A model generated the notes under the pieces. The model worked only from the letters and a program-made list of their open reading frames with translations. It was not told where the DNA came from and did not search any database. Of a DNA stretch of 64,000 nucleotides, positions 1-64,000 are shown piece after piece (positions within the stretch are counted from its first letter, which is position 1; the number at the start of each line of letters is the position of its first letter). The stretch spans positions 1 to 64,000 of the forward strand of contig NZ_JAFLRF010000009.1 in the NCBI RefSeq assembly GCF_017315705.1, in the 5' to 3' direction. A program made the translations under genes and the position numbers. The DNA comes from Trinickia mobilis. GTDB lineage: Bacteria > Pseudomonadota > Gammaproteobacteria > Burkholderiales > Burkholderiaceae.

Positions 1-122
1 ACCCATAGACATAGCCGGTGCCCCGCCCATGGGGCTGGCGTTGGGTTCGAAAATCGCACTTCGCGCCGGCGCGCCCACTACTCGCGGAGTGTTCGCTAAG
101 ACACAGTCAGTACGCTGCTGCC

Positions 123-2162
123 ATGCTGCAGTTAAAGGCCTGGATTTCGTCGGCAACGTCTTACATGCATGCAGCCTTCAGGCACACCTGCGCAGCATCA
201 CCGATCACGCCGCGCGCCGCGCGATTCGTGTCCTTCGTCCTTTGCGTAGCGTGCGTATTGCTCGTCACCTGCAGCCGCAGCAACGGCAGCGACGCGCCTG
301 ACGCCGCGTCCAAGGCTGCCGCGGCCACGGCGCCCGACTCCGCCGCGCTCGCGATGAAATGCGGCGCGCCGTCCGCGCCGTCGCCGGCCGCATCGGCCAA
401 CGGCGATCCGCTCGAAGCCGACACCCCCGGCGGCGACGGCACCCGCCTGTTCGCCGCCGGCAGCGCCTTCGACATCGCGTTCACGACCCGCGTGAACAAC
501 GAGGACACCGTTCGCTGGCAAGTGCTCGACAACTGGAACGTCGTGCGCGCGAGCGGGCAGTTCCCCGCCGCAGCCGGCGCGCAGACAGTGACGCTCAGCT
601 GCACGTCGTCGCGCGCAGGCTACTTCGCCATTCAAGCCATGCTCGCCAAAGCAGGCGGCCAATTGCCCTCGCGCGGCACGCGTCCCGCCGGCATCGCGAC
701 GTTCGGCGTGCTGCCCCAACTCAGCGCGACCCTGCCCGCCGCGAGCTACGCGCATCAGGACCAGCACCGCTTCGGCGGCCAGGGCACCGCGTATCTCGCG
801 CCGGGCCAGCACTGCTGCGACGGCGACGGCTACCGTCCGCTCTACACCGATCTCGGCCTCTCATGGGCGAACGACAACCGCAACTGGTATATGGAGGAGC
901 CCAAAGGGCCGAACACGTTCGCGCCGTCGCGCGACACGCTTGCGCCGTACTTCAGGAAGGGCGACATCATGCGGCTGATCCAGCTCGACGGCATCCCGGC
1001 ATGGGCCAGTCCGGACGGCAAGGAGACCCATAGCTACGCGCCCGTCTCGCTGGCCGCCTATCAGGACTACATGAGCCGCGTCGGCGCCGATTCCGCGCAG
1101 ATCCGCGCGGCCTACTTCCCGAACCAGTCGAACAACTACTATCAGGTGACCTGGGAACCCGACTACGATGGCGGCCTGCCGTGGAAAGGCACGGACGCGA
1201 GCTTTGTCGACCTGTACCGCGCGACGTATCAAGGCATCCACGCGACCGACCCGAACGCCGTCGTGATGGGCACGGCCAACAACTCCGTGCGCACCAACAT
1301 CCAATGGCTCGACCGGCTCGCGCCGCTTGGCATCGGACGCTACCTCGACGGCGTCGCGATTCACGGCTACTACGACATCGGCTCGTCGCCGTCGCATCCG
1401 CCCGAGCGGCTCGCCGGCGACAGCGACGCCGCCAAGGCCGCCGGCGCGCTGTCGGCTTCGATGCGCGAATTGAGGCAGCGCATGGTCAAGTACTTGAAGC
1501 CCGGCGCCAAGCTGTTCGCGACCGAGACGGGCATCAGCTACGACATCGATACTTCGTACGGCCCGAACTACCCGACGCAGAACGTGCTCTACGCGCAAGG
1601 CGCCGTGGTCGCGCGCACGCATCTGATCCTGCTCGGCGAAGGCGCGGACCTGACCTACGTCTTCTACATGGCCGATCCCCCCGACAAGCCGCCCGGCTAC
1701 GGCGTCTTCTTCGATCTCGCCGATCCCCAGGGGGCGTATGGCCCGAGCCGCATCAGCCCGAAGCCCGCCGCGATGGAATTGGCCGCGATGACGCGCATCG
1801 TCGACGGCACCCTCACGCTCGGCTATTTGAACGACGTGCCGGGCGGCGTGTACGCGTACGCGTTCCAACGCCTGAACGGCGGCAAGATCGTGACTGCGCT
1901 TTGGACGCACGACAACGCGCATTGGAACGCCAAGGACGGCTTCAGCCCGGGCTACGACGTGACCTACCGCTTGCGCGTCGACGCGCCGCACACTCAAGGA
2001 CAAGTCGCCGTGCTGGATGCCATGGGCAACGCCTGGACGCTGCCCTACAGCGACGGACAAGTCACCCTCACGCTGACCGAATCGCCGATCTACGTCGTCT
2101 CGGCGAACGCAGCGGCGATGCGCGCCCATGTCACGGCGCCGGCGGGCTACGCCGCACACTGA
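123..2162 (+). CDS. Secreted glycoside-hydrolase-like lipoprotein (clan GH-A type fold)
   Basis: 679 residues from the ATG at 123; an upstream in-frame start would add 35 residues with no export signal, so I prefer 123. The N-terminus carries a hydrophobic segment (about residues 34-49) ending in Cys, which suggests a lipoprotein although Thr at -1 is not a good lipobox. A low-complexity Ala/Ser stretch follows, then a beta-rich domain and a barrel-like domain. The barrel has a W-E-P motif (Glu345) and an A-T-E-T-G motif (Glu468), placed like the acid/base and nucleophile of retaining clan GH-A enzymes. A C-terminal beta domain ends the protein. The substrate is unknown; an exopolysaccharide is plausible because nucleotide-sugar genes gmm and galU follow. 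Family assignment is inference from motif spacing. Confidence 0.6.
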   Translation: MLQLKAWISSATSYMHAAFRHTCAASPITPRAARFVSFVLCVACVLLVTCSRSNGSDAPDAASKAAAATAPDSAALAMKCGAPSAPSPAASANGDPLEADTPGGDGTRLFAAGSAFDIAFTTRVNNEDTVRWQVLDNWNVVRASGQFPAAAGAQTVTLSCTSSRAGYFAIQAMLAKAGGQLPSRGTRPAGIATFGVLPQLSATLPAASYAHQDQHRFGGQGTAYLAPGQHCCDGDGYRPLYTDLGLSWANDNRNWYMEEPKGPNTFAPSRDTLAPYFRKGDIMRLIQLDGIPAWASPDGKETHSYAPVSLAAYQDYMSRVGADSAQIRAAYFPNQSNNYYQVTWEPDYDGGLPWKGTDASFVDLYRATYQGIHATDPNAVVMGTANNSVRTNIQWLDRLAPLGIGRYLDGVAIHGYYDIGSSPSHPPERLAGDSDAAKAAGALSASMRELRQRMVKYLKPGAKLFATETGISYDIDTSYGPNYPTQNVLYAQGAVVARTHLILLGEGADLTYVFYMADPPDKPPGYGVFFDLADPQGAYGPSRISPKPAAMELAAMTRIVDGTLTLGYLNDVPGGVYAYAFQRLNGGKIVTALWTHDNAHWNAKDGFSPGYDVTYRLRVDAPHTQGQVAVLDAMGNAWTLPYSDGQVTLTLTESPIYVVSANAAAMRAHVTAPAGYAAH

Positions 2163-2308
2163 CTGCGCGGCACGCGAACGCGGCACGCCGGAATCTGACT
2201 GCACAAAGCGATATTTCGGCGCTTGGCGCCAGTGCCGCTGCGCGATTCTTGCGTCTACGCCGCGCTAGACTCGCGACACGGCACGACGACAACTTTGGCG
2301 GAGACCCG

Positions 2309-2764
2309 ATGCTTACCGAACTCGATTTCCTCGATGTGGTTCGCCTAACACCGCTCGTGTCGATCGATCTGATCGTCACCGACGTCCACGGGCGCATTCT
2401 GGTCGGACAGCGCCGCAACCGGCCGGCGCGCGGCACCTGGTTCGTGCCGGGCGGACGCGTGCAGAAAGACGAAACGCTCGATGCCGCGTTCACGCGCATC
2501 GTCGAGAGCGAGCTCGGCATCTCGGGCATGGAGCGGTCGGCCGCGCGCTTTTACGGCGTCTTCGAGCACCGCTACCCGGACGACAACTTCGCCGGCGAAC
2601 CCGGTATCTCGACTCACTATGTGGTGCTCGCGTACGCGATGACGCTGACGGGCAGCGCGCCGATCGGCCGCTTCGACCAGCACAGCCGATATGCGTGGCT
2701 CACGCCGGATGAACTGCTCGCGAGCCGGGACGTGCACGAGAATACGAAGGCGTATTGCCGGTAG
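2309..2764 (+). CDS. gmm: GDP-mannose mannosyl hydrolase (Nudix family)
   Basis: 151 residues. It hydrolyses GDP-mannose (or GDP-glucose) to GDP and free sugar, acting on cytosolic nucleotide sugars. The Nudix region spans about residues 48-71 (GGRVQKDETL...ELG). It has the form typical of the GDPMH subfamily, where the standard Nudix box is altered (ESELG in place of REXXEE). The downstream H-Y-V-V-L-A-Y strand and the W-L-T-P-D-E-L motif also match this subfamily. The ATG at 2309 starts the conserved N-terminus; the longer open frame upstream is out of register with any domain. It lies 146 bp after the glycoside-hydrolase-like gene and upstream of the repeat block at 2781. With galU it suggests a surface polysaccharide context. 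Confidence 0.88.
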   Translation: MLTELDFLDVVRLTPLVSIDLIVTDVHGRILVGQRRNRPARGTWFVPGGRVQKDETLDAAFTRIVESELGISGMERSAARFYGVFEHRYPDDNFAGEPGISTHYVVLAYAMTLTGSAPIGRFDQHSRYAWLTPDELLASRDVHENTKAYCR

Positions 2765-2780
2765 TGGGGCCCGACAGCGT

Positions 2781-2809
2781 TGCATGGGACCCGAGTAACT
2801 CGGGTCGAC
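2781..2809 (+). repeat. Family A palindromic repeat, core-deleted copy
   Basis: Begins TGCATGGG and ends GTCGAC. The arms GACCCGAGT (2788-2796) and ACTCGGGTC (2798-2806) are perfectly complementary and separated by one base. Compared with the full copy 40 bp downstream, only the 15-bp core is missing. Confidence 0.85.
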
Positions 2810-2814
2810 CGCGG

Positions 2815-2858
2815 TGCATGGGACCCGAGTAAGCGCTAAAGCGCTAACTCGGGTCGAC
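2815..2858 (+). repeat. Family A palindromic repeat, full copy
   Basis: TGCATGGG start, arm GACCCGAGT (2822-2830), core AAGCGCTAAAGCGCTA (2831-2846), arm ACTCGGGTC (2847-2855), end GTCGAC. It is followed directly by seven A residues, which form the T-tract of the minus-strand terminator. Confidence 0.9.
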
Positions 2859-2888
2859 AAAAAAACGCCCGCTATGTTGAGGCGGGCG
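2859..2888 (-). terminator. Rho-independent terminator, minus strand
   Basis: Stem CGCCCGC (2866-2872) with GCGGGCG (2882-2888) and a 9-nt loop. On the minus strand this is followed by seven T. It would end a transcript reading out of galU. Confidence 0.75.
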
Positions 2889-3022
2889 AAAGGACCATTT
2901 AGAGCGCCACAGGGGTAGCGCCGATTTCATTGAAGGCGACGGTTCGTGTCGATTCAATGTGCGCGTGCGGAACTGCCGGATGCGGAAGGGATATTGTCGG
3001 AATTGGCGGCAAATTCGAACGA
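2889..3022. other. Non-coding stretch between gmm and galU
   Basis: Within the 394-bp gmm-galU gap this part holds no convincing ORF; a 63-residue minus-strand frame here has no ribosome site and looks like noise. It lies between two family A copies that point towards each other. On the minus strand it would be the distal 3' region of the galU transcript before the terminator at 2859-2888. Confidence 0.5.
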
Positions 3023-3138
3023 CCCCCACGCTCACTATCGTTCGCTGTCGACCGGAGTTAGCGCTTTAGCGCTTACTCCGGTCCCATGCAAAGCTCCCCC
3101 CGAGGGGGCGGTTGCCTTCCTCTGGGCGGCCCAGCGGA
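3023..3138 (+). repeat. Family C repeat interrupted by a family A copy
   Basis: The left part (3023-3047, CCCCCACGCTC...TTCGCTG) and the right part (from 3095, CCCCCGAGGGGG...GGGCGGCCCAGCGG) match the uninterrupted copy at 48647-48707. The family A element at 3047-3090 separates them. Confidence 0.7.
3047..3090 (-). repeat. Family A palindromic repeat, inserted in family C
   Basis: On the minus strand it reads TGCATGGG, arm GACCGGAGT, core, arm ACTCCGGTC, GTCGAC. Arms are at 3075-3083 and 3050-3058 on the plus strand and are fully complementary, though different in sequence from the copy at 2815. It interrupts a family C repeat. Confidence 0.88.
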
Positions 3139-3150
3139 AGGCAACGCCCC
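3104..3150. terminator. Long hairpin just downstream of galU
   Basis: GGGGCGgTTGCCTTCC (3104 on) pairs with GGAAGGCAACGCCCC (3136-3150), with an inner CTGGGC/GCCCAG stem. It lies 9 bp past the galU stop. It has no T-tract, so attenuation or RNA protection is as likely as termination. It overlaps the family C right half. Confidence 0.5.
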
Positions 3151-3158
3151 TCCGCCTC

Positions 3159-4067
3159 TCAAGCGGCCAGCGAAGAAAGCCCCGCGGGTGCGTCGACCGG
3201 CCCGAACTTCGTGCGCAGATAGTCTTCGAACGACGCCTTCAGCTCCGGATGCCGCAAGGCAAACTCGACCGTCGCCTTCAAGTAGCCCAGCTTGCTGCCG
3301 CAGTCGAACCGCTGCCCCTTGTAGCGAAACGCGAGCACCTGCTCGTCGCCGAGCAGCGACTGGATCGCGTCGGTCAGCTGTATCTCGCCGCCCAAGCCCG
3401 GCTTCACGCGCCGCAAGTGCGCGAAGATCCCCGGCATCAGCACATAGCGCCCCACCACGCCGAGATTCGACGGCGCCTCTTCCGGCGCCGGCTTTTCGAC
3501 GACGCCATGCATCTTGATCACGCGATCGTCCCATGCGCGGCCGTCGACCACGCCGTACGAGCGCGATGCCTCGGGCCGGATCTGCTCCACGCCGACCACC
3601 GAGCAATGGTAATGATTGAACACCTGCACCATCTGCGTGAGCACGGGGGGCGTGCCGTCGAGCAGGTCGTCGGCGAGCATCACGGCGAACGGGTCGTCGC
3701 CGACGAGCTTCTCCGCGCACAGCACCGCATGCCCGAGCCCGAGCGGTTCGGGCTGCCGCACGTAGAAGCAGTCGACATGGCTCGGCTTGATCCCGCGCAC
3801 GAGTTCGAGCAACTCGAGCTTGCCGCGCGCCTGCAGCTCCGCTTCGATCTCATAGGACTTGTCGAAGTGATCCTCGATCGCGCGCTTGCTGCGCCCCGTG
3901 ACGAAGATCAGCTGCGTGATGCCCGCGGCCATCGCCTCTTCGACTGCGTACTGGATCAGCGGCTTGTCGACGACCGGCAGCATCTCCTTCGGACTCGCCT
4001 TCGTTGCAGGCAGAAAACGCGTGCCGAGACCCGCGACCGGGAACACCGCCTTGTTGAAGTTGAGCAT
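3159..4067 (-). CDS. galU: UTP-glucose-1-phosphate uridylyltransferase
   Basis: 302 residues, normal length for GalU. It makes UDP-glucose from UTP and glucose-1-phosphate in the cytosol, feeding LPS core, exopolysaccharide and galactose metabolism. The N-terminal nucleotide-binding signature [11 protein letters not shown] is at about residues 14-24, followed by P-K-E-M-L-P. The V-E-K-P and [10 protein letters not shown] motifs of the sugar-nucleotidyltransferase fold are present. It is transcribed alone on the minus strand. Its 3' flank carries a hairpin, family C and A repeats, and a T-tract terminator about 270 bp away, so its transcript may have a long repeat-bearing tail. I see nothing degraded in the protein. 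Confidence 0.95.
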
Positions 4068-4352
4068 GGCCCCCCCACTCGAACCATAAGAAACTTGTTG
4101 GGCCAGCGTATTCCCCAGGTACCGATGGCATCTGCCAACATCTCGCCCTTTTCAGACGGCACGCGCATGGCGCAAGGGGCGCCGCGTATGATGCGACGCA
4201 TCAGGCATGCCTTTCCATCCTGTCTCCTCGCTGTACGCCGAAACGCTTTCGCAGACCACGAAGCGTCGATGCCTCATGCGCAAAGGACGCGGTCAGGATT
4301 CGATCGGCGCGCAGATGTTCGTCCGCTCAACGACATCGACAGAGCCGCGCAC

Positions 4353-5318
4353 ATGGCCAAACGCATCGCTATCCTGATCTTCGACGGGTTCTCGCTCGTC
4401 GAGGTCAGTTCGATCGCCGAGGTGTTCCGACTCGCCAACGAAATGGAGATCGAACGGGCGAGCGAAGCCGAACCGTATGTGCTGGTGGTGTTCTCGAGCG
4501 CGGGCGGCAGCGTCGCGAGCAGCTGCTCGATGCGGGTCTGGTCGGAGAACCTCGACGCGCCGCTGTTGACCGGGTTCGATGCGCTCTTCATCGCGGGCGG
4601 ACCGGGCGCGCAGCACACGAAGGACGACGAGCACCTCGTGCGGCGCTTGCGCGCGATGCTGCAGAAGACTCGAGTCGTGAAGGCGATCGGCGAAGGCGCG
4701 GCGATTCTCGCCGCAGCCAATCTCGTGCATGAAAGGAGCGGTGTCGAGTTTCCGTCGGGCGCGACGTTCGCCGCGCGCGATTCGCACGCGCCGCCGCACG
4801 CGCTCACCGCCGTCGAACAGCCGGCCGCGCTCGACGATCCGCTCGGGCCGATCGCCGCCGCGCTGTCGGTGATCAAGCGCGACTACGGCTCGGCCGCGGC
4901 CCGCGAGATCTCCGAACGTTCGATGCCCGGCGCGTGGCGGCGCCTCGGCGCCGTGCTCGGCGATCTCGACGAAGGCGGCGCGCGAGAGAAGATCAATGCG
5001 GCCGCGCGCTGGATCCGCGAGAACTACGGGCGGCCGATATCGGTTGCGGAAGCGGCCCAGGTCGCCGCGATGAGCGAGCGCAGCTTTCTGCGCCGCTTCA
5101 AGTCGCAGATCGGGCTCACGCCGTCCGAATACCTGCTGCGCGCGCGGCTCGATGCGAGCTGCCTGCTGCTCGTCGCGACCGATCTGCCGGTCGACAAGAT
5201 CGCGCGGCGCTGCGGGGTGGGAAGCGGGGACGGTCTCGCGAAGATCTTCCGAAAGCGCCTGTCGATTTCGCCGACCGAGTATCGGATCGCAGGCCGGCGC
5301 CGCTCAAACGACGGTTGA
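4353..5318 (+). CDS. GlxA-family transcriptional regulator (DJ-1/PfpI + AraC)
   Basis: 321 residues. The N-terminal DJ-1/PfpI-like domain spans about residues 1-170; A-G-G-P-G-A at 81-86 is the usual nucleophile-elbow region, but Cys is absent there, as is normal for sensory versions. The C-terminal AraC DNA-binding domain covers about residues 215-315, with two helix-turn-helix units (S-V-A-E-A-A-Q-V-A-A-M-S, then A-R-R-C-G-V-G-S). The start at 4353 gives the conserved M-A-K-R-I-A-I-L-I-F-D-G; the open frame runs far upstream but without family similarity. Its 3' end overlaps the convergent LysR gene by 15 bp. Relatives control catabolism of glycine betaine, carnitine or amino acids; the target here is unknown. 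Confidence 0.85.
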   Translation: MAKRIAILIFDGFSLVEVSSIAEVFRLANEMEIERASEAEPYVLVVFSSAGGSVASSCSMRVWSENLDAPLLTGFDALFIAGGPGAQHTKDDEHLVRRLRAMLQKTRVVKAIGEGAAILAAANLVHERSGVEFPSGATFAARDSHAPPHALTAVEQPAALDDPLGPIAAALSVIKRDYGSAAAREISERSMPGAWRRLGAVLGDLDEGGAREKINAAARWIRENYGRPISVAEAAQVAAMSERSFLRRFKSQIGLTPSEYLLRARLDASCLLLVATDLPVDKIARRCGVGSGDGLAKIFRKRLSISPTEYRIAGRRRSNDG

Positions 5319-6263
5319 GCCCTTCTTGGCGCGCGACGTCAGCATCGCCGACACCGACGCCATCAAATCGCGCATCCATTCGACATCGCTCGGCCGGTCC
5401 GGCTGCGGATGCCACATCTGGTAGCACTTGATGCGCGGAAACGGGATCGGCGCGTTCACGACCGCAAGCGGCAGCATGGCCGCGTAGTGCGTGGCGAAGC
5501 GCCGCGTCGTCGTGAAGATCAGGTCCGATTGCAGCAGCACCTGGGGCACGAGGCCGAAGTAAGGCAGCGTGATCACGACGCGCCGCGCGATGGCCGCGCG
5601 CGCCAGGCCAATTTCGATCGCATTGCGCCGCGCGCCGCTATAGGGCGTCGGCGCGAGATGCGCGGCGGCGAGATAGGCGTCGCGCGTGAGCGGCTCGCGC
5701 GCGAGCGGATGGCCGGCGCGCATCATGCAGACGATCGTGTCGGCGAACAGGTCGCTTCGCACGAAGCGCGGATCGGGCTTCGGCCAGTTGCCGACGACGA
5801 GATCGAGCTCGCCCGCATCGAGGGCCGCTTCGTGATCGAGCGTCGGATTCAGCGAATCGATCTCGAGATGCGCGTTCGGCGCCGCGGTGCGGAACTGCGA
5901 GATCAGCGTCGGCATGAAGAAGTCGTTCAGGTAGTCGGGCGCGGCGATCCGGAACGTGCGGCGCGAACGCGATGGATCGAAATCGCCGTGCGGCGTCGCG
6001 ACGAAGTCGACCTCGCGCAGCGCGCGCTGCGCCGCGCCGAGCAGCGACGCGCCGTATTCGGTCGGCACCATGCCGGATTTGCCGCGCACGAGGATCGGGT
6101 CGTTCAGCGTCTCGCGCAGCTTCCTGAGCGCGGTGCTGATCGCGGGCTGCGTCTGGTTCAGGCGCAACGCCGTCTGCGTCACGCTGCGCTCGATCAGGAG
6201 CGTGCGCAAGACACGCACGAGCCAGATATCGAGGGTGGCGGGGCGGTCGTCGTAGTCGTCCAT
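5304..6263 (-). CDS. LysR-family transcriptional regulator (NodD/NahR-like)
   Basis: 319 residues from the ATG at 6263; a TTG 18 bp further up is possible. The N-terminal winged HTH (about residues 10-70, with S-V-T-Q-T-A-L-R-L-N-Q-T-Q-P-A-I-S) is followed by the effector-binding domain. The sequence D-F-x-x-x-x-S-R-R-T-F-R-I-A-A-P-D-Y resembles the NodD/NahR/PcpR branch, which responds to aromatic compounds. It runs in the same direction as the upstream isomerase-like gene (85 bp gap) and its stop overlaps the GlxA-type gene. A palindrome CCTAACGTTAGG lies at about 6286-6297, just before the start, and could be an autoregulatory site. No divergent target gene is present. Confidence 0.85.
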   Translation of the reverse strand: MDDYDDRPATLDIWLVRVLRTLLIERSVTQTALRLNQTQPAISTALRKLRETLNDPILVRGKSGMVPTEYGASLLGAAQRALREVDFVATPHGDFDPSRSRRTFRIAAPDYLNDFFMPTLISQFRTAAPNAHLEIDSLNPTLDHEAALDAGELDLVVGNWPKPDPRFVRSDLFADTIVCMMRAGHPLAREPLTRDAYLAAAHLAPTPYSGARRNAIEIGLARAAIARRVVITLPYFGLVPQVLLQSDLIFTTTRRFATHYAAMLPLAVVNAPIPFPRIKCYQMWHPQPDRPSDVEWMRDLMASVSAMLTSRAKKGSTVV

Positions 6264-6347
6264 GCGATGTCGAATTACCAAACGCCTAACGTTAGGCCCA
6301 ATCGCCGTTGCCCGGCATAGCGGCGCCGGTATGGCCGGGATCAGTGC

Positions 6348-6992
6348 CTAAGGCACGACGCCGAGCGGCAGCTTGCTGATGCGCTTCACCTCTTTCGATT
6401 CGAGCCAGTTCGGCGTGCGCGCGCAGTAGAGCACCATCGGCAGCGCATCTTCGCCCCAGAACAACTGGTCGTTGAAGCGGAAGGTCGGGACACCGAAGAT
6501 ACCGATGCGAATCGCCTCTTCCCCATTGCGTTGCAATTGCGCCTTCGTTTCCTCGAGCGCGATCAAGCGCTCGCCATCCGGCACGCCCGCATAACGGCAC
6601 AGGTCGGCAAAGCCCTCGTCCGTCGACGGGTCGCGCCCTTCGCGCCAGATGAAGCGAAAGATCGCGCGCGTGCACGCCACGTCGGCCCGCGCTGCCGTGG
6701 CCAGGAGCAGCGCTTTGGTCGAATCGAACGGATGCGCGGGCGGCATCTTGAACGGAATGCCGAGCTGCTCCGCGCGAAAGAGCGCATACCGGAACGTGAA
6801 GATGCGCCGTTGCGGCACTTCATAGCCCGGACGCTGCCCCCAATGGCGATAGAGTCCGTAGAGCGAGACCGGCATCAATTCGAACGGCACCTCGGGCCAG
6901 TTGTCGTGCTGCTCGAGCAGCAAGTACGAAAACGGCGAGATGAAGTCGTAGCACCATAGCGGTGGCGGTGCGGGGTCGCGGCTTTTTGTCAT
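6348..6992 (-). CDS. DsbA-fold protein, 2-hydroxychromene-2-carboxylate isomerase family
   Basis: 214 residues, usual length for this family. Members are kappa-class GST-like thioredoxin-fold proteins that bind glutathione and isomerise aromatic catabolic intermediates. The N-terminal D-F-I-S-P-F-S-Y-L contains the expected Ser (Ser22) where DsbA would have CxxC, so it is not an oxidoreductase. The C-terminal F-G-V-P-T-F-R-F cis-Pro motif and F-W-G-E-D motif fit. The start at 6992 has a strong GGGAGG ribosome site which comes from the end of a family C repeat, with a family A copy 40 bp upstream. It is followed by a NahR-like LysR gene, which hints at aromatic breakdown, but no other pathway gene is adjacent. 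Confidence 0.75.
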   Translation of the reverse strand: MTKSRDPAPPPLWCYDFISPFSYLLLEQHDNWPEVPFELMPVSLYGLYRHWGQRPGYEVPQRRIFTFRYALFRAEQLGIPFKMPPAHPFDSTKALLLATAARADVACTRAIFRFIWREGRDPSTDEGFADLCRYAGVPDGERLIALEETKAQLQRNGEEAIRIGIFGVPTFRFNDQLFWGEDALPMVLYCARTPNWLESKEVKRISKLPLGVVP

Positions 6993-7000
6993 ATTGCCTC

Positions 7001-7094
7001 CCGCTGGGCCGCCCCGAGCGGCAGCGAACGTGTCGATCCGGAGTAGCGCTTTAGCGCGTACTCCGGTCCCATGCAAAGCAAGTGAGCGTGGGGG
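7001..7094 (-). repeat. Family C repeat interrupted by a family A copy
   Basis: On the minus strand CCCCCACGCTCACT (7081-7094) and CGTTCGCTGCC...GGGGCGGCCCAGCGG (7001-7030) match the two halves of the copy at 48647-48707. About 50 bp of family A sequence lies between them. Confidence 0.65.
7032..7075 (-). repeat. Family A palindromic repeat, inserted in family C
   Basis: Minus strand: TGCATGGG, arm CCGGAGTA (7059-7066), core, arm TACTCCGG (7038-7045), ATCGAC. Sense orientation relative to the DsbA-fold gene that starts 40 bp downstream. Confidence 0.85.
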
Positions 7095-7146
7095 TGGTTC
7101 ATCTCGTCTCCCTGGTGCGATGTCAGGTGTGTCGGAGCGTGCCGGT

Positions 7147-8637
7147 TCATGCGTCGTGACGTTCGGGGGCGGCCGGCTCGCCGCCGGCCGGCGCCTCGGC
7201 GGCCTGCGCGCCGGCCTGGCCGCCTTTGCCACCGTCTCGATCGCCGCCTTGGCCGCGCTCGTCGCCCGTCTGTCCGTAGCCGGACGAGAGACGCCCGCGC
7301 ACGAAGCCGATATGCTCGCGCAGCACATAGAACTGGTCCGCATAGGCGAGCGGCATCTTGAGCTCGTTGACCGACTCCTCGATCGCGTCGAGCTTTTCGA
7401 TCAGCACGCTGCGCTCGGTCTCCGACGTCTCCGCGAGCGCGCCGCGCTCGATCGCGATCAGCGCGCCGTACCAGCGGTAGATCCGCGACTTCACGCGCCA
7501 CGCGTACAGCGACGGCACGAGCCGCAGCCCCGGGATCAGCACGACGATGATCGGCACCAGCAGCACGATCAGCCGGTCGGCGAGGCTCGCGAGCCAGAAC
7601 GGCAGCGTGCGGTACAGGAAGCTCTTGCCGGACTTGTAGTAGCGCGCGGCGTCATCGCCCAAGGGGAAGTCGTGCACGAGCGGCGCCGGGAACTCGCCCG
7701 CGTGCTGCAGCAGGTTCGCGCGGCCGTGCACTTCGCGCGCCGCCTCGATCAGAAGATCGGAAAGCGCCGGATGGAGGGAATCGCGCGCGATCAGGTCGGC
7801 GGTCGGCGCGACCGTATGAATCGTCGCCGGCGGCAGGTTCTTGCCGAGGTCGAACGCGCCCATCGGCAGGTCGATCTGCGTGAGGTACGGAAAGCGCCGC
7901 GCGTAGGCCTCCGCCTGCGTGAAGCTGTACTGGCGGATGCCGGGCGTACGGGACAGCGCCGCCATCACGGGCGGCTGCGCCGAATCGCCGGTGAGGAACG
8001 CGACATCGATGCTGCCCGAGGTCAGCGCCTTCGCGGCTGCCTCGCCCGTCAGCGGCAGCAGCTCGGTCGGCCCGCCGGGGTCGATGCCGTTCGCCTTCAA
8101 GAGCGTCAGCGCGAGCTGGCGCGTGCCGCTGCCTTCGGGACCGATCGCAATGCGCTTGCCGCGGAACTCGGAGAGCCGCGCTTCCGTCTGCCCGGTGTAG
8201 AAGATCACGAGCGGCACGTACGAGACGCTGCCGAGCGACATCAGGTCGCCGGTGTTGCCGTCGACGATGCCCTGCCCACCCGACGTCTTCAGGCCGCTCT
8301 GCACGAAGCCCACGTCGACGTTCGACTTGGGATCGGCCAGACGCTGCAGGTTCTGCAACGAACCCTCGGAAGGGAGCACGACGAGCGTGACGCCGTTGCG
8401 CGCGAGAATGGTCTTGTACTTTTGCGCCGCGTTCCAGAACGAGCTGCCGACCGGTCCGGCGGTGACGGTGAGCGTATTGGGCGGCGCGGGCTGGATCAGG
8501 CGGATCGCCACCCAGATGGCGAGCGCGCTGATGAGGAGTATCGGGCCGAACGAGACCGCCAGATCGCGCCATGAGATCGCGACGAAACGGGCGACGAGAC
8601 GGGGTGCCGGTCGGCGGCGGCCGTTGGAAGGCTTCAT
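7147..8637 (-). CDS. Membrane-anchored TAXI-family solute-binding protein
   Basis: 496 residues from the ATG at 8637. A transmembrane segment at about residues 28-47 is followed by a TAXI-type periplasmic binding domain (about 54-330; L-T-V-T-A-G-P-V-G-S-S-F-W-N-A, D-V-G-F-V-Q-S-G, A-I-G-P-E-G-S-G-T). A second hydrophobic segment (about 342-365) leads to a basic/coiled-coil cytoplasmic part and a Gly/Ala-rich tail. Ordinary TAXI proteins are about 320 residues, free in the periplasm and paired with a TRAP permease. Here the domain is tethered at both ends and no dctQM-like gene is nearby, so a sensory or permease-sharing role is possible. Downstream of the xdh operon on the same strand, separated by about 315 bp. 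Confidence 0.75.
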   Translation of the reverse strand: MKPSNGRRRPAPRLVARFVAISWRDLAVSFGPILLISALAIWVAIRLIQPAPPNTLTVTAGPVGSSFWNAAQKYKTILARNGVTLVVLPSEGSLQNLQRLADPKSNVDVGFVQSGLKTSGGQGIVDGNTGDLMSLGSVSYVPLVIFYTGQTEARLSEFRGKRIAIGPEGSGTRQLALTLLKANGIDPGGPTELLPLTGEAAAKALTSGSIDVAFLTGDSAQPPVMAALSRTPGIRQYSFTQAEAYARRFPYLTQIDLPMGAFDLGKNLPPATIHTVAPTADLIARDSLHPALSDLLIEAAREVHGRANLLQHAGEFPAPLVHDFPLGDDAARYYKSGKSFLYRTLPFWLASLADRLIVLLVPIIVVLIPGLRLVPSLYAWRVKSRIYRWYGALIAIERGALAETSETERSVLIEKLDAIEESVNELKMPLAYADQFYVLREHIGFVRGRLSSGYGQTGDERGQGGDRDGGKGGQAGAQAAEAPAGGEPAAPERHDA

Positions 8638-8951
8638 CGGCAATTCTTGAGGCGGTGCGTACTAGGGAAAGGCGTGCCTGGGCATTCGTGCTGTGCGGGG
8701 CCGCGACCGCCCGGATGCATCGGCATGCGGGCGCGGCGATTCCGCGCGCGCTTGGCGCCGATGGTACATGAGATTTGTGGGATAACGGCGCGCGGCAGAA
8801 TGGCAAGGCGCGCAAACAGGCAATAAAAATTGGCAGCGCGTGTTGCAAGAAGCCCGCACCCGCCTCTGCCGCCGCTGGTAAACCCTTTCGCTTGCCCGCG
8901 ACCTGCACTCAATCGTGCGTCGCTGCCGCTTGGGCGGGAGGCGTGGCTCGC
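8638..8951. other. Intergenic region between xdhC and the TAXI gene
   Basis: About 314 bp. I see no ORF with a ribosome site, no T-tract terminator and no repeat from families A-C. An A-rich patch at about 8820-8833 is the only low-GC element and might belong to the TAXI gene promoter. Confidence 0.4.
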
Positions 8952-9536
8952 CTACGCGAGCCGCGCCTCTGCGGACGACAACGGCAAGCCGCCGCCCTGC
9001 ACCCCCTGCTGCGCCCTCACTTGCAACAGCTGCGCGCTGACCGCCACCGCAATCGAAGCCGGCGCCTTGTCGACGATCCCCGCCACGCCGATCGGGCACG
9101 TCATCTCGGCGAGCCGTTCCGGCTCGACGCCGCGCTCGATCAAGCGCCGCTCGAATTTCACGCGCTTGGTCCTCGAGCCGATCATCCCGAAGTAGGTGAA
9201 ATCGCGCCGCCGCATGATGCGCGCGGCGAGCGAAAAGTCGAGCGCGTGATTGTGCGTCATGACGAGGAAGTAGGCGCCGGGCGGCACCGTATCGACGATC
9301 GCGTCGGGCGTGTCGGTGGCCTCGATCTGCACGTTCGCGGGCACCTCGTCGGGGAACAGCTCGTCGCGCTCGTCGACCCACTGCACCACGCACGGCAGGC
9401 GGCCCAGGAGCGCGATCAGCGCGTGCCCCACATGCCCCGCGCCGAACAGCACGACGTGCATCGGCCCGCGCCGCGGCTCGGCGGCGCCGCGGCGCCCGAT
9501 GCGCACGCCGGAACCGCCGGGCAGCACGGTCGTCAC
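8952..9536 (-). CDS. xdhC: XdhC-like molybdenum cofactor chaperone, C-terminal domain only
   Basis: 194 residues starting at a GTG that overlaps the xdhB stop as GTGA. XdhC binds molybdenum cofactor and inserts it into XdhB. The C-terminal Rossmann domain is intact (H-V-V-L-F-G-A-G-H-V-G-H-A-L at about 27-40, W-V-D-E-R, M-T-H-N-H, G-M-I-G-S). The usual N-terminal XdhC/CoxI domain of about 120-160 residues, with its G-G-G-x-L-E motif, is absent. The first 25 residues are a Gly/Arg-rich stub fused directly to the Rossmann domain. Normal XdhC is about 280-340 residues. No frameshifted N-terminal domain can lie upstream, because xdhB fills that space. Either an internal deletion or a single-domain variant. 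Confidence 0.8.
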   Translation of the reverse strand: MTTVLPGGSGVRIGRRGAAEPRRGPMHVVLFGAGHVGHALIALLGRLPCVVQWVDERDELFPDEVPANVQIEATDTPDAIVDTVPPGAYFLVMTHNHALDFSLAARIMRRRDFTYFGMIGSRTKRVKFERRLIERGVEPERLAEMTCPIGVAGIVDKAPASIAVAVSAQLLQVRAQQGVQGGGLPLSSAEARLA

Positions 9537-11902
9537 GACCGTTCCCCTTGTGCCGCACGCGCGTTCTTCACCGCCTTAACGGCCTTCAAAATTTCCTCGG
9601 CCGTCGCCGGAGCGTTCATCGGCGGATTCACCTCGTAGTCACCGACGCTCGCCACCGCATCGCGGATCGCGAAGAACACCGAGAACGGCAGCAACAGAGG
9701 CGGCTCGCCGACTGCCTTCGAACGGTGGATGCTGTCCTCGGCGTTGCGGTTCTTGAACAGGTTCACGCGGAAGTCCGGCGGCGTGTCGTTGACCGTCGGG
9801 ATCTTGTAAGTGGACGGCGCGTGCGTCATCAGTTTGCCGCCCGGGTTCCACCACAGCTCCTCGGTCGTGAGCCAGCCCATCCCCTGGATGAAGCCGCCTT
9901 CCACCTGCCCGATATCGAGCTGCGGATTCAGCGACGCGCCCACGTCGTGCAGCGCGTCGGCGCGCAGCACGCGCATTTCGCCGGTGAGCGTATCGATCAC
10001 GACCTCCGACACCGCCGCGCCGTACGAGTAGTAGAAGAACGGCCGGCCCTGCAGCGTCTTCTGGTCCCAGTAGAGCTTCGGCGTCGCATAGAAGCCGTCG
10101 GACCACAGCTGCACGCGCGCGACGTAGGCGTTCTTGATGATCTCTTCGAATGGCACCGCGACTTCGCCGACCACGACGCAATCGTCGGCGAAGCGCACGT
10201 CGTTCGCGCTCACCGCGCCCGCGCCGTACTTCATCGCCGCGAACGCCGCCAGACGCTCGCGCAATTGGCCGGCCGCATCCTGCGCGGCCTTGCCGTTGAG
10301 GTCGGAGCCGGTCGAAGCAGCCGTCGCCGACGTGTTCGCGACCTTGCTCGTATCGGTCGCCGTCACGCGCACGCGGGAGAAGCTGATGCCCAGTTCGTGC
10401 GCGACGACTTGCGCGACCTTCGTATTGAGGCCCTGCCCCATTTCCGTGCCGCCGTGGTTCACGAGCACCGAGCCGTCGGTGTAGATGTGAACGAGCGCGC
10501 CGGCCTGGTTGAAGTGCGTGACGTTGAACGCGATGCCGAACTTCACGGGCGTGATCGCGATGCCCTTCTTGAGCACCGTGTTCTTCGCGTTGAACGCGCG
10601 CACCGCCGCGCGGCGGCTGCGGTAGCCGCTCGTCGCTTCGAGCTCGTCGAGCAATTCGTGGATCACGTTGTCTTCGACGGTCTGGCCGTACGGCGTCAGA
10701 TTGCGCTCGGTCTTGCCGTAGAGGTTCTTGCGGCGCACGTCGAGCGGATCGAGCTTCAGCGAGCGCGCGACGTCGTCGATGATGTACTCGATCGCGAACG
10801 CGCCTTGCGGGCCGCCGAAGCCGCGGAACGCGGTGTTCGACTGCGTGTTGGTCTTGCCGCAATAGCCCTCGATCGCGATGTCCGGGAAGTAGTACGCGTT
10901 GTCGAAGTGGCAGACGGCGCGCGTCATCACCGGGCCGGAGAGGTCCGCCGAGAAGCCGCAGCGCGAGGTCATGTCGACCGAGACGCCGTCGATCACGCCG
11001 TCGTCGCCGTAGCCGACTTCATACGTGTAATGGAAATCGTGGCGCTTGCCGGTGACCATCATGTCGTCGTCGCGGTCCGGACGCAGCTTCACCGGGCACA
11101 GCAGCTTCCACGCGGCCACCGCCGCGCAGCACGCGAACAGCGCCGACTGAGATTCTTTCCCGCCGAAGCCGCCGCCCATGCGCCGGCATTCGATGAGCAC
11201 GTTGTGCGACGCCACGCCGAGCGCGTGCGCGACGTGGTGCTGCATTTCGCTCGGGTGCTGCGTCGAGCAAAAGACATGCATGCCTTCGTCGTCCTTCGGC
11301 ACCGCGTACGAGATCTGGCCTTCGAGATAGAACTGCTCCTGGCCGCCGAGCGTCATCTCGCCGGCTTCGCGACGCGAAGCGTGGGCGATCTTCGCGGCGG
11401 CCGCGCCGCGCGCGAGCTTCATCGGCGGCAGCACGTACTGCTCGGCCGCGCGCGCCTCTTGCGCAGTCAGGATTGCGGGCAGCTCTTCGTATTCGATCTG
11501 CGCGCGGCGGGCGGCCAGGCGCGCGATGTCGTGCGACGTCGCGACGACGATGAACATCGGCTGGCCGACGTACTGCACGACGCCTTCGGCGAGAATCGGA
11601 TCGTCGTGGATGATCGGGCCGCACTGGTTATGGCCAGGAATGTCGTCGGCGGTGAAGACGGCGACGACGCCGGGCGTCGCGCGCACCGCGTCGAACGACA
11701 TCGACACGATCTTCGCGTGCGCCTTCGTCGAGAGGCCGAGCGCGGCGTGCAGCGTGCCGGCGACGAGCGGGATGTCGTCGGTGTAGGTGGCGCGGCCGCT
11801 CACGTGCAGGTGTGCGGATTCGTGCGGGCGCGAGACGTGGACTTGCTTGAAGTCGTCGAGTTCGCGAAGTTCTTTCAGGAACGGTTCGGCTTGCTGGTTC
11901 AT
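9533..11902 (-). CDS. xdhB: Xanthine dehydrogenase, molybdopterin-binding subunit
   Basis: 789 residues, full length for bacterial XdhB. It is the large subunit of xanthine dehydrogenase, holding the Mo-pterin site that hydroxylates hypoxanthine and xanthine to urate. Recognisable parts are G-R-A-T-Y-T-D-D-I near the N-terminus, the R-R-M-G-G-G-F-G-G-K-E-S motif, F-R-G-F-G-G-P-Q-G, T-E-M-G-Q-G-L-N-T-K, and the catalytic-Glu motif K-A-V-G-E-P-P-L-L-L-P near the C-terminus. The start at 11902 gives M-N-Q-Q-A-E-P; it begins 26 bp after the xdhA stop. The long open frame upstream is the shadow of xdhA. Translationally coupled to xdhC by a 4-bp overlap. Confidence 0.95.
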   Translation of the reverse strand: MNQQAEPFLKELRELDDFKQVHVSRPHESAHLHVSGRATYTDDIPLVAGTLHAALGLSTKAHAKIVSMSFDAVRATPGVVAVFTADDIPGHNQCGPIIHDDPILAEGVVQYVGQPMFIVVATSHDIARLAARRAQIEYEELPAILTAQEARAAEQYVLPPMKLARGAAAAKIAHASRREAGEMTLGGQEQFYLEGQISYAVPKDDEGMHVFCSTQHPSEMQHHVAHALGVASHNVLIECRRMGGGFGGKESQSALFACCAAVAAWKLLCPVKLRPDRDDDMMVTGKRHDFHYTYEVGYGDDGVIDGVSVDMTSRCGFSADLSGPVMTRAVCHFDNAYYFPDIAIEGYCGKTNTQSNTAFRGFGGPQGAFAIEYIIDDVARSLKLDPLDVRRKNLYGKTERNLTPYGQTVEDNVIHELLDELEATSGYRSRRAAVRAFNAKNTVLKKGIAITPVKFGIAFNVTHFNQAGALVHIYTDGSVLVNHGGTEMGQGLNTKVAQVVAHELGISFSRVRVTATDTSKVANTSATAASTGSDLNGKAAQDAAGQLRERLAAFAAMKYGAGAVSANDVRFADDCVVVGEVAVPFEEIIKNAYVARVQLWSDGFYATPKLYWDQKTLQGRPFFYYSYGAAVSEVVIDTLTGEMRVLRADALHDVGASLNPQLDIGQVEGGFIQGMGWLTTEELWWNPGGKLMTHAPSTYKIPTVNDTPPDFRVNLFKNRNAEDSIHRSKAVGEPPLLLPFSVFFAIRDAVASVGDYEVNPPMNAPATAEEILKAVKAVKNARAAQGERS

Positions 11903-11928
11903 TCGGTTGTCTCCGGTTCCTCGTTGCT

Positions 11929-13452
11929 TTAGACGCTGGCGGGCTCGGCCACGACTGCGCGCACGCTGAGGGCTTCCGCCGTCAGCGGATCGTTCGGGCG
12001 CGTTTCGAGCCAGAAGCGGTACAGCACGTTCTGCGCCGTCTCCAGGCGATAGACGTGGGTCGCGCGCATGTCGGTGAGCGGCGCGTAGTCCTGCGCGAGC
12101 GCCTGCATCGCCGCCTGCGCGGTGGCCTCGTGCCAGTCGGCGCCGTTCAGCACGCCTTCGGCGTTCGCCGCGCGCTTGGGCGTCGCGGCCATCCCGCCGA
12201 ACGCGATGCGCGGCTCGCGGATCGCGTCGCCGTCGGCGATGAACGCGAACGCCGCGCATACGGCCGAGATGTCCGAATCGAAGCGCTTCGAGAGCTTGTA
12301 CGTGCGGAACTGCAGGTTCCTGCGTGCGCCGGTGCGCGTCGGCACCTTCAGGCCGACGACGAACTCGTGCTCGGCCATGTCCTTCTTCTGATACGCGAGG
12401 TAGAGGTCTTCGAGCGGCATCTCGCGCTCGATCTCGCCGCCGCGCACGATCACGCGCGCACCGAGCGCGATCAGGCCGGGCATCGAATCGCCGATCGGCG
12501 AACCGTTCGCGACGTTGCCGCCGAGCGTGCCCGCGTTGCGGATCGGCAGCGACGCGAAGCGCTTCCACATCTCATCGAGTTCCGGATAGTGCTTGGCGAG
12601 CTCGGCGTATGCGCGCTCGACCGTCACGCCCGCGCCGATCTCGATCCAATCGGCCGAGGTCTCGATCTTCTGCAGCGCTTCGACCTGGCCCACATAGACG
12701 ATATCGCCGAGCTGGCGCATTTGCTTCGTCACCCACAGGCCGATATCGGTGCTGCCCGCGAGAATCCGCGTGGCGGGCTTGGCTTCCTTGATGCGCGCGA
12801 GCTCGGCCACGGTGCGCGGCGCGTCGAACGCCTGGCCCGCGTGCTCGTAATGGAACGTCTCGCCGCGCTGCAAACCGGCGAGCTTTTGCGCGAGTGCGTT
12901 GATGTCGACCGGCGCCTTCGGACGCGCGTCGAACATCCGCACTGCCGCGTCGACGATCGGACGGTAGCCCGTGCAGCGGCACAGGTTGCCGGTCAGCGCA
13001 TCGTTGATTTCCTGGCGCGACGGGACCGTCTTCCCCGCGCAGCTCGTCTCGCAGGTTTCATGGCCGTGCTTCTCGTAGAGCGACCACATCGACATCACGA
13101 AGCCCGGCGTGCAGAAGCCGCACTGCGAACCGTGGCATTCGACCATCGCTTCCTGCACCGGGTGCAGCGAGCCGTCCGGCTGGCGCAGGTCTTCGACGGT
13201 GAAGAGCGCACGGCCGTCGAGCGTCGGCAGGAACTGGATGCATGCGTTGACCGCCTTGAAGCTCACGCCGCCCGCCTCGTCGCGCTCGCCGACGACGACC
13301 GTGCACGCGCCGCAGTCGCCTTCCGCGCAGCCTTCCTTGGTGCCGGTGCAATGCGCGTCTTCGCGCAGGTATTGCAGGACGGTGCGGGTGACGGGCGCGT
13401 CGCTGACTTCGCGGATCGCGTTGCGATGGTAGAAGCGGATTGGCTGGCTCAT
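11929..13452 (-). CDS. xdhA: Xanthine dehydrogenase, FeS/FAD subunit
   Basis: 507 residues, the usual length of the small subunit. Domains in order: plant-type 2Fe-2S (Cys42, Cys47, Cys50 in E-G-C-A-E-G-D-C-G-A-C), a second 2Fe-2S helical domain (C-G-F-C-T-P-G-F and N-L-C-R-C-T-G-Y-R-P), a FAD domain (I-L-A-G-S-T-D-I-G, L-G-G-N-V-A-N-G-S-P-I-G-D), and a C-terminal CODH-flavoprotein-like domain. It passes electrons from the Mo site to NAD+. First gene of xdhA-xdhB-xdhC. The 399-bp gap to the divergent MFS gene carries an inverted repeat (13566-13589) about 115 bp upstream that is a candidate regulator site. Confidence 0.95.
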   Translation of the reverse strand: MSQPIRFYHRNAIREVSDAPVTRTVLQYLREDAHCTGTKEGCAEGDCGACTVVVGERDEAGGVSFKAVNACIQFLPTLDGRALFTVEDLRQPDGSLHPVQEAMVECHGSQCGFCTPGFVMSMWSLYEKHGHETCETSCAGKTVPSRQEINDALTGNLCRCTGYRPIVDAAVRMFDARPKAPVDINALAQKLAGLQRGETFHYEHAGQAFDAPRTVAELARIKEAKPATRILAGSTDIGLWVTKQMRQLGDIVYVGQVEALQKIETSADWIEIGAGVTVERAYAELAKHYPELDEMWKRFASLPIRNAGTLGGNVANGSPIGDSMPGLIALGARVIVRGGEIEREMPLEDLYLAYQKKDMAEHEFVVGLKVPTRTGARRNLQFRTYKLSKRFDSDISAVCAAFAFIADGDAIREPRIAFGGMAATPKRAANAEGVLNGADWHEATAQAAMQALAQDYAPLTDMRATHVYRLETAQNVLYRFWLETRPNDPLTAEALSVRAVVAEPASV

Positions 13453-13565
13453 GTCTCGTATCTCGTTTTCGTGTGTTCAGTTGGGGGCTGATGCACGGCG
13501 TTGCAGTAACGGTTCGAACGCTATCACCGACAAGTGGCATAACCCATAGGCACTGACACATGCAG

Positions 13566-13589
13566 GACATATTCTTGAATCCATATGTC
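13566..13589. promoter_or_regulatory. Candidate operator upstream of xdhA
   Basis: GACATAT (13566-13572) and ATATGTC (13583-13589) form a perfect 7-bp inverted repeat with a 10-bp spacer. The centre-to-centre distance of 17 bp suits a dimeric regulator. About 115 bp upstream of xdhA. Confidence 0.45.
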
Positions 13590-13811
13590 GCTCACTTTCG
13601 AAAAGATTACGTCAGACCCAAAATCGGCTGACTAGCGACGATTTCATTGTTTCTACGTGGATTGTGCCATCCACCCCATCGCTATCGCCCGCTCGCAGCG
13701 ATCGCCAATGCCGATCTCAGCATCTGTCCCTGTCTGGGTTGCTTCCGGCACCGTTTTTTATGTACTAAAAGGATAATTTTTTGATTCACGCGCAAATCGG
13801 TTCCATGGGAG

Positions 13812-13831
13812 AATTGCGACTTCTTGCAATT
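13812..13831. promoter_or_regulatory. Inverted repeat before the MFS gene
   Basis: AATTGC (13812-13817) and GCAATT (13826-13831), 8-bp spacer, 20 bp before the MFS start. Could be an operator over the start region or a leader hairpin. Confidence 0.35.
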
Positions 13832-13851
13832 TTCAAGTCTCGTTTTCCCCT

Positions 13852-15063
13852 ATGTCCACCGATTCCACCGCGTCTCGCAACGACTTCGCGACGACCCTGA
13901 AGATCATTCCGGTCGTTTTCTTCACGTTTCTTTGCTATCTGACGATCGGCGCGCCGCTCGCCGTGCTCCCCGGCTTCGTGCACACGGATCTCGGCTTCAG
14001 CGCGGTGCTCGCGGGCGCGGCGATCAGCGTGCAGTACTTGGCGACGCTCGCCTCGCGGCCGCTCGCGGGCCGCTCGGCCGACACGCTCGGCCCGAAGCGG
14101 ACGGTGTCGATCGGCTTGATCGGCTGCGGCGCGAGCGGCGTGCTGTTGCTGCTCGCGGTGCTGTGCAAGGACTGGCCGCTCGTGAGCCTCGCAATTCTGG
14201 TGCTGAGCCGGCTCGTGCTCGGCTTCGGCGAAAGCCTGTGCGGCACAGGGGCGATCCTGTGGGGAATCGGGCGCGTGGGCACCTCGCACAACGCCAAGGT
14301 GATTTCGTGGAACGGCATCGCCACCTATGGCGCGCTCGCGATCGGCGCGCCGCTCGGCGTCTGGCTCTCGCACGCGCTGGGGCCCGTGGCGCTCGGCGTC
14401 TTCATCATCGGTCTTGCGGCCATCGGTTATTACCTTGCGCAGTCGATCGCGCCGGTGCCGGTCGTCCACGGCGAGCGCATGTCGTATGCGAGCGTGTTCA
14501 CCCGCGTGCTGCCGCACGGCATCGGGCTCGCGCTCGGCTCGGCCGGCTTCGGCTCGATCGCGACATTCATCACGCTGTTCTATGCGGCTCGGCATTGGCC
14601 GAACGCGGCGCTGTCGCTGACGGTGTTCGGCACGCTCTTTGTCGGCGCGCGCCTCCTGTTCGCGAATACGATCAAGACGTATGGCGGCTTCCGAGTGGCG
14701 ATCGTGTCGTTCTGCTTCGAATGCGCGGGCCTCTTGATGCTGTGGCTCGCACCCGTGCCCCACGTCGCGCTTGCGGGCGCCGCGCTGACCGGCTTCGGCT
14801 TCGCGCTGGTGTTCCCGGCTCTCGGCGTCGAGGCAGTCGGCCTCGTGCCGCCGGCAAGCCGCGGCGCGGCGTTGTCGGCGTACTCGGTGTTTCTCGACCT
14901 GTCGCTCGGGATCACCGGGCCGCTCGCGGGCTATGTCGCCGGCGAGTTCGGATATGAGTCGGTGTTCCTGTTCGCGGCCATTGCGGCGGCGGCGGCCGTG
15001 GTGCTGTCGACGAGCCTCTATCTGCGCAACGCGCGGGTGCCGAATGCACCTGCGGCGCTGTGA
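13852..15063 (+). CDS. MFS transporter, YhhS-like
   Basis: 403 residues with about 12 hydrophobic segments, an inner-membrane major facilitator. The loop [15 protein letters not shown] between TM2 and TM3 is the MFS signature, and the order of segments resembles the YhhS/UPF0226 group of exporters. It is divergent from the xdh operon, so uptake or export of purines or urate is a possibility, but the subfamily is not a known purine carrier and nothing in the sequence fixes the substrate. The ATG at 13852 is preceded by an inverted repeat and only a weak ribosome site. Confidence 0.8.
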
Positions 15064-15161
15064 GGAAGCGAAGGAAGGCTCGCCGCCGTTACTAAAGCGC
15101 CAATGGAATCTTTCGGGCCTTTTGCCGGCGTGAAGAGGCGCTAAGCCGCCGCGACGCCGGA

Positions 15162-15497
15162 TTACCCGGCGCCATAGTGCACCGCGAGCCAGATGGTCGG
15201 CATGTCGTCATCGGTCCATTCGACCCGGTGGCGGCAATTCGCGGGGATATCGACAAAATCGCCGGCACGCAGTACGCGCTCTTTCGGCTCCCCCTCCAGC
15301 AACAAGCCAGCCGCCCCCGCGAGCACCACGACCCACTCGCCCCCCGGCTGGCAATACCAGAATCCCGGCGGACTGCCCTGGCCCCCCGAAACGATGCGCT
15401 CGATACGCACGCCGGGCCGGCTGAGCAATTCATCGAACGTTTCTGCGGCCGCCAGGTCGGCGGCCGGCGGAAGCCCGATGAACAGGTTGGTGAGCAT
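15162..15497 (-). CDS. Small cupin-domain protein
   Basis: 111 residues, a single cupin barrel. G-E-W-V-V-V-L-x-G (about 53-61) and G-D-F-V-D-I-P-A-N-C-R-H-R-V (about 79-92) are the two cupin motifs. The motif-2 His residues are present, but motif 1 lacks the usual His-x-His, so metal binding may be weak. Start at 15497 lies 49 bp after the aminotransferase stop on the same strand, so the two genes probably share a transcript. A longer open frame upstream has no cupin similarity. The function is unknown; co-transcription suggests it serves the same substrate pathway as the aminotransferase. Confidence 0.75.
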   Translation of the reverse strand: MLTNLFIGLPPAADLAAAETFDELLSRPGVRIERIVSGGQGSPPGFWYCQPGGEWVVVLAGAAGLLLEGEPKERVLRAGDFVDIPANCRHRVEWTDDDMPTIWLAVHYGAG

Positions 15498-15546
15498 CGT
15501 CGAATCCCCCCTTCGGTTGTCGCGTCCGGCGGCCCCGGGCACGCGC

Positions 15547-16767
15547 CTACCCCGCCCCTCGCCCATTCCCCGCCAGCGACCGTTCCAGCGCCGCCACGCC
15601 CGCCGGCAGGTCGACCCGCACGCCGAGATCGACCATCGTGCGTCCGAACGCGTGCAGCGTCCTGAACAGGTTGTGCTCGCGGCACTGCTCGCCCATCTGC
15701 CCGATACGGACGATCGGCAAGCCAAACGAGCCGGAGATCTCGACCTGATGCTGGCGCGAGATATGTCCGCAGATATCCGCCGGGCTCAAGCCTTTCGGCA
15801 CTTCGATGCCGACCACCGAATTCAAGCGGCACGGCTCGGGCGCATACAGCGCTAGGCCGAGCGCCGAAATCCCGGCCTGCAGCGCGAGCGAGCATTTCAA
15901 GTGCCGTGCGAAGCGCTTCTCGAGCGTCTCGGCGCAGACGAGGCGCAATGCCTCGTGCAGCGCCAGCACGCCCGACACCGGCGCCGTGTAGTGATAGCCC
16001 GCGTTGTGCCAGAAGTTCTCGGCGAGCGAGGCATCGAGGCACCAGTGCGTGTTCGCATGGTCGCGGCCCTTCACGCGCTCCCACGCGGCGTCGGAAAAGG
16101 CGATCAGCGACACGCCCGGAATCGACGACAAGCCCTTCTGCCCGCCGGTGATCACGGCATCGATGCCCCAGGCGTCCATTTCGAGCGGCATCGTCGACAG
16201 CGTGCACACCGCATCGACGACCACCAGCGCACCCGCCGCCTTCGCCAGCGCGGCAAGGTCCTTGAGCTGATGATTCCAAACGGTGTTCGACGTTTCGCCT
16301 TGCACGATCGTCACGACATCGGGCCGCTCGCGGCGCAATGCCGCCGCCACGTCTTCCAGGCGCGCGACCGAGCGGTCCGGCACGTCGAGCGTCGCGACGT
16401 GCGCGCCGGTGCGGCGGGCCATCTCCGCCATCCGTTCGCTGAAGAACCCGTTCTTGATCGACAGCACGCGCGTGCCGGGCCAGGCGAGATTCGAAATCGC
16501 CATCTCCATCGCGGCCGAGCCGGGGCCGGCGACGCCCAGCACCCACTTCGAGCGGGTCTGGAACACATAGCGCGCCATCTCCTTCACTTGGCCGATCACC
16601 TTGACCATCGTCGCGCCCAGATGGTTGATGACGATCGCGTTCGCCTTGGCGACGGCGGCGGGAATCGGCACCGGGCCGGCGCCCATCATCAACAACGGTT
16701 CTTCGGGGAGGATCTCGTCGAGCGAGACGACATCAGGGCAATCAATGGGAGTGGACGGCGTAGACAT
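15547..16767 (-). CDS. Class V aminotransferase (alanine/serine/ureidoglycine-glyoxylate type)
   Basis: 406 residues, fold type I PLP enzyme. M-G-A-G-P-V-P-I-P near residue 28 and the PLP-lysine motif T-G-G-Q-K-G-L-S-S-I-P-G identify the alanine-glyoxylate/serine-pyruvate/PucG group. Such enzymes transfer an amino group from alanine, serine or ureidoglycine to glyoxylate in the cytosol. The xdh operon 2 kb away makes a purine-nitrogen role (PucG-like) attractive, but no allantoinase, allantoate or ureidoglycine gene is visible, so alanine-glyoxylate or phosphonate use remains open. Start at 16767. Downstream is the cupin; upstream lies a degraded transporter fragment. Confidence 0.82.
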   Translation of the reverse strand: MSTPSTPIDCPDVVSLDEILPEEPLLMMGAGPVPIPAAVAKANAIVINHLGATMVKVIGQVKEMARYVFQTRSKWVLGVAGPGSAAMEMAISNLAWPGTRVLSIKNGFFSERMAEMARRTGAHVATLDVPDRSVARLEDVAAALRRERPDVVTIVQGETSNTVWNHQLKDLAALAKAAGALVVVDAVCTLSTMPLEMDAWGIDAVITGGQKGLSSIPGVSLIAFSDAAWERVKGRDHANTHWCLDASLAENFWHNAGYHYTAPVSGVLALHEALRLVCAETLEKRFARHLKCSLALQAGISALGLALYAPEPCRLNSVVGIEVPKGLSPADICGHISRQHQVEISGSFGLPIVRIGQMGEQCREHNLFRTLHAFGRTMVDLGVRVDLPAGVAALERSLAGNGRGAG

Positions 16768-16872
16768 GATCGATGTAGAAGGTTGAGCGGATTCCGGTCT
16801 TACGGTTCGAGACGCCGTGCGCGACCGGATGAGTCAAGCGTCCGAAGAAAAACGCACACAGCGGGTTTTCGA

Positions 16873-17229
16873 TCATTCCCCCTTCTGTGCGATTGCGCAA
16901 GTCAATTGCCCGCTCATTGGCCCAATCGTGCCGTGCGCGCCTTCGAGCGCGCCGTCGCCGCCGAGCTTGCGCCGGCCGCGGCCGGCATCGGCAAAGAATC
17001 GGGGGTCGCCGGTAAATCCCAGCGCGAAATTGAATACGGCAAAAGCGCTATTTTTCAGATCGGGATTAATGCGGACGCCGCTTTTCCGACGCACCCGTGC
17101 GACAATCGACGCGCCGCAAACGCCGCCAAGCTGAATGGGGCCGACCTTGAACGAACCAATTAGATAACCGTGCGCGAGACTGGCACACAACGCAAATTCG
17201 GGCCGCTCGCTTAGCCATTCGTCGATCAT
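16873..17229 (-). pseudogene. Remnant of an AspT-type aspartate:alanine antiporter
   Basis: 118 residues of open frame. The stretch with H-G-Y-L-I-G-S-F-K-V-G-P-I-Q-L-G-G-V, then S-G-V-R-I-N-P-D-L-K and F-N-F-A-L-G-F-T-G-D-P-R-F-F, matches in order the N-terminal membrane part of AspT/YidE-duplication transporters (about 560 residues). Hydrophobic positions between these blocks are replaced by Arg/Lys (V-A-R-V-R-R-K-S), and the frame ends soon after, so this cannot make a working transporter. It lies 105 bp upstream of the aminotransferase on the same strand. AspT usually pairs with an aspartate 4-decarboxylase, so the fragment may mark a decayed aspartate module. Identification rests on motif order remembered from the family. 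Confidence 0.6.
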
Positions 17230-17689
17230 TTTCAGGCGCTCTCCGCGACTCGATTAATTCGAAGCAGGCGTCCGCCAAATTAACTAAACAGTCACATATT
17301 GGGACCGGCTAGTTTGAAAGCGGACGGACAATCAACGAAAGCAAATTCACGATTGAGTTTAATATCGCCCATCGCGCCAAAGAGACCGCAAAGCGGCACT
17401 GCGCAACCGTCAGCCGCGTTAAGCGGCCAGGCGTACACATCAGTACACCGCTCATTCATCCCATCTTGTAGATTTCAGTCGAGTTAAACACCAGCCCCAG
17501 TATTCCTCAGACTTTTATACCAGGCAGGGGGGATAATACCTATTCTGATTTTAAGCCAGTGTCAACGTGATTTTTTACAGTAATTGATCATTGACGAAAT
17601 GTCGAATTGATGCAGAAATACAGCGTTTTCTACAACTATTACATTATGCGATCCGGCCAATCAAATAGCCAGACTATTTCGTTAATACC
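17230..17689. other. AT-rich intergenic region before a LysR gene
   Basis: 460 bp, clearly lower in GC than its surroundings, especially 17490-17690. No convincing ORF. It includes a run of seven G at about 17527-17533 followed by AT-rich sequence with several TATAAT-like words, likely the LysR promoter region. The composition and the nearby aspT remnant suggest foreign or decaying DNA. Confidence 0.5.
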
Positions 17690-18664
17690 ATGAATCAAAT
17701 TCAAGCCATGCGGGTCTTTGTCGGCGTTGCCGAAACGAGGAGTTTTCGCCGTGCCGCACGTCAATTCGAAGTCTCGAATGCGTTTGTTACGCGCTGCATT
17801 GCCATGCTCGAATCGCATTTAAATACGCGGCTTATCAATCGGACTACCCGTAATCTTTCGCTGACCGATGCGGGACTCCGCTACCTGGAGGGCTGCCGCT
17901 CGATGCTCGAGGAACTCGACCAGCTCGACGCCACGGTGGCGAGTGCCGAGCACGGCCCGAGCGGGACGTTGCGAGTCGCGGTATCCGCGGCGCTGTCGCC
18001 GTTGCGGGTGACGCCGCTCATCGACGGCTTTCGCCGGCGCTATCCGTCGGTCAAGATCCGCCTGACGCTCGCCGAGCACCAGGCCGACCTCGCGAGCGAC
18101 AACTACGACGTCGCCATCGTGACCGCCTTCCGAGCGCAAAACGCCGCGCTCGTCGAGCACCCGCTCGGCGTTCATGCGCTCGTCCCCTGCGCGTCGCCGG
18201 ACTATCTCGCGCAGCACGGCGAGCCGCACGCGCCGTGCGAGCTGCCCGGGCACGCGTTCGTCTCGCTGCCGGCCGGCCAGCACGAGCCGGCCTGGCGCCT
18301 GATGGACCGCAACTCGCGCGTGCACGAGGTCAGCCTGCCGCCCGTCTATACCGTCAACAGCGTGCCGATGGTGCGTCTTGCCGCGCTCGCCGGCATGGGC
18401 ATCGCGATCCTGCCGCTGCCGTTTGTCGCGGACGACCTTGCGGTCGGTGAGCTCAAGCGCATCATGGAGGACTACGTGATCGACGCCCCTGACGCAAAGG
18501 TGTCGATCGTCTACCCCGAGCGCCAATTCCTGCCCGCGAAAACACGCAGCTTCATCGACCACACGCTCGAGCATTTCGACAGCGGCGAGCCGGTCGACCG
18601 AGGCCACGCGAGCACAAGACGGATTCCGGCGACGCTTCATGAATTGCACGGCGTGCCGTCATGA
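17690..18664 (+). CDS. LysR-family transcriptional regulator (CrgA/DhcR-like)
   Basis: 324 residues. The N-terminal HTH (M-N-Q-I-Q-A-M-R-V-F-V-x-V-A-E-T-R-S-F) and L-N-T-R-L-I-N-R-T-T-R-N-L-S-L-T-D-A-G are hallmarks of the largest proteobacterial LysR branch. The effector domain follows from about residue 90. The C-terminus extends about 20 residues past the usual end. The first 150 bp are AT-rich compared with the rest, continuing the composition of the upstream gap. No divergent target remains: the minus-strand neighbour is the aspT remnant, so it may have lost the gene it controlled. Confidence 0.85.
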   Translation: MNQIQAMRVFVGVAETRSFRRAARQFEVSNAFVTRCIAMLESHLNTRLINRTTRNLSLTDAGLRYLEGCRSMLEELDQLDATVASAEHGPSGTLRVAVSAALSPLRVTPLIDGFRRRYPSVKIRLTLAEHQADLASDNYDVAIVTAFRAQNAALVEHPLGVHALVPCASPDYLAQHGEPHAPCELPGHAFVSLPAGQHEPAWRLMDRNSRVHEVSLPPVYTVNSVPMVRLAALAGMGIAILPLPFVADDLAVGELKRIMEDYVIDAPDAKVSIVYPERQFLPAKTRSFIDHTLEHFDSGEPVDRGHASTRRIPATLHELHGVPS

Positions 18665-18724
18665 CGGCGGCCGCCTCCGATAACGGGAGGCACACCGTGC
18701 GTGCGGTTCTGTTCAGCAGCCGCG

Positions 18725-19201
18725 TCAGGCGCCGCACAAGCTGATCAACAGCTCCGCTTCGCGCTCCGCCACTTCGACGGGAAAAGTCTCGGCGCCGGCG
18801 TACGCCAGGTAGCGCGCGCGGTGCTGTCCGTTGCGAAACCCAACCACGCCTTCGTGCTCGATGCCGAGCCAGCCCATGAGACTGCGCTTCTTGCGCTGAG
18901 TGATCGTCACGTAGGGCATCTCGGGAATCCGCGCGTTGTCCGGATCGAGAAATTCGCGGATGCCCCTGATCTTGCCGGCATGCCAATCGTCGACGGATTT
19001 CAGAACGTAGTCTGTATCGTCGCGGTTCGCGCATTGCAGCAGCTTGTGCGCGTCGACCATCACGACCTGGTGGCGCGTGCCGTCGTCCACGAACACGCGC
19101 TTCAAGCGGACGTGGTCATAGTGCGAATGGCGGGGCAACGGAACGATCCAGACGGGATCGGCATCCGCGGCGACTTCGCGATGGGACTCGGGGGATAACA
19201 T
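18725..19201 (-). CDS. ParB/Srx-like protein resembling plasmid fertility inhibition factors
   Basis: 158 residues from the ATG at 19201. No signal or membrane segment. The C-terminal part has G-V-V-G-F-R-N-G-Q-H-R-A-R-Y-L-A-Y-A-G, like the DG-x-H-R motif of ParB/sulfiredoxin-fold proteins; a basic Q-R-K-K-R-S-L-M-G-W-L-G-I-E-H-E-G precedes it. I associate this with chromosomal proteins named plasmid fertility inhibition factor (FiwA/Osa-like), which block conjugation, but this name is from memory of the family and not proven here. No plasmid or conjugation genes are nearby. Sits between a LysR gene (convergent) and a crotonase gene (divergent). Confidence 0.55.
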   Translation of the reverse strand: MLSPESHREVAADADPVWIVPLPRHSHYDHVRLKRVFVDDGTRHQVVMVDAHKLLQCANRDDTDYVLKSVDDWHAGKIRGIREFLDPDNARIPEMPYVTITQRKKRSLMGWLGIEHEGVVGFRNGQHRARYLAYAGAETFPVEVAEREAELLISLCGA

Positions 19202-19334
19202 AGACGGGCACTCAAAAAGCCGTGCGCAACGCACCAAAAAGCAGCGCTCGCTTAAAAATGGCGTTGCAGACTAGCAAGCCATCGTGACGCTTCTATGACA
19301 GTGTAGGAAAGCATTGGCCGACCAGGAGACGCGC

Positions 19335-20150
19335 GTGAGCACACAGCACTTCACCGAGCACTTCGGCGCTCACGTCCGGCTCGAAGCCGAGGACACCGTC
19401 GCCACCATCGTGCTGGATCGGCCCGATCGCAGCAATGCCGTCGACCGGCCGACCGCCGACGCACTGCGCGCCGCATTCGAGCGTTTCGAAAGCGAGCCTG
19501 GCTGGCGCGCCGCCGTGCTGTTCGGCGCCGGCGGGACGTTCTGCGCAGGCGCCGATCTCACCGCGCTCGGCGACGACGCGCGCCGCAACGAACTGCATGC
19601 CGACGGCAGCGGCCCTGGGCCGATGGGGCCGACGCGCATGGCGTTCACGAAACCTGTGATCGCGGCGATCGCGGGGCACGCGGCGGCGGGCGGTCTCGAG
19701 CTTGCCGCGATGTGCGATCTGCGCGTCGTCGAGGAAGACGCCGTGCTCGGCGTGTTCTGCCGCCGCTTCGGCGTGCCGCTGATCGACGGCGGCACGATCC
19801 GGCTGCCGCGGCTGATCGGCCTGTCGCGCGCGCTGGACCTGATCCTGACGGGGCGCGCGGTCGATGCGGCCGAAGCGCTCGCCATCGGTCTCGCGAACCG
19901 CGTGGTGCCGCCGGGCACGGCGCGCGCGGCGGCCGTGGCGCTCGCCGCGCAGCTTGCGGCGTTTCCACAGGCCGCGTTGCTCGCCGACCGGCGTTCAGCG
20001 CTCGAAAACAGCGCGCTGGGCGATCTGGCCGAAGCGTTGCGCCGTGAGGGCGCGGGCGGCTATCGGGCAGTCTTGGACGAAGGCCTCGCGGGCGCGGCGC
20101 GCTTCGTCGCGGGCGCCGGGCGGCATGGAGAGCCGAACAGCGGCGGCTGA
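19335..20150 (+). CDS. Crotonase-superfamily (enoyl-CoA hydratase-like) protein
   Basis: 271 residues from the GTG at 19335, chosen because AGGAG lies at 19324-19328; a TTG 21 bp upstream is less likely. The crotonase fold is clear: oxyanion-hole motifs T-F-C-A-G-A-D-L and A-A-A-G-G-L-E-L-A-A-M-C-D. The first catalytic Glu (in G-G-L-E-L) is kept. The second Glu of true hydratases (in G-x-P-E-I) is replaced by Leu in G-V-P-L-I-D-G-G-T, so simple enoyl-CoA hydration is doubtful. It could be an isomerase, hydrolase or another crotonase activity. Single gene, with no CoA ligase or thiolase next to it. Confidence 0.8.
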   Translation: MSTQHFTEHFGAHVRLEAEDTVATIVLDRPDRSNAVDRPTADALRAAFERFESEPGWRAAVLFGAGGTFCAGADLTALGDDARRNELHADGSGPGPMGPTRMAFTKPVIAAIAGHAAAGGLELAAMCDLRVVEEDAVLGVFCRRFGVPLIDGGTIRLPRLIGLSRALDLILTGRAVDAAEALAIGLANRVVPPGTARAAAVALAAQLAAFPQAALLADRRSALENSALGDLAEALRREGAGGYRAVLDEGLAGAARFVAGAGRHGEPNSGG

Positions 20151-20375
20151 GGCCGCCGCCGAGCCCGCGCTGTGCGGCAAAGCGGCCGTGGCCGCCGTGT
20201 CGCACCACGCGGAAACCCCCGCCCCGCAGAGGTTTCAGCATCCCCGCAACAGTCCCGCTTGCGCCCCGGCGAGCCGATTTCGGTTTAGGTAGAATCCCTT
20301 ACCTGTTTTCCCTAGCCGGCGCCCGCGCTCTCGCTTCGAAACGCGCGCCGGAGGGTTCTGCCTGAGTCCCCCGCC

Positions 20376-21548
20376 ATGCCGTTGCCCCTTCTCGCCCTCG
20401 CCGTTGCCGCGTTTGGAATCGGTACCACCGAGTTCGTCATCATGGGGCTCCTGCCCAACGTCGCACGCGATCTCGACGTGACGATCCCGGCGGCCGGCAT
20501 GCTCGTCTCCGGCTACGCACTCGGCGTGACGATCGGCGCCCCGATCCTCGCGATCGCCACCGCCCGCATGCCGCGCAAGAAAGCGCTGATGAGTCTGATC
20601 GGCGTCTTCATCGTCGGCAACCTGCTGTGCGCGATCGCCCCGCATTACGCGGTGCTGATGGCCGCGCGCGTCGTCACCGCGTTCTGCCACGGTGCGTTCT
20701 TCGGGATCGGCTCGGTGGTCGCGGCAGGCCTCGTCGCGCCGAACCGCCGCGCACAGGCGATCGCGCTGATGTTCACCGGCTTGACGCTTGCGAACGTGCT
20801 TGGCGTGCCGCTCGGCACCGCGCTCGGGCAGGAATTCGGCTGGCGCGCGACCTTCTGGGCCGTGACGGGCATCGGCGTCCTCGCGGCGCTCGCGCTCGCC
20901 GTCTGCCTGCCCGCGCAGATCGAGATGCAGGAGACGAGCCTCGTGCGCGAGTTCGGCGTGCTCAAGGACCCGCAGGTGCTGATGGTGCTCGGCATCAGCG
21001 CGCTCGCGTCGGCGAGCCTCTTCTCGGTCTTCACCTACATCACGCCGATCCTCGAAGACGTGACGGGCTTCACGCCGCACGCGGTGACGCTCGTGCTGCT
21101 GCTTTTCGGGCTCGGCCTCACGGCCGGCAGCACGCTCGGCGGCAAGCTCGCCGACTGGCGCCTGATGCCGTCGCTGCTTGCCTTTCTGCTCGCGATCGCC
21201 GTCGTGCTGACGATTTTCGCCGGGACGCTGCACTCGGCCTATCCGGCGATGGCGACGATCTTCTTCTGGGGCGTGCTCGCGTTCGCGATCGTGCCGCCCC
21301 TGCAGATGCTGATCGTGCATCGGGCGAGCCATGCGCCGAACCTCGCGTCGACGCTCAATCAAGGCGCCTTCAACCTCGGCAATGCGACGGGCGCGTGGCT
21401 CGGCGGCATAGCGATCGGCTCGGGCGCGCCGCTGACCTCGCTGCCGTGGGTCGGCGTGGCAATGGCCATTGCGGCGCTGGCGCTGACGGTGTGGTCGGTG
21501 CAGCTCGAGCGGCGCACGCGGCGGATGCCGGCCGGCGCACCGACTTGA
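20376..21548 (+). CDS. MFS exporter, DHA1 (AraJ-like)
   Basis: 390 residues with about 12 transmembrane segments. It opens with F-G-I-G-T-T-E-F-V-I-M-G-L-L-P-N-V-A, the signature of the AraJ/YdhP/PbuE branch of proton-coupled drug or metabolite exporters. Start at 20376. A -10-like TAGAAT about 80 bp upstream gives a possible promoter. It follows the crotonase gene by 225 bp, so probably its own transcript. The exported compound cannot be told from sequence. Confidence 0.85.
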   Translation: MPLPLLALAVAAFGIGTTEFVIMGLLPNVARDLDVTIPAAGMLVSGYALGVTIGAPILAIATARMPRKKALMSLIGVFIVGNLLCAIAPHYAVLMAARVVTAFCHGAFFGIGSVVAAGLVAPNRRAQAIALMFTGLTLANVLGVPLGTALGQEFGWRATFWAVTGIGVLAALALAVCLPAQIEMQETSLVREFGVLKDPQVLMVLGISALASASLFSVFTYITPILEDVTGFTPHAVTLVLLLFGLGLTAGSTLGGKLADWRLMPSLLAFLLAIAVVLTIFAGTLHSAYPAMATIFFWGVLAFAIVPPLQMLIVHRASHAPNLASTLNQGAFNLGNATGAWLGGIAIGSGAPLTSLPWVGVAMAIAALALTVWSVQLERRTRRMPAGAPT

Positions 21549-21765
21549 TGCGCTCGATGTAGCGCGGCGCGCCGCGCGCCGCACTTCCCGCCAAACCCTC
21601 CCTCTTTCCCGCCAATAGCCTCGGCAGCCGGCCATGCACCGGGCGCGGCAGCGGGATAATCGCTGAACCGCTGTCGGATCCGCCGGCCCCGCTGGTTCAC
21701 CAGCACGCGGTACGTTCGCACGCCTGCGGCCAGCGCCGACACGCGCAGGCGTTGGGGGAGCGCAC

Positions 21766-23430
21766 ATGAAACGCTCGAGTTGCCCGCAGCGCGTTTTCGC
21801 GCTGCTGATCGTCACCATCTTCGCCAATTGCAGCGGCGGTGGAGGCGGTTCGAGCTCCGGTTCAGGCGCCGGAACGGGCTCGGGCAGCGGCTCGTCGGGC
21901 GGAACCGCTTCGATGGCCGCCGACGTCGTGACCTATCACAACGACATCGCCCGCACCGGCCAGCAGCTCGCCGAGACGACGCTCACGCTCGCCAACGTGA
22001 ACTCGGCGACGTTCGGCAAGATCGGCTTCGATACCGCCGACGGCAAGATCGATGCCGAGCCGCTCTACCTGGCGTCGCTGAAGATCGCGGGCGGCACGCA
22101 CAACGTGCTGTACGTCGCGACCGAGAATGCGAGCGTGTACGCATTCGATGCCGACAACGGCGCCGTGCTCTGGAAGGCCTCGACGCTCGGCACGAACGAG
22201 ACGCCGAGCGACGACCTCGGGTGCTTGCAGATCACGCCGATGATCGGCATTACCTCGACGCCCGTCATCGACCGCTCGAAGGGGCCGAACGGTGCGATCT
22301 ATGTCGTTGCGATGTCGAAGGACTCGTCGGGCGGCTATCACCAGCGCATCCACGCGCTCGACATCACGACGGGCGCCGAGCTCTTCGGCGGCCCGACGGA
22401 AATCAAGGCGTCCTACCCCGGCAACAGCCCGAACGGCTCGGGCGGCGTCGTCACGTTCAATCCGCAGCAATACGCGGAGCGCCAGTCGCTGCTGGAGTTG
22501 AACGGCATCATCTACACGGGCTGGACTTCGCACTGCGACAACGAACCCTATAACGGCTGGGTGATCGCCTACAGCGCCGACACGCTCTTGCAGACGAGCG
22601 TGCTGAGCCTCACGCCGAACGGCACCGAAGGCTCGATCTGGATGAGCGGCGCGGGCATGGCATCCGACGGCCAGTCGATCTACTTCCTCGATGCGAACGG
22701 CACCTTCGACACGACGCTCACCGCAAACGGCTTCCCGTCGCAGGGCGACTACGGCAACGCATTCCTGAAGCTCGGCACGACGAACGGGCTGACCGTCTCC
22801 GACTACTTCAACATGTCGAACACGGCGGCCGAATCGCAAGCGGATGAAGATTTGGGCTCGGGCGGCGCGCTGGTGCTGCCGGATCAGACCGACGCGAGCG
22901 GCAACGTCCGCCATCTCGCGGTCGGCGCGGGCAAGGACTCGAACATCTACGTCGTGAATCGCGACTCGATGGGCAAATTCAATTCGAGCACGAACAACAT
23001 CTATCAGCAGATCAACGGACAGCTCGTCGGGCCGGAGTTCGGCATGCCCGCGTACTTCAACGACACGATCTACTTCGGCTCGATCGGCGACAAGATCAAG
23101 GCGTTTGCGGTGGCCAACGCGCAGGTGGCGACGGCGCCGAGCAGCCAGTCGGCCGAGAGCTTCGGCACGCCGGGCGCGACGCCGAGCATCTCGGCGAACG
23201 GCACGTCGAACGGGATCGTGTGGGTGGCGATGAACGGCAATATCGCCGGGCTGTACGCCTATGACGCGACGAACCTCTCGCACGAGCTGTACAACAGCAC
23301 CCAGGCGGCGAATGCGCGCGACCAGTTCGGCCAGGGCAACAAGTTCATCACGCCCATGATCGCGAACGGCAAGGTCTACGTGGGGACGACGACCGGCGTG
23401 GCGGTATTCGGGCTGCTGGGCAGCCACTGA
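21766..23430 (+). CDS. PQQ-like beta-propeller lipoprotein
   Basis: 554 residues. A signal peptide (about 1-23) ends in F-A-N-C; Cys24 may be lipidated, though Asn at -1 is unusual. A Gly/Ser linker (about 25-47) follows. The rest is made of blades with motifs such as L-Y-V-A-T-E-N-A-S-V-Y-A-F-D-A-D-N-G and L-W-K-A-S, typical of PQQ-like repeat propellers. Cofactor-binding residues of true quinoprotein dehydrogenases (Cys-Cys, heme CxxCH) are absent, so I expect a structural or binding role at the cell surface, not a dehydrogenase. It is a stand-alone gene with a good GGGGGAG ribosome site upstream. Many such proteins are annotated only as hypothetical. Confidence 0.75.
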   Translation: MKRSSCPQRVFALLIVTIFANCSGGGGGSSSGSGAGTGSGSGSSGGTASMAADVVTYHNDIARTGQQLAETTLTLANVNSATFGKIGFDTADGKIDAEPLYLASLKIAGGTHNVLYVATENASVYAFDADNGAVLWKASTLGTNETPSDDLGCLQITPMIGITSTPVIDRSKGPNGAIYVVAMSKDSSGGYHQRIHALDITTGAELFGGPTEIKASYPGNSPNGSGGVVTFNPQQYAERQSLLELNGIIYTGWTSHCDNEPYNGWVIAYSADTLLQTSVLSLTPNGTEGSIWMSGAGMASDGQSIYFLDANGTFDTTLTANGFPSQGDYGNAFLKLGTTNGLTVSDYFNMSNTAAESQADEDLGSGGALVLPDQTDASGNVRHLAVGAGKDSNIYVVNRDSMGKFNSSTNNIYQQINGQLVGPEFGMPAYFNDTIYFGSIGDKIKAFAVANAQVATAPSSQSAESFGTPGATPSISANGTSNGIVWVAMNGNIAGLYAYDATNLSHELYNSTQAANARDQFGQGNKFITPMIANGKVYVGTTTGVAVFGLLGSH

Positions 23431-23454
23431 CTCGAAAAGCAGCCCGAGGCACGC

Positions 23455-24744
23455 TTACCGCGCGGGCAGGATCGTGCCCTCGCACAGCCCGAAGCCGACG
23501 CGATAGCCGTCGCCCTGGCACCATCCGGCGAGCGTCAGCGTGTCGCCGTCGACGATGAACGAGCGCGTCCCGCCGCTGGCCAGCTCGATCGGCCGCTGGC
23601 CGTTCCAGGTCAGCTCCAGCAGGCTGCCGAACGAGCCGGCCGTGGGCCCGCTGATCGTGCCCGAGCCCATCAGGTCGCCGACGCGCGTGTTGCAGCCGGC
23701 CACCGTGTGATGCGCGAGCTGCTGCGCCATCGACCAGTACATGTGCTTGAATTGGGTCCGCGCGATCGTCGTCGCTTTGATGGCACCAGCCGGACGCAAG
23801 CGCACTTCCAGCTCGATATCGAACGCGTGCTTGCCGTCGTGCCGCAAGTAGGCGAGCGGCTCCGGCTCCTGTTTCGGCTGCGCGACGCGAAACGGCTCCA
23901 GCGCATCGAGCGTGACGATCCACGGCGAGATGGTCGTCGCGAAGGTCTTGGCGTTGAACGGGCCGAGCGGCACGTATTCCCATTGCTGGATATCGCGGGC
24001 GCTCCAGTCGTTCAGGAGCACCATGCCGAAGATATGATCCTCCGCGTCGGCGCAGGCGATCGGCTCGCCGAGCGCATTGCCGCGCCCGACGATGAAACCC
24101 GTCTCCAGCTCGATATCGAGCTTGCGGCACGCGCCGAAGACCGGGCGCTCCTGCTCGGGCAGCTTCAACTGACCATTCGGCCGCCGCACCGGCGTGCCGC
24201 TCACGACCACCGACGACGCCCGCCCGTTATAGCCGATCGGCATCTCCGACCAGTTCGGCAAGAGCGCGTTCTTCGGATCGCGGAACATCGAGCCGACGTT
24301 CGTCGCGTGTTCCTTCGACGAATAGAAATCCGTATAGCCAGGGATGTCGACGGGCAGATGCAGCGTCGCGTCGGCCTGCGCCACGAGCACGCGCGCGCGC
24401 AGCGCGGCGTCGTCGCGCAGCGTCGGGCAACCCGCTTCGAAGAGCGTGCTCAGTTGAATCCGCACGCTGCGCCACGCGTCGCGGCCAAGCGCGACGAAGT
24501 CGTTCAGCACGGGCTTCGCGAACACGGCGCCGCCCTGCGCGAGCTTGAGCTCGCCCGCGTCGGCGAGCGCGGCGAGGTCGACGATCGAATCGCCGATCGC
24601 CACACCCGCTCGCGGCGCGGCGTTGCGTTTGTCGCTGAAGATCCCGAACGGCAGGTTCTGGATCGGGAAGTCGCACTGAGCGTCGTTGGCCGACGCAAGC
24701 CAGCTTTTGCGCGACGCGTCGCGGGTTGCTTGAAGATCGCTCAT
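23455..24744 (-). CDS. fahA: Fumarylacetoacetase
   Basis: 429 residues, full length. Last step of tyrosine/homogentisate breakdown: fumarylacetoacetate to fumarate and acetoacetate. The N-terminal SH3-like domain ([16 protein letters not shown]) precedes the catalytic FAH domain with [15 protein letters not shown], the metal ligands in L-D-I-E-L-E-T-G-F, and [14 protein letters not shown]. The start at 24744 overlaps the hmgA stop by 4 bp (ATGA), so the two are translationally coupled. maiA is not visible in the window. Confidence 0.95.
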
Positions 24745-26063
24745 CGTTGCTCCGGATTGAAATGCTTCTCGAGGCCTTGCCAGCACTCGTAGTAATTCGC
24801 CTGCAGCTGCGCGGTTTCGAGCGCAAAGCGCGTCGGGCGGATCAGCGTGCGGGTTTCGAACATGAACGCCATCGTGTCGCCGACCTTGTGCGGCTTGCTC
24901 GTATCGCTCGCCGACGCCTTCTCGAACGTTTCGGCATCCGGCCCGTGCCCCGACATGCAGTTGTGCAGGCTGGCGCCGCCCGGCACGAAGCCCTCGGCCT
25001 TCGCGTCGTAGGCGCCGTGCACGAGGCCCATGAATTCGCTCGCGATGTTGCGGTGGTACCAGGGCGGCCGGAACGTGTCCTCGGCCGCGAGCCAGCGCGG
25101 CGGGAAGATCACGAAGTCGACCGTATCGACGCCCGGCGTATCGCTTTGCGCATGCAGCACGAGGAAGATCGACGGGTCCGGGTGGTCGTAGCTGATCGAG
25201 CCGATCGTGTTGAAGCGCCGCAAGTCGTACTTGTACGGCGCGTAGTTGCCGTGCCACGCGACGACATCGAGCGGCGAATGGCCGATGTCCGCGCACCACA
25301 GAATGCCGTTCAGCTTCGCGACCAGTTCGAACGCACCTTCGCGGTCTTCGTAGGCGGCGTGCGGTGTCAGGAAATCGCGCGGGTTGGCGAGACCGTTCGA
25401 GCCGATCGGCCCGAGATCCGGCAGGCGAAAGAGCGCGCCGAAGTTCTCGCAGACGTAGCCGCGCGCCTTGCCGTCCGGCAGCGCGACGGCAAAACGCACG
25501 CCGCGCGGAATCACGGCGATTTCGAGCGGCTCGAGGTCGATGCGCCCCATCTCGGTCAAAATCCGCAAGCGCCCTTCCTGCGGCACGATCAGCAACTCGC
25601 CATCCGCGCTGTAGAAGAAGCGGTCCTGCATCGAACGGTTCGCCGCGTAGAGATGGATCGCGCAGCCGCTCATCGCATCGGCCGAGCCGTTGCCCGCCAT
25701 CGTCACCCAGCCGTCGATGAAGTCCGTCGGCTCCGACGGCATCGGCAGCGGGTCCCAGCGCAGCTGGTTGGGCGGGGTCGGCGGCGCGTCATGGAAGTTC
25801 GCGACGAGCTTGTGCGATTCGAGCGGCGTGAACGGCTGATGCACGGCCGCGGGGCGGATGCGGTACAGCCACGAGCGGCGGTTGTGGCCGCGCGGCGCGG
25901 TGAAGGCCGTGCCGGAGATCTGCTCCGCGTAAAGGCCGTACGGTGCGCGCTGCGGCGAATTGCGGCCGCTCGGCAAGGCGCCCGGCAGCGCCTCGGTCGC
26001 GAATTCGTTCGCGAAGCCGGGCTGATAGCCAGGTTCGATTTCGTGGCGAGAGGAAGTCTGCAT
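24741..26063 (-). CDS. hmgA: Homogentisate 1,2-dioxygenase
   Basis: 440 residues from the ATG at 26063; a further upstream start would add 14 residues outside the conserved N-terminus. It opens the ring of homogentisate to maleylacetoacetate using Fe(II). The iron-site region [14 protein letters not shown] and [12 protein letters not shown] are intact. First gene of the hmgA-fahA operon. The 250-bp upstream gap shared with an EAL-type gene is AT-rich and has two TTACG(C/T)ATAG repeats, which may bind the pathway repressor. Confidence 0.96.
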
Positions 26064-26144
26064 GTCTAGTCTCCGTGGGTTCCCGAGCGGCAACGAAGCG
26101 CTCACGCCGCTCGAAACGCGAGCGGACCGCCGTCGGCCGACAAT

Positions 26145-26177
26145 TTACGCATAGTAAAACCAATTACGTATAGTTAA
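26145..26177. promoter_or_regulatory. Candidate operator repeats upstream of hmgA
   Basis: TTACGCATAGTAA (26145-26157) and TTACGTATAGTTAA (26164-26177) are direct repeats 19 bp apart, each itself partly symmetric around TATA. A related GTTATGCGTATA lies near 26219. They sit about 85-115 bp upstream of hmgA in an AT-rich island. Confidence 0.5.
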
Positions 26178-26313
26178 ATTAACGTAAACCCTAGGTCAAC
26201 GAGCAAACGCTCGAAATCGTTATGCGTATATTTTTCAAAGCAGCGGCGCGCAGACTGATACCATCGACAAACGCGGCCTGTTGCCGCACTTTCGCGCCAT
26301 CTCTACCCCCTCA

Positions 26314-27132
26314 ATGATCCCGTCGACCATTCCCGCGCTCGTCGCCCATGCCGCCGGCCATCCGTTCCTGGGCCGGCACTTGGCGATGGGCGAAGGCGAG
26401 CACAGCGGTTCGGCCTGCGCGCGGTTTCGCGATGTCGAGATCGGCAGCGCCTATGAGCCCATCTTCGACGTCAGCATGCACGGCATCCCGCAGACGCTGA
26501 CGTCGTCGCCCGACAGCGCCGATCGCTTCGGCGACGAACTGGGCTTTCAGGCGGTCACGCGACGGCTCGACGGTACAGCCTTCGACCCGTTCGATACCGT
26601 CGCCGACGACCAGGAACTCGTCGCGCTGGATCGTCTTTCGCGCGCGCTGCACGCGATCAACTTCTTCGGCGCGCGGCGACACGGGCTCCTGTTCCTGCGC
26701 GTGCACGAGCGGCTCTTGAAGAGCGTGAAGTACGACCATGGCCGGCATTTTTCTTCGGTCTTGGTGTCGTTCGGGCTGAACCCGGCGCGGGTCGTGATCG
26801 AACTGCCGAGCGCCGCGGTCGCGCACCGGACGTTTCTCGGCTATCTGACGAAGAGCTACCAGCTCTATGGCTTCAAGGTGGCGGGGAATCTGCCGAACGC
26901 GGGACACATCTTGTCGGTGTCCGATATGGCGCGGCTCGACTTCATCAAGATGGATGCGGGCGCGGCGTTGCGCGATTCAATGGTGAAGCCGCTCGTGGGC
27001 TACGCGAACCGGCTCAAGATTCCGCTCATCTTCAGCCGTGTCGCTGACGAAGCGCAGTTCGACACGCTTCAGCAATACGACGTGCGCTTCGTGCAAGGGC
27101 CGTTGTTCACGACGCACGACCGGGCGGTGTGA
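26314..27132 (+). CDS. Degenerate EAL-domain protein
   Basis: 272 residues from the ATG at 26314; a TTG 33 bp upstream is possible. The whole protein resembles a single EAL domain of c-di-GMP phosphodiesterases. Where active enzymes have E-A-L, this one has Y-E-P-I-F; the D-D-F-G-x-G loop is replaced by V-S-D-M-A-R-L-D-F-I-K-M-D, and Q-G-P-L-F stands for Q-G-Y-x-F near the end. Several metal ligands seem lost, so I expect a non-catalytic c-di-GMP binder or partner protein. No GGDEF, PAS or HTH domain is attached. It is divergent from hmgA and convergent with the IclR gene. Confidence 0.7.
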   Translation: MIPSTIPALVAHAAGHPFLGRHLAMGEGEHSGSACARFRDVEIGSAYEPIFDVSMHGIPQTLTSSPDSADRFGDELGFQAVTRRLDGTAFDPFDTVADDQELVALDRLSRALHAINFFGARRHGLLFLRVHERLLKSVKYDHGRHFSSVLVSFGLNPARVVIELPSAAVAHRTFLGYLTKSYQLYGFKVAGNLPNAGHILSVSDMARLDFIKMDAGAALRDSMVKPLVGYANRLKIPLIFSRVADEAQFDTLQQYDVRFVQGPLFTTHDRAV

Positions 27133-27146
27133 GGCGGGCTCGCCCC

Positions 27147-27956
27147 CTACTCCGCTTGCCCAAGCCGCCGCGCCAGCGCCTTGAGCCTCGGCGCGACGCG
27201 CTCGCGAAACACGTCCTCTCCCATCGACGACGCCGGCCCGCTGCAGCTCAGCACGAGCCAGCGTCCGTCGCGCGGTTCGCGAAACGGCACCGCAACCGCG
27301 TTCACGTCTTCGTGCCAATCGCGAAACGAATAGCAGCAGCGCTCGTCTTCGAACACTTCGATCGCGCGCTCGGCTGCTTTGACGAGCGTGGGAGCGCCGT
27401 CGCCGGCCGCGCGTTTCAACTCGGCAAGGAGCGCCGTGCGGACGTCAAGCGGCTGCACCGCCAGATAGGCGCGGCCCATCGAACTCGTGAGCATCGACAA
27501 GCGCGAGCCCGATGCCAGCCCCAGCGTCAACGCGGTTTCGCTGCGAATCGTCTCCAGATAAATCATGTCCAGCCCGTCGCGGCACCCGAGCGACACCGCG
27601 GCGCCGACTTCGCGTGCAAGCGCACGCATAGGCGGCCGCGCGAGCTCGAGCGTATCGGTGCCCGCGAGCAGCGCGTAGCCGAGCGACAGCACGCCCGCAT
27701 CGAGCGCGTATTTGCCGAGCGCTTCGTCGAAACGCAGGTAGCCGAGCACCGTCAGCGTGTACGCAAGCCGGTTGACCGTCGCCTTCGGCAAACCGGTGCG
27801 CGCGACGAAATCGCGGTTGCCGAGCATCGTCTCGCCGGGCCGGAACGCGCGCAGCAGATCGAGGCCGCGCGCGAGGGCGACGACGAACTTGCGCTCGTCG
27901 ATCGAACCGGGGGAATCGGCGCAATCGTCCAAATCGGACGGAGTGGAAGCGGACAT
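27147..27956 (-). CDS. IclR-family transcriptional regulator of gcdH
   Basis: 269 residues. The N-terminal winged HTH (about 18-80; F-V-V-A-L-A-R-G-L-D-L-L-R-A-F and T-G-L-P-K-A-T-V-N-R-L) and C-terminal IclR effector domain (V-S-L-G-C-R-D-G-L-D-M-I-Y-L-E, S-S-M-G-R-A-Y-L-A, A-V-A-V-P-F) are complete. It is divergent from gcdH, and the 172-bp gap holds a perfect palindrome of the IclR type at 27995-28011. The likely role is control of glutaryl-CoA dehydrogenase (lysine/tryptophan/glutarate breakdown) and of itself. Start at 27956; an alternative start 15 bp upstream exists. Confidence 0.88.
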   Translation of the reverse strand: MSASTPSDLDDCADSPGSIDERKFVVALARGLDLLRAFRPGETMLGNRDFVARTGLPKATVNRLAYTLTVLGYLRFDEALGKYALDAGVLSLGYALLAGTDTLELARPPMRALAREVGAAVSLGCRDGLDMIYLETIRSETALTLGLASGSRLSMLTSSMGRAYLAVQPLDVRTALLAELKRAAGDGAPTLVKAAERAIEVFEDERCCYSFRDWHEDVNAVAVPFREPRDGRWLVLSCSGPASSMGEDVFRERVAPRLKALARRLGQAE

Positions 27957-27994
27957 GGGAGGGTGGTACACTCGGTCGTGGTTTGCAAAACATT

Positions 27995-28011
27995 GTTCCG
28001 CATAGCGGAAC
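27995..28011. promoter_or_regulatory. IclR-type operator between the regulator and gcdH
   Basis: GTTCCGCATAGCGGAAC: perfect 7-bp arms around ATA. IclR-family operators are often of this GTTCCG...CGGAAC form. About 40 bp upstream of the IclR start, where it could repress both divergent genes. Confidence 0.75.
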
Positions 28012-28021
28012 TACAGTCAAG

Positions 28022-28064
28022 TATGAGACCAGCACTAAGTGCTAAAGCGCAAAGTCTGATCGAC
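28022..28064 (+). repeat. Family A palindromic repeat, degraded copy
   Basis: Right half (core plus AGTCTGATC at 28053-28061 and CGACC) matches the next copy exactly. The left arm is degraded (GACCAGCACT). Confidence 0.7.
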
Positions 28065-28069
28065 CGCGA

Positions 28070-28113
28070 TGCATGGGATCAGACTAAGCGCTAAAGCGCA
28101 AAGTCTGATCGAC
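28070..28113 (+). repeat. Family A palindromic repeat abutting the gcdH ribosome site
   Basis: TGCATGGG, arm GATCAGACT (28077-28085), core, arm AGTCTGATC (28102-28110), ATCGAC. CAGGAG, the gcdH ribosome site, begins two bases after it. Confidence 0.9.
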
Positions 28114-28128
28114 ACAGGAGATACCGCC

Positions 28129-29319
28129 ATGGCCGACGCCGCCCAGTTCCAGTGGGACGACCCGCTGCTTTTGAACCAGCAACTCACCGAAGACGAACGC
28201 ATGGTGCGCGACGCCGCGCAGGCGTACGCGCAGGACAAGCTCCGGCCGCGCGTCACCGAAGCGTTCCGCCACGAACGAACGGACGTCGAGATCTTCCGCG
28301 AGATGGGCGAGCTGGGTCTCCTGGGTCCGACGATCCCCGAGCAGTACGGCGGCCCGGGCCTGAACTACGTGAGCTACGGCCTGATCGCGCGCGAGGTGGA
28401 GCGTGTGGATTCGGGCTACCGGTCGATGATGTCGGTGCAGTCGTCGCTCGTGATGGTGCCGATCTTCGAATTCGGCTCGGATGCGCAGAAGGCCAAGTAC
28501 CTCCCCAAGCTCGCCACCGGCGAATGGATCGGCTGCTTCGGCCTCACGGAGCCGAACCACGGTTCCGATCCGGGCAGCATGGTGACGCGCGCGAAGAAGG
28601 TCGACGGCGGCTATTCGCTGTCGGGCTCGAAGATGTGGATCACGAATTCGCCCATCGCCGACGTGTTCGTCGTCTGGGCGAAGCTCGAGGAAAATGGCCA
28701 GGACACGATTCGCGGCTTCATTCTCGAGAAGGGCTGGAAGGGCCTCTCCGCCCCGGCGATTCACGGCAAGGTCGGCCTGCGCGCGTCGATCACCGGCGAG
28801 ATCGTGCTCGACGAAGTGTTCGTGCCCGAAGAGAACCTGATGCCGAATGTGAGCGGCCTGCGCGGCCCGTTCACCTGCCTGAACTCCGCGCGCTACGGCA
28901 TTGCGTGGGGCGCGCTCGGCGCGGCGGAGGCCTGCTGGCACACCGCGCGGCAATACGTGCTCGACCGCAAGCAGTTCGGCCGCCCGCTCGCCGCCAATCA
29001 ATTGATCCAGAAGAAGCTCGCCGACATGCAGACCGAAATCACGCTCGGCCTGCAAGGCGTGCTGCGCTTGGGGCGAATGAAGGATGAAGGGACCGCCGCC
29101 ACCGAAATCACGTCGATCATGAAGCGCAATTCGTGCGGCAAGGCGCTCGACATCGCGCGGCTCGCGCGCGACATGCTGGGCGGCAACGGCATTTCAGACG
29201 AATTCAACGTCGCGCGCCACCTGGTCAATCTCGAGGTCGTGAACACGTACGAAGGCACACACGATATTCACGCGCTGATTCTCGGACGCGCGCAAACGGG
29301 GATTCAGGCCTTCTTCTGA
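28129..29319 (+). CDS. gcdH: Glutaryl-CoA dehydrogenase
   Basis: 396 residues, standard length. FAD enzyme that oxidises and decarboxylates glutaryl-CoA to crotonyl-CoA in lysine and tryptophan degradation. Acyl-CoA dehydrogenase motifs are present: [25 protein letters not shown], and the catalytic base region [21 protein letters not shown] and the Arg of [10 protein letters not shown] fit the glutaryl-CoA subtype. The ATG at 28129 has AGGAGAT 8 bp upstream; the open frame running further upstream only covers repeats. The divergent IclR gene probably regulates it. No CoA-transferase gene follows. Confidence 0.95.
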
Positions 29320-29332
29320 TTCTGCCGAGTCC

Positions 29333-29367
29333 GGTGGATGCGCGAGCGCCCTGCTCACGCATCCACC
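29333..29367. terminator. Hairpin between convergent gcdH and peroxiredoxin genes
   Basis: GGTGGATGCG (29333-29342) pairs perfectly with CGCATCCACC (29358-29367), loop 15 nt. There is no T-tract. Probable shared terminator or end-stabilising hairpin. Confidence 0.55.
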
Positions 29368-29377
29368 GCGCGCCGCT

Positions 29378-30016
29378 TTACTTGTTCGGCTGCGGCGTAA
29401 GCCGCAGATACGGCCGCAGCGCCTTGTAGCCCTTCGGGAATTTCTGCTTGATGACTTCCTCGTCCTTCAGCGACGGGACGATCACGACATCGTCGCCCTG
29501 CTTCCAGTTGCCGGGCGTCGCGACCTGGTAGTTGTCGGTCAACTGCAGCGAATCGATCACGCGCAGCACTTCGTCGAAATTGCGGCCGGTGCTCGCCGGA
29601 TACGTGATGATGAGGCGCACCTTCTTCTTCGGATCGATCACGAAAAGCGAACGCACGGTCAGCGTCTCGTTCGCGTTCGGATGGATCATGTCGTAAAGCT
29701 GCGAGACCTTGCGGTCGCCGTCGGCGAGGATCGGAAAGCCGACGCTCGCGGCCTGCGTCTCATTGATGTCCTTGATCCATTCGACGTGCGACTCGGCGGA
29801 ATCGACCGACAGTGCGATCGTCTTCACGTTGCGCTTCTCGAATTCGCTCGCGAGCTTCGCGGTCAGGCCGAGCTCCGTCGTGCAGACCGGCGTGAAATCC
29901 GCCGGATGCGAAAAAAGCACGCCCCAACTGCCGCCGAGCCATTCGTGAAACTTGATGCGGCCGATGCTCGATGCCTGCTCGAAATCCGGTGCGATATCGC
30001 CAAGACGTAGACTCAT
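29378..30016 (-). CDS. 1-Cys peroxiredoxin (Prx6 subfamily)
   Basis: 212 residues. Reduces peroxides in the cytosol through one peroxidatic cysteine. F-S-H-P-A-D-F-T-P-V-C-T-T-E-L puts it at Cys45; the long C-terminal domain with P-A-S-T-G-R-N-F-D-E-V-L-R is typical of the Prx6/AhpC-TSA 1-Cys group. No second conserved Cys is seen. Start at 30016 has AGGAG 8 bp upstream; the longer open frame beyond it is not conserved. Single gene, convergent with gcdH. Confidence 0.9.
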   Translation of the reverse strand: MSLRLGDIAPDFEQASSIGRIKFHEWLGGSWGVLFSHPADFTPVCTTELGLTAKLASEFEKRNVKTIALSVDSAESHVEWIKDINETQAASVGFPILADGDRKVSQLYDMIHPNANETLTVRSLFVIDPKKKVRLIITYPASTGRNFDEVLRVIDSLQLTDNYQVATPGNWKQGDDVVIVPSLKDEEVIKQKFPKGYKALRPYLRLTPQPNK

Positions 30017-30334
30017 AGGGGCTCCTTGAAGGTCCGGGAAAGCCGCGCTCGCGCAAAACGAGCGACGGTTCGTCGAAACCACGAATATACGGAAATCGGC
30101 GCGCTCAACGAACGAATATTCCGTCACATCGACATTATTTTTTGTAATGCCTCCATATTTGAGAGAAACTTTTCGGGTCGCATCAACTCAATTCCACCCG
30201 TGCTCGGCCAGCCGGCGCGCGCCGGCGTGCTCGGAACACACCGTGCGTGAACGGCACACATTAGGGGTGCCATGCTCGCCAGCCGCCGCTAGTTTGGTTA
30301 CGATGTTCGCGTGGCACGACAAAAGGGAGCTGTA
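30017..30334. other. Divergent intergenic region, peroxiredoxin and ElaB-like genes
   Basis: 318 bp, AT-rich around 30080-30180. Promoters for both flanking genes must lie here, but I cannot single out convincing -35/-10 pairs. A GGCGCGCGCC self-complementary stretch lies near 30212. No ORF with a ribosome site. Confidence 0.4.
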
Positions 30335-30637
30335 ATGTCAGAAGTCAACAAGGAGAGATTGATGTCCGATATCAAAACCGTTCTCGCGGATGCCGAGGAC
30401 CTGTTGAAGCAAGCCGCGAGCGCTACGGGCGAACGTGCCTCGGAACTGCGCGAAACCGCGCTGAGCCGCCTCAAACAGGCCAGGGAAAAGGCAGCGGACG
30501 TCCAGGTCGTTGTCGTCGAGAAGGGTAAAAAGGCCGTCCGCGCCACCGACGACTACGTGCACGAGCATCCGTGGACGTCCATCGGCATCGCTGCCGGCGT
30601 CGGTGTTCTGGTCGGCCTCTTGATCAATCGCAAGTAA
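30335..30637 (+). CDS. ElaB/YqjD/DUF883-family membrane-anchored ribosome-associated protein
   Basis: 100 residues. A charged amphipathic coiled-coil region (about 1-75) is followed by the strongly conserved H-E-H-P-W-T-S-I-G-I-A-A-G-V-G-V-L-V-G-L-type tail, a C-terminal transmembrane anchor with two glycine-zipper repeats, ending in Arg-Lys. E. coli homologues (YqjD, ElaB) are inner-membrane proteins made in stationary phase that bind ribosomes. Start at 30335 has a GGGAG ribosome site. First of three co-directional genes resembling the E. coli yqjD-yqjE-yqjK set. Confidence 0.88.
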   Translation: MSEVNKERLMSDIKTVLADAEDLLKQAASATGERASELRETALSRLKQAREKAADVQVVVVEKGKKAVRATDDYVHEHPWTSIGIAAGVGVLVGLLINRK

Positions 30638-30774
30638 GAAAGGCCCCAAGCAGGCGAACGCCTGTCAGGCAAGCCGAGCCATCGAACGGCCTGCCCGCAG
30701 CCACGGGCGAACCGGCGCACGAACTGCCGGTCGCCTTCTCTTGGTGCATCTGCCGCACGCCTCGCGCACAAGCC

Positions 30775-31164
30775 ATGTCAAACGAAGAAACACAATCGCA
30801 ACACGCACAACATGGGCCATTGCGTCGGATGTTGGGCTCCGTATTTGCGCTGTTGCAGACGCGGCTCGAACTGCTCGGAATCGAACTCGCGGAAGAAAAG
30901 GAACGCCTGCTCGTGGTGCTCTTTCTCGGCCTGGCCGCGATGATGCTCGGCATGATGGCGCTCGTCAGCCTGACCGTGCTGATCGCGATCGCGTTCTGGG
31001 ACACCTATCGCTGGCAGGCGCTTGCGGGCATCACGATCGTCTACGCACTCGCCGCGCTCGTTTGCGCGCTGCGGGCGCGCTCCGGGTTGCGCGACGCGCC
31101 GCTCGTCTTCGAAGGCCTGCTCGAAGAATTCGAGAAGGACCGCGAAGCATTCCGCAAACCGTGA
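30775..31164 (+). CDS. YqjE-like phage-holin-family membrane protein
   Basis: 129 residues with two adjacent hydrophobic helices (about 47-75 and 83-103). L-Q-T-R-L-E-L-L-G-I-E-L-A-E-E-K-E-R precedes them and is the conserved YqjE/DUF1469 signature. Placed 137 bp after the DUF883 gene. Despite the Pfam holin-superfamily label this is a chromosomal housekeeping or stress membrane protein, not a phage gene. Likely partners the preceding gene. Confidence 0.8.
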   Translation: MSNEETQSQHAQHGPLRRMLGSVFALLQTRLELLGIELAEEKERLLVVLFLGLAAMMLGMMALVSLTVLIAIAFWDTYRWQALAGITIVYALAALVCALRARSGLRDAPLVFEGLLEEFEKDREAFRKP

Positions 31165-31205
31165 GCGCAGGCTCCGAATCCCCCTGAATCGTCACGCACT
31201 CGCCC

Positions 31206-31670
31206 ATGAGCCAGAACTCTTCGGATTCCGCAGTTCGCCGCAAGCGCACCTTCTCGAAAGACTTGAGCGCGCCGCAACTGCGCGCGGTACGTAAGGAAAT
31301 ATTGCTGTTGCGCGCAGACGTCGAACGTGCGGAGCTCCGGCAAGCGACCGCGGACCTGCGGCGGAATGTTTCGAATTTCAGTTGGCTCAAGCTGCTTGTG
31401 CCCGGTTTTGGCTTCAAACAACTGCGCGGCTCGGGCAAAGGCCTCAACGCGAGTCTCAGCGAACTTGTCGCGCAATATCCGCTCGTCAGTTCGATCGCTT
31501 CGATGCTGCTCGCGAAGCCGCTTCGCGGCGTCCTCAAGGCCGGCATAAAGCCCGCGTTCAAGTGGGGCGGCCTCGGTCTCGCGCTCTGGGAAGCGTATCG
31601 AATCTGGCGGCAAATCAAGCAAAACAAGGCACGTCAAGACGATGACGACGGCGTCACGTCGTCTTCGTAG
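31206..31670 (+). CDS. YqjK-position hypothetical protein
   Basis: 154 residues. Basic N-terminus with a likely coiled coil (about 20-55), a hydrophobic middle (about 92-118, with Ser/Ala/Leu and Gly), an amphipathic segment with Trp, and an acidic Asp-rich end. It sits third in the DUF883-yqjE cluster, 41 bp after yqjE, and probably acts with them at the inner membrane. I do not recognise a named family with certainty. Its stop is 27 bp from the convergent pilE stop. Confidence 0.7.
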   Translation: MSQNSSDSAVRRKRTFSKDLSAPQLRAVRKEILLLRADVERAELRQATADLRRNVSNFSWLKLLVPGFGFKQLRGSGKGLNASLSELVAQYPLVSSIASMLLAKPLRGVLKAGIKPAFKWGGLGLALWEAYRIWRQIKQNKARQDDDDGVTSSS

Positions 31671-31697
31671 CTTCGCCTTCTGCATCCGCGACCGCTT

Positions 31698-32141
31698 TCA
31701 GCGCGTGTACCAGCAATCGTCTGTGCTTGGCGCGCCGTCTTTAGCGACGGCACCGTTCGACCGCGTGCCGGCCGCATCAAGCCTGTACGTGCCGCACGTG
31801 TCGTCACGCATCGGCCCGGTATCGACGGGCCTTGCTTCCACCGCATAGCCGCCGTTGACCTCGTCTCCCGGCTCGAGCCGCAGCCGGTAAATCGCCGTGC
31901 CGTATTGCGGAGACTGGTCGAGCCCGCTCGGCAATGCCGTAACGCCGGCGAAGGCATTCGCTTCGATGTATTGCGCCGCGCGATAGACAGCGGCCGCAGC
32001 ATCGATTCGATAGCCGCGCGCCACGTGGCTCCAATACGAAGGAATGGCGTATGCAGCCAGAATCGCGACGATCGCCACCGCGATGACCAGTTCGAGCATC
32101 GTGACGCCGTTACGGCGCCGCCGATACGGATTGGCCCTCAT
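31698..32141 (-). CDS. pilE: Minor type IV pilin, PilE-like
   Basis: 147 residues. A short basic leader ends in Gly, with cleavage before V-T-M-L-E-L-V-I-A-V-A-I-V-A-I-L-A-A; Glu5 of the mature protein is kept. The P-S-Y-W-S-H-V-A-R-G-Y-R motif after the helix and two C-terminal Cys (disulfide-loop region) fit PilE-type minor pilins. Last gene of fimT-pilV-pilW-pilX-pilE; its start overlaps the pilX stop (ATGA). These pilins prime pilus assembly at the inner membrane. Confidence 0.88.
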   Translation of the reverse strand: MRANPYRRRRNGVTMLELVIAVAIVAILAAYAIPSYWSHVARGYRIDAAAAVYRAAQYIEANAFAGVTALPSGLDQSPQYGTAIYRLRLEPGDEVNGGYAVEARPVDTGPMRDDTCGTYRLDAAGTRSNGAVAKDGAPSTDDCWYTR

Positions 32142-32617
32142 GATGGGCTCGCGACGATGCGCCGCCAGCGCGCTTCTGTCATCGCCCCTTCATGAAAAAC
32201 GATTTCAAACTGCAGCCAGACCTGCGTCGCCGGGCTCGCGCCGAAGCCACGCGCCGTCAGCAGATAAGCCTCTGCTTGCGGGCGGCTGACGAGCTTCCAT
32301 GCTTCGATCAGACAACGCGGCGCTCGCGCCGAGCCCGGCCATTGCGGGCGTGGCGTGAACGCGAACGGCCCGTCGAATGCGCTCGCGCGCTTCCACTCGG
32401 CTGGCTCGCGGTCGACGGGCGGCATGCTCGGCGCTACGCCGGCGCGCAGCGCACGGGTGCAGAGTTTGAGCGCGCCGTCGGCTGCATGGAACGCTTGCAG
32501 ATAGTCATGCATGTTGGCGGCGCGCCGCATATTTGCGGTCGAAGTATCGAGCCATGCCGCGGACGTCGCCAGCATCATCGACGAAATCGTCAGGACGATC
32601 GGTAGCGCGACGCTCAT
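32138..32617 (-). CDS. pilX: Minor pilin PilX-like, without prepilin leader
   Basis: 159 residues. The N-terminal S-V-A-L-P-I-V-L-T-I-S-S-M-M-L-A-T-S-A-A-W resembles the membrane helix of PilX proteins. Normal PilX starts with a basic leader ending in Gly; here the helix begins right after Met, and an in-frame TAA lies six codons upstream, so no alternative start can supply a leader. The start codon overlaps the pilW stop. It may be a 5'-truncated or frameshifted pilX, or may work without prepilin peptidase processing. Neighbours pilW and pilE leave little doubt about the gene's identity. Confidence 0.75.
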   Translation of the reverse strand: MSVALPIVLTISSMMLATSAAWLDTSTANMRRAANMHDYLQAFHAADGALKLCTRALRAGVAPSMPPVDREPAEWKRASAFDGPFAFTPRPQWPGSARAPRCLIEAWKLVSRPQAEAYLLTARGFGASPATQVWLQFEIVFHEGAMTEARWRRIVASPS

Positions 32618-33456
32618 GGCGGTGGCACCGGCTCGTTATTGCGCACCGCAACCCGGCGCCAGAACGCCTGCCGCGCGCGCCGGTCGGCGGCGATCACCGC
32701 CGCGCCGTCGCAATCGATATATCGCACGCGCCGCTGCATCAGCGCGCCGCGTGCGAGCACGCACACGTCGACCGCGACGACGTCGCTCCATTGGTCGGCG
32801 GCCACGATATTTGCAGCCACCGGTGTCAACGCCCCTTGCAGCCAATACCTGAATCGCAAGCGCTCGATGCCCTCCACGAGCGGTTGACCCACGCCGGCCC
32901 TGCCGTTGCCCTCGCAATAGAGCTCCGGCTCGCCCGTCGAGCCGCTGAGCCTGGCGTAGTAGCGATTGACGATCAGCTCGGGCGCGCCGGCAGCCCCCAC
33001 GCCTTGCCCTAGACAGTCGGTTGCCTGCCCCGCCGTTGTCGGCCATGTCGACACCGCGTCGCCGATGTAGCGCACGACGATCGCGTCGGATCGGCTTGCG
33101 AGCGGCTCGCAATTCGGCGTGCTGCCGGCACCCACTGGCCGCGCGCTGGAACAGCCGAAGAGCGCCGGCACGACTGCGGGACTGTTCGCCGCTTGAGCCG
33201 AGCCGCCCGGCGACGCATCGAGCGGCACGAAGCCGGCCATTTGCACTTGCTGGCCGATCAGCGTCAGCGCGGTCATGCCGGCATCGCGCATCGATGCCGC
33301 GTCGGCCCCTTGCGAGAACGCCTGACGCTGCGACCGGTAGAGCGACACTGCGCCGCCGGTCACGATCAGCCCCAGCATCATCGCGATCATCAGTTCGATC
33401 AGCGTATGGCCGCGTTGCCGTTTGGCGTGGTCACGAATGGGGTCCATGCCGTGCAT
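32614..33456 (-). CDS. pilW: Minor pilin PilW-like
   Basis: 280 residues from the ATG at 33456 (a second ATG follows 9 bp later). A basic leader R-D-H-A-K-R-Q-R-G is followed by H-T-L-I-E-L-M-I-A-M-M-L-G-L, the prepilin cleavage site. The remainder resembles PilW, with a globular Cys-containing region. The longer open frame upstream overlaps pilV and is not needed. Third gene of the minor-pilin operon, starting 7 bp after the pilV stop. Confidence 0.88.
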   Translation of the reverse strand: MHGMDPIRDHAKRQRGHTLIELMIAMMLGLIVTGGAVSLYRSQRQAFSQGADAASMRDAGMTALTLIGQQVQMAGFVPLDASPGGSAQAANSPAVVPALFGCSSARPVGAGSTPNCEPLASRSDAIVVRYIGDAVSTWPTTAGQATDCLGQGVGAAGAPELIVNRYYARLSGSTGEPELYCEGNGRAGVGQPLVEGIERLRFRYWLQGALTPVAANIVAADQWSDVVAVDVCVLARGALMQRRVRYIDCDGAAVIAADRRARQAFWRRVAVRNNEPVPPP

Positions 33457-33463
33457 ATGCGAC

Positions 33464-33886
33464 TCATCGGACGAACGCGATCGACGCGCACGACAGGCTC
33501 GCGGAAGACACCGCCGCTTCATCACACGCCACCGGGCGATGGAAAGGCACTCGCGAATCTCGCCGCCAAGCGGCCCAGCGCACGACCGACAGAGCAAGGC
33601 GGCCGCCCTGCTCACGGACACTCAATTCGGCACTCGGCAAAATGCTCGCGGCTTGCGTCCGCCATTGCTCCAGCGCGACAGATTCCGGCGTGAAATTGCG
33701 CGCCGCTTCGGCCAACGAGTCCGCGATCAACACGGCGCCCTCACGCATCGCCAATTCGCTTTCGCCGCGCGCTAGCCACAACTGCGCGGAAATTACGCCA
33801 AGCGCGCTTACCGCCATCAGCGCGACTGCGACCAGCACTTCGAGCAGCGTTGTGCCCCGCCCCTTACGCCACCACCGCGCTTTCAT
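33464..33886 (-). CDS. pilV: Minor pilin PilV-like
   Basis: 140 residues. Leader W-W-R-K-G-R-G then T-T-L-L-E-V-L-V-A-V-A-L-M-A-V-S-A-L-G is a type IV prepilin N-terminus; L-G-V-I-S-A-Q-L after it is characteristic of PilV. Its start overlaps the fimT stop by 4 bp. Part of the pilus tip/priming complex. Confidence 0.85.
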   Translation of the reverse strand: MKARWWRKGRGTTLLEVLVAVALMAVSALGVISAQLWLARGESELAMREGAVLIADSLAEAARNFTPESVALEQWRTQAASILPSAELSVREQGGRLALSVVRWAAWRRDSRVPFHRPVACDEAAVSSASLSCASIAFVR

Positions 33887-34458
33887 GCCGCGCTCCCGCA
33901 GCGGCCTTCGGTGAGCCGGGCGCGCCCGCCCGCGGCGATACGGATGCAGCGATGCCAGCCGTCGCCGCGCGTGCCGGCTCCGACGTCGCGCGGCGCGACC
34001 TCGAGACTCCGGAAGCCGCCAATCACCTGTCCCGCAGGCGGAGTAAAGGCGATTTCGGCAGCGTTCCCCTTAACGGCAACGGCCGCAACGCGCGGCTGCA
34101 TGCGCAAAATGGAAGGCGCCGCGTTCGCGTCCGCAGTCACAGCCCATCCGCACGACCAATCGAGCGCACCGCCTTCGCACGGAGCGCGCGCCGCAAGACA
34201 ACGGCGCGCGGCATCGATCCGGCAAAGCGTGACGCGCATGCCGCGCCGGATCGCTTCGCTGCGTGCGTAGGTCAGACTGGAAACGAGCACCCTCGCCCTC
34301 GCATCGACTTGATCGCGCATTCGCCACGCGATGAAAGACGGCATCGCCATCACCGAGAAAAGCGCAACGATCACTGCTACGACCAACAATTCCACGAGCG
34401 TGAAGCCCCTGCAGCAGGCCCGCAGCGACCGCGCTCCCGACACGAATTTGCTCTGCAT
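33883..34458 (-). CDS. fimT: Minor pseudopilin FimT/GspH-like
   Basis: 191 residues. Prepilin leader ending C-C-R-G, then F-T-L-V-E-L-L-V-V-A-V-I-V-A-L-F-S. The region A-R-A-R-V-L-V-S-S-L-T-Y-A-R-S-E-A-I-R-R is the GspH/FimT hallmark. First gene of the minor-pilin operon, 160 bp downstream of nrdR. Related proteins in other bacteria bind DNA during natural transformation; the basic Arg-rich surface here is compatible, but that role is inference. Confidence 0.87.
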   Translation of the reverse strand: MQSKFVSGARSLRACCRGFTLVELLVVAVIVALFSVMAMPSFIAWRMRDQVDARARVLVSSLTYARSEAIRRGMRVTLCRIDAARRCLAARAPCEGGALDWSCGWAVTADANAAPSILRMQPRVAAVAVKGNAAEIAFTPPAGQVIGGFRSLEVAPRDVGAGTRGDGWHRCIRIAAGGRARLTEGRCGSAA

Positions 34459-34618
34459 TCCAAAGTTTCCTCACGGTCCGCATGCGACCAATCTAGCGGT
34501 GACGCCGGGACTCCACAATCGGCCGCTCGGCCTAGTGGCGCACGAGCGCAATCACACGCAAGAATGTCGTGTCACAGCGAAAAAGCAGGCAGGGAATGGG
34601 ATGAAGCGATACGAGGAA

Positions 34619-35101
34619 TCAGCGCTTACGCGACGATTTGGCTGGCGTCGCCGCCCGGCGGGCCTCTTCGATGATGTCCGCGAACTCGGAGACATCTTCG
34701 AACTGCCGGTAGACAGAAGCAAAACGCACGTAGGCAATCGTGTCGAGCTGGCGCAACTCGCTCATCACGAGTTCGCCGAGGCGGTCGCTCTTCACCTCGC
34801 GCTCGCCGCTGCCAAGAAGCTGGTATTCGATGCGGGCGACCGCCGCGTCGATCGCGTCGGCCGCCACCGGGCGCTTTCTCAGCGCCAGTCGCATGCTCGC
34901 GGCAATCTTGCGGCGGTCGAATTCCGTGCGGCTGCCGTCCTTCTTGACAACCGCCGGCAACGCCAGCTCGACCCGCTCATACGTCGTAAAACGTTTGTCG
35001 CAAGCCGAGCAGCGGCGGCGCCGGCGAATCGCGGCGCCCTCCTCCGATACGCGCGAATCCACGACTTGCGTATCGTCGTGCCGGCAAAAGGGGCAGCGCA
35101 T
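34619..35101 (-). CDS. nrdR: Transcriptional repressor NrdR
   Basis: 160 residues. Zinc ribbon with Cys3, Cys6, Cys31 and Cys34, then an ATP-cone domain (about 49-139; [14 protein letters not shown]). It represses ribonucleotide reductase genes according to dATP/ATP level by binding NrdR boxes. It starts 6 bp after glyA, so they form an operon linking one-carbon supply with dNTP synthesis. The C-terminal basic tail is slightly longer than in E. coli. Confidence 0.95.
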
Positions 35102-35107
35102 GGGCGA

Positions 35108-36355
35108 TCAGCGATAGACCGGGAAGCGCTTCGTCAGTTCGGCGACTTGCGCGCGCACGCGTTCGATCGTCGCCGCGTCTTCGGGATTGTCGAGCAAGTC
35201 GGCGATCAAGTTGCCTACTTGCTCGGCTTCCTTCACGCCGAAGCCACGCGTCGTCATGGCCGGCGAACCAAGGCGGATGCCGCTCGTGACGAACGGCTTT
35301 TCCGGATCGTTCGGAATCGCGTTCTTGTTGACCGTGATGTGCGCTGCGCCGAGCGCCGCTTCCGCCGCCTTGCCCGTGATGTGCTTCGCGCGCAGGTCGA
35401 CGAGCATGAGGTGGCTTTCCGTGCGGCCCGACACGATGCGCAGGCCGCGCTTGACAAGCGTTTCCGCCAGCACGCGGGCGTTGTCGACGACGTGCTGCTG
35501 GTAAGCCTTGAATTCCGGCGACAGCGCTTCCTTGAACGCGACGGCCTTGGCCGCGATCACGTGCATCAGCGGACCGCCCTGGATGCCCGGGAAGATCGCC
35601 GAATTGATCGGCTTCTCGTATTCCGCCTTCATCAGGATCACGCCGCCGCGCGGGCCGCGCAGGCTCTTGTGAGTGGTCGTCGTGACGAAATCGGCGTGTG
35701 GCACCGGGTTCGGATAGACGCCCGCGGCGATCAGGCCGGCGTAGTGCGCCATGTCGACCATGAGGTACGCCCCGATCGACTTCGCGATTTTCGCGAGGCG
35801 CTCGAAATCGATGCGCAGCGCAAACGCCGAGGCGCCCGCGACGATCAGCTTCGGCTTGTGTTCCTGCGCGAGCTTTTCAGCGGCGTCGTAGTCGATGTCT
35901 TCCGCTTCGTTCAAACCGTAGCTGACGACGTTGAACCATTTGCCCGACATGTTCACGGGCGAGCCGTGCGTCAGGTGGCCGCCGTGGGCGAGGCTCATGC
36001 CCATGATCGTGTCGCCCGGCTTCAGCATCGCGAAGAACACGCCCTGGTTCGCCTGCGAGCCCGAATTCGGCTGCACGTTCGCAGCCTCCGCGCCGAAAAG
36101 TTCCTTCACGCGGTCGATCGCGAGCTGCTCGACGACGTCGACATATTCGCAGCCGCCGTAGTAGCGCTTGCCGGGGTAGCCCTCGGCATACTTGTTCGTG
36201 AGCTGCGAGCCCTGGGCGGCCATCACGGCGGGGCTCGTATAGTTTTCCGACGCGATCAGTTCGATGTGCTCTTCCTGACGGTGGTTTTCCTGTTCGATCG
36301 CCTTCCAGATTTCTGGATCGACGTCGGCGATGGTGCTTTGGGCTCTGTCAAACAT
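35108..36355 (-). CDS. glyA: Serine hydroxymethyltransferase
   Basis: 415 residues, standard. PLP enzyme making glycine and methylene-tetrahydrofolate from serine. [14 protein letters not shown], the PLP-lysine site [14 protein letters not shown], and F-P-G-I-Q-G-G-P are intact. Start at 36355; the open frame upstream is not conserved. Leads the glyA-nrdR operon. About 600 bp of non-coding DNA lies upstream. Confidence 0.96.
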
Positions 36356-36955
36356 ACGGGTTCCGTTAAGTGTGTGCAGGTTGACCGAAGCGTGCGCGGA
36401 TACGTACCGATCGTACGCTGCGCTGCTGGCGGCTGGGCCAGCCCTGACGTGGCGGATGAAGTCCTGAGGTTCCGTTACGCGGGGCGCGGCAACCAGCAGC
36501 AGCGCAAACAACGGCGCGCGGCTCACGGCTGCCCAGGCGAACGGCAAAACGGCACCCTGCGCTTCACGGTGGGTGGCTCCACCTTGCCCCCGATGGGGTG
36601 CTATCGCCAGTCACGCAGGGATGAGCGCGTTAGTTTATTGGAACCTCATTGAATAGGCAACCGCATGACGCACCCGGTTCGAACCCCTGTGCGAAGCCCC
36701 CGCGGGGCGGGCTTCACGGCTGATTTCCGGCCCCGCGGCAGATCCCGCGAAACGTCCGAATGGCACCTTCCGCCAGGGCTTCATCGGGAACGCTGCGCGG
36801 GCCCGGCGCGCGCAATCGTTTGCGGACATGCGCGAACGCCGAGCCGCTTTTTGGCCCCGCCATCGGCCAAAGGCCATTCTTGCCGCAAGATCGCAATGGA
36901 AGTAGGCTCTCAACCTTCCGCTTTCCCCATCCACCGACCCGACCAGGGAGCAGTA
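36356..36955. other. 600-bp intergenic region between glyA and ydfG
   Basis: Divergent promoters must lie here. An AT-rich patch with TAAACT/AATAAA (about 36633-36643) is the best glyA promoter candidate. GAAGCCC (about 36694-36700) and GGGCTTC (about 36710-36716) form a 7-bp hairpin. A GCCCCCGCGGGGC piece there resembles the family C hairpin top. I see no convincing ORF or known riboswitch. Confidence 0.4.
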
Positions 36956-37702
36956 ATGATCGTGTTCGTCACCGGCGCGTCCGCCGGCTTCGGCGCCGCC
37001 ATCGCCCGCGCATTCGTCAGCGGCGGCCATCGCGTCGTCGCCACCGCCCGCCGCAAAAACCGTCTCGACGCGCTCGCCGCCGAACTCGGCGCCGCCCTTC
37101 TGCCTTACGAGCTCGACGTGCGCGACCGCGCCGCCGTAGAAGCGGTGCCCGCTTCGCTGCCGGAAGAATTCGCCGCCGTCGACGTGCTCGTCAACAACGC
37201 CGGCCTCGCGCTGGGGCTCGAGCCCGCCCAACGCGCCAATCTCGACGACTGGCACACGATGATCGACACCAACTGCACCGGCCTCGTCACCATCACCCGT
37301 GCGCTCTTGCCGGGCATGGTCGAGCGCAATCGCGGGCACATCGTCAATCTCGGCTCCACGGCGGGCAGCTACGCTTATGCGGGCGGCAACGTCTACGGCG
37401 CGACGAAGGCGTTCGTGCGGCATTTCAGCCTGAACCTGCGCGCGGACCTGGCGGGCACGGCGGTGCGCGTCACCGACATCGAACCGGGCCTGTGCGGCGG
37501 CACCGAATTCTCCAGCGTGCGCTTCAAGGGCGACGGCGCCAAGGTCGCGAGCCTCTACGACAACGTCCAGCCGCTGACCCCCGAGGACATCGCCGAGTCG
37601 ATCTACTGGATCGCGACGCGCCCCAAGCACGTCAACATCAATATGATCGAACTGATGCCGATCGCCCAATCGTTCGCAGGACTTTCGGTGCATCGGGGCT
37701 GA
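36956..37702 (+). CDS. ydfG: SDR oxidoreductase, YdfG-like (3-hydroxy acid dehydrogenase)
   Basis: 248 residues. NADP-dependent short-chain dehydrogenase; E. coli YdfG oxidises L-allo-threonine, serine and 3-hydroxypropionate. T-G-A-S-A-G-F-G binds the cofactor (about 6-13), V-N-N-A-G-L-A-L-G follows, and the catalytic Ser/Tyr/Lys appear in G-S-T-A-G-S-Y-A-Y-A-G-G-N-V-Y-G-A-T-K. D-I-E-P-G-L-C-G-G-T-E-F-S and the C-terminal N-I-N-M-I-E-L-M-P are characteristic of YdfG. Start at 36956 has GGGAG 10 bp upstream; the longer open frame is not supported. Confidence 0.92.
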   Translation: MIVFVTGASAGFGAAIARAFVSGGHRVVATARRKNRLDALAAELGAALLPYELDVRDRAAVEAVPASLPEEFAAVDVLVNNAGLALGLEPAQRANLDDWHTMIDTNCTGLVTITRALLPGMVERNRGHIVNLGSTAGSYAYAGGNVYGATKAFVRHFSLNLRADLAGTAVRVTDIEPGLCGGTEFSSVRFKGDGAKVASLYDNVQPLTPEDIAESIYWIATRPKHVNINMIELMPIAQSFAGLSVHRG

Positions 37703-37733
37703 GGGAATGCGATCTTTGGGGACGCCCGGAGTT

Positions 37734-37763
37734 TTGAGACGCGCCCGCGCGTTCCGGTAAAAT
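37734..37763 (+). promoter_or_regulatory. Promoter of the ybgC-tol operon, leaderless type
   Basis: -35 TTGAGA (37734-37739), 18-bp spacer, -10 TAAAAT (37758-37763). The ATG at 37771 lies 7 bp after the -10, where transcription should start. Confidence 0.65.
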
Positions 37764-37770
37764 GCCGGGC

Positions 37771-38241
37771 ATGAAACTGACCACCAGCCGTTCTGGAGCG
37801 GAAATCGGCTTCACATGGCCGATCCGCGTGTATTACGAAGATACCGACGCAGGCGGCATCGTCTTCTACGCGAACTACCTGAAATATTTCGAGCGCGCAC
37901 GCACCGAGTGGCTGCGCGCGTGCGGCGTTGACCAAAGCCGGCTCGCCGGCGAGGACGGAGTCGTTTTCGTCGTCAGGAGTACCGCGCTCGACTATCACGC
38001 GCCCGCCCGTCTCGACGACGAGGTGACCATCGCGAGCCGCATCGAGCGGATCGGTCGCGCGTCAGTCGACTTCATGCAGGAGGCCTGGCGCGACGACGTG
38101 CTGCTCGCGACGGGCCAGATTCGCGTCGGCTGCGTCGATCGCGCCGCGCTGAAACCCGCTGCGATTCCTGCGCCCGTGCTCGCCGCGCTGCGGCGCGGGC
38201 CGAGTGGAAATCCATCGAACGTGTCAACGGCAAGTGCATAA
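37771..38241 (+). CDS. ybgC: Tol-Pal system acyl-CoA thioesterase
   Basis: 156 residues, hotdog fold. Hydrolyses short acyl-CoA thioesters near the inner membrane; always linked to tol-pal genes. V-Y-Y-E-D-T-D-A-G-G-I-V-F-Y-A-N-Y-L-K-Y-F-E-R-A-R contains the catalytic Asp of the YbgC/4HBT family. I start it at 37771 because the ATG at 37762 lies inside the -10 box. That makes the mRNA leaderless, with no ribosome site visible. First gene of ybgC-tolQ-tolR-tolA-tolB-pal-cpoB. Confidence 0.92.
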   Translation: MKLTTSRSGAEIGFTWPIRVYYEDTDAGGIVFYANYLKYFERARTEWLRACGVDQSRLAGEDGVVFVVRSTALDYHAPARLDDEVTIASRIERIGRASVDFMQEAWRDDVLLATGQIRVGCVDRAALKPAAIPAPVLAALRRGPSGNPSNVSTASA

Positions 38242-38394
38242 ACACCGTTGAGACACTGCCAATGAACTTGTATCGCCCACATCGATACTAAGCATGGTTC
38301 GGCGGGAGGCCGCGAACGCTTTCGAGTCCCCGACTGAAAGCCTGGAAAAGCCTTGCAGCCGGACGCCCCATCGGGGACGTTAAAGCAAACCTCT

Positions 38395-39072
38395 ATGAAC
38401 AACGCACAAGATCTTTCGATCATTTCCCTGGTTCTCAACGCGAGCGTGCTCGCGCAGGCGGTGATGGCGCTCCTGCTGTTGCTGTCGCTGATGTCGTGGA
38501 CTTTCATCTTCCGCAAGTGGTTTGCGATTCGCCGCGCACGCGCGCAAACTGAACGTTTTGAACGTGATTTCTGGTCGGGCGGCGACCTGCAGGCGCTTTA
38601 TCAGAGCGCCGCAAACAACCGTCACACGATCGGCGCGCTCGAGCGCATTTTCGAGTCCGGCATGCGCGAGTTTCTGAAGGGCAAGGAAAAGCGTCTGAAC
38701 GATCCCGGCGCGATCCTCGACGGCGCACGCCGTGCGATGCGCGCCGCGTTCCAGCGTGAAATGGACGTGCTCGAAGCCAACCTCGCGTTTCTCGCGTCCG
38801 TCGGCTCGGTCAGTCCGTATATTGGTCTGTTCGGTACGGTGTGGGGGATCATGAACGCCTTCCGCGGACTCGCCAACGTGCAGCAGGCGACGCTCGCCAA
38901 CGTCGCGCCCGGCATCGCCGAAGCGCTGACGGCGACCGCGATCGGCCTGTTTGCGGCCATCCCGGCGGTGGTCGCCTACAATCGCTACGCACACGACATC
39001 GATCGCCTCGCGATCCGCTTCGAGACTTTCATCGAAGAGTTTTCGAACATTCTGCAGCGCCAGGCGCATTAA
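38395..39072 (+). CDS. tolQ: Tol-Pal inner-membrane proton channel subunit TolQ
   Basis: 225 residues with three transmembrane segments (about 14-36, 132-155, 167-189). MotA/TolQ/ExbB family. G-L-F-G-T-V-W-G-I-M-N-A-F and A-E-A-L-T-A-T-A-I-G-L-F-A-A-I-P-A are the proton-channel helices, with the polar Thr residues kept. With TolR it energises TolA for outer-membrane constriction at division. Start at 38395, 153 bp after ybgC. Confidence 0.96.
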   Translation: MNNAQDLSIISLVLNASVLAQAVMALLLLLSLMSWTFIFRKWFAIRRARAQTERFERDFWSGGDLQALYQSAANNRHTIGALERIFESGMREFLKGKEKRLNDPGAILDGARRAMRAAFQREMDVLEANLAFLASVGSVSPYIGLFGTVWGIMNAFRGLANVQQATLANVAPGIAEALTATAIGLFAAIPAVVAYNRYAHDIDRLAIRFETFIEEFSNILQRQAH

Positions 39073-39082
39073 GGAGTACTCG

Positions 39083-39532
39083 ATGGCCGGCTCCACCAAC
39101 CGTTCCAGCATGCGCGGCGGCCGCTCGCGCCGCGCGATGGCCGACATCAACGTCGTGCCGTACATCGACGTGATGCTGGTGCTGCTCGTCATCTTCATGG
39201 TGACGGCCCCGCTCGTTGCGCCTTCCATCGTGAATCTGCCGACTGTCGGCGGCGCGGCGCCGCAGCAGCAAACGCCGCCCGTCGTGGTCAACATCCGCGC
39301 GGACGGCAAGATGAATGTCAAATACAAAGACGACTCGGGCGCGACGCAGCAGGAAGACATGACGCGGGCCGATCTGAACAGTTTCGTCACCGATCGCCAG
39401 GCATCGCATCCCGACCAGCCGGTCGTGATCGCCGCCGACAAGACCGTCCAGTATGAAGTCGTCATGAACGTGATGTCCGACCTGAAGGCGCGGGGCGTCA
39501 AGCGCGTAGGCTTGCTGGTCAAATCGCAATGA
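39083..39532 (+). CDS. tolR: Tol-Pal inner-membrane subunit TolR
   Basis: 149 residues, one N-terminal TM helix (about 31-50) with the functional Asp in P-Y-I-D-V-M-L-V-L-L-V-I-F-M, then a periplasmic domain. AAGGAG 8 bp before the ATG. The stop overlaps the tolA start (ATGA). Confidence 0.96.
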   Translation: MAGSTNRSSMRGGRSRRAMADINVVPYIDVMLVLLVIFMVTAPLVAPSIVNLPTVGGAAPQQQTPPVVVNIRADGKMNVKYKDDSGATQQEDMTRADLNSFVTDRQASHPDQPVVIAADKTVQYEVVMNVMSDLKARGVKRVGLLVKSQ

Positions 39533-40539
39533 ACCGGAAGAAGTCCGTTTATCCGTTTTACCCGCCGAAGGAGCGGGGCACGTGGCGGGCGTTCGGGCTC
39601 GCCGCGCTGATGCATGTCCTGCTCGGGCTGTTCCTGTATCACGGCATCCAGTGGCAGAACAGCACGCCGGCCGGCGCCGAGGCCGAGCTTTGGACCGAGA
39701 TTCCGAATCAGCCGGCCCCCGCTCCCGTCGTGACGCCGCCCGTTCAGGTCGCGCCTGCGCCGCCGGTGAAGGACGAACAAGCCGATATCGCGCTACAGGA
39801 AAAGAAGCGCCAGCAGCAAGAGGCCGCCGCCAAAGCGGCGCTGCTCGCCGAGCAGCAGCGCCTGAAGCTTCAGGCCCAGCAGGAAGCGGAAGCGAAGCGC
39901 CAGCAGCAGCTTGCCGAACAGCAGGCAGCGCAATTGGCCGAGCAGAAAGCTGCCGCGGAGAAGCTGAAGCAACAGCAGGCCGAGGCCGAGAAGCTCAAGC
40001 AGCAGCAACTGGCCCAACAGCAAAAGCTGAAACAGCAACAGCTCGAGCAGCAAAAGGCGCAGGAACAGGCGCAGCTCGAAGCGCAGCAGAAGGCTGACGA
40101 GGAAAAGGCCGCGAAGGCGAAGCAGCTGGCTCAGCAGCAGGCGGCCAAGAAACAGCTCGATCAGGAGCGGCGCGCGCGCCTTGCGCAGTTGCAAGGCATG
40201 GCCGGCGGCGAAAGTTCAAGCGGCAACGGCTTGGCGAAGAGCGGCACCGGCAGCGGCGCGGGCGGTACGGCGACGTCGCCGGGTTACGCAGAGAAGGTGC
40301 AGCGCCGAGTGCGCCCGAACATCGTGTGGGCGGGTGACACACAGGGCCTGGAAACTGTGATTGCGGTACGCTGCTCGCCGACCGGCACGTTGCTGTCCGC
40401 AGTGGTCCAGCGCTCGAGCGGCAACGCGCAGTGGGACGACGCGGCATTGCGCGCCGTCCAGCGCTCGGACCCGATGCCGCTCGACACCGATGGCCGCGCT
40501 CCCGCAACGTTTTTGATCACGATGCGTCCGGCGGCCTGA
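39529..40539 (+). CDS. tolA: Tol-Pal envelope-spanning protein TolA
   Basis: 336 residues. An N-terminal TM helix (about 17-37) is followed by a Pro-rich linker, a long alpha-helical domain II (about 80-225) very rich in Gln, Lys, Ala and Glu (KQQQ-type repeats), a Gly/Ser linker, and a C-terminal domain (about 255-336) that contacts TolB/Pal and colicin-type ligands. The Gln content of domain II is high compared with the Lys/Ala/Glu repeats of E. coli TolA. Translationally coupled to tolR. Confidence 0.93.
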   Translation: MNRKKSVYPFYPPKERGTWRAFGLAALMHVLLGLFLYHGIQWQNSTPAGAEAELWTEIPNQPAPAPVVTPPVQVAPAPPVKDEQADIALQEKKRQQQEAAAKAALLAEQQRLKLQAQQEAEAKRQQQLAEQQAAQLAEQKAAAEKLKQQQAEAEKLKQQQLAQQQKLKQQQLEQQKAQEQAQLEAQQKADEEKAAKAKQLAQQQAAKKQLDQERRARLAQLQGMAGGESSSGNGLAKSGTGSGAGGTATSPGYAEKVQRRVRPNIVWAGDTQGLETVIAVRCSPTGTLLSAVVQRSSGNAQWDDAALRAVQRSDPMPLDTDGRAPATFLITMRPAA

Positions 40540-40656
40540 ACCGAGCCCCCTCCCCCGCTCCGGCATGGAGCGACGAGGGAACGAATCGAGGGCTTGCCGG
40601 TCTCTCTCCTGTTATGCAGTGGTTGTTACATATCGTTATTCGGGAATTTTTAAAGC

Positions 40657-41949
40657 ATGAGTTTGATGACGAAGCTAGGCCTGAGAACACTTGTGGCGTC
40701 GTGCCTGATTACAGCGGGCGCTGCCGCCCATGCCCAACTCAATGTCCTCGTGACGGGCGTCGGTTCTACCCAGTTTCCGATCGCGACGGCGAATTTTGCC
40801 AACGAAGTGAATTCCCCCCAGCAGATCAGCACGATCGTGCGTCAGGATCTGGCACGCAGCGGCAAGTTCAACAACATCGACGCCGGCAGCGCGCCGGTTT
40901 CCGAAACCGATTCCGTCGATCTGGGCAGCTGGAAGGCCAAGGGGGCGGACGCATTCGTCGCGGGCAGCGTCACGCGACTCGCGAACGGCCAGTACGAAGT
41001 GCGCTTCAAGCTCTACGACACGGTCAAGCAGCAGAGCCTCGGCGGCCTGTCGCTCGTCAGCCCGGAAAGCGGGCTCCGGATGAGCGCACACAAGATCGCC
41101 GACTACATCTATCAACAACTGCTCGGCACGCGCGGCGTGTTTGCGACGCGCCTGTCGTACGTGATCAAGAGCGGCAACAAGTATCTGCTGCAGATATCCG
41201 ATTCCGACGGCCAGAACGCGCAGTCCGCGCTGACGAGCCCGGAGCCGATCATCTCGCCTGCCTGGTCGCCCGACGGCACGAAGGTCGCGTACGTATCGTT
41301 CGAAAAGAGAAAGCCGATCGTCTACATTCACGACCTGCCGACCGGCCGCCGCGTGATCGTCTCCGACCAGAAAGGCAACAACAGCGCGCCGGCCTGGTCG
41401 CCTGACGGCCGCACGGTGGCGGTCGCCCTTTCGCGTACCGGCAATACGCAGATTTTCGCAGTCAACGCCGATGGAACCGGCTTGCGCCGCCTCACGCAAG
41501 GCACCTCCATCGACACCGAACCGTATTACTCCCCTGACGGACAGTGGATTTACTTCACGAGCGACCGCGGCGGCCAGCCCCAAATCTATAAGATGTCGGC
41601 CCAGGGCGAAAGCGCCGGCGCGGCGCAGCGCGTGACGTTCAACGGCAACTACAACACGAGCCCGCGCATCAGCCCCGACGGCAAGCAGCTCGCCTACATC
41701 TCGCGTGTGGGCGGCGCCTTCAAGCTCTATGTTCAGGATCTGCAGAGCGGCGTAGCAACGGCGCTCACCGACACAACACATGACGAATCGCCGAGCTTCG
41801 CGGCGAATGGTCAGTACATTCTTTACGCCACTCAGGTGAACGGCCGTGGCGTGTTGGCCGCTGTATCGACCGATGGTCGGACGCGGCAGGTCCTGTCCGT
41901 TCAGGGAGGCAGCGTGCGCGAGCCGTCCTGGGGCCCGTTTATGCAATGA
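40657..41949 (+). CDS. tolB: Tol-Pal periplasmic beta-propeller TolB
   Basis: 430 residues. A Sec signal peptide ends A-A-H-A before Q-L-N-V. The N-terminal domain (about 28-165) precedes a six-bladed propeller with repeated S-P-A-W-S-P-D-G and F-S-P-D-G-type WD-like motifs. Q-P-Q-I-Y-K-M and S-W-G-P-F near the end are conserved. Periplasmic link between TolA and Pal. Confidence 0.96.
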
Positions 41950-41968
41950 CACACAAGGAGAGTAACGA

Positions 41969-42475
41969 ATGATGTCCAATCGTCGTATTGCGTTTGCCGT
42001 GTTGCTGGTTGGTGCTTTGGCTGCTTGCAGCTCCGGCGTGAAGAAGACTGAGAACGCGAATCAGGGCGCGGTCAGCACTCAGCCGAACCCGAATGCCGTA
42101 GCGCCGGTGGTAGTCGACGAGCTGAACAACCCGAACAGCCCGCTTGCCAAGCGCAGCGTCTACTTCGACTTCGACAGCTATTCGGTCAAGGACGAGTACC
42201 AGTCGCTTCTGCAAGTCCACGCGAACTATCTGAAGAGCCATCCGGAACGCCATGTCCTGATCCAGGGCAACACCGACGAGCGCGGTACGAGCGAGTACAA
42301 CCTGGCCCTCGGCCAGAAGCGTGCGGAAGCCGTCCACCGTGCGCTGGCGCTGCTCGGCGTGCCGGATTCGCAAGTGGAAGCCGTGAGCCTCGGCAAGGAA
42401 AAGCCGCTGGCGACGGGTCATGACGAAGCGTCGTGGGCACAGAATCGCCGCGCCGACCTCGTCTATCAACAGTAA
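41969..42475 (+). CDS. pal: Peptidoglycan-associated lipoprotein Pal
   Basis: 168 residues. Lipobox L-A-A-C with Cys at about 20, then the OmpA-like peptidoglycan-binding domain (Y-F-D-F-D-S-Y-S-V, G-N-T-D-E-R-G-T-S-E-Y-N-L-A-L-G-Q-K-R-A). The Asp and Arg that hold meso-diaminopimelate are present. AAGGAG 9 bp upstream, 19 bp after tolB. Confidence 0.97.
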   Translation: MMSNRRIAFAVLLVGALAACSSGVKKTENANQGAVSTQPNPNAVAPVVVDELNNPNSPLAKRSVYFDFDSYSVKDEYQSLLQVHANYLKSHPERHVLIQGNTDERGTSEYNLALGQKRAEAVHRALALLGVPDSQVEAVSLGKEKPLATGHDEASWAQNRRADLVYQQ

Positions 42476-42490
42476 CGGGTGATAAGGCGT

Positions 42491-43240
42491 ATGAAGCACC
42501 GTTTCTCCTGGCTGCGGGTTGCCGCAGCCGCCTGCGTGACCGGGTCGGTGCTCGTCGCGGCACCGGCGCACGCTGGCTTGTTCGACGACGATCAGGCGCG
42601 CCAGGCGATCCTCGATCTGCGCAGCAAGACGGACAATCTCGCTAGCCAGCTCGCGGCCGCCCAGCGCACGATCCTCGATCAATCCAGCCGGCTCGACCAG
42701 CTCAACCAGCAGATCGCCACGCTGCGCGGACAGAACGAGGACCTGACGAACCAGGTCACCACGTTGCAAAAGCAGCAAAAGGACTACTACACCGACCTCG
42801 ATACGCGGCTCAAGAAGTTCGAGCCGCAGAAGCAGACGGTGGATGGCGTCCAGGGCACGGTGCAGCCGGGTGAAACGGAGGCGTTCAACGCCGCGTCGCA
42901 GCAGTTCCGCAACGGCGATTTCAAGGGTGCGGCCGCATCGTTCCGCGACTTCATCCAGAAATATCCGCAGAGCCCCTATCAGCCGACCGCGCAATACTGG
43001 CTCGGCAACGCGCTGTATGCGCTGCGCGACTACAAGGGCTCGACGGCCACCTGGCAGGGCGTCGTGAAGAACTACCCGCAGCATCCGCGCGCGCCGGAAG
43101 CGTTGTTGGCGATTGCGAACAATCAACTGGAACAAGGTCAGAAGGCGGCTGCCCGCAAGACCTTGCAGCAGATCGTCGACCAATACGGCTCGTCGGACGT
43201 CGCGCAAAAGGCACAGAGCACGCTCTCGGGAATCAAATAA
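42491..43240 (+). CDS. cpoB: Cell division coordinator CpoB (YbgF)
   Basis: 249 residues from the ATG at 42491; a GTG 12 bp earlier is possible. The signal peptide ends A-P-A-H-A. A trimerising coiled coil (about 40-95, Q-L-A-A-A-Q-R-T-I-L-D-Q type heptads) precedes TPR repeats (about 120-249; A-A-S-Q-Q-F-R-N-G-D-F, Y-W-L-G-N-A-L-Y-A-L-R-D-Y). It coordinates Tol with PBP1B during division. Last protein gene of the operon, followed by a strong terminator. Confidence 0.93.
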   Translation: MKHRFSWLRVAAAACVTGSVLVAAPAHAGLFDDDQARQAILDLRSKTDNLASQLAAAQRTILDQSSRLDQLNQQIATLRGQNEDLTNQVTTLQKQQKDYYTDLDTRLKKFEPQKQTVDGVQGTVQPGETEAFNAASQQFRNGDFKGAAASFRDFIQKYPQSPYQPTAQYWLGNALYALRDYKGSTATWQGVVKNYPQHPRAPEALLAIANNQLEQGQKAAARKTLQQIVDQYGSSDVAQKAQSTLSGIK

Positions 43241-43290
43241 ACGAAGCCGTCACACGCGTATCCAGTGACACAACGCGCGTCTTTCGCTGG

Positions 43291-43328
43291 AAAGCCCGGA
43301 GCATCGACGCTCCGGGCTTTCTTTTTTT
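43291..43328 (+). terminator. Terminator of the tol-pal operon
   Basis: AAAGCCCGGAGC / GCTCCGGGCTTT stem (43291-43320) followed by CTTTTTTT. Confidence 0.92.
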
Positions 43329-43358
43329 GGGCCGGGTGACGGCGGCGGGCACGATCGG

Positions 43359-43388
43359 TTGACAGACGCAAGCATCCGCCGCTATACT
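43359..43388 (+). promoter_or_regulatory. Promoter of tRNA-Lys
   Basis: TTGACA (43359-43364), 18-bp spacer, TATACT (43383-43388), 11 bp before the mature tRNA 5' end. Confidence 0.8.
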
Positions 43389-43399
43389 TTTCCCTCTTT

Positions 43400-43475
43400 G
43401 GGTCGTTAGCTCAGCTGGTAGAGCAGCGGACTTTTAATCCGTTGGTCACAGGTTCGAATCCCGTACGGCCTACCA
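43400..43475 (+). tRNA. tRNA-Lys (anticodon TTT)
   Basis: 76 nt including encoded CCA. The acceptor stem GGGTCGT pairs with ACGGCCT (two G-U pairs). D-loop AGCTCAGCTGGTAGAGC, anticodon loop CTTTTAA with TTT at 43433-43435, and T-arm GGTTCGAATCC are present. Confidence 0.97.
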
Positions 43476-43494
43476 AATGCAGTATCGCAGTATC

Positions 43495-43528
43495 AAAAAA
43501 GCCCGGTCCTCACGACCGGGCTTTTTGC
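43495..43528 (+). terminator. Terminator after tRNA-Lys
   Basis: AAAAAAGCCCGGTC / GACCGGGCTTTTT stem-loop, 20 bp past the tRNA; T-rich on both strands. Confidence 0.9.
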
Positions 43529-44202
43529 TTTCTGGACGCCCGGCATAGCCCGACCTACCCCCGCGCCTCCAGCGCGCAATCCTACGATCTGGATAATTGA
43601 CGAATCCGGACGGGGTCGCCGATCCCGATCCCAGGTCGAAGCGATACGTTCATAGCTGAAGCCGGCTCGACAAGCTCGAACTCCAGCCGGACCTGCTGAC
43701 CTTTGCGAAACGGCGCACGAGCACCGCGCTCAGTTTTGATACTTCGCATTACCAAACAGTACGTCTTCCGCAAGCGGGCGACGACCACACAATGATCGGA
43801 CAGGTCGGATCGCAACCTGGCCCGGTCGATGTGTTCGTCAAAAACACCGGCATCGCAAGCGTCGTCGATCTCGATGGTCCCCGGACAGACTTTTCCAGTG
43901 AACGGCGGCGTGAGCTTAATCTAAAAGCGTCTATCGACGACCACGCCGGGCTCTTGCAGCGCCAAGCGCGTCCGGTCGCCGGCAGCATCCGACCCTACTG
44001 TGCGGCCGCTGCCAGCCGACCGCTTGAAATGGCGTTGCAAGCTAACAAGTGCTTGCATTGTGCGTCGCATCATACAGGTCGTTTTCCGCTACTATTGGAG
44101 ATAGGGCTTCAATTCTCCAGATCGCAACGGGCACCGCAAGCGGCGTGTTCATTGTGTCTGCTGCCCGCGCGCCAAACGGCGCACAGACAAGGAGAGATCC
44201 CA
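43529..44202. other. Low-coding region with a possible SDR remnant
   Basis: About 670 bp without a clear gene. On the plus strand from 43792 an open frame includes G-P-V-D-V-F-V-K-N-T-G-I-A-S-V-V-D-L-D-G, like the V-N-N-A-G-I block of short-chain dehydrogenases, then E-L-N-L-K. The cofactor motif and catalytic Tyr/Lys are absent, so at most a short remnant. A minus-strand 55-codon frame (about 43582-43749) has no family I recognise. The GC content is lower than in neighbours. Confidence 0.35.
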
Positions 44203-44517
44203 ATGTTCGACGCCGAAATCGCAGCTACGCTTCTCAACCGTTGGATTGGCCAGTCATCGACCACCGACCTCGAGACCCACCTTGACCTGTTGCGCGAGGG
44301 CAACCTCGAATTCTTTCGCCAATCGGGCCGCGTAGTGGACGCGGCGGAAGGCAGCACGTTCAATGTCGAGTCGCTGGTGTTCGTCGACGGCTCGCGCACC
44401 TTGCGCATCAAAGCGCCCGATCTGGCACCGCATTGGACGCGCTGGACAGCCGTCGAGCCTCCCCAGGCCTTCAACCCGGACGCCGTCGAATCGCGCTTGC
44501 CGTTCACTTCGTGCTGA
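44203..44517 (+). CDS. Hypothetical protein, 104 residues
   Basis: Starts at an ATG with AGGAGAG 9 bp upstream; the open frame extends further upstream, but that part looks non-coding. Soluble, acidic, no signal or membrane segment. N-terminal helix-rich part (L-L-N-R-W-I-G-Q-S-S, L-E-T-H-L-D-L-L-R-E-G-N-L-E-F-F) and a beta-like second half (V-E-S-L-V-F-V-D-G-S-R-T-L-R-I-K). I do not recognise the family. Convergent with galM. Ribosome site and codon use support a real gene. Confidence 0.6.
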   Translation: MFDAEIAATLLNRWIGQSSTTDLETHLDLLREGNLEFFRQSGRVVDAAEGSTFNVESLVFVDGSRTLRIKAPDLAPHWTRWTAVEPPQAFNPDAVESRLPFTSC

Positions 44518-44578
44518 GCGCTTCCCGCCCAAACCGCCGTCAACGCTTTGACGGCGCGTCAAACGCGCGCGTCGGCGC

Positions 44579-45661
44579 TCAAACACCGCGCCGCACGTCC
44601 ACGCGGTAGCGCGTCACCTGCCGATATCGCGTGCCGGGACGCACGATCACGCGCTCCTGATCTTCCATGTTGACTTCGTTCGGAAACGCGCCCGCTTCCA
44701 GGCACATTCCGCCGTGACGCTGGTACGTCACGCCGCTGCGTCCGGCGACGCCCGGCAGATCGTTGCCCGTATAAAACTGCAGGCCGCGCTGATCGGTGAA
44801 AACCGTCAGTTGCCTTCCGCTTGCCGGATCGTAGGCGCAAGCCACCTGCCTCACGTTCTGCTGCGGCGAAGCCGCGTCCGTCGTCGATGAGTTCAGCACG
44901 TAGCAATGATCGAAGCCCCCTGCCTGCACGAGCTGCGCATGAGGCCAGTCGAGCCGCGCGCCGATCGGCGCGCTCTGGCGGAAATCGAACGCATTGCCCG
45001 CGACTTCCGCGAGCCGCGTCGGAATCAAGGCCGCGTCGACTTCGAAGAACGCGTCGGCATCGATCGACATCGTATGGCCGCGAATGTCGCTGCCCGCTTC
45101 GCCCGTCAAGTTGAAGTACGCGTGGTTCGTCAGGTTGAGCGGCGTCGGGGCGTCGGCGAGCGCTTCGTATTCGATCGACAGCGTACCGTCGTCATCGAGC
45201 GTGTAGCGCACTTGCGCCGAGACGTTGCCGGGAAAGCCCGCGTCGCCCTCGGGCGAGTCGAGCGTCATGACGAGCGCGCCGTTCTCTTCCGCTGCGCTCC
45301 AGAGCGCGCGATGAAACCCGCTCGCGCCGCCGTGCAGCAGATTCGTGCCTTCGTTGCGATCGAGCGTGTACTCGATGCCGTCCAGCACGAAGCGCGCATC
45401 CGCGATGCGGTTCGCCCAGCGCCCGACGATCGCGCCCATGTACGCGGTCGCCGCGAAGTAATCGGCGGGCGTGTCGTGGCCGAGCAGAATGTTGCCGAGC
45501 CGGCCGGCACGATCCGGCGCATGCCACGACACGAGCGTCGCGCCCAGGTCGCTGATCGCGACTTTCATCCCCTGCGCGTTGCGCAGCGTGAAAAGGCGGA
45601 CCGCATCGCCGCCCGGCAAAGCGCCCCAGGGTTCGGAAGACAGTCGTGCGGTGCTGATCAT
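44579..45661 (-). CDS. galM: Aldose 1-epimerase
   Basis: 360 residues. Interconverts alpha and beta anomers of aldoses. N-R-I-A-D-A-R-F, the catalytic His in L-L-H-G-G and N-L-T-N-H-A-Y-F-N-L, and catalytic Glu in C-L-E-A-G-A-F-P-N are conserved. It starts 34 bp after the xylR stop on the same strand, so it most likely serves xylose (mutarotation before XylA) more than galactose. Confidence 0.93.
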   Translation of the reverse strand: MISTARLSSEPWGALPGGDAVRLFTLRNAQGMKVAISDLGATLVSWHAPDRAGRLGNILLGHDTPADYFAATAYMGAIVGRWANRIADARFVLDGIEYTLDRNEGTNLLHGGASGFHRALWSAAEENGALVMTLDSPEGDAGFPGNVSAQVRYTLDDDGTLSIEYEALADAPTPLNLTNHAYFNLTGEAGSDIRGHTMSIDADAFFEVDAALIPTRLAEVAGNAFDFRQSAPIGARLDWPHAQLVQAGGFDHCYVLNSSTTDAASPQQNVRQVACAYDPASGRQLTVFTDQRGLQFYTGNDLPGVAGRSGVTYQRHGGMCLEAGAFPNEVNMEDQERVIVRPGTRYRQVTRYRVDVRRGV

Positions 45662-45695
45662 GGAGTCGGAAAGCGAAGGAATGGGAAAGTGGCGC

Positions 45696-46922
45696 TCATT
45701 GCCGTGAAATCGAGGGACTCACGCGCTCCTGATACTCGCGCGGCGTGCAGCCGAGCTCGCGCTTGAACACCGCGTACATATATTGCAGCGACGTGAAGCC
45801 GCAGCGGATCGCGACTTCCGCGCTCGCCGCGTCGCGCTTCGCAAGCAGCGCCTTGGCCGCATCGAGCTTGTGGCGCAGGATCTCGTGGTGCACGGTGCAC
45901 TGCAGCTCGCGCCGGAAATACTCTTCGAGCGACGAGCGCGACACGCCAACATAATCGGCGACCTGCTCCGTCTTGATCCCCTGGCACGCGTACTGGCGAA
46001 TGAAGTGGCGCGCGCGCATCACGTATGGGCTCGCGAGCGGCTCGTGCTTGGTCGATTCGAGCACGTTGATGCCGACCGGCGGCACGAGAATGCGCCGGCC
46101 CGGAAAGCGCGCGCCGCGCAGCATCTGATGCAGCAGATGCGCCGCCGTGCGCCCCATCTCCTCGGTGCCCTGAATCACCGACGACAGCGGGATGCGCGTC
46201 AACGTGCGCGTGAGCGGGTCGTTGTCGATGCCGATGATCGCGACTTGCTCCGGCACCGGCGTGCCCGAGATCAGGCAGGCCTGCAGCAATTGCCGCGCGC
46301 GGGCGTCGGTGACGGCGATGATGCCGACGGGCGTCGGCAGCGTCGCGAGCCAGGCGGTGAGTTTCTCGATCGCTTCGTTCCAGGCCGGCGCGCTCGTCGG
46401 CAGGCCCCGGTAGATTTCCGCTTCGTGGCCGTCGGCCGCTCTCAGGTGCTTGAATGCGAGTTCGCGCTGCTGCGCCCAGCGGTTTTCCGGCGCTTCGGGC
46501 AGGCTGTAGAGCGCGAAGTTCTCCAAGCCTGCGCCGATGAGGTGCGTATAGGCGAGCGATACGAGCTTGGCGTTGTCGGTGGCGATGTACGGCAAATCCG
46601 GAGGATAGCCGGCCGGGTCCTCGTACGACGAGCCCACTGCAACCACCGGCAGCGGGCAATCGCGCAGCGCTTCGCAAACGGCCGGATCGTCGAAGTCGGC
46701 GATGATGCCGTCGCCGCCGAAGCGCTCGATGCCGGTCAGCCGGCAGCGGAAATCCTCTTCCAGAAACAGGTCCCACGCGACCCGCGTCGACAGCAGATAG
46801 TTGCCGATGCCGGTAATGATCTCGCGGTCGTACACCTTGTTCGCGTTGAAAAGGAGCGCGATTCGATGCGGCGGGAGCGTGTGGGGCGTCTGAGGCATCT
46901 GTGGCGTTCGGGAACGGGTCAT
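45696..46922 (-). CDS. xylR: Xylose operon regulator XylR
   Basis: 408 residues from the ATG at 46922; another ATG 24 bp upstream is possible. The N-terminal periplasmic-binding-like effector domain (about 28-285; I-A-L-L-F-N-A-N-K-V-Y-D-R, G-D-G-I-I-A-D-F-D-D) binds xylose. The C-terminal AraC domain (about 300-405) has two HTHs (V-A-D-Y-V-G-V-S-R-S-S-L-E, V-A-I-R-C-G-F-T-S-L-Q-Y). It resembles E. coli XylR and activates xyl genes. Divergent from xylA; the 390-bp gap should hold its binding sites, but I cannot point to a firm one because repeats occupy the xylA-proximal part. Confidence 0.92.
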   Translation of the reverse strand: MTRSRTPQMPQTPHTLPPHRIALLFNANKVYDREIITGIGNYLLSTRVAWDLFLEEDFRCRLTGIERFGGDGIIADFDDPAVCEALRDCPLPVVAVGSSYEDPAGYPPDLPYIATDNAKLVSLAYTHLIGAGLENFALYSLPEAPENRWAQQRELAFKHLRAADGHEAEIYRGLPTSAPAWNEAIEKLTAWLATLPTPVGIIAVTDARARQLLQACLISGTPVPEQVAIIGIDNDPLTRTLTRIPLSSVIQGTEEMGRTAAHLLHQMLRGARFPGRRILVPPVGINVLESTKHEPLASPYVMRARHFIRQYACQGIKTEQVADYVGVSRSSLEEYFRRELQCTVHHEILRHKLDAAKALLAKRDAASAEVAIRCGFTSLQYMYAVFKRELGCTPREYQERVSPSISRQ

Positions 46923-47178
46923 CGCAATCGTCGGCACGCGGCCCATGTAGCGCGGCAGCGGATTAACGTGAACCGGGCCACGCGTTTCTTAAGCGTCTGG
47001 TTATTTTAGGCTGCGAATCCCCGGGACGTGTCAGCGCTTTCATGCGCGCGGTGAGAAACATCACCGCCGCTGCGCAATTTCGCAATTGCCGGTGCGCGCC
47101 CCGCGCTGGCAGCATGGCTTCACTTTGCGAACGTGCGCGCGCAAGCCGTGCGGGTTGCATCGCAGCATAAATAAGCTT

Positions 47179-47203
47179 TGCATGGGATCGACATCGGGTC
47201 GAC
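47179..47203 (+). repeat. Family A repeat, remnant
   Basis: TTGCATGGGATCGAC followed by ATCGGGTCGAC: both ends of the element with the arms and core mostly lost. Confidence 0.6.
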
Positions 47204-47208
47204 AGCCT

Positions 47209-47301
47209 TGCATGGGACCAGAGTAAGCGCTCTGCATGGGGCCGGAGTAAGTGCTAAAGCACTAACTCCGGCCGACAGCTAAAGCGCTAACTCTGGTCGA
47301 C
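47209..47301 (+). repeat. Family A repeat, outer copy split by another copy
   Basis: Left arm GACCAGAGT (47216-47224) and right arm ACTCTGGTC (47290-47298) are perfect complements. The core is interrupted between AAGCGC (47225-47230) and TAAAGCGCTA (47280-47289) by 49 bp. Removing those 49 bp restores a perfect element. GTCGAC (47296-47301) overlaps the start of the xylA ribosome site CAGGAG. Confidence 0.92.
47231..47279 (+). repeat. Family A repeat, inner copy nested in the outer copy
   Basis: TGCATGGG start, arm GGCCGGAGT (47240-47248), core AAGTGCTAAAGCACTA, arm ACTCCGGCC (47265-47273), CCGAC end. Both arms and core differ from the outer copy, yet stay self-complementary (AGTGCT with AGCACT). 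Confidence 0.92.
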
Positions 47302-47312
47302 AGGAGACGCTC

Positions 47313-48635
47313 ATGTCCTACTTCGAAAACATTCCCGCGATCCGCTACGAGGGCCCGCAATCGGTCAACGCGCTCGCGTTCCGCCACTACGACAAGACCA
47401 AGCGCGTGCTCGGCAAGACGCTCGAAGAACATCTGCGCATCGCCGTCTGCTATTGGCACACGTTCTGCTGGCCGGGCAGCGACATCTTCGGGCAAGGGAC
47501 TTTCCACCGGCCGTGGCACCAGCCCGGCGACGCAATGGAGCGCGCGCACATGAAAGCGGACGTCGCGTTCGAATTCTTCTCGAAGCTCGGCACGCCCTAC
47601 TACACGTTCCACGATACCGACGTCGCCCCCGAAGGCACGAGCCTCAAGCACTACAGCGAGAACTTCGCGCGCATGACCGACCACCTTGCGAAGAAGCAGC
47701 AGGAAACGGGCGTGAAGCTCCTGTGGGGCACGGCAAACCTGTTCTCGCATTCGCGCTACGCGGCCGGCGCCGCGACCAACCCGAACCCTGAAGTGTTCGC
47801 TTACGCAGCGACGCAGGTGCGTCATGCGCTCGACGCGACGCAGCAGCTCGGCGGCGAGAATTACGTGCTGTGGGGCGGCCGCGAAGGCTACGAGACACTG
47901 CTCAACACGGACCTCGCACGCGAGCGCGAGCAGCTCGCGCGCTTCCTGAACATGGTGGCCGAGCACAAGCACAAGATCGGCTTCAACGGCACGCTCTTGA
48001 TCGAGCCGAAGCCGCAGGAACCGACCAAGCATCAATACGACTACGACGTCGCGACGGTGCACGGTTTTCTCACCCAATACGGCCTGCAGAACGAGTTCCG
48101 CGTCAACATCGAAGCGAATCACGCGACGCTCGCCGGGCACTCGTTCCATCACGAGATCGCGACCGCGTTCGCGCTCGGCATCTTCGGCAGCGTCGACGCG
48201 AACCGCGGCGATCCGCAAAACGGCTGGGATACCGATCAGTTTCCGAACAGCGTCGAGGAATTGACGCTTGCGTTCTACGAAATCCTGCGGCACGGCGGCT
48301 TCACGACCGGCGGCATGAACTTCGACGCGAAGCTGCGGCGCCAAAGCACCGATCCCGAAGACCTGTTCTACGGGCATGTCGGCGCAATCGACAACCTCGC
48401 GCTCGCGCTCGAACGTGCCGCCGCGCTCGTCGAGAACGACCGGCTCGAGCAGTTCAAGCAGCAACGCTATGCGGGCTGGGATACGGAGTTCGGACGCAAG
48501 ATCCTGTCGGGCGGCTACACGCTCGCAACGCTCGCCGCCGACGCAGCCTCGCGCGCCCTCAACCCGCAGCATGCGAGCGGGCAGCAGGAGCGGCTCGAAA
48601 ACGTCGTGAACCAGACGATCTACGGCGCGCATTGA
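47313..48635 (+). CDS. xylA: Xylose isomerase
   Basis: 440 residues, class II length. Converts xylose to xylulose. The metal and substrate motifs are intact: [59 protein letters not shown]. The ribosome site AGGAG is directly joined to the end of a family A repeat. xylB follows after a 102-bp gap filled by a family C repeat. Confidence 0.97.
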
Positions 48636-48646
48636 GATGAAACAGC

Positions 48647-48707
48647 CCCCACGCTCTCTGCGTTCGCTGCCCCCCGAGGGGGGGCAGTACGCTTGGGGCG
48701 GCCCGGC
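48647..48707 (+). repeat. Family C intergenic hairpin repeat, uninterrupted copy
   Basis: CCCCCACGCTC, TTCGCTG, a hairpin CTGCCCCCC (48667-48675) / GGGGGGCAG (48679-48687) with loop GAG, then ACGCTTGGGGCGGCCCGGCG. It fills most of the xylA-xylB gap. Confidence 0.75.
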
Positions 48708-48737
48708 GCGCACTGACGAGACCAAGAGGACGCAGAC

Positions 48738-50219
48738 ATGTTCATCGGTATCGACCTCGGCACGTCGGGCGTGAAGGCCGTGCTGCTCGATCGCGACGCT
48801 CGCGTGCGCGGCAGCGCGTCGCGTGCGCTGCCGGTCAGCCGGCCGCAGCCGCGCTGGTCCGAGCAGGCGCCCGAAGACTGGTGGATCGCCGCTATGGGGG
48901 CGCTCGCCGCTTTGCTCGGCGAGGCCCGCGGGCAAGGCATCGCCGCCACGCAGATCGAGGCGCTTGGCCTGACCGGCCAGATGCACGGAGCGACGCTCCT
49001 CGATGCGCAAGGCAGCGTGTTGCGTCCCGCGATTCTCTGGAACGACGGACGTTGCGACATCGAATGCCGCGAGCTCGAAACCGCCGCGCCGCAATTGCAC
49101 GCGGTGGCCGGCAATCTCGCGATGCCCGGCTTCACCGCGCCGAAGCTGCTGTGGGTCCGCAAGCACGAGCCCGACGTCTTCGCGCGCATCGCTCATGTGT
49201 TGTTGCCGAAGGACTATCTGCGCTACCGGCTGACGGGAGGCTTCGCGACCGATCCGTCCGACGCAGCCGGCACGCTTTGGCTCGACGTCGCCAAGCGCGA
49301 CTACAGCGACACGCTGCTCGCGGCGTGCGGCTTGTCACGCGAGCAAATGCCGGCCGTCTTCGAAGGCAATTGCGTGACCGGCACGCTCAAGCCCGAACTC
49401 GCGCACGAATGGGGGCTGCGCGAGATTCCGGTCGTCGCGGGCGGCGGCGACAACGCGGCGGGCGCGGTCGGCGTCGGCATCGTGCGGCCGAAGCAGGCCA
49501 TGCTGTCGCTAGGCACGTCGGGCGTCTACTTCGCGGTCTCGGACGGCTTTCTCGCGAATCCGGCGTCCGCCGTGCACAGCTTCTGCCATGCGTTGCCAGA
49601 CACGTGGCATCTGATGTCGGTGATGCTCAACGCCGCGGGCTGCATCGACTTCACCGCCCAACTCACCGGGTACGCGGACGTCGCCGCGCTCCTCGCCGAT
49701 GCCGAAGCCCACGCCGCGCGTACGCGCCGCCCGTGGTTCCTGCCGTATCTATCAGGCGAGCGCACGCCGCACAACAACGTGAACGCGAAGAGCGTCTTCC
49801 ACGGCCTCGCACCCGATACGATCCGCCCCGATCTCGCGAACGGCACGCTCGAAGGCGTCGGCTTCGCGCTTGCCGACGGCATGGACGCGCTTCATGCGGC
49901 CGGCCTCGTGCCCGACGACATCTCGCTGATCGGCGGCGGCTCTCGCAGCGCGTACTGGACGCAGATGCTCGCCGACATCTTCGGCCGGCCGCTGACGCTG
50001 CGCGCCGGCGGCGAAGTCGGTCCGGCGCTGGGCGCGGCACGGCTTGCGCATCTCGCGCTCGAACCGGCGGCCTCACTCGACGCGATCTGCCCGACGCCCG
50101 AGATCGTCGCCGTGCGCGAGCCCGATCGCGCGCGCCATGCGTGGTATCGCGACGAGCGGCGCCCGACGTTTCGCGCGCTGTATCGCGCGCTCGAACCCGT
50201 GTTCGCCGCGAACGCGTAG
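48738..50219 (+). CDS. xylB: Xylulokinase
   Basis: 493 residues. Phosphorylates xylulose to xylulose-5-phosphate for the pentose phosphate pathway. FGGY family: G-I-D-L-G-T-S-G-V-K-A-V-L at the start, L-T-G-Q-M-H-G-A, N-D-G-R, G-G-G-D-N-A-A-G-A-V-G, and Y-L-S-G-E-R-T-P-H are present. AGAGGA upstream of the ATG at 48738. Convergent with the ParB-like gene. The xylose importer is not in the window. Confidence 0.95.
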   Translation: MFIGIDLGTSGVKAVLLDRDARVRGSASRALPVSRPQPRWSEQAPEDWWIAAMGALAALLGEARGQGIAATQIEALGLTGQMHGATLLDAQGSVLRPAILWNDGRCDIECRELETAAPQLHAVAGNLAMPGFTAPKLLWVRKHEPDVFARIAHVLLPKDYLRYRLTGGFATDPSDAAGTLWLDVAKRDYSDTLLAACGLSREQMPAVFEGNCVTGTLKPELAHEWGLREIPVVAGGGDNAAGAVGVGIVRPKQAMLSLGTSGVYFAVSDGFLANPASAVHSFCHALPDTWHLMSVMLNAAGCIDFTAQLTGYADVAALLADAEAHAARTRRPWFLPYLSGERTPHNNVNAKSVFHGLAPDTIRPDLANGTLEGVGFALADGMDALHAAGLVPDDISLIGGGSRSAYWTQMLADIFGRPLTLRAGGEVGPALGAARLAHLALEPAASLDAICPTPEIVAVREPDRARHAWYRDERRPTFRALYRALEPVFAANA

Positions 50220-50253
50220 ACGCGGCAATCCGCCTGAAGACAGACCGCCGTTT

Positions 50254-50880
50254 TCAGCGCATTTCGATTTTTCCCGACCAGCCGGGCAAGTAGCGCGCAT
50301 CCTGGTCGTGCGCGCATGCGAGCGCATCTTTCAGCGCCTTGGCGAAATCTTTCTTGATGAGCTTCACTGCAATTCTCGGGCGCAGGAAATCGGCCCAGAG
50401 GAATTCGCTGAACGGTGTCGCATCTTTCGCAAAGCCGCCCGCGCGGCGCAGCTCGCCCGCGAGACTGCGATAGGGGTCGTCGGTCAAGGCGGTGAGCACG
50501 TCGGGCAGATTCTCGTAGTCGTGGCGCGCGCCGTCCGGGCCGAACGGATGCACCCACTGGTTGTGCTCCATCATCCGCCAGAAAATCACCGGGTCGAGCC
50601 ACGACAAGTCCCGCAGCACCATCACCTTCACCTCTTTGACGCCCTCTTCGATCAGCGCCAGGCCGAGATGGTGATGGTCGACCACGAAGTAGTTCTTTTG
50701 CGGACCCAGCACGGCAGGGAACCAGTGCGTCGCGATCGCATTCGCGCGGCCCTTCTTGTCGAGCGTCTTCCAATGATCGCGTTTCGCTGTGACCTCGTGG
50801 TAGCCGACGGTCATCTGCGTAGGCCGCAGGCTTTCGAGCTCGACCGAGATCAAGTGAATGTCTGAGTTCGGAACGGTCAT
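50254..50880 (-). CDS. ParB-like nuclease-family protein (ParBc_2)
   Basis: 208 residues. S-L-R-P-T-Q-M-T-V-G-Y-H-E-V, then F-V-V-D-H-H-H-L-G-L-A-L with a His cluster (about 78-80), and W-V-H-P-F-G and D-P-Y-R-S-L-A-G-E-L-R-R-A-G-G are the hallmark of the chromosomal ParB-like group (ParBc_2). No HTH, so it is not a partition protein. The biochemical role of the family is unclear. Start at 50880. Flanked by convergent xylB and co-directional dedA. Confidence 0.82.
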   Translation of the reverse strand: MTVPNSDIHLISVELESLRPTQMTVGYHEVTAKRDHWKTLDKKGRANAIATHWFPAVLGPQKNYFVVDHHHLGLALIEEGVKEVKVMVLRDLSWLDPVIFWRMMEHNQWVHPFGPDGARHDYENLPDVLTALTDDPYRSLAGELRRAGGFAKDATPFSEFLWADFLRPRIAVKLIKKDFAKALKDALACAHDQDARYLPGWSGKIEMR

Positions 50881-50942
50881 CGTTGCACCTGTCGTTTATG
50901 GTTCGACGGATCGCGAAGCGCCGCGGCGCCCCTTGCGTCCGC

Positions 50943-51632
50943 TCAACGGTTGTTGCCCGGCTTTTGCACGGCGCCCGCCGAGCCCTTGCCGCGCAGCAGC
51001 TTCCAAAGCGCGCCGATCAGGATCGGGACGATCGCCGCGCCGATCCCGACCAGCACGATTACGTTCAGATATTGGCGAATGAACGGAATGTTGCCGAAGA
51101 AATAGCCCAACAGGACGAGCAGCAGCACCCATAGAAGCGCGCCCGTGATGTTGAAGAGTTGAAAGCGCGCAAAGCGCATCGACGACACCCCGGCGACGAA
51201 CGGCGCGAAGGTCCGCACGACCGGAATGAAGCGCGCGAGCACGAGCGTCTTGCCGCCGTGCTTTTCATAGAAGTCGTGGGTCTTCTGCAGCGCGGCCCGG
51301 TCGAGGAAGCGTTCGAGCACCGGAACGCGCGTATTGAATACCTTCGGACCGATCGCCGTGCCGATCGCGTAGTTCAGGCTGTTGCCGGTGACCGACGCCG
51401 CCAGCAGCAGCAGGATCAGAAGCCCCAGGTTCATCTCGCCGGCCGCGCAGAACGCGCCGCCGATGAAGAGCAGCGAGTCGCCCGGCAGGAACGGCAGGAC
51501 CACGAGCCCGGTTTCGCAGAAAACGATCAAGAACAGCACCGCATACACCCACGCGCCGTATTGATGAATGAAGACGCCGAGAAACGTGTCGATGTGCAAG
51601 ACAAGCTCGGCAAACTGCAGCAACGTGTTCAA
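50943..51632 (-). CDS. DedA-family membrane protein
   Basis: 229 residues. The start is a TTG at 51632 with AAGGGA 6 bp upstream, giving N-T-L-L-Q-F; the upstream open frame instead runs through a family B repeat. Several TM segments, with G-D-S-L-L-F-I-G-G, G-N-S-L-N-Y-A-I-G, K-H-G-G-K-T-L-V-L-A-R-F-I-P-V-V-R-T-F-A-P-type motifs of DedA. Members move undecaprenyl phosphate or phospholipids across the inner membrane and affect antimicrobial-peptide resistance. Confidence 0.88.
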   Translation of the reverse strand: MNTLLQFAELVLHIDTFLGVFIHQYGAWVYAVLFLIVFCETGLVVLPFLPGDSLLFIGGAFCAAGEMNLGLLILLLLAASVTGNSLNYAIGTAIGPKVFNTRVPVLERFLDRAALQKTHDFYEKHGGKTLVLARFIPVVRTFAPFVAGVSSMRFARFQLFNITGALLWVLLLVLLGYFFGNIPFIRQYLNVIVLVGIGAAIVPILIGALWKLLRGKGSAGAVQKPGNNR

Positions 51633-51664
51633 ATGCGTCCCTTTCGAAAGTTGCGTTGGTGTGA

Positions 51665-51692
51665 CGTCCCCCAAGGGGACTTCCTCCGGGGC
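51665..51692 (-). repeat. Family B palindromic repeat, intergenic copy
   Basis: Minus strand GCCCCGGAGGAAGTCCCC followed by TTGGGGGAC. It lies 33 bp upstream of the dedA start in the dedA-mutL gap. Confidence 0.8.
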
Positions 51693-51826
51693 GTCGACTT
51701 CGCGCCGCGCGACCCGCAAATCACGTGCACCGGACGGCGCCAGCTAACTGACCGCGCCATGATACCGAAAGTGCCCTTCGGATTTCTCGAAAATGGCGGG
51801 CGCCAGGCCCCGCAGCAGCGAATCGC

Positions 51827-51832
51827 TATAAT
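51827..51832 (+). promoter_or_regulatory. -10 box of a probable leaderless mutL promoter
   Basis: Consensus TATAAT, 6 bp before the mutL ATG. Transcription would start at or beside the A of ATG. No good -35 at 16-18 bp and no ribosome site. Confidence 0.55.
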
Positions 51833-51838
51833 TTCGCA

Positions 51839-53977
51839 ATGTCCGAGTTCTCCGATCAGCCAGCCGGTGCCCCGAAGGAAGTCCCCTTGGGGGGCGCCCC
51901 GAAGGAAGTCCCCTTGGGGGGCGCCCCGAAGGAAATCCCCTTGGGGGACGCCGCGCCGAACCCACTCCACACGCCGCCTCGCCAGCCGGCCCCCTCCCCA
52001 CGCCCATTGCGCTCGATTCAGCCGTTGCCCGACCAGTTGATCAGCCAGATCGCGGCCGGCGAGGTCGTCGAGCGGCCGGCGTCGGTCGTCAAGGAACTGC
52101 TCGAAAACGCGCTCGATGCGGGCGCCAAGACGCTGCGCATCGTGCTCGACGAGGGCGGCGTCAAGCGCATCTCGATTGCCGACGACGGCTGCGGCATTCC
52201 CGAAGCCGAACTGCCGCTCGCGCTGCTGCGGCACGCGACCAGCAAGATCCGCTCGCTTGCCGAGCTCGAAGCGGTCGCGACGCTTGGGTTTCGCGGCGAG
52301 GCGCTGGCGTCGATTGCGTCGGTGGCGGAGATGTACATCACGAGCCGCACTGCCGACGCCCCGCACGCCACGCGCATAGACGCGCAAACCGGCGCGCTGA
52401 CTCCGGCCGCCGGCACGACCGGCACGACGATCGAAGTGCGCGAGCTGTACTTCAACACGCCCGCGCGCCGCAAATTCCTGAAGAGCGAGCAGACCGAGCT
52501 CGGCCATTGTCTCGAGATGATCCGGCGCTCGGCGCTTGCGCGGCCCGAGGTCGCGATCTCGGTGCTGCACAACGGGCGCGCGGTCGAGCACTGGAACGCG
52601 AGCGATCCCGCGGCGCGCGTCGCGAAGATTCTCGGCGAGACGTTCGCCACCGCGCATCTGCCGCTCGAAGAAGCAGCGGGGCCGCTCGCGGTCTACGGCT
52701 GCGCCGGGCTGCCGACGGCGAGCCGCGGCCGCGGCGATCAGCAGTATTTCTTCGTCAACGGCCGCTTCGTGCGCGACAAGCTGCTCACCCACGCCGTGCG
52801 CGCCGCCTACGAGGACGTGCTGCACGGCGAGCGCTTTCCGTCCTATGTGCTGTTTCTCGATCTGCCGCCGGAAGCGGTCGACGTGAACGTGCATCCGTCG
52901 AAGATCGAAGTCCGCTTTCGCGATTCGCGCTCGATTCACCAGTTCGTGTTCCATGCCGTGCAACGCGCGCTGGCGCGGCACGCGGGCGCGTCGCCGGAAA
53001 CGACGGCGGGCGGCCACGCCGCGCATATCGCGCCGATGACGCCGGCGGCGTTCGGGCCGGCGCCGCTGGGCGCAGCGTCGAACGCAGGACCGGCACTCGG
53101 CGCCGGCAACCTCGCAGGTCGAGGCGTCGATCCCGGCAGCACCTGGCTGCGGCAGGCGCGCATGACGCAAGGCACGCTGCCCGTCGCGCAGCCGCTCGCG
53201 CTGTACGACGCGCTCTTCGGCCGCAAGGACGTGGGCGCGGGCACCGCGCAAGGCACGACGACGGCTCACGAAGCGCGCGATACCGCAGCGGAACCCGCCG
53301 TGCCGGTACCCGCCGCTTTCGGAGACGGCGCAACCGCCGCTGCGGCGGCAGGTTTGCCCTATCCCGGCGCCCCGTCGTTCGCCCCCGGCGACGACCACCC
53401 GCTCGGCTTCGCGCTAGGCCAGATCCACGGCATCTACGTGCTCGCGCAGAACGCGCGCGGCCTCGTGATCGTCGACATGCACGCGGCGCACGAGCGCATC
53501 CTCTACGAGCAGTTCAAGAACGCGCTCGCCGACCGCTCGATCGCGGTCCAGCCGCTCCTGATTCCGGTATCGATGCAGGCCGATGCCGTCGAGATCGGCG
53601 TGGTCGAAGAAGAGCGCGCGACGCTAGACGCGCTCGGCTTCGATCTCGCCGTGCTGTCGCCGACCACGCTCGCGATCCGCGCGGTGCCCGCGCTGCTGAA
53701 AGACGCCGACCTGCAAGCGCTCGCGCGCGCCGTGCTCGCCGACCTGCACGCCTACGGCGGCTCACGCGTGTTGACCGAGCGCCAGCACGAGCTGCTCGGC
53801 ACGCTCGCCTGCCACCATGCGGTGCGCGCGAACCGGCGCCTGACGCTCGACGAGATGAACGCGCTCCTGCGCCAGATGGAGGCGACCGAACGCGCGGACC
53901 AATGCAACCACGGGCGTCCGACCTGGTACCAGTTGACGCTGCCGGACCTCGACCGCCTCTTCATGCGCGGTCAGTAG
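51839..53977 (+). CDS. mutL: DNA mismatch repair protein MutL
   Basis: 712 residues. The GHKL ATPase domain has [17 protein letters not shown] and [10 protein letters not shown]; then a transducer domain, an Ala/Gly-rich linker (about 380-530) and the C-terminal dimerisation domain. The endonuclease motif is [12 protein letters not shown], with Met for the usual Gln, so it is probably nicking-competent. An unusual N-terminal extension of about 57 residues precedes [10 protein letters not shown]; 27 of these are three tandem G-A-P-K-E-V-P-L-G units coded by family B repeats. MutL in relatives starts only a few residues before that conserved block. Confidence 0.94.
51866..51946 (+). repeat. Family B repeat, three tandem in-frame copies in mutL
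   Basis: 3 x 27 bp (51866-51892, 51893-51919, 51920-51946). Units differ by one or two bases, are divisible by three, and read G-A-P-K-E-V/I-P-L-G (residues 10-36). Confidence 0.95.
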
Positions 53978-54000
53978 TGGCGAATAGCGAAGCGGATCAC

Positions 54001-54960
54001 GTGAATTCGACGTCATCGAGCGCGCGTCCGATCGCCTGCCTGCTCGGGCCGACGGCCTCCGGCAAGACCGCCGCCGCGCTCGCATTCGCCGCGCGGCGGC
54101 CGGTGGAAATCGTGAGCGTCGATTCGGCGCTCGTTTACCGCGAGATGGACATCGGCACCGCGAAACCGACGCTCGCCGAACGCGCGGCCGCCCCCCATCA
54201 TCTGATCGACATCATCGATCCCGCCGCCAGCTACTCCGCCGCCGATTTCCGCACCGACGCGCTGCGGCTCGCCGCCGAGATCCTCGAACGCGGCAACGAA
54301 CCGCTCCTGGTCGGCGGCACGATGCTCTACTACAAGGCCCTCACGCAAGGCTTGAACGACCTGCCGCCCGCGAATGCCGGCGTGCGCGCCGAACTCGACG
54401 CCGACGCCGTGCGCGACGGCTGGCCCGCGCTGCACGCGCGCCTCGCGCGAGTCGATCCGGCGACGGCCGCGCGCCTTGCGCCGAACGATTCGCAGCGCAT
54501 CCAGCGCGCGCTCGAAGTGTTCATGCTCACGGGCGTGCCCATGTCGGCGCTGCTCGCGTCGCCCGCGCGCGAAGCGGAAGTCCCTTACCGCTTCGTGCCG
54601 ATCGCGCTCGAACCGTGCGAGCGCAGCGTGCTGCACGAACGCATCGCGCAACGCTTCGACGCGATGCTGGAAGCCGGCTTCGTCGACGAAGTGAAACGCC
54701 TGCGCGCGCGCGGGGACTTGCATTTGGGCTTGCCGTCGATGCGCTGCGTCGGCTACCGGCAAGCGTGGGAGTACCTCGACGGCGCGACCGACTACGCGAC
54801 GATGCGCGACAAAGGCGTGTTCGCGACGCGCCAGCTCTGCAAGCGGCAGCTGACGTGGCTGCGCGCGATGCCGGAGCGGATCGTCGTCGATTGCTGCGCG
54901 GAGGACGCGACGGCGCAAGCGGTCAACGCAATCGAGCAAGTGCTGCAAGCTGCTGACTAG
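54001..54960 (+). CDS. miaA: tRNA dimethylallyltransferase
   Basis: 319 residues from the GTG at 54001. Adds dimethylallyl to A37 of tRNAs reading UNN codons. P-loop L-G-P-T-A-S-G-K-T (about 13-21), [26 protein letters not shown] and [11 protein letters not shown] are intact. Follows mutL by 23 bp, the usual mutL-miaA pair. The open frame extending into mutL is a shadow. Confidence 0.95.
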
Positions 54961-55002
54961 TCGAAAAGGACTCCGCAGCGCCCGTCACCGCGCGCATCGA
55001 TA

Positions 55003-56064
55003 TCACACCACCACCGTCTGCGCCTCGCCCTCGCGGCTGGCACGCACGGAGCCGATCTTCCAAACCTGCTCGCCGGCAGCCGTCAGTTGGCGCACCGCTT
55101 CGTCGGCATCCGCCGCCGAAACGATCACCGCCATGCCGATCCCGCAGTTGAACACGCGATGCATTTCCGCGTCGGCAACGCCGCCGTGCTCTTGCAGCCA
55201 CGAGAAAAGCGGCGGCAGCGGCCACCCGTTCTTGTCGAGCTCGGCGGTGAGGCCTTCGCGCAGCACGCGCGGAATGTTCTCGACGAGGCCGCCGCCCGTG
55301 ATATGTGCCATGCCCTTGACCGTCAGATTCTGCATCAGCGCGAGCAGCGGCTTCACATAGATGCGCGTGGGCGCCATCAGCGCGTCGGCGAGCGGGCGGC
55401 CGTGGAAATCGGCCGACAGGTCCGGGTTCGCGCGCTCGATGATCTTGCGCACGAGCGAAAAACCGTTCGAATGAATGCCGCTCGACGCGAGCCCGAGCAC
55501 CACGTCGCCCGCGGCGATCGTGCTGCCGTCGATGATCGTGCTCTTTTCGACCGCGCCGACTGCGAAGCCCGCGAGATCGTACTCGCCGTCCGGGTACATG
55601 CCCGGCATTTCAGCGGTCTCGCCGCCGATCAGCGCACAGCCCGCCAGCTCGCAGCCTTGAGCGATGCCCTTCACGACGGTGGCCGCCGTGCCGACGTCGA
55701 GCTTGCCGCACGCGAAGTAGTCGAGGAAGAAGAGCGGCTCGGCGCCTTGCACGAGGATGTCGTTGACGCTCATTGCGACGAGATCCTGGCCGACCGTATC
55801 GTGTTTGTTCAGGTGAAACGCGAGCTTGAGCTTGGTGCCCACGCCGTCGGTGCCCGCCACGAGCACCGGCTCGCGATATTTCTTGGGCACTTCGAACAGC
55901 GCGCCGAACCCGCCGATGCCGCCGAGCACGCCGTCGCGCAGGGTTTTCTTGGCAAAAGGCTTGATCGCGTCGACGAGCGCGTCGCCCGCATCGATGTCCA
56001 CGCCCGCGTCGCGATACGACAGGCCTTGGGATTCGCGATCGGGGGCGGATTTCGGTTGATTCAT
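55003..56064 (-). CDS. purM: Phosphoribosylformylglycinamidine cyclo-ligase
   Basis: 353 residues. Makes AIR in purine synthesis (ATP-dependent). [36 protein letters not shown] and [11 protein letters not shown] are all present. Start at 56064. About 20 bp upstream a GGTAAAAT/ATTTTACC inverted repeat overlaps a likely -10, and a family A element lies just beyond, in sense orientation. Convergent with miaA. Confidence 0.96.
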
Positions 56065-56085
56065 TGGGGGAAGAGCGAGAAGGTC

Positions 56086-56104
56086 GGTAAAATGCGATTT
56101 TACC
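56086..56104. promoter_or_regulatory. Inverted repeat over the purM promoter
   Basis: GGTAAAATGCGATTTTACC: perfect 8-bp arms, 3-bp centre. Read on the minus strand TAAAAT could be the purM -10, so the palindrome may be an operator or start-site hairpin. Confidence 0.5.
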
Positions 56105-56108
56105 CGAT

Positions 56109-56151
56109 GTCGATCCAGGGTAAGCGCTTCAGCGCTTACCCTGGCCCCATA
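56109..56151 (-). repeat. Family A palindromic repeat upstream of purM
   Basis: CCAGGGTAAGCGCT (56115-56128) and AGCGCTTACCCTGG (56131-56144) are perfect 14-bp arms with a 2-nt loop. Flanked by ATCGAC and ATGGGGCC ends on the minus strand. Confidence 0.9.
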
Positions 56152-56227
56152 CATACACCGTAGCCGGCCAGTTGGCTGGGATTCTCCCGATCGAGAAACT
56201 GCGGGCCGTCCCAGATTTTCAGGAAGC

Positions 56228-56270
56228 GCGTTTCGACCGGGTCGCGTTTCGACCGGGTCGCGTTTCGACC
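56228..56270 (+). repeat. Tandem 16-bp repeat before perM
   Basis: 2.7 copies of GCGTTTCGACCGGGTC, ending 16 bp before the TTG start of the AI-2E-family gene. Confidence 0.9.
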
Positions 56271-56286
56271 ACACAGGGAACACCAC

Positions 56287-57363
56287 TTGTCGCAGACCTC
56301 TCCCCTACTCACGCCGTACCAGCGCCAGGCCTTCTTCTGGTTCGCCGTCGCGCTCGGGCTCGGCATTCTGCTGTGGGTGCTGAGCCCCGTCCTCACCCCA
56401 TTCCTGCTCGGCGCGATTCTCGCCTACATGCTGCAGCCCGGCGTCGACTGGCTGGTGCGCCACCGCGTGCCGCGCAGCCTCGCGGCGCTGCTCATGATGC
56501 TCGTCTTCGCGTGCATGATCACGGTGCTCGTGCTGCTCGTGCTCGCCGTGATCCAGAAGGAAGGCCCGCAGCTCAAGCAGCAGATACCCGTGTTCGTCTC
56601 CAGGCTGAACGTCTGGCTGCAGCCGAAGCTCGCGCTCCTCGGCCTGTCCGATTCGCTCGATTTCGCGAGCATCCGCGACATGCTCACAAGCCAGCTCGAA
56701 GGCAGCGCGCAAACGGTCGCGCTCACCGCATGGAAGTCGATCCGCACGAGCGGCAACGTGATGATCACCTTGGTGGGCAATGTCGTGATGGTGCCGCTCG
56801 TGCTGTTTTACCTGCTGTACGACTGGCACAGCATGATCGCGCGCCTCGAGAGCTTCATTCCGCGCCGCTGGCTCGAAAAAACGCTGCAGCTAGCGAAGGA
56901 AATGGACCAGGTGCTGTCGCAATACCTGCGCGGCCAATTGCTCGTGATGGGCGTGCTCGCGGCGTTCTACGCGATCGCGCTGACGATCGCGGGCTTCGAG
57001 ATCGCGCTGCCCGTCGGCGTGTTCACCGGGCTTGCCGTGTTCATCCCGTACGTCGGCTACGCGACCGGCCTCGCGCTCGCGCTCGTCGCCGCGCTGCTGC
57101 AGTTCGGCGACTGGTACGGCTTCGGTGCGGTCGCGGTCGTGTACGGCGTCGGCCAGATCCTCGAAGGATTCTTTCTGACGCCGCGGCTCGTCGGCGAGCG
57201 CATCGGCCTGCATCCGCTCGCGGTGATCTTCGCGTTGCTCGCGTTCGGCCAGCTGTTCGGCTTTTTCGGCGTGTTGATGGCGCTGCCGGTCAGCGCGATC
57301 ATCTCGACCGCACTGCGCGAATTGAAGCGCGGCTATCTGGCGAGCACGCTCTACAAGAACTGA
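56287..57363 (+). CDS. AI-2E-family transporter (PerM-like)
   Basis: 358 residues starting at TTG 56287; no in-frame ATG comes before the first conserved helix. About seven TM segments with the family pattern: [14 protein letters not shown] near the N-terminus, [19 protein letters not shown], and [22 protein letters not shown]. Named after TqsA but function varies (ion antiport is reported in some). It precedes hda by 12 bp, a common arrangement in which perM and hda are co-transcribed. Confidence 0.88.
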
Positions 57364-57375
57364 TTCGTTTTTATT

Positions 57376-58131
57376 GTGACCGCCCAACGTCAACTGACGC
57401 TCGATCTCGGCACCCCGCCGCCGTCGACTTTCGACAACTTCTTCGCCGGTGCGAACGCCGAACTGGTGACGCGCCTGCGTGAACTCGACGGCGCGCTCGC
57501 CGCCGGGCCGCTCGCAGACCGCACGTTCTACATCTGGGGCGACGCCGGCTGTGGACGCAGCCACCTGCTGCAGGCGCTCGTGCACGAGGCTGCCCCGGGC
57601 CAGGCGCGCTTTCTGAGCCCGCAAAGCGCACTCGCCGCCTTTTCGTTCGACCCGCGCGTCTCGCTCTATGCGGTCGACGACTGCGACCGGCTCTCGGGCG
57701 CGCAGCAAATCGCGCTCTTCAATCTCTTCAACGAGGTGCGCGCGCATCCGACGAGCGCGCTCGTCGCCACCGGCAACGCCGCGCCGATCGCACTCTCCGT
57801 GCGCGAGGACTTGCGCACGCGCCTCGGCTGGGGCCTCGTGTTCCACCTGGCGCCGCTGCCCGACGAAGGCAAGGCCGCCGTGCTGAAGCACGCGGCGAAG
57901 GAACGCGGCATCGCGCTCGCCGACGACGTCCCCGCCTACCTCCTCACCCACTTCCGGCGCGACATGCCGAGCCTGATGTCGCTGCTCGACGCGCTCGACC
58001 GTTTCTCGCTCGAACAAAAGCGCGCGGTCACGCTGCCGCTGCTGCGCGCGATGCTGGCGTCTCCAGAAGCGGCAGGCAGCGCCAACGCCGCCGCACCCGA
58101 ACCCGGCGAGGCTGCCGCCCGGTTCAAATGA
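57376..58131 (+). CDS. hda: DnaA regulatory inactivator Hda
   Basis: 251 residues from GTG 57376. With the DNA-loaded clamp it stimulates ATP hydrolysis on DnaA after initiation. The clamp-binding motif Q-L-T-L-D-L is at residues 6-11. The AAA+ domain has W-G-D-A-G-C-G-R-S-H-L-L (Arg in place of the P-loop Lys, normal for Hda), Y-A-V-D-D-C-D-R and the Arg-finger region. A 25-residue Ala-rich C-terminal tail is an addition compared with E. coli. Confidence 0.92.
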   Translation: MTAQRQLTLDLGTPPPSTFDNFFAGANAELVTRLRELDGALAAGPLADRTFYIWGDAGCGRSHLLQALVHEAAPGQARFLSPQSALAAFSFDPRVSLYAVDDCDRLSGAQQIALFNLFNEVRAHPTSALVATGNAAPIALSVREDLRTRLGWGLVFHLAPLPDEGKAAVLKHAAKERGIALADDVPAYLLTHFRRDMPSLMSLLDALDRFSLEQKRAVTLPLLRAMLASPEAAGSANAAAPEPGEAAARFK

Positions 58132-58142
58132 TCCGCTTTAAG

Positions 58143-58148
58143 TAAAAT
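58143..58148 (+). promoter_or_regulatory. -10 box of a probable leaderless promoter
   Basis: TAAAAT, 8 bp before the HAD gene ATG at 58157. No ribosome site in between and only a weak -35. Confidence 0.45.
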
Positions 58149-58156
58149 GCGCCCTC

Positions 58157-58843
58157 ATGACGAATCTCGCCCTTTTCGACCTAGATCACACGCTCATCCC
58201 CACTGACAGCGACCACGAATGGGGCCGCTTCATGGTGAAGCTCGGCATCGTCGATGCCGAGAGCTTCGCGCGTGAGAACGACAAATTCTTCGCCGACTAC
58301 AAGGCCGGCAAACTCGACATCCAGGCGTACCTCACGGCGATGCTCACGCCGCTCGCGAAATACTCGCGCGCGCAGCTTGCGCAATGGCACGAGCAGTTCA
58401 TGCACGAAGTCATCAAGCCCGCGCTGATCCCGGCGGCAGTCGAACTCGTGCGCGGGCACCAGGACGACGGCGACCTCTGCTGCATCGTCACTGCGACCAA
58501 CGAATTCATCACTCGGCCGATCGCCGCCGCGTTCGGCGTGAACGCGCTGATCGCCTGCGAAGTGGAAACGGTCGACGGCCAGCCGCACTCGGCGTTCACA
58601 GGCCGCGGCACGGGCACGCCGAGCTACCGCGAAGGCAAGATCGTGCGCACCGAGGCATGGCTCGCCTCGCTCGGCAAGACGTGGCGCGATTTCGAGCGCA
58701 GCTATTTCTACAGCGATTCGCGCAACGACATCCCCCTGCTCGAAAAAGTCACCGACCCGATCGCGACCAATCCCGACGCCACACTGCGCGCCCATGCTCA
58801 AGCGAAGGGCTGGCGCATCCTCGATCTCTTTGAACCGTCGTGA
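58157..58843 (+). CDS. HAD-IB family hydrolase (SerB-like phosphatase)
   Basis: 228 residues. Catalytic D-L-D-H-T-L (Asp8, Asp10; sequence L-A-L-F-D-L-D-H-T-L), I-V-T-A-T-N for motif II, and Y-S-D-S-R-N-D-I-P-L-L-E for motif IV place it in the HAD-IB group (TIGR01490-type). Substrate unknown; relatives act on phosphoserine or histidinol-phosphate-like compounds. It lies between hda and pcnB and overlaps pcnB by 4 bp (GTGA). Confidence 0.88.
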   Translation: MTNLALFDLDHTLIPTDSDHEWGRFMVKLGIVDAESFARENDKFFADYKAGKLDIQAYLTAMLTPLAKYSRAQLAQWHEQFMHEVIKPALIPAAVELVRGHQDDGDLCCIVTATNEFITRPIAAAFGVNALIACEVETVDGQPHSAFTGRGTGTPSYREGKIVRTEAWLASLGKTWRDFERSYFYSDSRNDIPLLEKVTDPIATNPDATLRAHAQAKGWRILDLFEPS

Positions 58844-60531
58844 TCAAGAAACTCATCCGCAAGCTGTTCGGACAAGAACCGGCGGCAAAGAGCGAGACGG
58901 ACGGCGGACCGTTCGACGCCGCAGCCAGCCGCGATGACGCGTCCGAAACGCGCACCGAAGAGGTCGCGAAACAACGCCGCAAGACGACGAAGAGCGCCGC
59001 CAAGACCGCCCGCGCCGGCGCACGCGATCCCGGCGCGCCCGTCATCCTGTCGGCCGACATTCACGGCATCGATCCCGAGCTGATCTCGCGCAACGCGGTG
59101 CGCGTCACCGATACGCTGCAGCAGGCGGGACACCGGGCGTTCATCGTCGGCGGCGCGGTGCGCGACCTCCTGCTGGGCGTCGCGCCGAAGGACTTCGACG
59201 TCGCCACGGACGCCACGCCCGACGAAGTGCAGCGCCTCTTTCGCCGCGCGCGCCTGATCGGCCGGCGCTTTACGATCGTGCACGTGCAGTTCGGGCAGGA
59301 GATCATCGAAGTGTCGACGTTTCGCGCGCTCGTCGACGCCCCGGAGGAAGCCCCCCTGGGGGGTCCGCCGCCCGCAGACGCCCGGAAGGAAGGCCCGGGG
59401 GGTACGCCTCCTCCCAAGCGCCTGAAACGCGACGAGCTGGACCGCCGCACGCACGCCGTCGACGCGAGCGGCCGCGTGCTGCGCGACAACGTCTGGGGCG
59501 AGCAGCACGAAGACGCCACGCGCCGCGACTTCACGATCAACGCGATGTACTACGACCCGGCGACGCAGACCGTGCTCGACTACCACAACGGCCTCGCCGA
59601 TGTGCGTGCCCGCGTGCTGCGCATGATCGGCGACCCGGCCACGCGTTATCGCGAAGACCCGGTGCGGATGCTGCGCGTCGTGCGCTTCGCCGCGAAGCTC
59701 GGCTTCGAGATCGAAGACGCGACGCGCGCGCCGGTCAAGAAGCTCGCCGATCTCATCAACAACGTGCCCGCCGCGCGCCTCTTCGACGAGATGCTGAAGC
59801 TGCTGCTCTCGGGGCACGCGCTCGCGTGCCTGAAGCAGCTGCGCAAGGAAGGGCTGCACCACGGGCTCCTGCCGCTGCTCGACGTCGTGCTCGAACAGCC
59901 GCACGGCGAGAAATTCATCACGCTCGCACTGAACAACACCGACGAACGCGTGCGTGCTGGCAAACCCGTATCGCCGGGCTTCCTCTTCGCGACACTCCTG
60001 TGGCACGACATGCAGCAGCGCTGGCAGCAATACGAGGCCAACGGCGAATACGCGGTGCCCGCGCTGCATCGCGCGATGGACGACGTGCTCGACATGCAGA
60101 CCGAAAAGCTCGCGATCCACAAGCGCTTCTCGGCCGACATGCGCGAGATCTGGGGCTTGCAGTTGCGCCTCGAGAAACGCTCGGGCCGCAGCGCGCTGAA
60201 GCTGCTGGAACACCAAAGATTTAGAGCGGGGTATGATTTCCTCCTGTTGCGTTGCGAATCCGGCGAGCTGGACTCGTCGATCGGGCAATGGTGGACAGAA
60301 TTCATCGACGCAGACGCTGCCACGCGTGAAGCATTGCTATCGCAAGGCGGCAGGGACCGGGCACCCAAAAAACGACGGCGGCGCAGCAGTGGCGCCGGAA
60401 GCCGCAAGACGGGCGAACGGATGGAGGGGGGCGAATCCCCCACGGGGACTTCCCCCGGGGCGAAGGCAGGCAGGTCGGCCGATGGCAGGCAGTCGAACGA
60501 CGTGGGCCGCGGCGGCGCACACGAAGACTGA
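58840..60531 (+). CDS. pcnB: Poly(A) polymerase I
   Basis: 563 residues from a GTG overlapping the previous stop. Polyadenylates RNA 3' ends and so promotes decay. The nucleotidyltransferase core has G-G-A-V-R-D-L-L-L-G and D-F-D-V-A-T-D-A-T, R-R-D-F-T-I-N-A-M-Y-Y, and the R-Y-R-E-D-P-V-R-M-L-R RNA/ATP motif. Basic N- and C-terminal regions are typical. Two family B repeats are in frame: about residues 166-189 (D-A-P-E-E-A-P-L-G-G, then D-A-R-K-E-G-P-G-G-T), in the loop before K-R-L-K-R-D-E-L, and an inverted copy near the C-terminus (G-E-S-P-T-G-T-S-P-G-A). Both lie in regions that vary between relatives. Confidence 0.93.
   Translation: MIKKLIRKLFGQEPAAKSETDGGPFDAAASRDDASETRTEEVAKQRRKTTKSAAKTARAGARDPGAPVILSADIHGIDPELISRNAVRVTDTLQQAGHRAFIVGGAVRDLLLGVAPKDFDVATDATPDEVQRLFRRARLIGRRFTIVHVQFGQEIIEVSTFRALVDAPEEAPLGGPPPADARKEGPGGTPPPKRLKRDELDRRTHAVDASGRVLRDNVWGEQHEDATRRDFTINAMYYDPATQTVLDYHNGLADVRARVLRMIGDPATRYREDPVRMLRVVRFAAKLGFEIEDATRAPVKKLADLINNVPAARLFDEMLKLLLSGHALACLKQLRKEGLHHGLLPLLDVVLEQPHGEKFITLALNNTDERVRAGKPVSPGFLFATLLWHDMQQRWQQYEANGEYAVPALHRAMDDVLDMQTEKLAIHKRFSADMREIWGLQLRLEKRSGRSALKLLEHQRFRAGYDFLLLRCESGELDSSIGQWWTEFIDADAATREALLSQGGRDRAPKKRRRRSSGAGSRKTGERMEGGESPTGTSPGAKAGRSADGRQSNDVGRGGAHED
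59336..59404 (+). repeat. Family B repeat in pcnB, two adjacent in-frame copies
   Basis: GACGCCCCGGAGGAAGCCCC then a divergent GACGCCCGGAAGGAAGGCCC. The first matches the dedA-upstream copy except for one or two bases. Confidence 0.8.
60427..60462 (-). repeat. Family B repeat in the pcnB 3' end, inverted
   Basis: On the minus strand GCCCCGGGGGAAGTCCCCG followed by TGGGGGATTCGCC. In the pcnB frame it reads G-E-S-P-T-G-T-S-P-G-A. Confidence 0.75.
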
Positions 60532-60592
60532 GACGGCCGCCGCACGCGCTGCCAGACGACGCTGTCGGACGAATTTCGCAGGAAGTTATGCC

Positions 60593-61150
60593 ATGACGGT
60601 TGCTTATCTCGGCCTCGGCGCGAATCTCGGGGACGCGCGCCAGACCCTGAAAGACGCGGTGGTGTGCCTGGCGCAACAGCACGCCATCACGGTGCTCGGA
60701 AAGTCGAGCCTCTATCGCTCTGCCCCGATCGACGCGGGCGGCGATGACTATTTCAACCTCGCCGTGAAGCTCGAAACGACGCTTGGCGCGCACCATCTGC
60801 TCGCGCTGTGTCACAAGATCGAGCAGCACTTCGGCCGGGAGCGCCCCTTTCGCAACGCGCCCCGCACGCTCGACATCGACATCCTGCTTTTCGGCAGCGA
60901 GTGCATCGACGAGCCCGAGCTGATCGTGCCGCACCCGCGCCTCACCGAACGCGCATTCGCACTGGTGCCGCTCGTCGAAATCGAGCCGGCGCTCGAAATT
61001 CCGCGGCTCGGCCGGGCGGATGCGTTTCTTCCGGCCGTCGAGGTCCAGCGCATCGAGAGGGTGAAGTCGCCCTGCCAGTGCCTGCTCGAAGCGCTCCGCG
61101 GCGGCAACGACACCTCCGCCAGACCTGCCAGGGGCGATGGCTGCAAATGA
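60593..61150 (+). CDS. folK: 2-amino-4-hydroxy-6-hydroxymethyldihydropteridine pyrophosphokinase
   Basis: 185 residues. Folate synthesis: transfers pyrophosphate from ATP to HMDP. G-L-G-A-N-L-G-D, L-Y-R-S-A-P-I-D, R-x-R-P-F-R-N-A-P-R-T-L-D-I-D-I-L-L-F and P-H-P-R-L-T-E-R-A-F-A-L-V-P-L are present. AGGAAG upstream of ATG 60593. A C-terminal extension of about 25 residues rich in Arg/Cys is not part of the fold. Overlaps the next gene by 4 bp (ATGA). Confidence 0.94.
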   Translation: MTVAYLGLGANLGDARQTLKDAVVCLAQQHAITVLGKSSLYRSAPIDAGGDDYFNLAVKLETTLGAHHLLALCHKIEQHFGRERPFRNAPRTLDIDILLFGSECIDEPELIVPHPRLTERAFALVPLVEIEPALEIPRLGRADAFLPAVEVQRIERVKSPCQCLLEALRGGNDTSARPARGDGCK

Positions 61151-61830
61151 CGACCAACCCGCTCACCGTCACCGCGCCGCATTTGCGTCCGCCGTATCCG
61201 TACATCGCAATCGAAGGGCCGATCGGCGTCGGCAAGACGTCGCTCGCGCGCATCTTCAGCGAACGCTGGTCGATGCGGCCGCTGTTCGAACGCCCGGACG
61301 ACAATCCGTTCCTCGAACGCTTCTATCGCGACTCCGCCCGCTACGCGCTCGCGACGCAATTGCAGTTCGCGCTGCAACGTGCGCAGGAGGCGCGCGAAGT
61401 GATCGCGGCACGCGCGGCCGGCGCCTCACTCATCGCGGACTTCATCGCGCAGAAGAACGACATTTTCGCGCGCCTCACGCTGCCCGACGACGAGTTTCAG
61501 CTCTATCGCGCGCTCGCCGCGCATATCGATACCGTCGCGGCGCCGCAGCCGGATCTCGTCGTGTACCTGCAGGCCAGCCCCGAAGTGCTGTTCGCGCGCA
61601 TCCAGAAGCGCGCGCGGCCGCCGGAACTGCAGATCTCGGACGCCTACCTGCGCGCGCTCTGCGACGCGTACAACGAGTTCTTCTATCACTACGACGGCGC
61701 CCCCGTGCTGACCGTCAGCGCCGAACATCTGAATCCGCTCGAATCGGCGGACGATCTTGCGCTCTTGGTCGAACGCATCGAGACGATGCGCGGGCGCAAG
61801 GAATTCTTCGTCAAAGGCACGTCGCTGTGA
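61147..61830 (+). CDS. Deoxynucleoside kinase family protein
   Basis: 227 residues. P-loop [13 protein letters not shown] (about 23-35); the later [11 protein letters not shown] region and [14 protein letters not shown] with R-I-Q-K-R-A-R lid match deoxyadenosine/deoxyguanosine kinases. It salvages a deoxynucleoside or a related compound. In this lineage it is regularly found between folK and panB; why it sits with folate/pantothenate genes is not clear. Translationally coupled to folK. Confidence 0.85.
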
Positions 61831-61873
61831 TCAGCGGCGCCGCCCTCCTCTTTTTTCACCAACGGAACTTCCC

Positions 61874-62689
61874 ATGACTTATTTGCAGGAAGCGAGCCGG
61901 CAGGCCGTTACGGTGCCGAAACTGCAAACCATGCGTGACGCCGGCGAAAAGATCGCAATGCTCACCTGCTATGACGCGAGCTTCGCGTCGCTGCTCGACC
62001 GCGCGGGCGTCGACGTGCTGCTGATCGGGGATTCGCTCGGCAACGTGCTGCAAGGCCAGACGACGACCCTGCCCGTCACGCTCGACGACATTGCGTATCA
62101 CACCGCGTGCGTCGCGCGGGCGCAGCCGGGCGCGCTTATCGTCGCGGACATGCCGTTCGGTACCTACGGCACGCCCGCCGAGGCGTTCGCGAGCGCGGCG
62201 AAGCTGATGCGCGCCGGCGCGCAGATGGTCAAGCTCGAAGGCGGCGAATGGCTCGCCGATACGGTGCGCTTTCTGGTGGAGCGCTCGGTGCCGGTGTGTG
62301 CGCACGCCGGCCTCACGCCGCAATCGGTGCATGCGTTCGGCGGCTTCAAGGTGCAGGGCAAGACGGAAGCCGGCGCGAACCAGCTCATCCGCGATTCGCT
62401 CGCCATGCAGCACGCCGGCGCGCAGTTGCTCGTCCTCGAAGCGGTCCCGGCGCTCGTCGCCGCCGAGGTGACGAAGCAATTGCACATTCCGACGATCGGC
62501 ATCGGTGCGGGTGTCGATTGCTCGGGACAAGTGCTGGTTCTGCACGACATGCTCGGCATCTTCCCGGGCAAGCGGCCGCGTTTCGTCAAGGATTTCATGC
62601 AAGGACAGCCGAGCATCTTTGCCGCGGTCGAGGCCTATGTGCGCGAAGTGAAGGACGGCTCGTTCCCCGGGCCGGAGCATACGTTCTGA
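61874..62689 (+). CDS. panB: 3-methyl-2-oxobutanoate hydroxymethyltransferase
   Basis: 271 residues. First committed step of pantothenate synthesis, using methylene-tetrahydrofolate. [32 protein letters not shown] and [14 protein letters not shown] are intact. It starts 43 bp after the kinase gene. panC is not in the window. Followed by a strong hairpin. Confidence 0.96.
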
Positions 62690-62696
62690 GTCTGGA

Positions 62697-62726
62697 TGCG
62701 GGCGGGACTGGAGGGTCCCGCCCGCA
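62697..62726 (+). terminator. Hairpin after panB
   Basis: TGCGGGCGGGAC (62697-62708) and GTCCCGCCCGCA (62715-62726) are perfect 12-bp arms with a 6-nt loop. No T-tract, 8 bp past the panB stop. Terminator-like or RNA-end protection. Confidence 0.65.
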
Positions 62727-62958
62727 CCGACAGCCCGGGCCCAGTGCCGGCACGAAAGCGCAAGCGTCCGGAGCGACGGAAGAGCAGCCTTCAAGCAACG
62801 TTTTCAGACGGAATACTTATCGACAGATACCCGCTGATCAACACCACTTCAGACTAATTCTTAGTTTTTTCAGATTTTTCTGATCGCTTATCGCAGCTCG
62901 GTCGACTATCTTGGTCCGTCCACCTGCGGCAACGCCGCCTAACTTTGGACAGACCACC

Positions 62959-63093
62959 ATGAGCCCCTTTTGCCTGATCGACGTGGCGCAACTTCGCAAA
63001 GACGCCACCGCACCGAACCCAAACCGTTTTCGCGCGCTGTGCGTCCGTTTTGCCGGCTGGATGCTGCGCCTTCACGCCAAGCGCCTGGCATGA
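62959..63093 (+). CDS. Small basic hypothetical protein, 44 residues
   Basis: M-S-P-F-C-L-I-D-V-A-Q-L-R-K start, basic, with an amphipathic C-terminal half (C-V-R-F-A-G-W-M-L-R-L-H-A-K-R). The upstream sequence is AT-rich (62800-62890), which suits a promoter, but no clear ribosome site is seen. It could be a real small protein or a chance frame. Confidence 0.35.
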   Translation: MSPFCLIDVAQLRKDATAPNPNRFRALCVRFAGWMLRLHAKRLA

Positions 63094-63135
63094 CGGCAGG
63101 CCGGGCGCAGCCGCGCCACGGCTCGTTTCCCGCAG

Positions 63136-64000
63136 CTAACCCCGTGTGACCCGCGCGGGCAACGCGCCACGCAACGCATTGCAGACCATCAACGCCTCGG
63201 CATTCAGCAGGTCCGCCAGAACGAGCACGCGCTCGGCCGCTTGAAAGCTCGCATCGTCGAGCAGAACTCGGCGCATCACACCAGGCAGCACACCCGACGA
63301 TAGCGGCGGCGTCCACCAGCGCCCGTCCAGCTTCACGAAGACATTCGACCGGCCGCCTTCGGTCAGCTCGCCATGCTCGTTGAAAAACAGCATGTCGAAG
63401 CCGCCGTGCGCCTCCGCTTCACGCCAGCCGCGGTCGTATTCGGCGCGGCGCGTGGTCTTGTGCGTGAGCAGCGGATCGGCGGCTTGCGTCGGCGCGAAGC
63501 CGTGATCGGGCGCGAGCATCACGCCGACTACGTCGCTCGCAAGCGGAGTAAGCGGCGCCGCGACGATCTCGACGTGCCCCGTCTTCGACAGCGCGACGCG
63601 ACACCTGTGTTCGACTCCGGCGGGCCACTCCGCGCAACGTTCGGCAAGCCGAGCGCGCACTCCGGCTTCGTCAAACGCAAAGCCGAGTTGCCGGGCGCTC
63701 GCGCCAAGCCGCGCCAGATGCAAATCCAGGTAACGCACGCCCGCCTCGCGCGCTGCATGCATCGTTTCGAACAACTGAAGACCGGGATCGGCTCCCGTCA
63801 GGAATCGTGCTTTCAAGCGACACTCCGCATATTCATCGGCCGCGACGCTGTCGAGCACGATGCCGCCGCCGACGCCCATCCTCCCGCGACGCTGCCCCGA
63901 CGCCGAAGGGGGGCTGAGCTCCAGCGTCCGAATCGCCACCGACAGACAAAAGTCGCCGCAAACCGGCGCTTCGTTCAAGACCTCTGTCTGCGGCGGCGCG
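63136..64000 (-). CDS. Aminodeoxychorismate synthase/lyase fusion (PabB-PabC), 3' part
   Basis: Cut by the right window edge; about 288 codons are visible. The first visible part is the end of a chorismate-binding domain (F-C-L-S-V-A-I-R-T-L-E-L, G-V-G-G-G-I-V-x-D-S, E-C-R-L-K-A-R-F-L), that is, PabB. It is fused to a class IV aminotransferase-fold domain with the PLP lysine in L-T-H-K-T-T-R-R-A-E-Y and N-E-H-G-E-L-T-E-G-G-R-S-N-V-F, that is, PabC. The fusion turns chorismate plus ammonia into p-aminobenzoate for folate, in line with folK nearby. The start lies outside the window. Confidence 0.88.
   Translation of the reverse strand, partial: APPQTEVLNEAPVCGDFCLSVAIRTLELSPPSASGQRRGRMGVGGGIVLDSVAADEYAECRLKARFLTGADPGLQLFETMHAAREAGVRYLDLHLARLGASARQLGFAFDEAGVRARLAERCAEWPAGVEHRCRVALSKTGHVEIVAAPLTPLASDVVGVMLAPDHGFAPTQAADPLLTHKTTRRAEYDRGWREAEAHGGFDMLFFNEHGELTEGGRSNVFVKLDGRWWTPPLSSGVLPGVMRRVLLDDASFQAAERVLVLADLLNAEALMVCNALRGALPARVTRG

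Follow-up and report, generated by a model that had tools for sequence, protein, structure and literature searches.

Compound hairpin upstream of a xylA-like gene

The analysed stretch, a window of 64,000 nucleotides from the genome of Trinickia mobilis (G000), contains a gene on the forward strand at 47313..48632 which we take to be xylA from the look of its sequence, as the initial annotation had. Its start codon is at 47313, and its best match, in Paraburkholderia nodosa, is 86% identical. A Shine-Dalgarno-like purine tract, AGGAG (47302..47306, +), precedes the gene, and directly 5' of this tract lies a nested compound element of 97 bp (47205..47301, +). Reading of its letters divided the compound into the 5' half of an outer element (47205..47228, +), a complete inner 48-bp element of the subtype GGCCGGAGTAAGTGCT/AGCACTAACTCCGGCC (47229..47276, +), and one extra A followed by the 3' half of the outer element (47277..47301, +). 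An internally deleted unit of 29 bp (47175..47203, +) is located immediately 5' of the compound and head-to-tail with it.

When 49 bp (47229-47277) were excised in silico, a perfect 48-bp outer element was restored, GC-CT-TGCATGG-GACCAGAGTAAGCGCTAAAGCGCTAACTCTGGTC-GAC, and the excised 49 bp contained a complete 48-bp element with the arms GGCCGGAGT/ACTCCGGCC. The initial annotation had described one palindromic element inside the loop of another, with a deletion of 47231-47279 restoring the outer element and a complete element with different arms in the deleted piece. The letters of 47205-47301 confirmed this description, and the two 49-bp intervals are one event because GC/GCT stands at both ends. 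The element also has no coding capacity, as had been stated, being too short to carry a gene for its own enzyme. As single-stranded DNA, 47206-47304 folds into one long hairpin (-33.8 kcal/mol, z = -8.6).

Consensus, copy number and distribution of the hairpin

The core of the element, GAGTAAGCGCTAAAGCGCTAACTC, had 162 matches with up to three mismatches in the 8.0-Mb genome of T. mobilis (82 and 80 on the two strands), and its backwards control had none. Together with the z-score of the fold, these counts ruled out a chance palindrome. A consensus built on 84 filtered copies out of the 162 core matches gave a unit of 48 bp, GC-NN-TGCATGG-GACCN-GAGTAAGCGCTAAAGCGCTAACTC-N'GGTC-GAC, in which N and N' covary. 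This pair, 16/41, forms in 87 of 94 end copies from several genomes when wobble is included, against a shuffled mean of 41 of 94, and all four Watson-Crick pairs occur at it, showing that the arms hold compensatory changes. Head-to-tail tandem arrays with a 49-bp period were common; such arrays can grow by slippage.

Simple copies were also present in the window. A full element followed by an A-run (2811..2858, +) stands in tandem with an internally deleted unit of 33 bp (2777..2809, +), another simple element lies directly 5' of ACAGGAG and ATG (28066..28113, +), and a third is set within a second repeat family (3047..3094, -). The search pattern proposed in the initial annotation, with a spacing of 20-44, matched only two simple copies in the window. 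Two more variants of the element were noticed at 56153 (-) and 7075 (-); one of them has the arms CCAGGGT/ACCCTGG, and one lies within the second repeat in the other orientation. The second repeat, GCCCCCTCGGGGGGC-AGCGAACGnnnGTGAGCGTGGGGG (around 3047-3094 and in L001-L026), occurs with or without the hairpin inside, and the composite of both is itself repeated, with 30 filled and 6 empty-like contexts in the fetched DNA, some locus overlap remaining in these numbers.

The core was matched 134 times in G001 and 79 times in G002, two congeners. Among 149 genomes searched, the genome under study included, the element was present in 26, which belong to 7 of 80 genera and to one family throughout. 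In the plasmid collection it was found at 62 places in 24 records, of which 9 were from Paraburkholderia, 8 from Burkholderia, and 7 from Caballeronia. As a separate observation, arrays in the genus g12 (L201, L202, L203, L204) are built alternately of the element and a sister type, GTGGGG...CCAACCACGC, with a double period of 92 bp, and these alternating arrays sit before Shine-Dalgarno sequences, including the presumed atpC leader of G082.

Several origins were considered and set aside. A known RNA family was rejected, since no Rfam match reached the gathering score at the element; the sub-threshold match was mir-BHRF1-1 (20.3 vs 95 bits). The same search placed a ZMP/ZTP riboswitch above the gathering score at 36524-36624 (-), and a tRNA gene lies at 43400-43472 (+). 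A phage-borne element was rejected with 0 exact matches to one stringent pattern in viral_contigs, and no autonomous parent element ending in the two halves was seen in the fetched loci of G000.

Empty sites and insertion junctions

The presence of the same compound at all xylA loci of related genomes had been named in the initial annotation as an observation that, with no empty sites, would speak against movement. Among the best 10 of 80 xylA leaders compared (9 from Paraburkholderia and 1 from Caballeronia), eight were without the element, and the other two, in P. madseniana and P. atlantica, carried a single non-nested hairpin. The eight leaders show that empty sites exist. The two single hairpins differ in sequence from each other, and both stand before a Shine-Dalgarno sequence.

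Sixteen G000 sites were sought in six relatives after removal of their elements, and 13 of them, that is all except L029, L062, and L045, were fetched and aligned. Four sites had a cleanly empty counterpart in a congener (L043 and L020 in G001; L050 and L068 in G002), and five were nearly clean, with a few differing bases on the left side (L048 in G001; L075, L027, L033, and L049 in G002). Three sites (L036, L028, and L041) were without the element and too diverged for placement of the junction, and one was filled (L042, one unit in G002 vs two in G000). G002 was also filled at L020 with three units and at L048 with one. The site L043 was found in three states: G001 is empty there, G000 carries an array of two units, and G002 has a compound that is worn.

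In four syntenic regions, 14.5-20 kb in length, a loose pattern detected 11 sites, some of which are worn or doubtful because up to 13 substitutions were allowed. The cleanest insertion stands before a gene taken as atpG from the look of its sequence, where G021 reads TTCGATC|AAGGAGCAAG and G040 reads TTCGATC[48 bp]AAGGAGCAAG; no base was duplicated or lost, and AAGGAG follows. Elsewhere 48 or 49 bp were added, with the extra base on the left. Clean sites differ by 0-1 base on the left side of the junction and other sites by more, so that the ends are not exactly fixed. A fixed target duplication was rejected, with AGC/GCT at some junctions and one base or none elsewhere.

At the presumed atpC leader, the element of G000 has a rare arm, GACGAG; of 84 G000 copies, 1 has G at the position concerned. 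The same arm is common to elements at this site in other genera, and G001, G002, and G040 are empty there. In the atp tree G000 clusters with G001 and G002, and identity over the four regions groups G000 with G002. Exact excision in the congeners was favoured at first on the shared arm; it was dropped on finding that the intergenic sequence of the empty sites in G001 and G002 differs, so that recombination explains the pattern as well. Differences in presence and absence could therefore partly reflect recombination, as at atpC. The family is mobile or has been so in the past, as judged from sites that are empty in congeners and in other species, and the hairpins likely moved to spots before ribosome-binding sites and beside transcription terminators.

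Sequences 3' of the element

We analyzed the flanks of end sites, which were chosen by pattern filters that a few tandem or nested remnants passed. The first base 3' of the element was A at 85 of 95 sites, while A opens 17% of window positions, and purines occupied 7.4 of 10 positions on the right vs 4.8 on the left. A Shine-Dalgarno sequence within 5 nt together with a start codon followed the element at 41 of 94 sites, compared with 0.7% of window positions; the same pattern was found in 0 of 94 left flanks and in 2 of 94 flanks shifted by +25 nt to the right. AAAA within 6 nt was found at 29 of 94 sites vs 1.0% of window positions, and only one site had both patterns. Several A-run sites have a gene on the opposite strand beyond the terminator, for example genes that look like tRNA-Asn (L062) and tRNA-Asp (L075), which places the element immediately behind that terminator's T-tract. 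What the insertion sites share, as read from these flanks, is a tract of pyrimidines on one strand with T as its last base. Selection may have a part in this positional pattern and could mimic a target preference.

Alternatively, the copies would be host regulatory or mRNA-protecting hairpins, kept by selection in front of ribosome-binding sites and at terminators and spread by recombination instead of transposition. Their positions, the compensatory changes of the arms, and the partly kept pairing of the outer stem in compounds, where the variable outer pair forms in 15 of 21 aligned rows (truncated ones included) vs 9.0 after shuffling, are consistent with such a function. However, different single hairpins occupy the same xylA spot in two species while most leaders have none, and the 48-bp insertion in the atpG leader left its flanks unchanged. 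We regard selection and recombination as an unlikely explanation of the family.

Nested compounds at other loci

A pattern for the nested junction had 16 matches in G000. With a stricter outer part it had 14 matches in G000, 4 in G001, 5 in G002, 1 in G040, and 1 in G054, which makes 5 of 149 genomes with that of T. mobilis included; the controls of the junction patterns had none. The match in G040 is a look-alike produced by a tandem neighbour, and the match in G054 is to a compound in which a 25-nt piece is repeated. At 10 of the 16 G000 loci the two outer halves are both kept and the inner element is whole, with outer arms that match incompletely at L323 and L327. The outer 3' half is missing at three others (L320, L326, and L332), and at the remaining three (L330, L333, and L335) the inner 5' half is joined to an apparent outer 3' half. 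The compounds read in G001 (three) and G002 (two) keep both outer halves. The uniformity of the inner elements is partly built in, because the junction patterns were built on one inner subtype, GTGCT/GCACT. At one nested-type locus of G000, L078, the inner core belongs to the other subtype; L314, the likely orthologue of this locus in G002, shows the usual one. As a further observation, L310 (G054:C93) may be a triple-nested remnant, in which the 25-nt inner 3' half occurs twice ahead of the outer 3' half.

The filled and empty forms within the xylA locus had been taken in the initial annotation as proof of movement. Mobility of the family stood, on the empty sites described above, but the locus itself is not the record of a fresh insertion. 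Since the same compound recurs (16 matches in G000, 4 in G001, and 5 in G002), an older nesting event followed by copying of the 97-bp form fits better. On the sequences compared, an early origin of the 97-bp compound followed by its spread as a unit is most likely, with a single origin weakened by the use of patterns built on one inner subtype and by the inner core of L078.

The nested loci might instead be independent insertions into a hotspot in the loop, where (A/C)GCT is similar to the element's left end, in other words mis-targeted tandem insertions. The loop site GC|GCT does match the junction between tandem units, and both the triple-nested-looking remnant in G054 and the different inner core of L078 would suit repeated events. 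The T that marks the inner subtype is, however, found in only 8 of 84 consensus-set G000 copies, some of which are themselves nested inners, whereas the subtype is present in 10 of 10 full G000 compounds read, a proportion raised by a search pattern that favoured it. Recurrent insertion into the loop is accordingly a possibility to which we assign a low probability.

The nested form could also be what remains of a three-unit tandem array in which unit 1 lost its 3' half and unit 3 its 5' half, with no insertion into a loop. Arrays with the 49-bp period are common and contain truncated units, one of which (47175-47203) is directly 5' of the compound. This origin needs two deletions ending at matching loop positions at many loci, and in the window the outer halves rebuild a perfect element. 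The loci L314 and L078, likely orthologues as judged by eye, also speak against it: both outer halves are present in G002 and one is lost in G000, suggesting that halves can be lost after nesting. We consider decay of an array quite improbable as the source of the compounds.

RAYT-like Y1 protein as candidate enzyme

G000 had a single Y1-domain match, a RAYT-like protein of 235 aa (G000:C64:19131-19835; L081 / L353). Most genomes of the bacterial family that have this protein gave one match, with second copies in G054 and G064. Between G000 and G002 the protein is 99.6% identical, against 93.9% at the nucleotide level. At the HUH stretch the G000 protein reads GAVQ where HVH is expected. The motif was parsed at 33 of 36 given loci, second copies in G054 and G064 being left out and element counts being those of the 149-genome search. 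The first histidine was absent in 23 of 23 parsed element-bearing genomes and the second also in 18, with RQVQ at this position in the six g12 genomes that were parsed; the first was absent too in 7 parsed genomes without a core match. HVH was kept in 3 parsed genomes, all without a core match, and G071, also without the element, reads HMH.

Y1 domains were found in 110 of 149 genomes, many of them without the element. G002 gave an additional strong Y1 match (E 2e-44), and G001, with its 134 element copies, has just one. The initial annotation had proposed looking for a transposase or RAYT-like gene flanked by the element; no element was recognised beside the sole RAYT-like gene of G000 in a seed scan of 3.3 kb (L081). 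No mobilising enzyme was found, and the only Y1/RAYT-like protein detected in G000 has lost HUH histidines. This loss and the single Y1 match of G001 make a standard RAYT an unlikely mover of the element in G000 or G001. The altered protein may have taken on a domesticated role.

A classical REP/RAYT system, in which the resident Y1 protein cuts the hairpins, would agree with the strong conservation of the one such gene in G000 and with hairpins lacking a consistent target duplication, but the missing histidines in element-bearing genomes, the absence of the element from the genomes read with HVH or HMH, and the lack of a GTAG tag or of an element recognised beside the gene make it distinctly doubtful.

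Proposed origin and movement

With confidence slightly above even, we propose that the compound consists of two copies of a REP-like 48-bp hairpin, likely moved as a single strand by a predicted trans-acting enzyme and inserted 5' of A-led purine tracts. This proposal builds on the consensus, the compensatory hairpin, the presence and absence of 48-49 bp, the purine tract at the junctions, the 49-bp arrays, and the recurrent nesting. The single-stranded hairpin would be the moving form, an enzyme acting in trans would move it, and insertion is predicted just 5' of tracts such as Shine-Dalgarno sequences and the A-runs of terminators. One copy of the GGCCGGAGTAAGTGCT subtype would have been inserted into another copy's loop, between GTAAGC and GCTAAAGCGC. 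The double hairpin of 97 bp formed in this way would then have spread as a unit, with one copy ending before xylA, and any effect that the compound may have on xylA is likewise a prediction.

A broader reading is that the family represents a new class of self-nesting mobile hairpins. Ribosome-binding sites and terminator tracts would serve as landing pads, the moving activity would be non-canonical (that of a repurposed RAYT lacking the HUH histidines, or RNA-based copying with priming at pyrimidine tracts), and complexity would grow via insertion into the elements' own loops. We put this forward as a speculative and rather unlikely generalisation.

Bacteria are rich in hairpin repeats, and the movement of those that lack a cognate transposase is an open question. 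The family described here combines a defined unit of 48 bp with empty sites and a neighbour sequence that can be recognised, and the only RAYT-like protein found in its genome looks catalytically dead. Its copies at ribosome-binding sites, for example in the atp operon and before xylA, form a natural series for the study of effects on translation and mRNA stability.

Comparison with known systems

No description of this hairpin family was found in the literature search, outside which most subscription journals lay, and the word Burkholderia has 0 occurrences in the main texts of PMC3733652, PMC2817692, PMC8266576, and PMC6006769. The element is unlike MITEs with terminal inverted repeats (Correia, RUP): its cleanest insertion had no duplication, and its outermost GCNNTGCA and GAC are not inverted repeats.

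Insertion sequences found within REPs, for example ISPpu9 (PMC8450116), are alike in placing a mobile element within a palindromic repeat, whereas guest and host here are repeats of one kind.

IS200/IS605 elements transpose as single strands. The element resembles them in having a hairpin near the ends and in being inserted next to a short sequence with no consistent duplication of the target. It is unlike them in that no autonomous element or catalytic partner was found, and its neighbour is a purine tract instead of a fixed tetranucleotide. Some features of these elements are treated in PMC8266576 and PMC2817692.

GTAG REPs, BIMEs, and REPINs with RAYT (TnpA-REP) are likewise non-coding palindromes in more than 100 copies with proposed mobility in trans, and one RAYT-like gene is present here too. 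In contrast, the 84-copy consensus has no GTAG (GTRG) tag at the foot of the hairpin, the arrays are head-to-tail, the resident RAYT-like protein has no HUH histidines, and no element was recognised beside its gene in the 3.3-kb seed scan.

The statement of the initial annotation that the family is not REP was too strong: the element is REP-like, with a TGTC tag and a CCA tail as in CGTC-type REPs, yet it lacks some features of these REPs. According to Di Nocera et al. (2013; PMC3733652), CGTC REPs have a CGTC (or TGTC, CCTC) tag, mostly a CCA tail, no known transposase, a stem of 8-9 bp with AT at its first and second positions, and a loop of 4-5 nt; HH dimers predominate and HT dimers are negligible. 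Compared with that account, the element is also a high-copy intergenic hairpin with no dedicated transposase known, and its loop is 4 nt. Its unpaired foot tag, TGTC on the complement, corresponds to GAC in 84 of 84 G000 copies under a copy filter that allowed up to 2 mismatches in that end, followed by A in 69 of 84; the CCA tail at the other foot corresponds to TGG on the top strand (T in 82, G in 84, and G in 83 of 84). It differs from CGTC REPs in its stem, which has 9+5 bp, an A-A mismatch, and GA instead of AT as first bases, in its head-to-tail arrays with a 49-bp period, in a longer conserved outer arm (TGCANNGC beyond the tail), and in its nested compounds.
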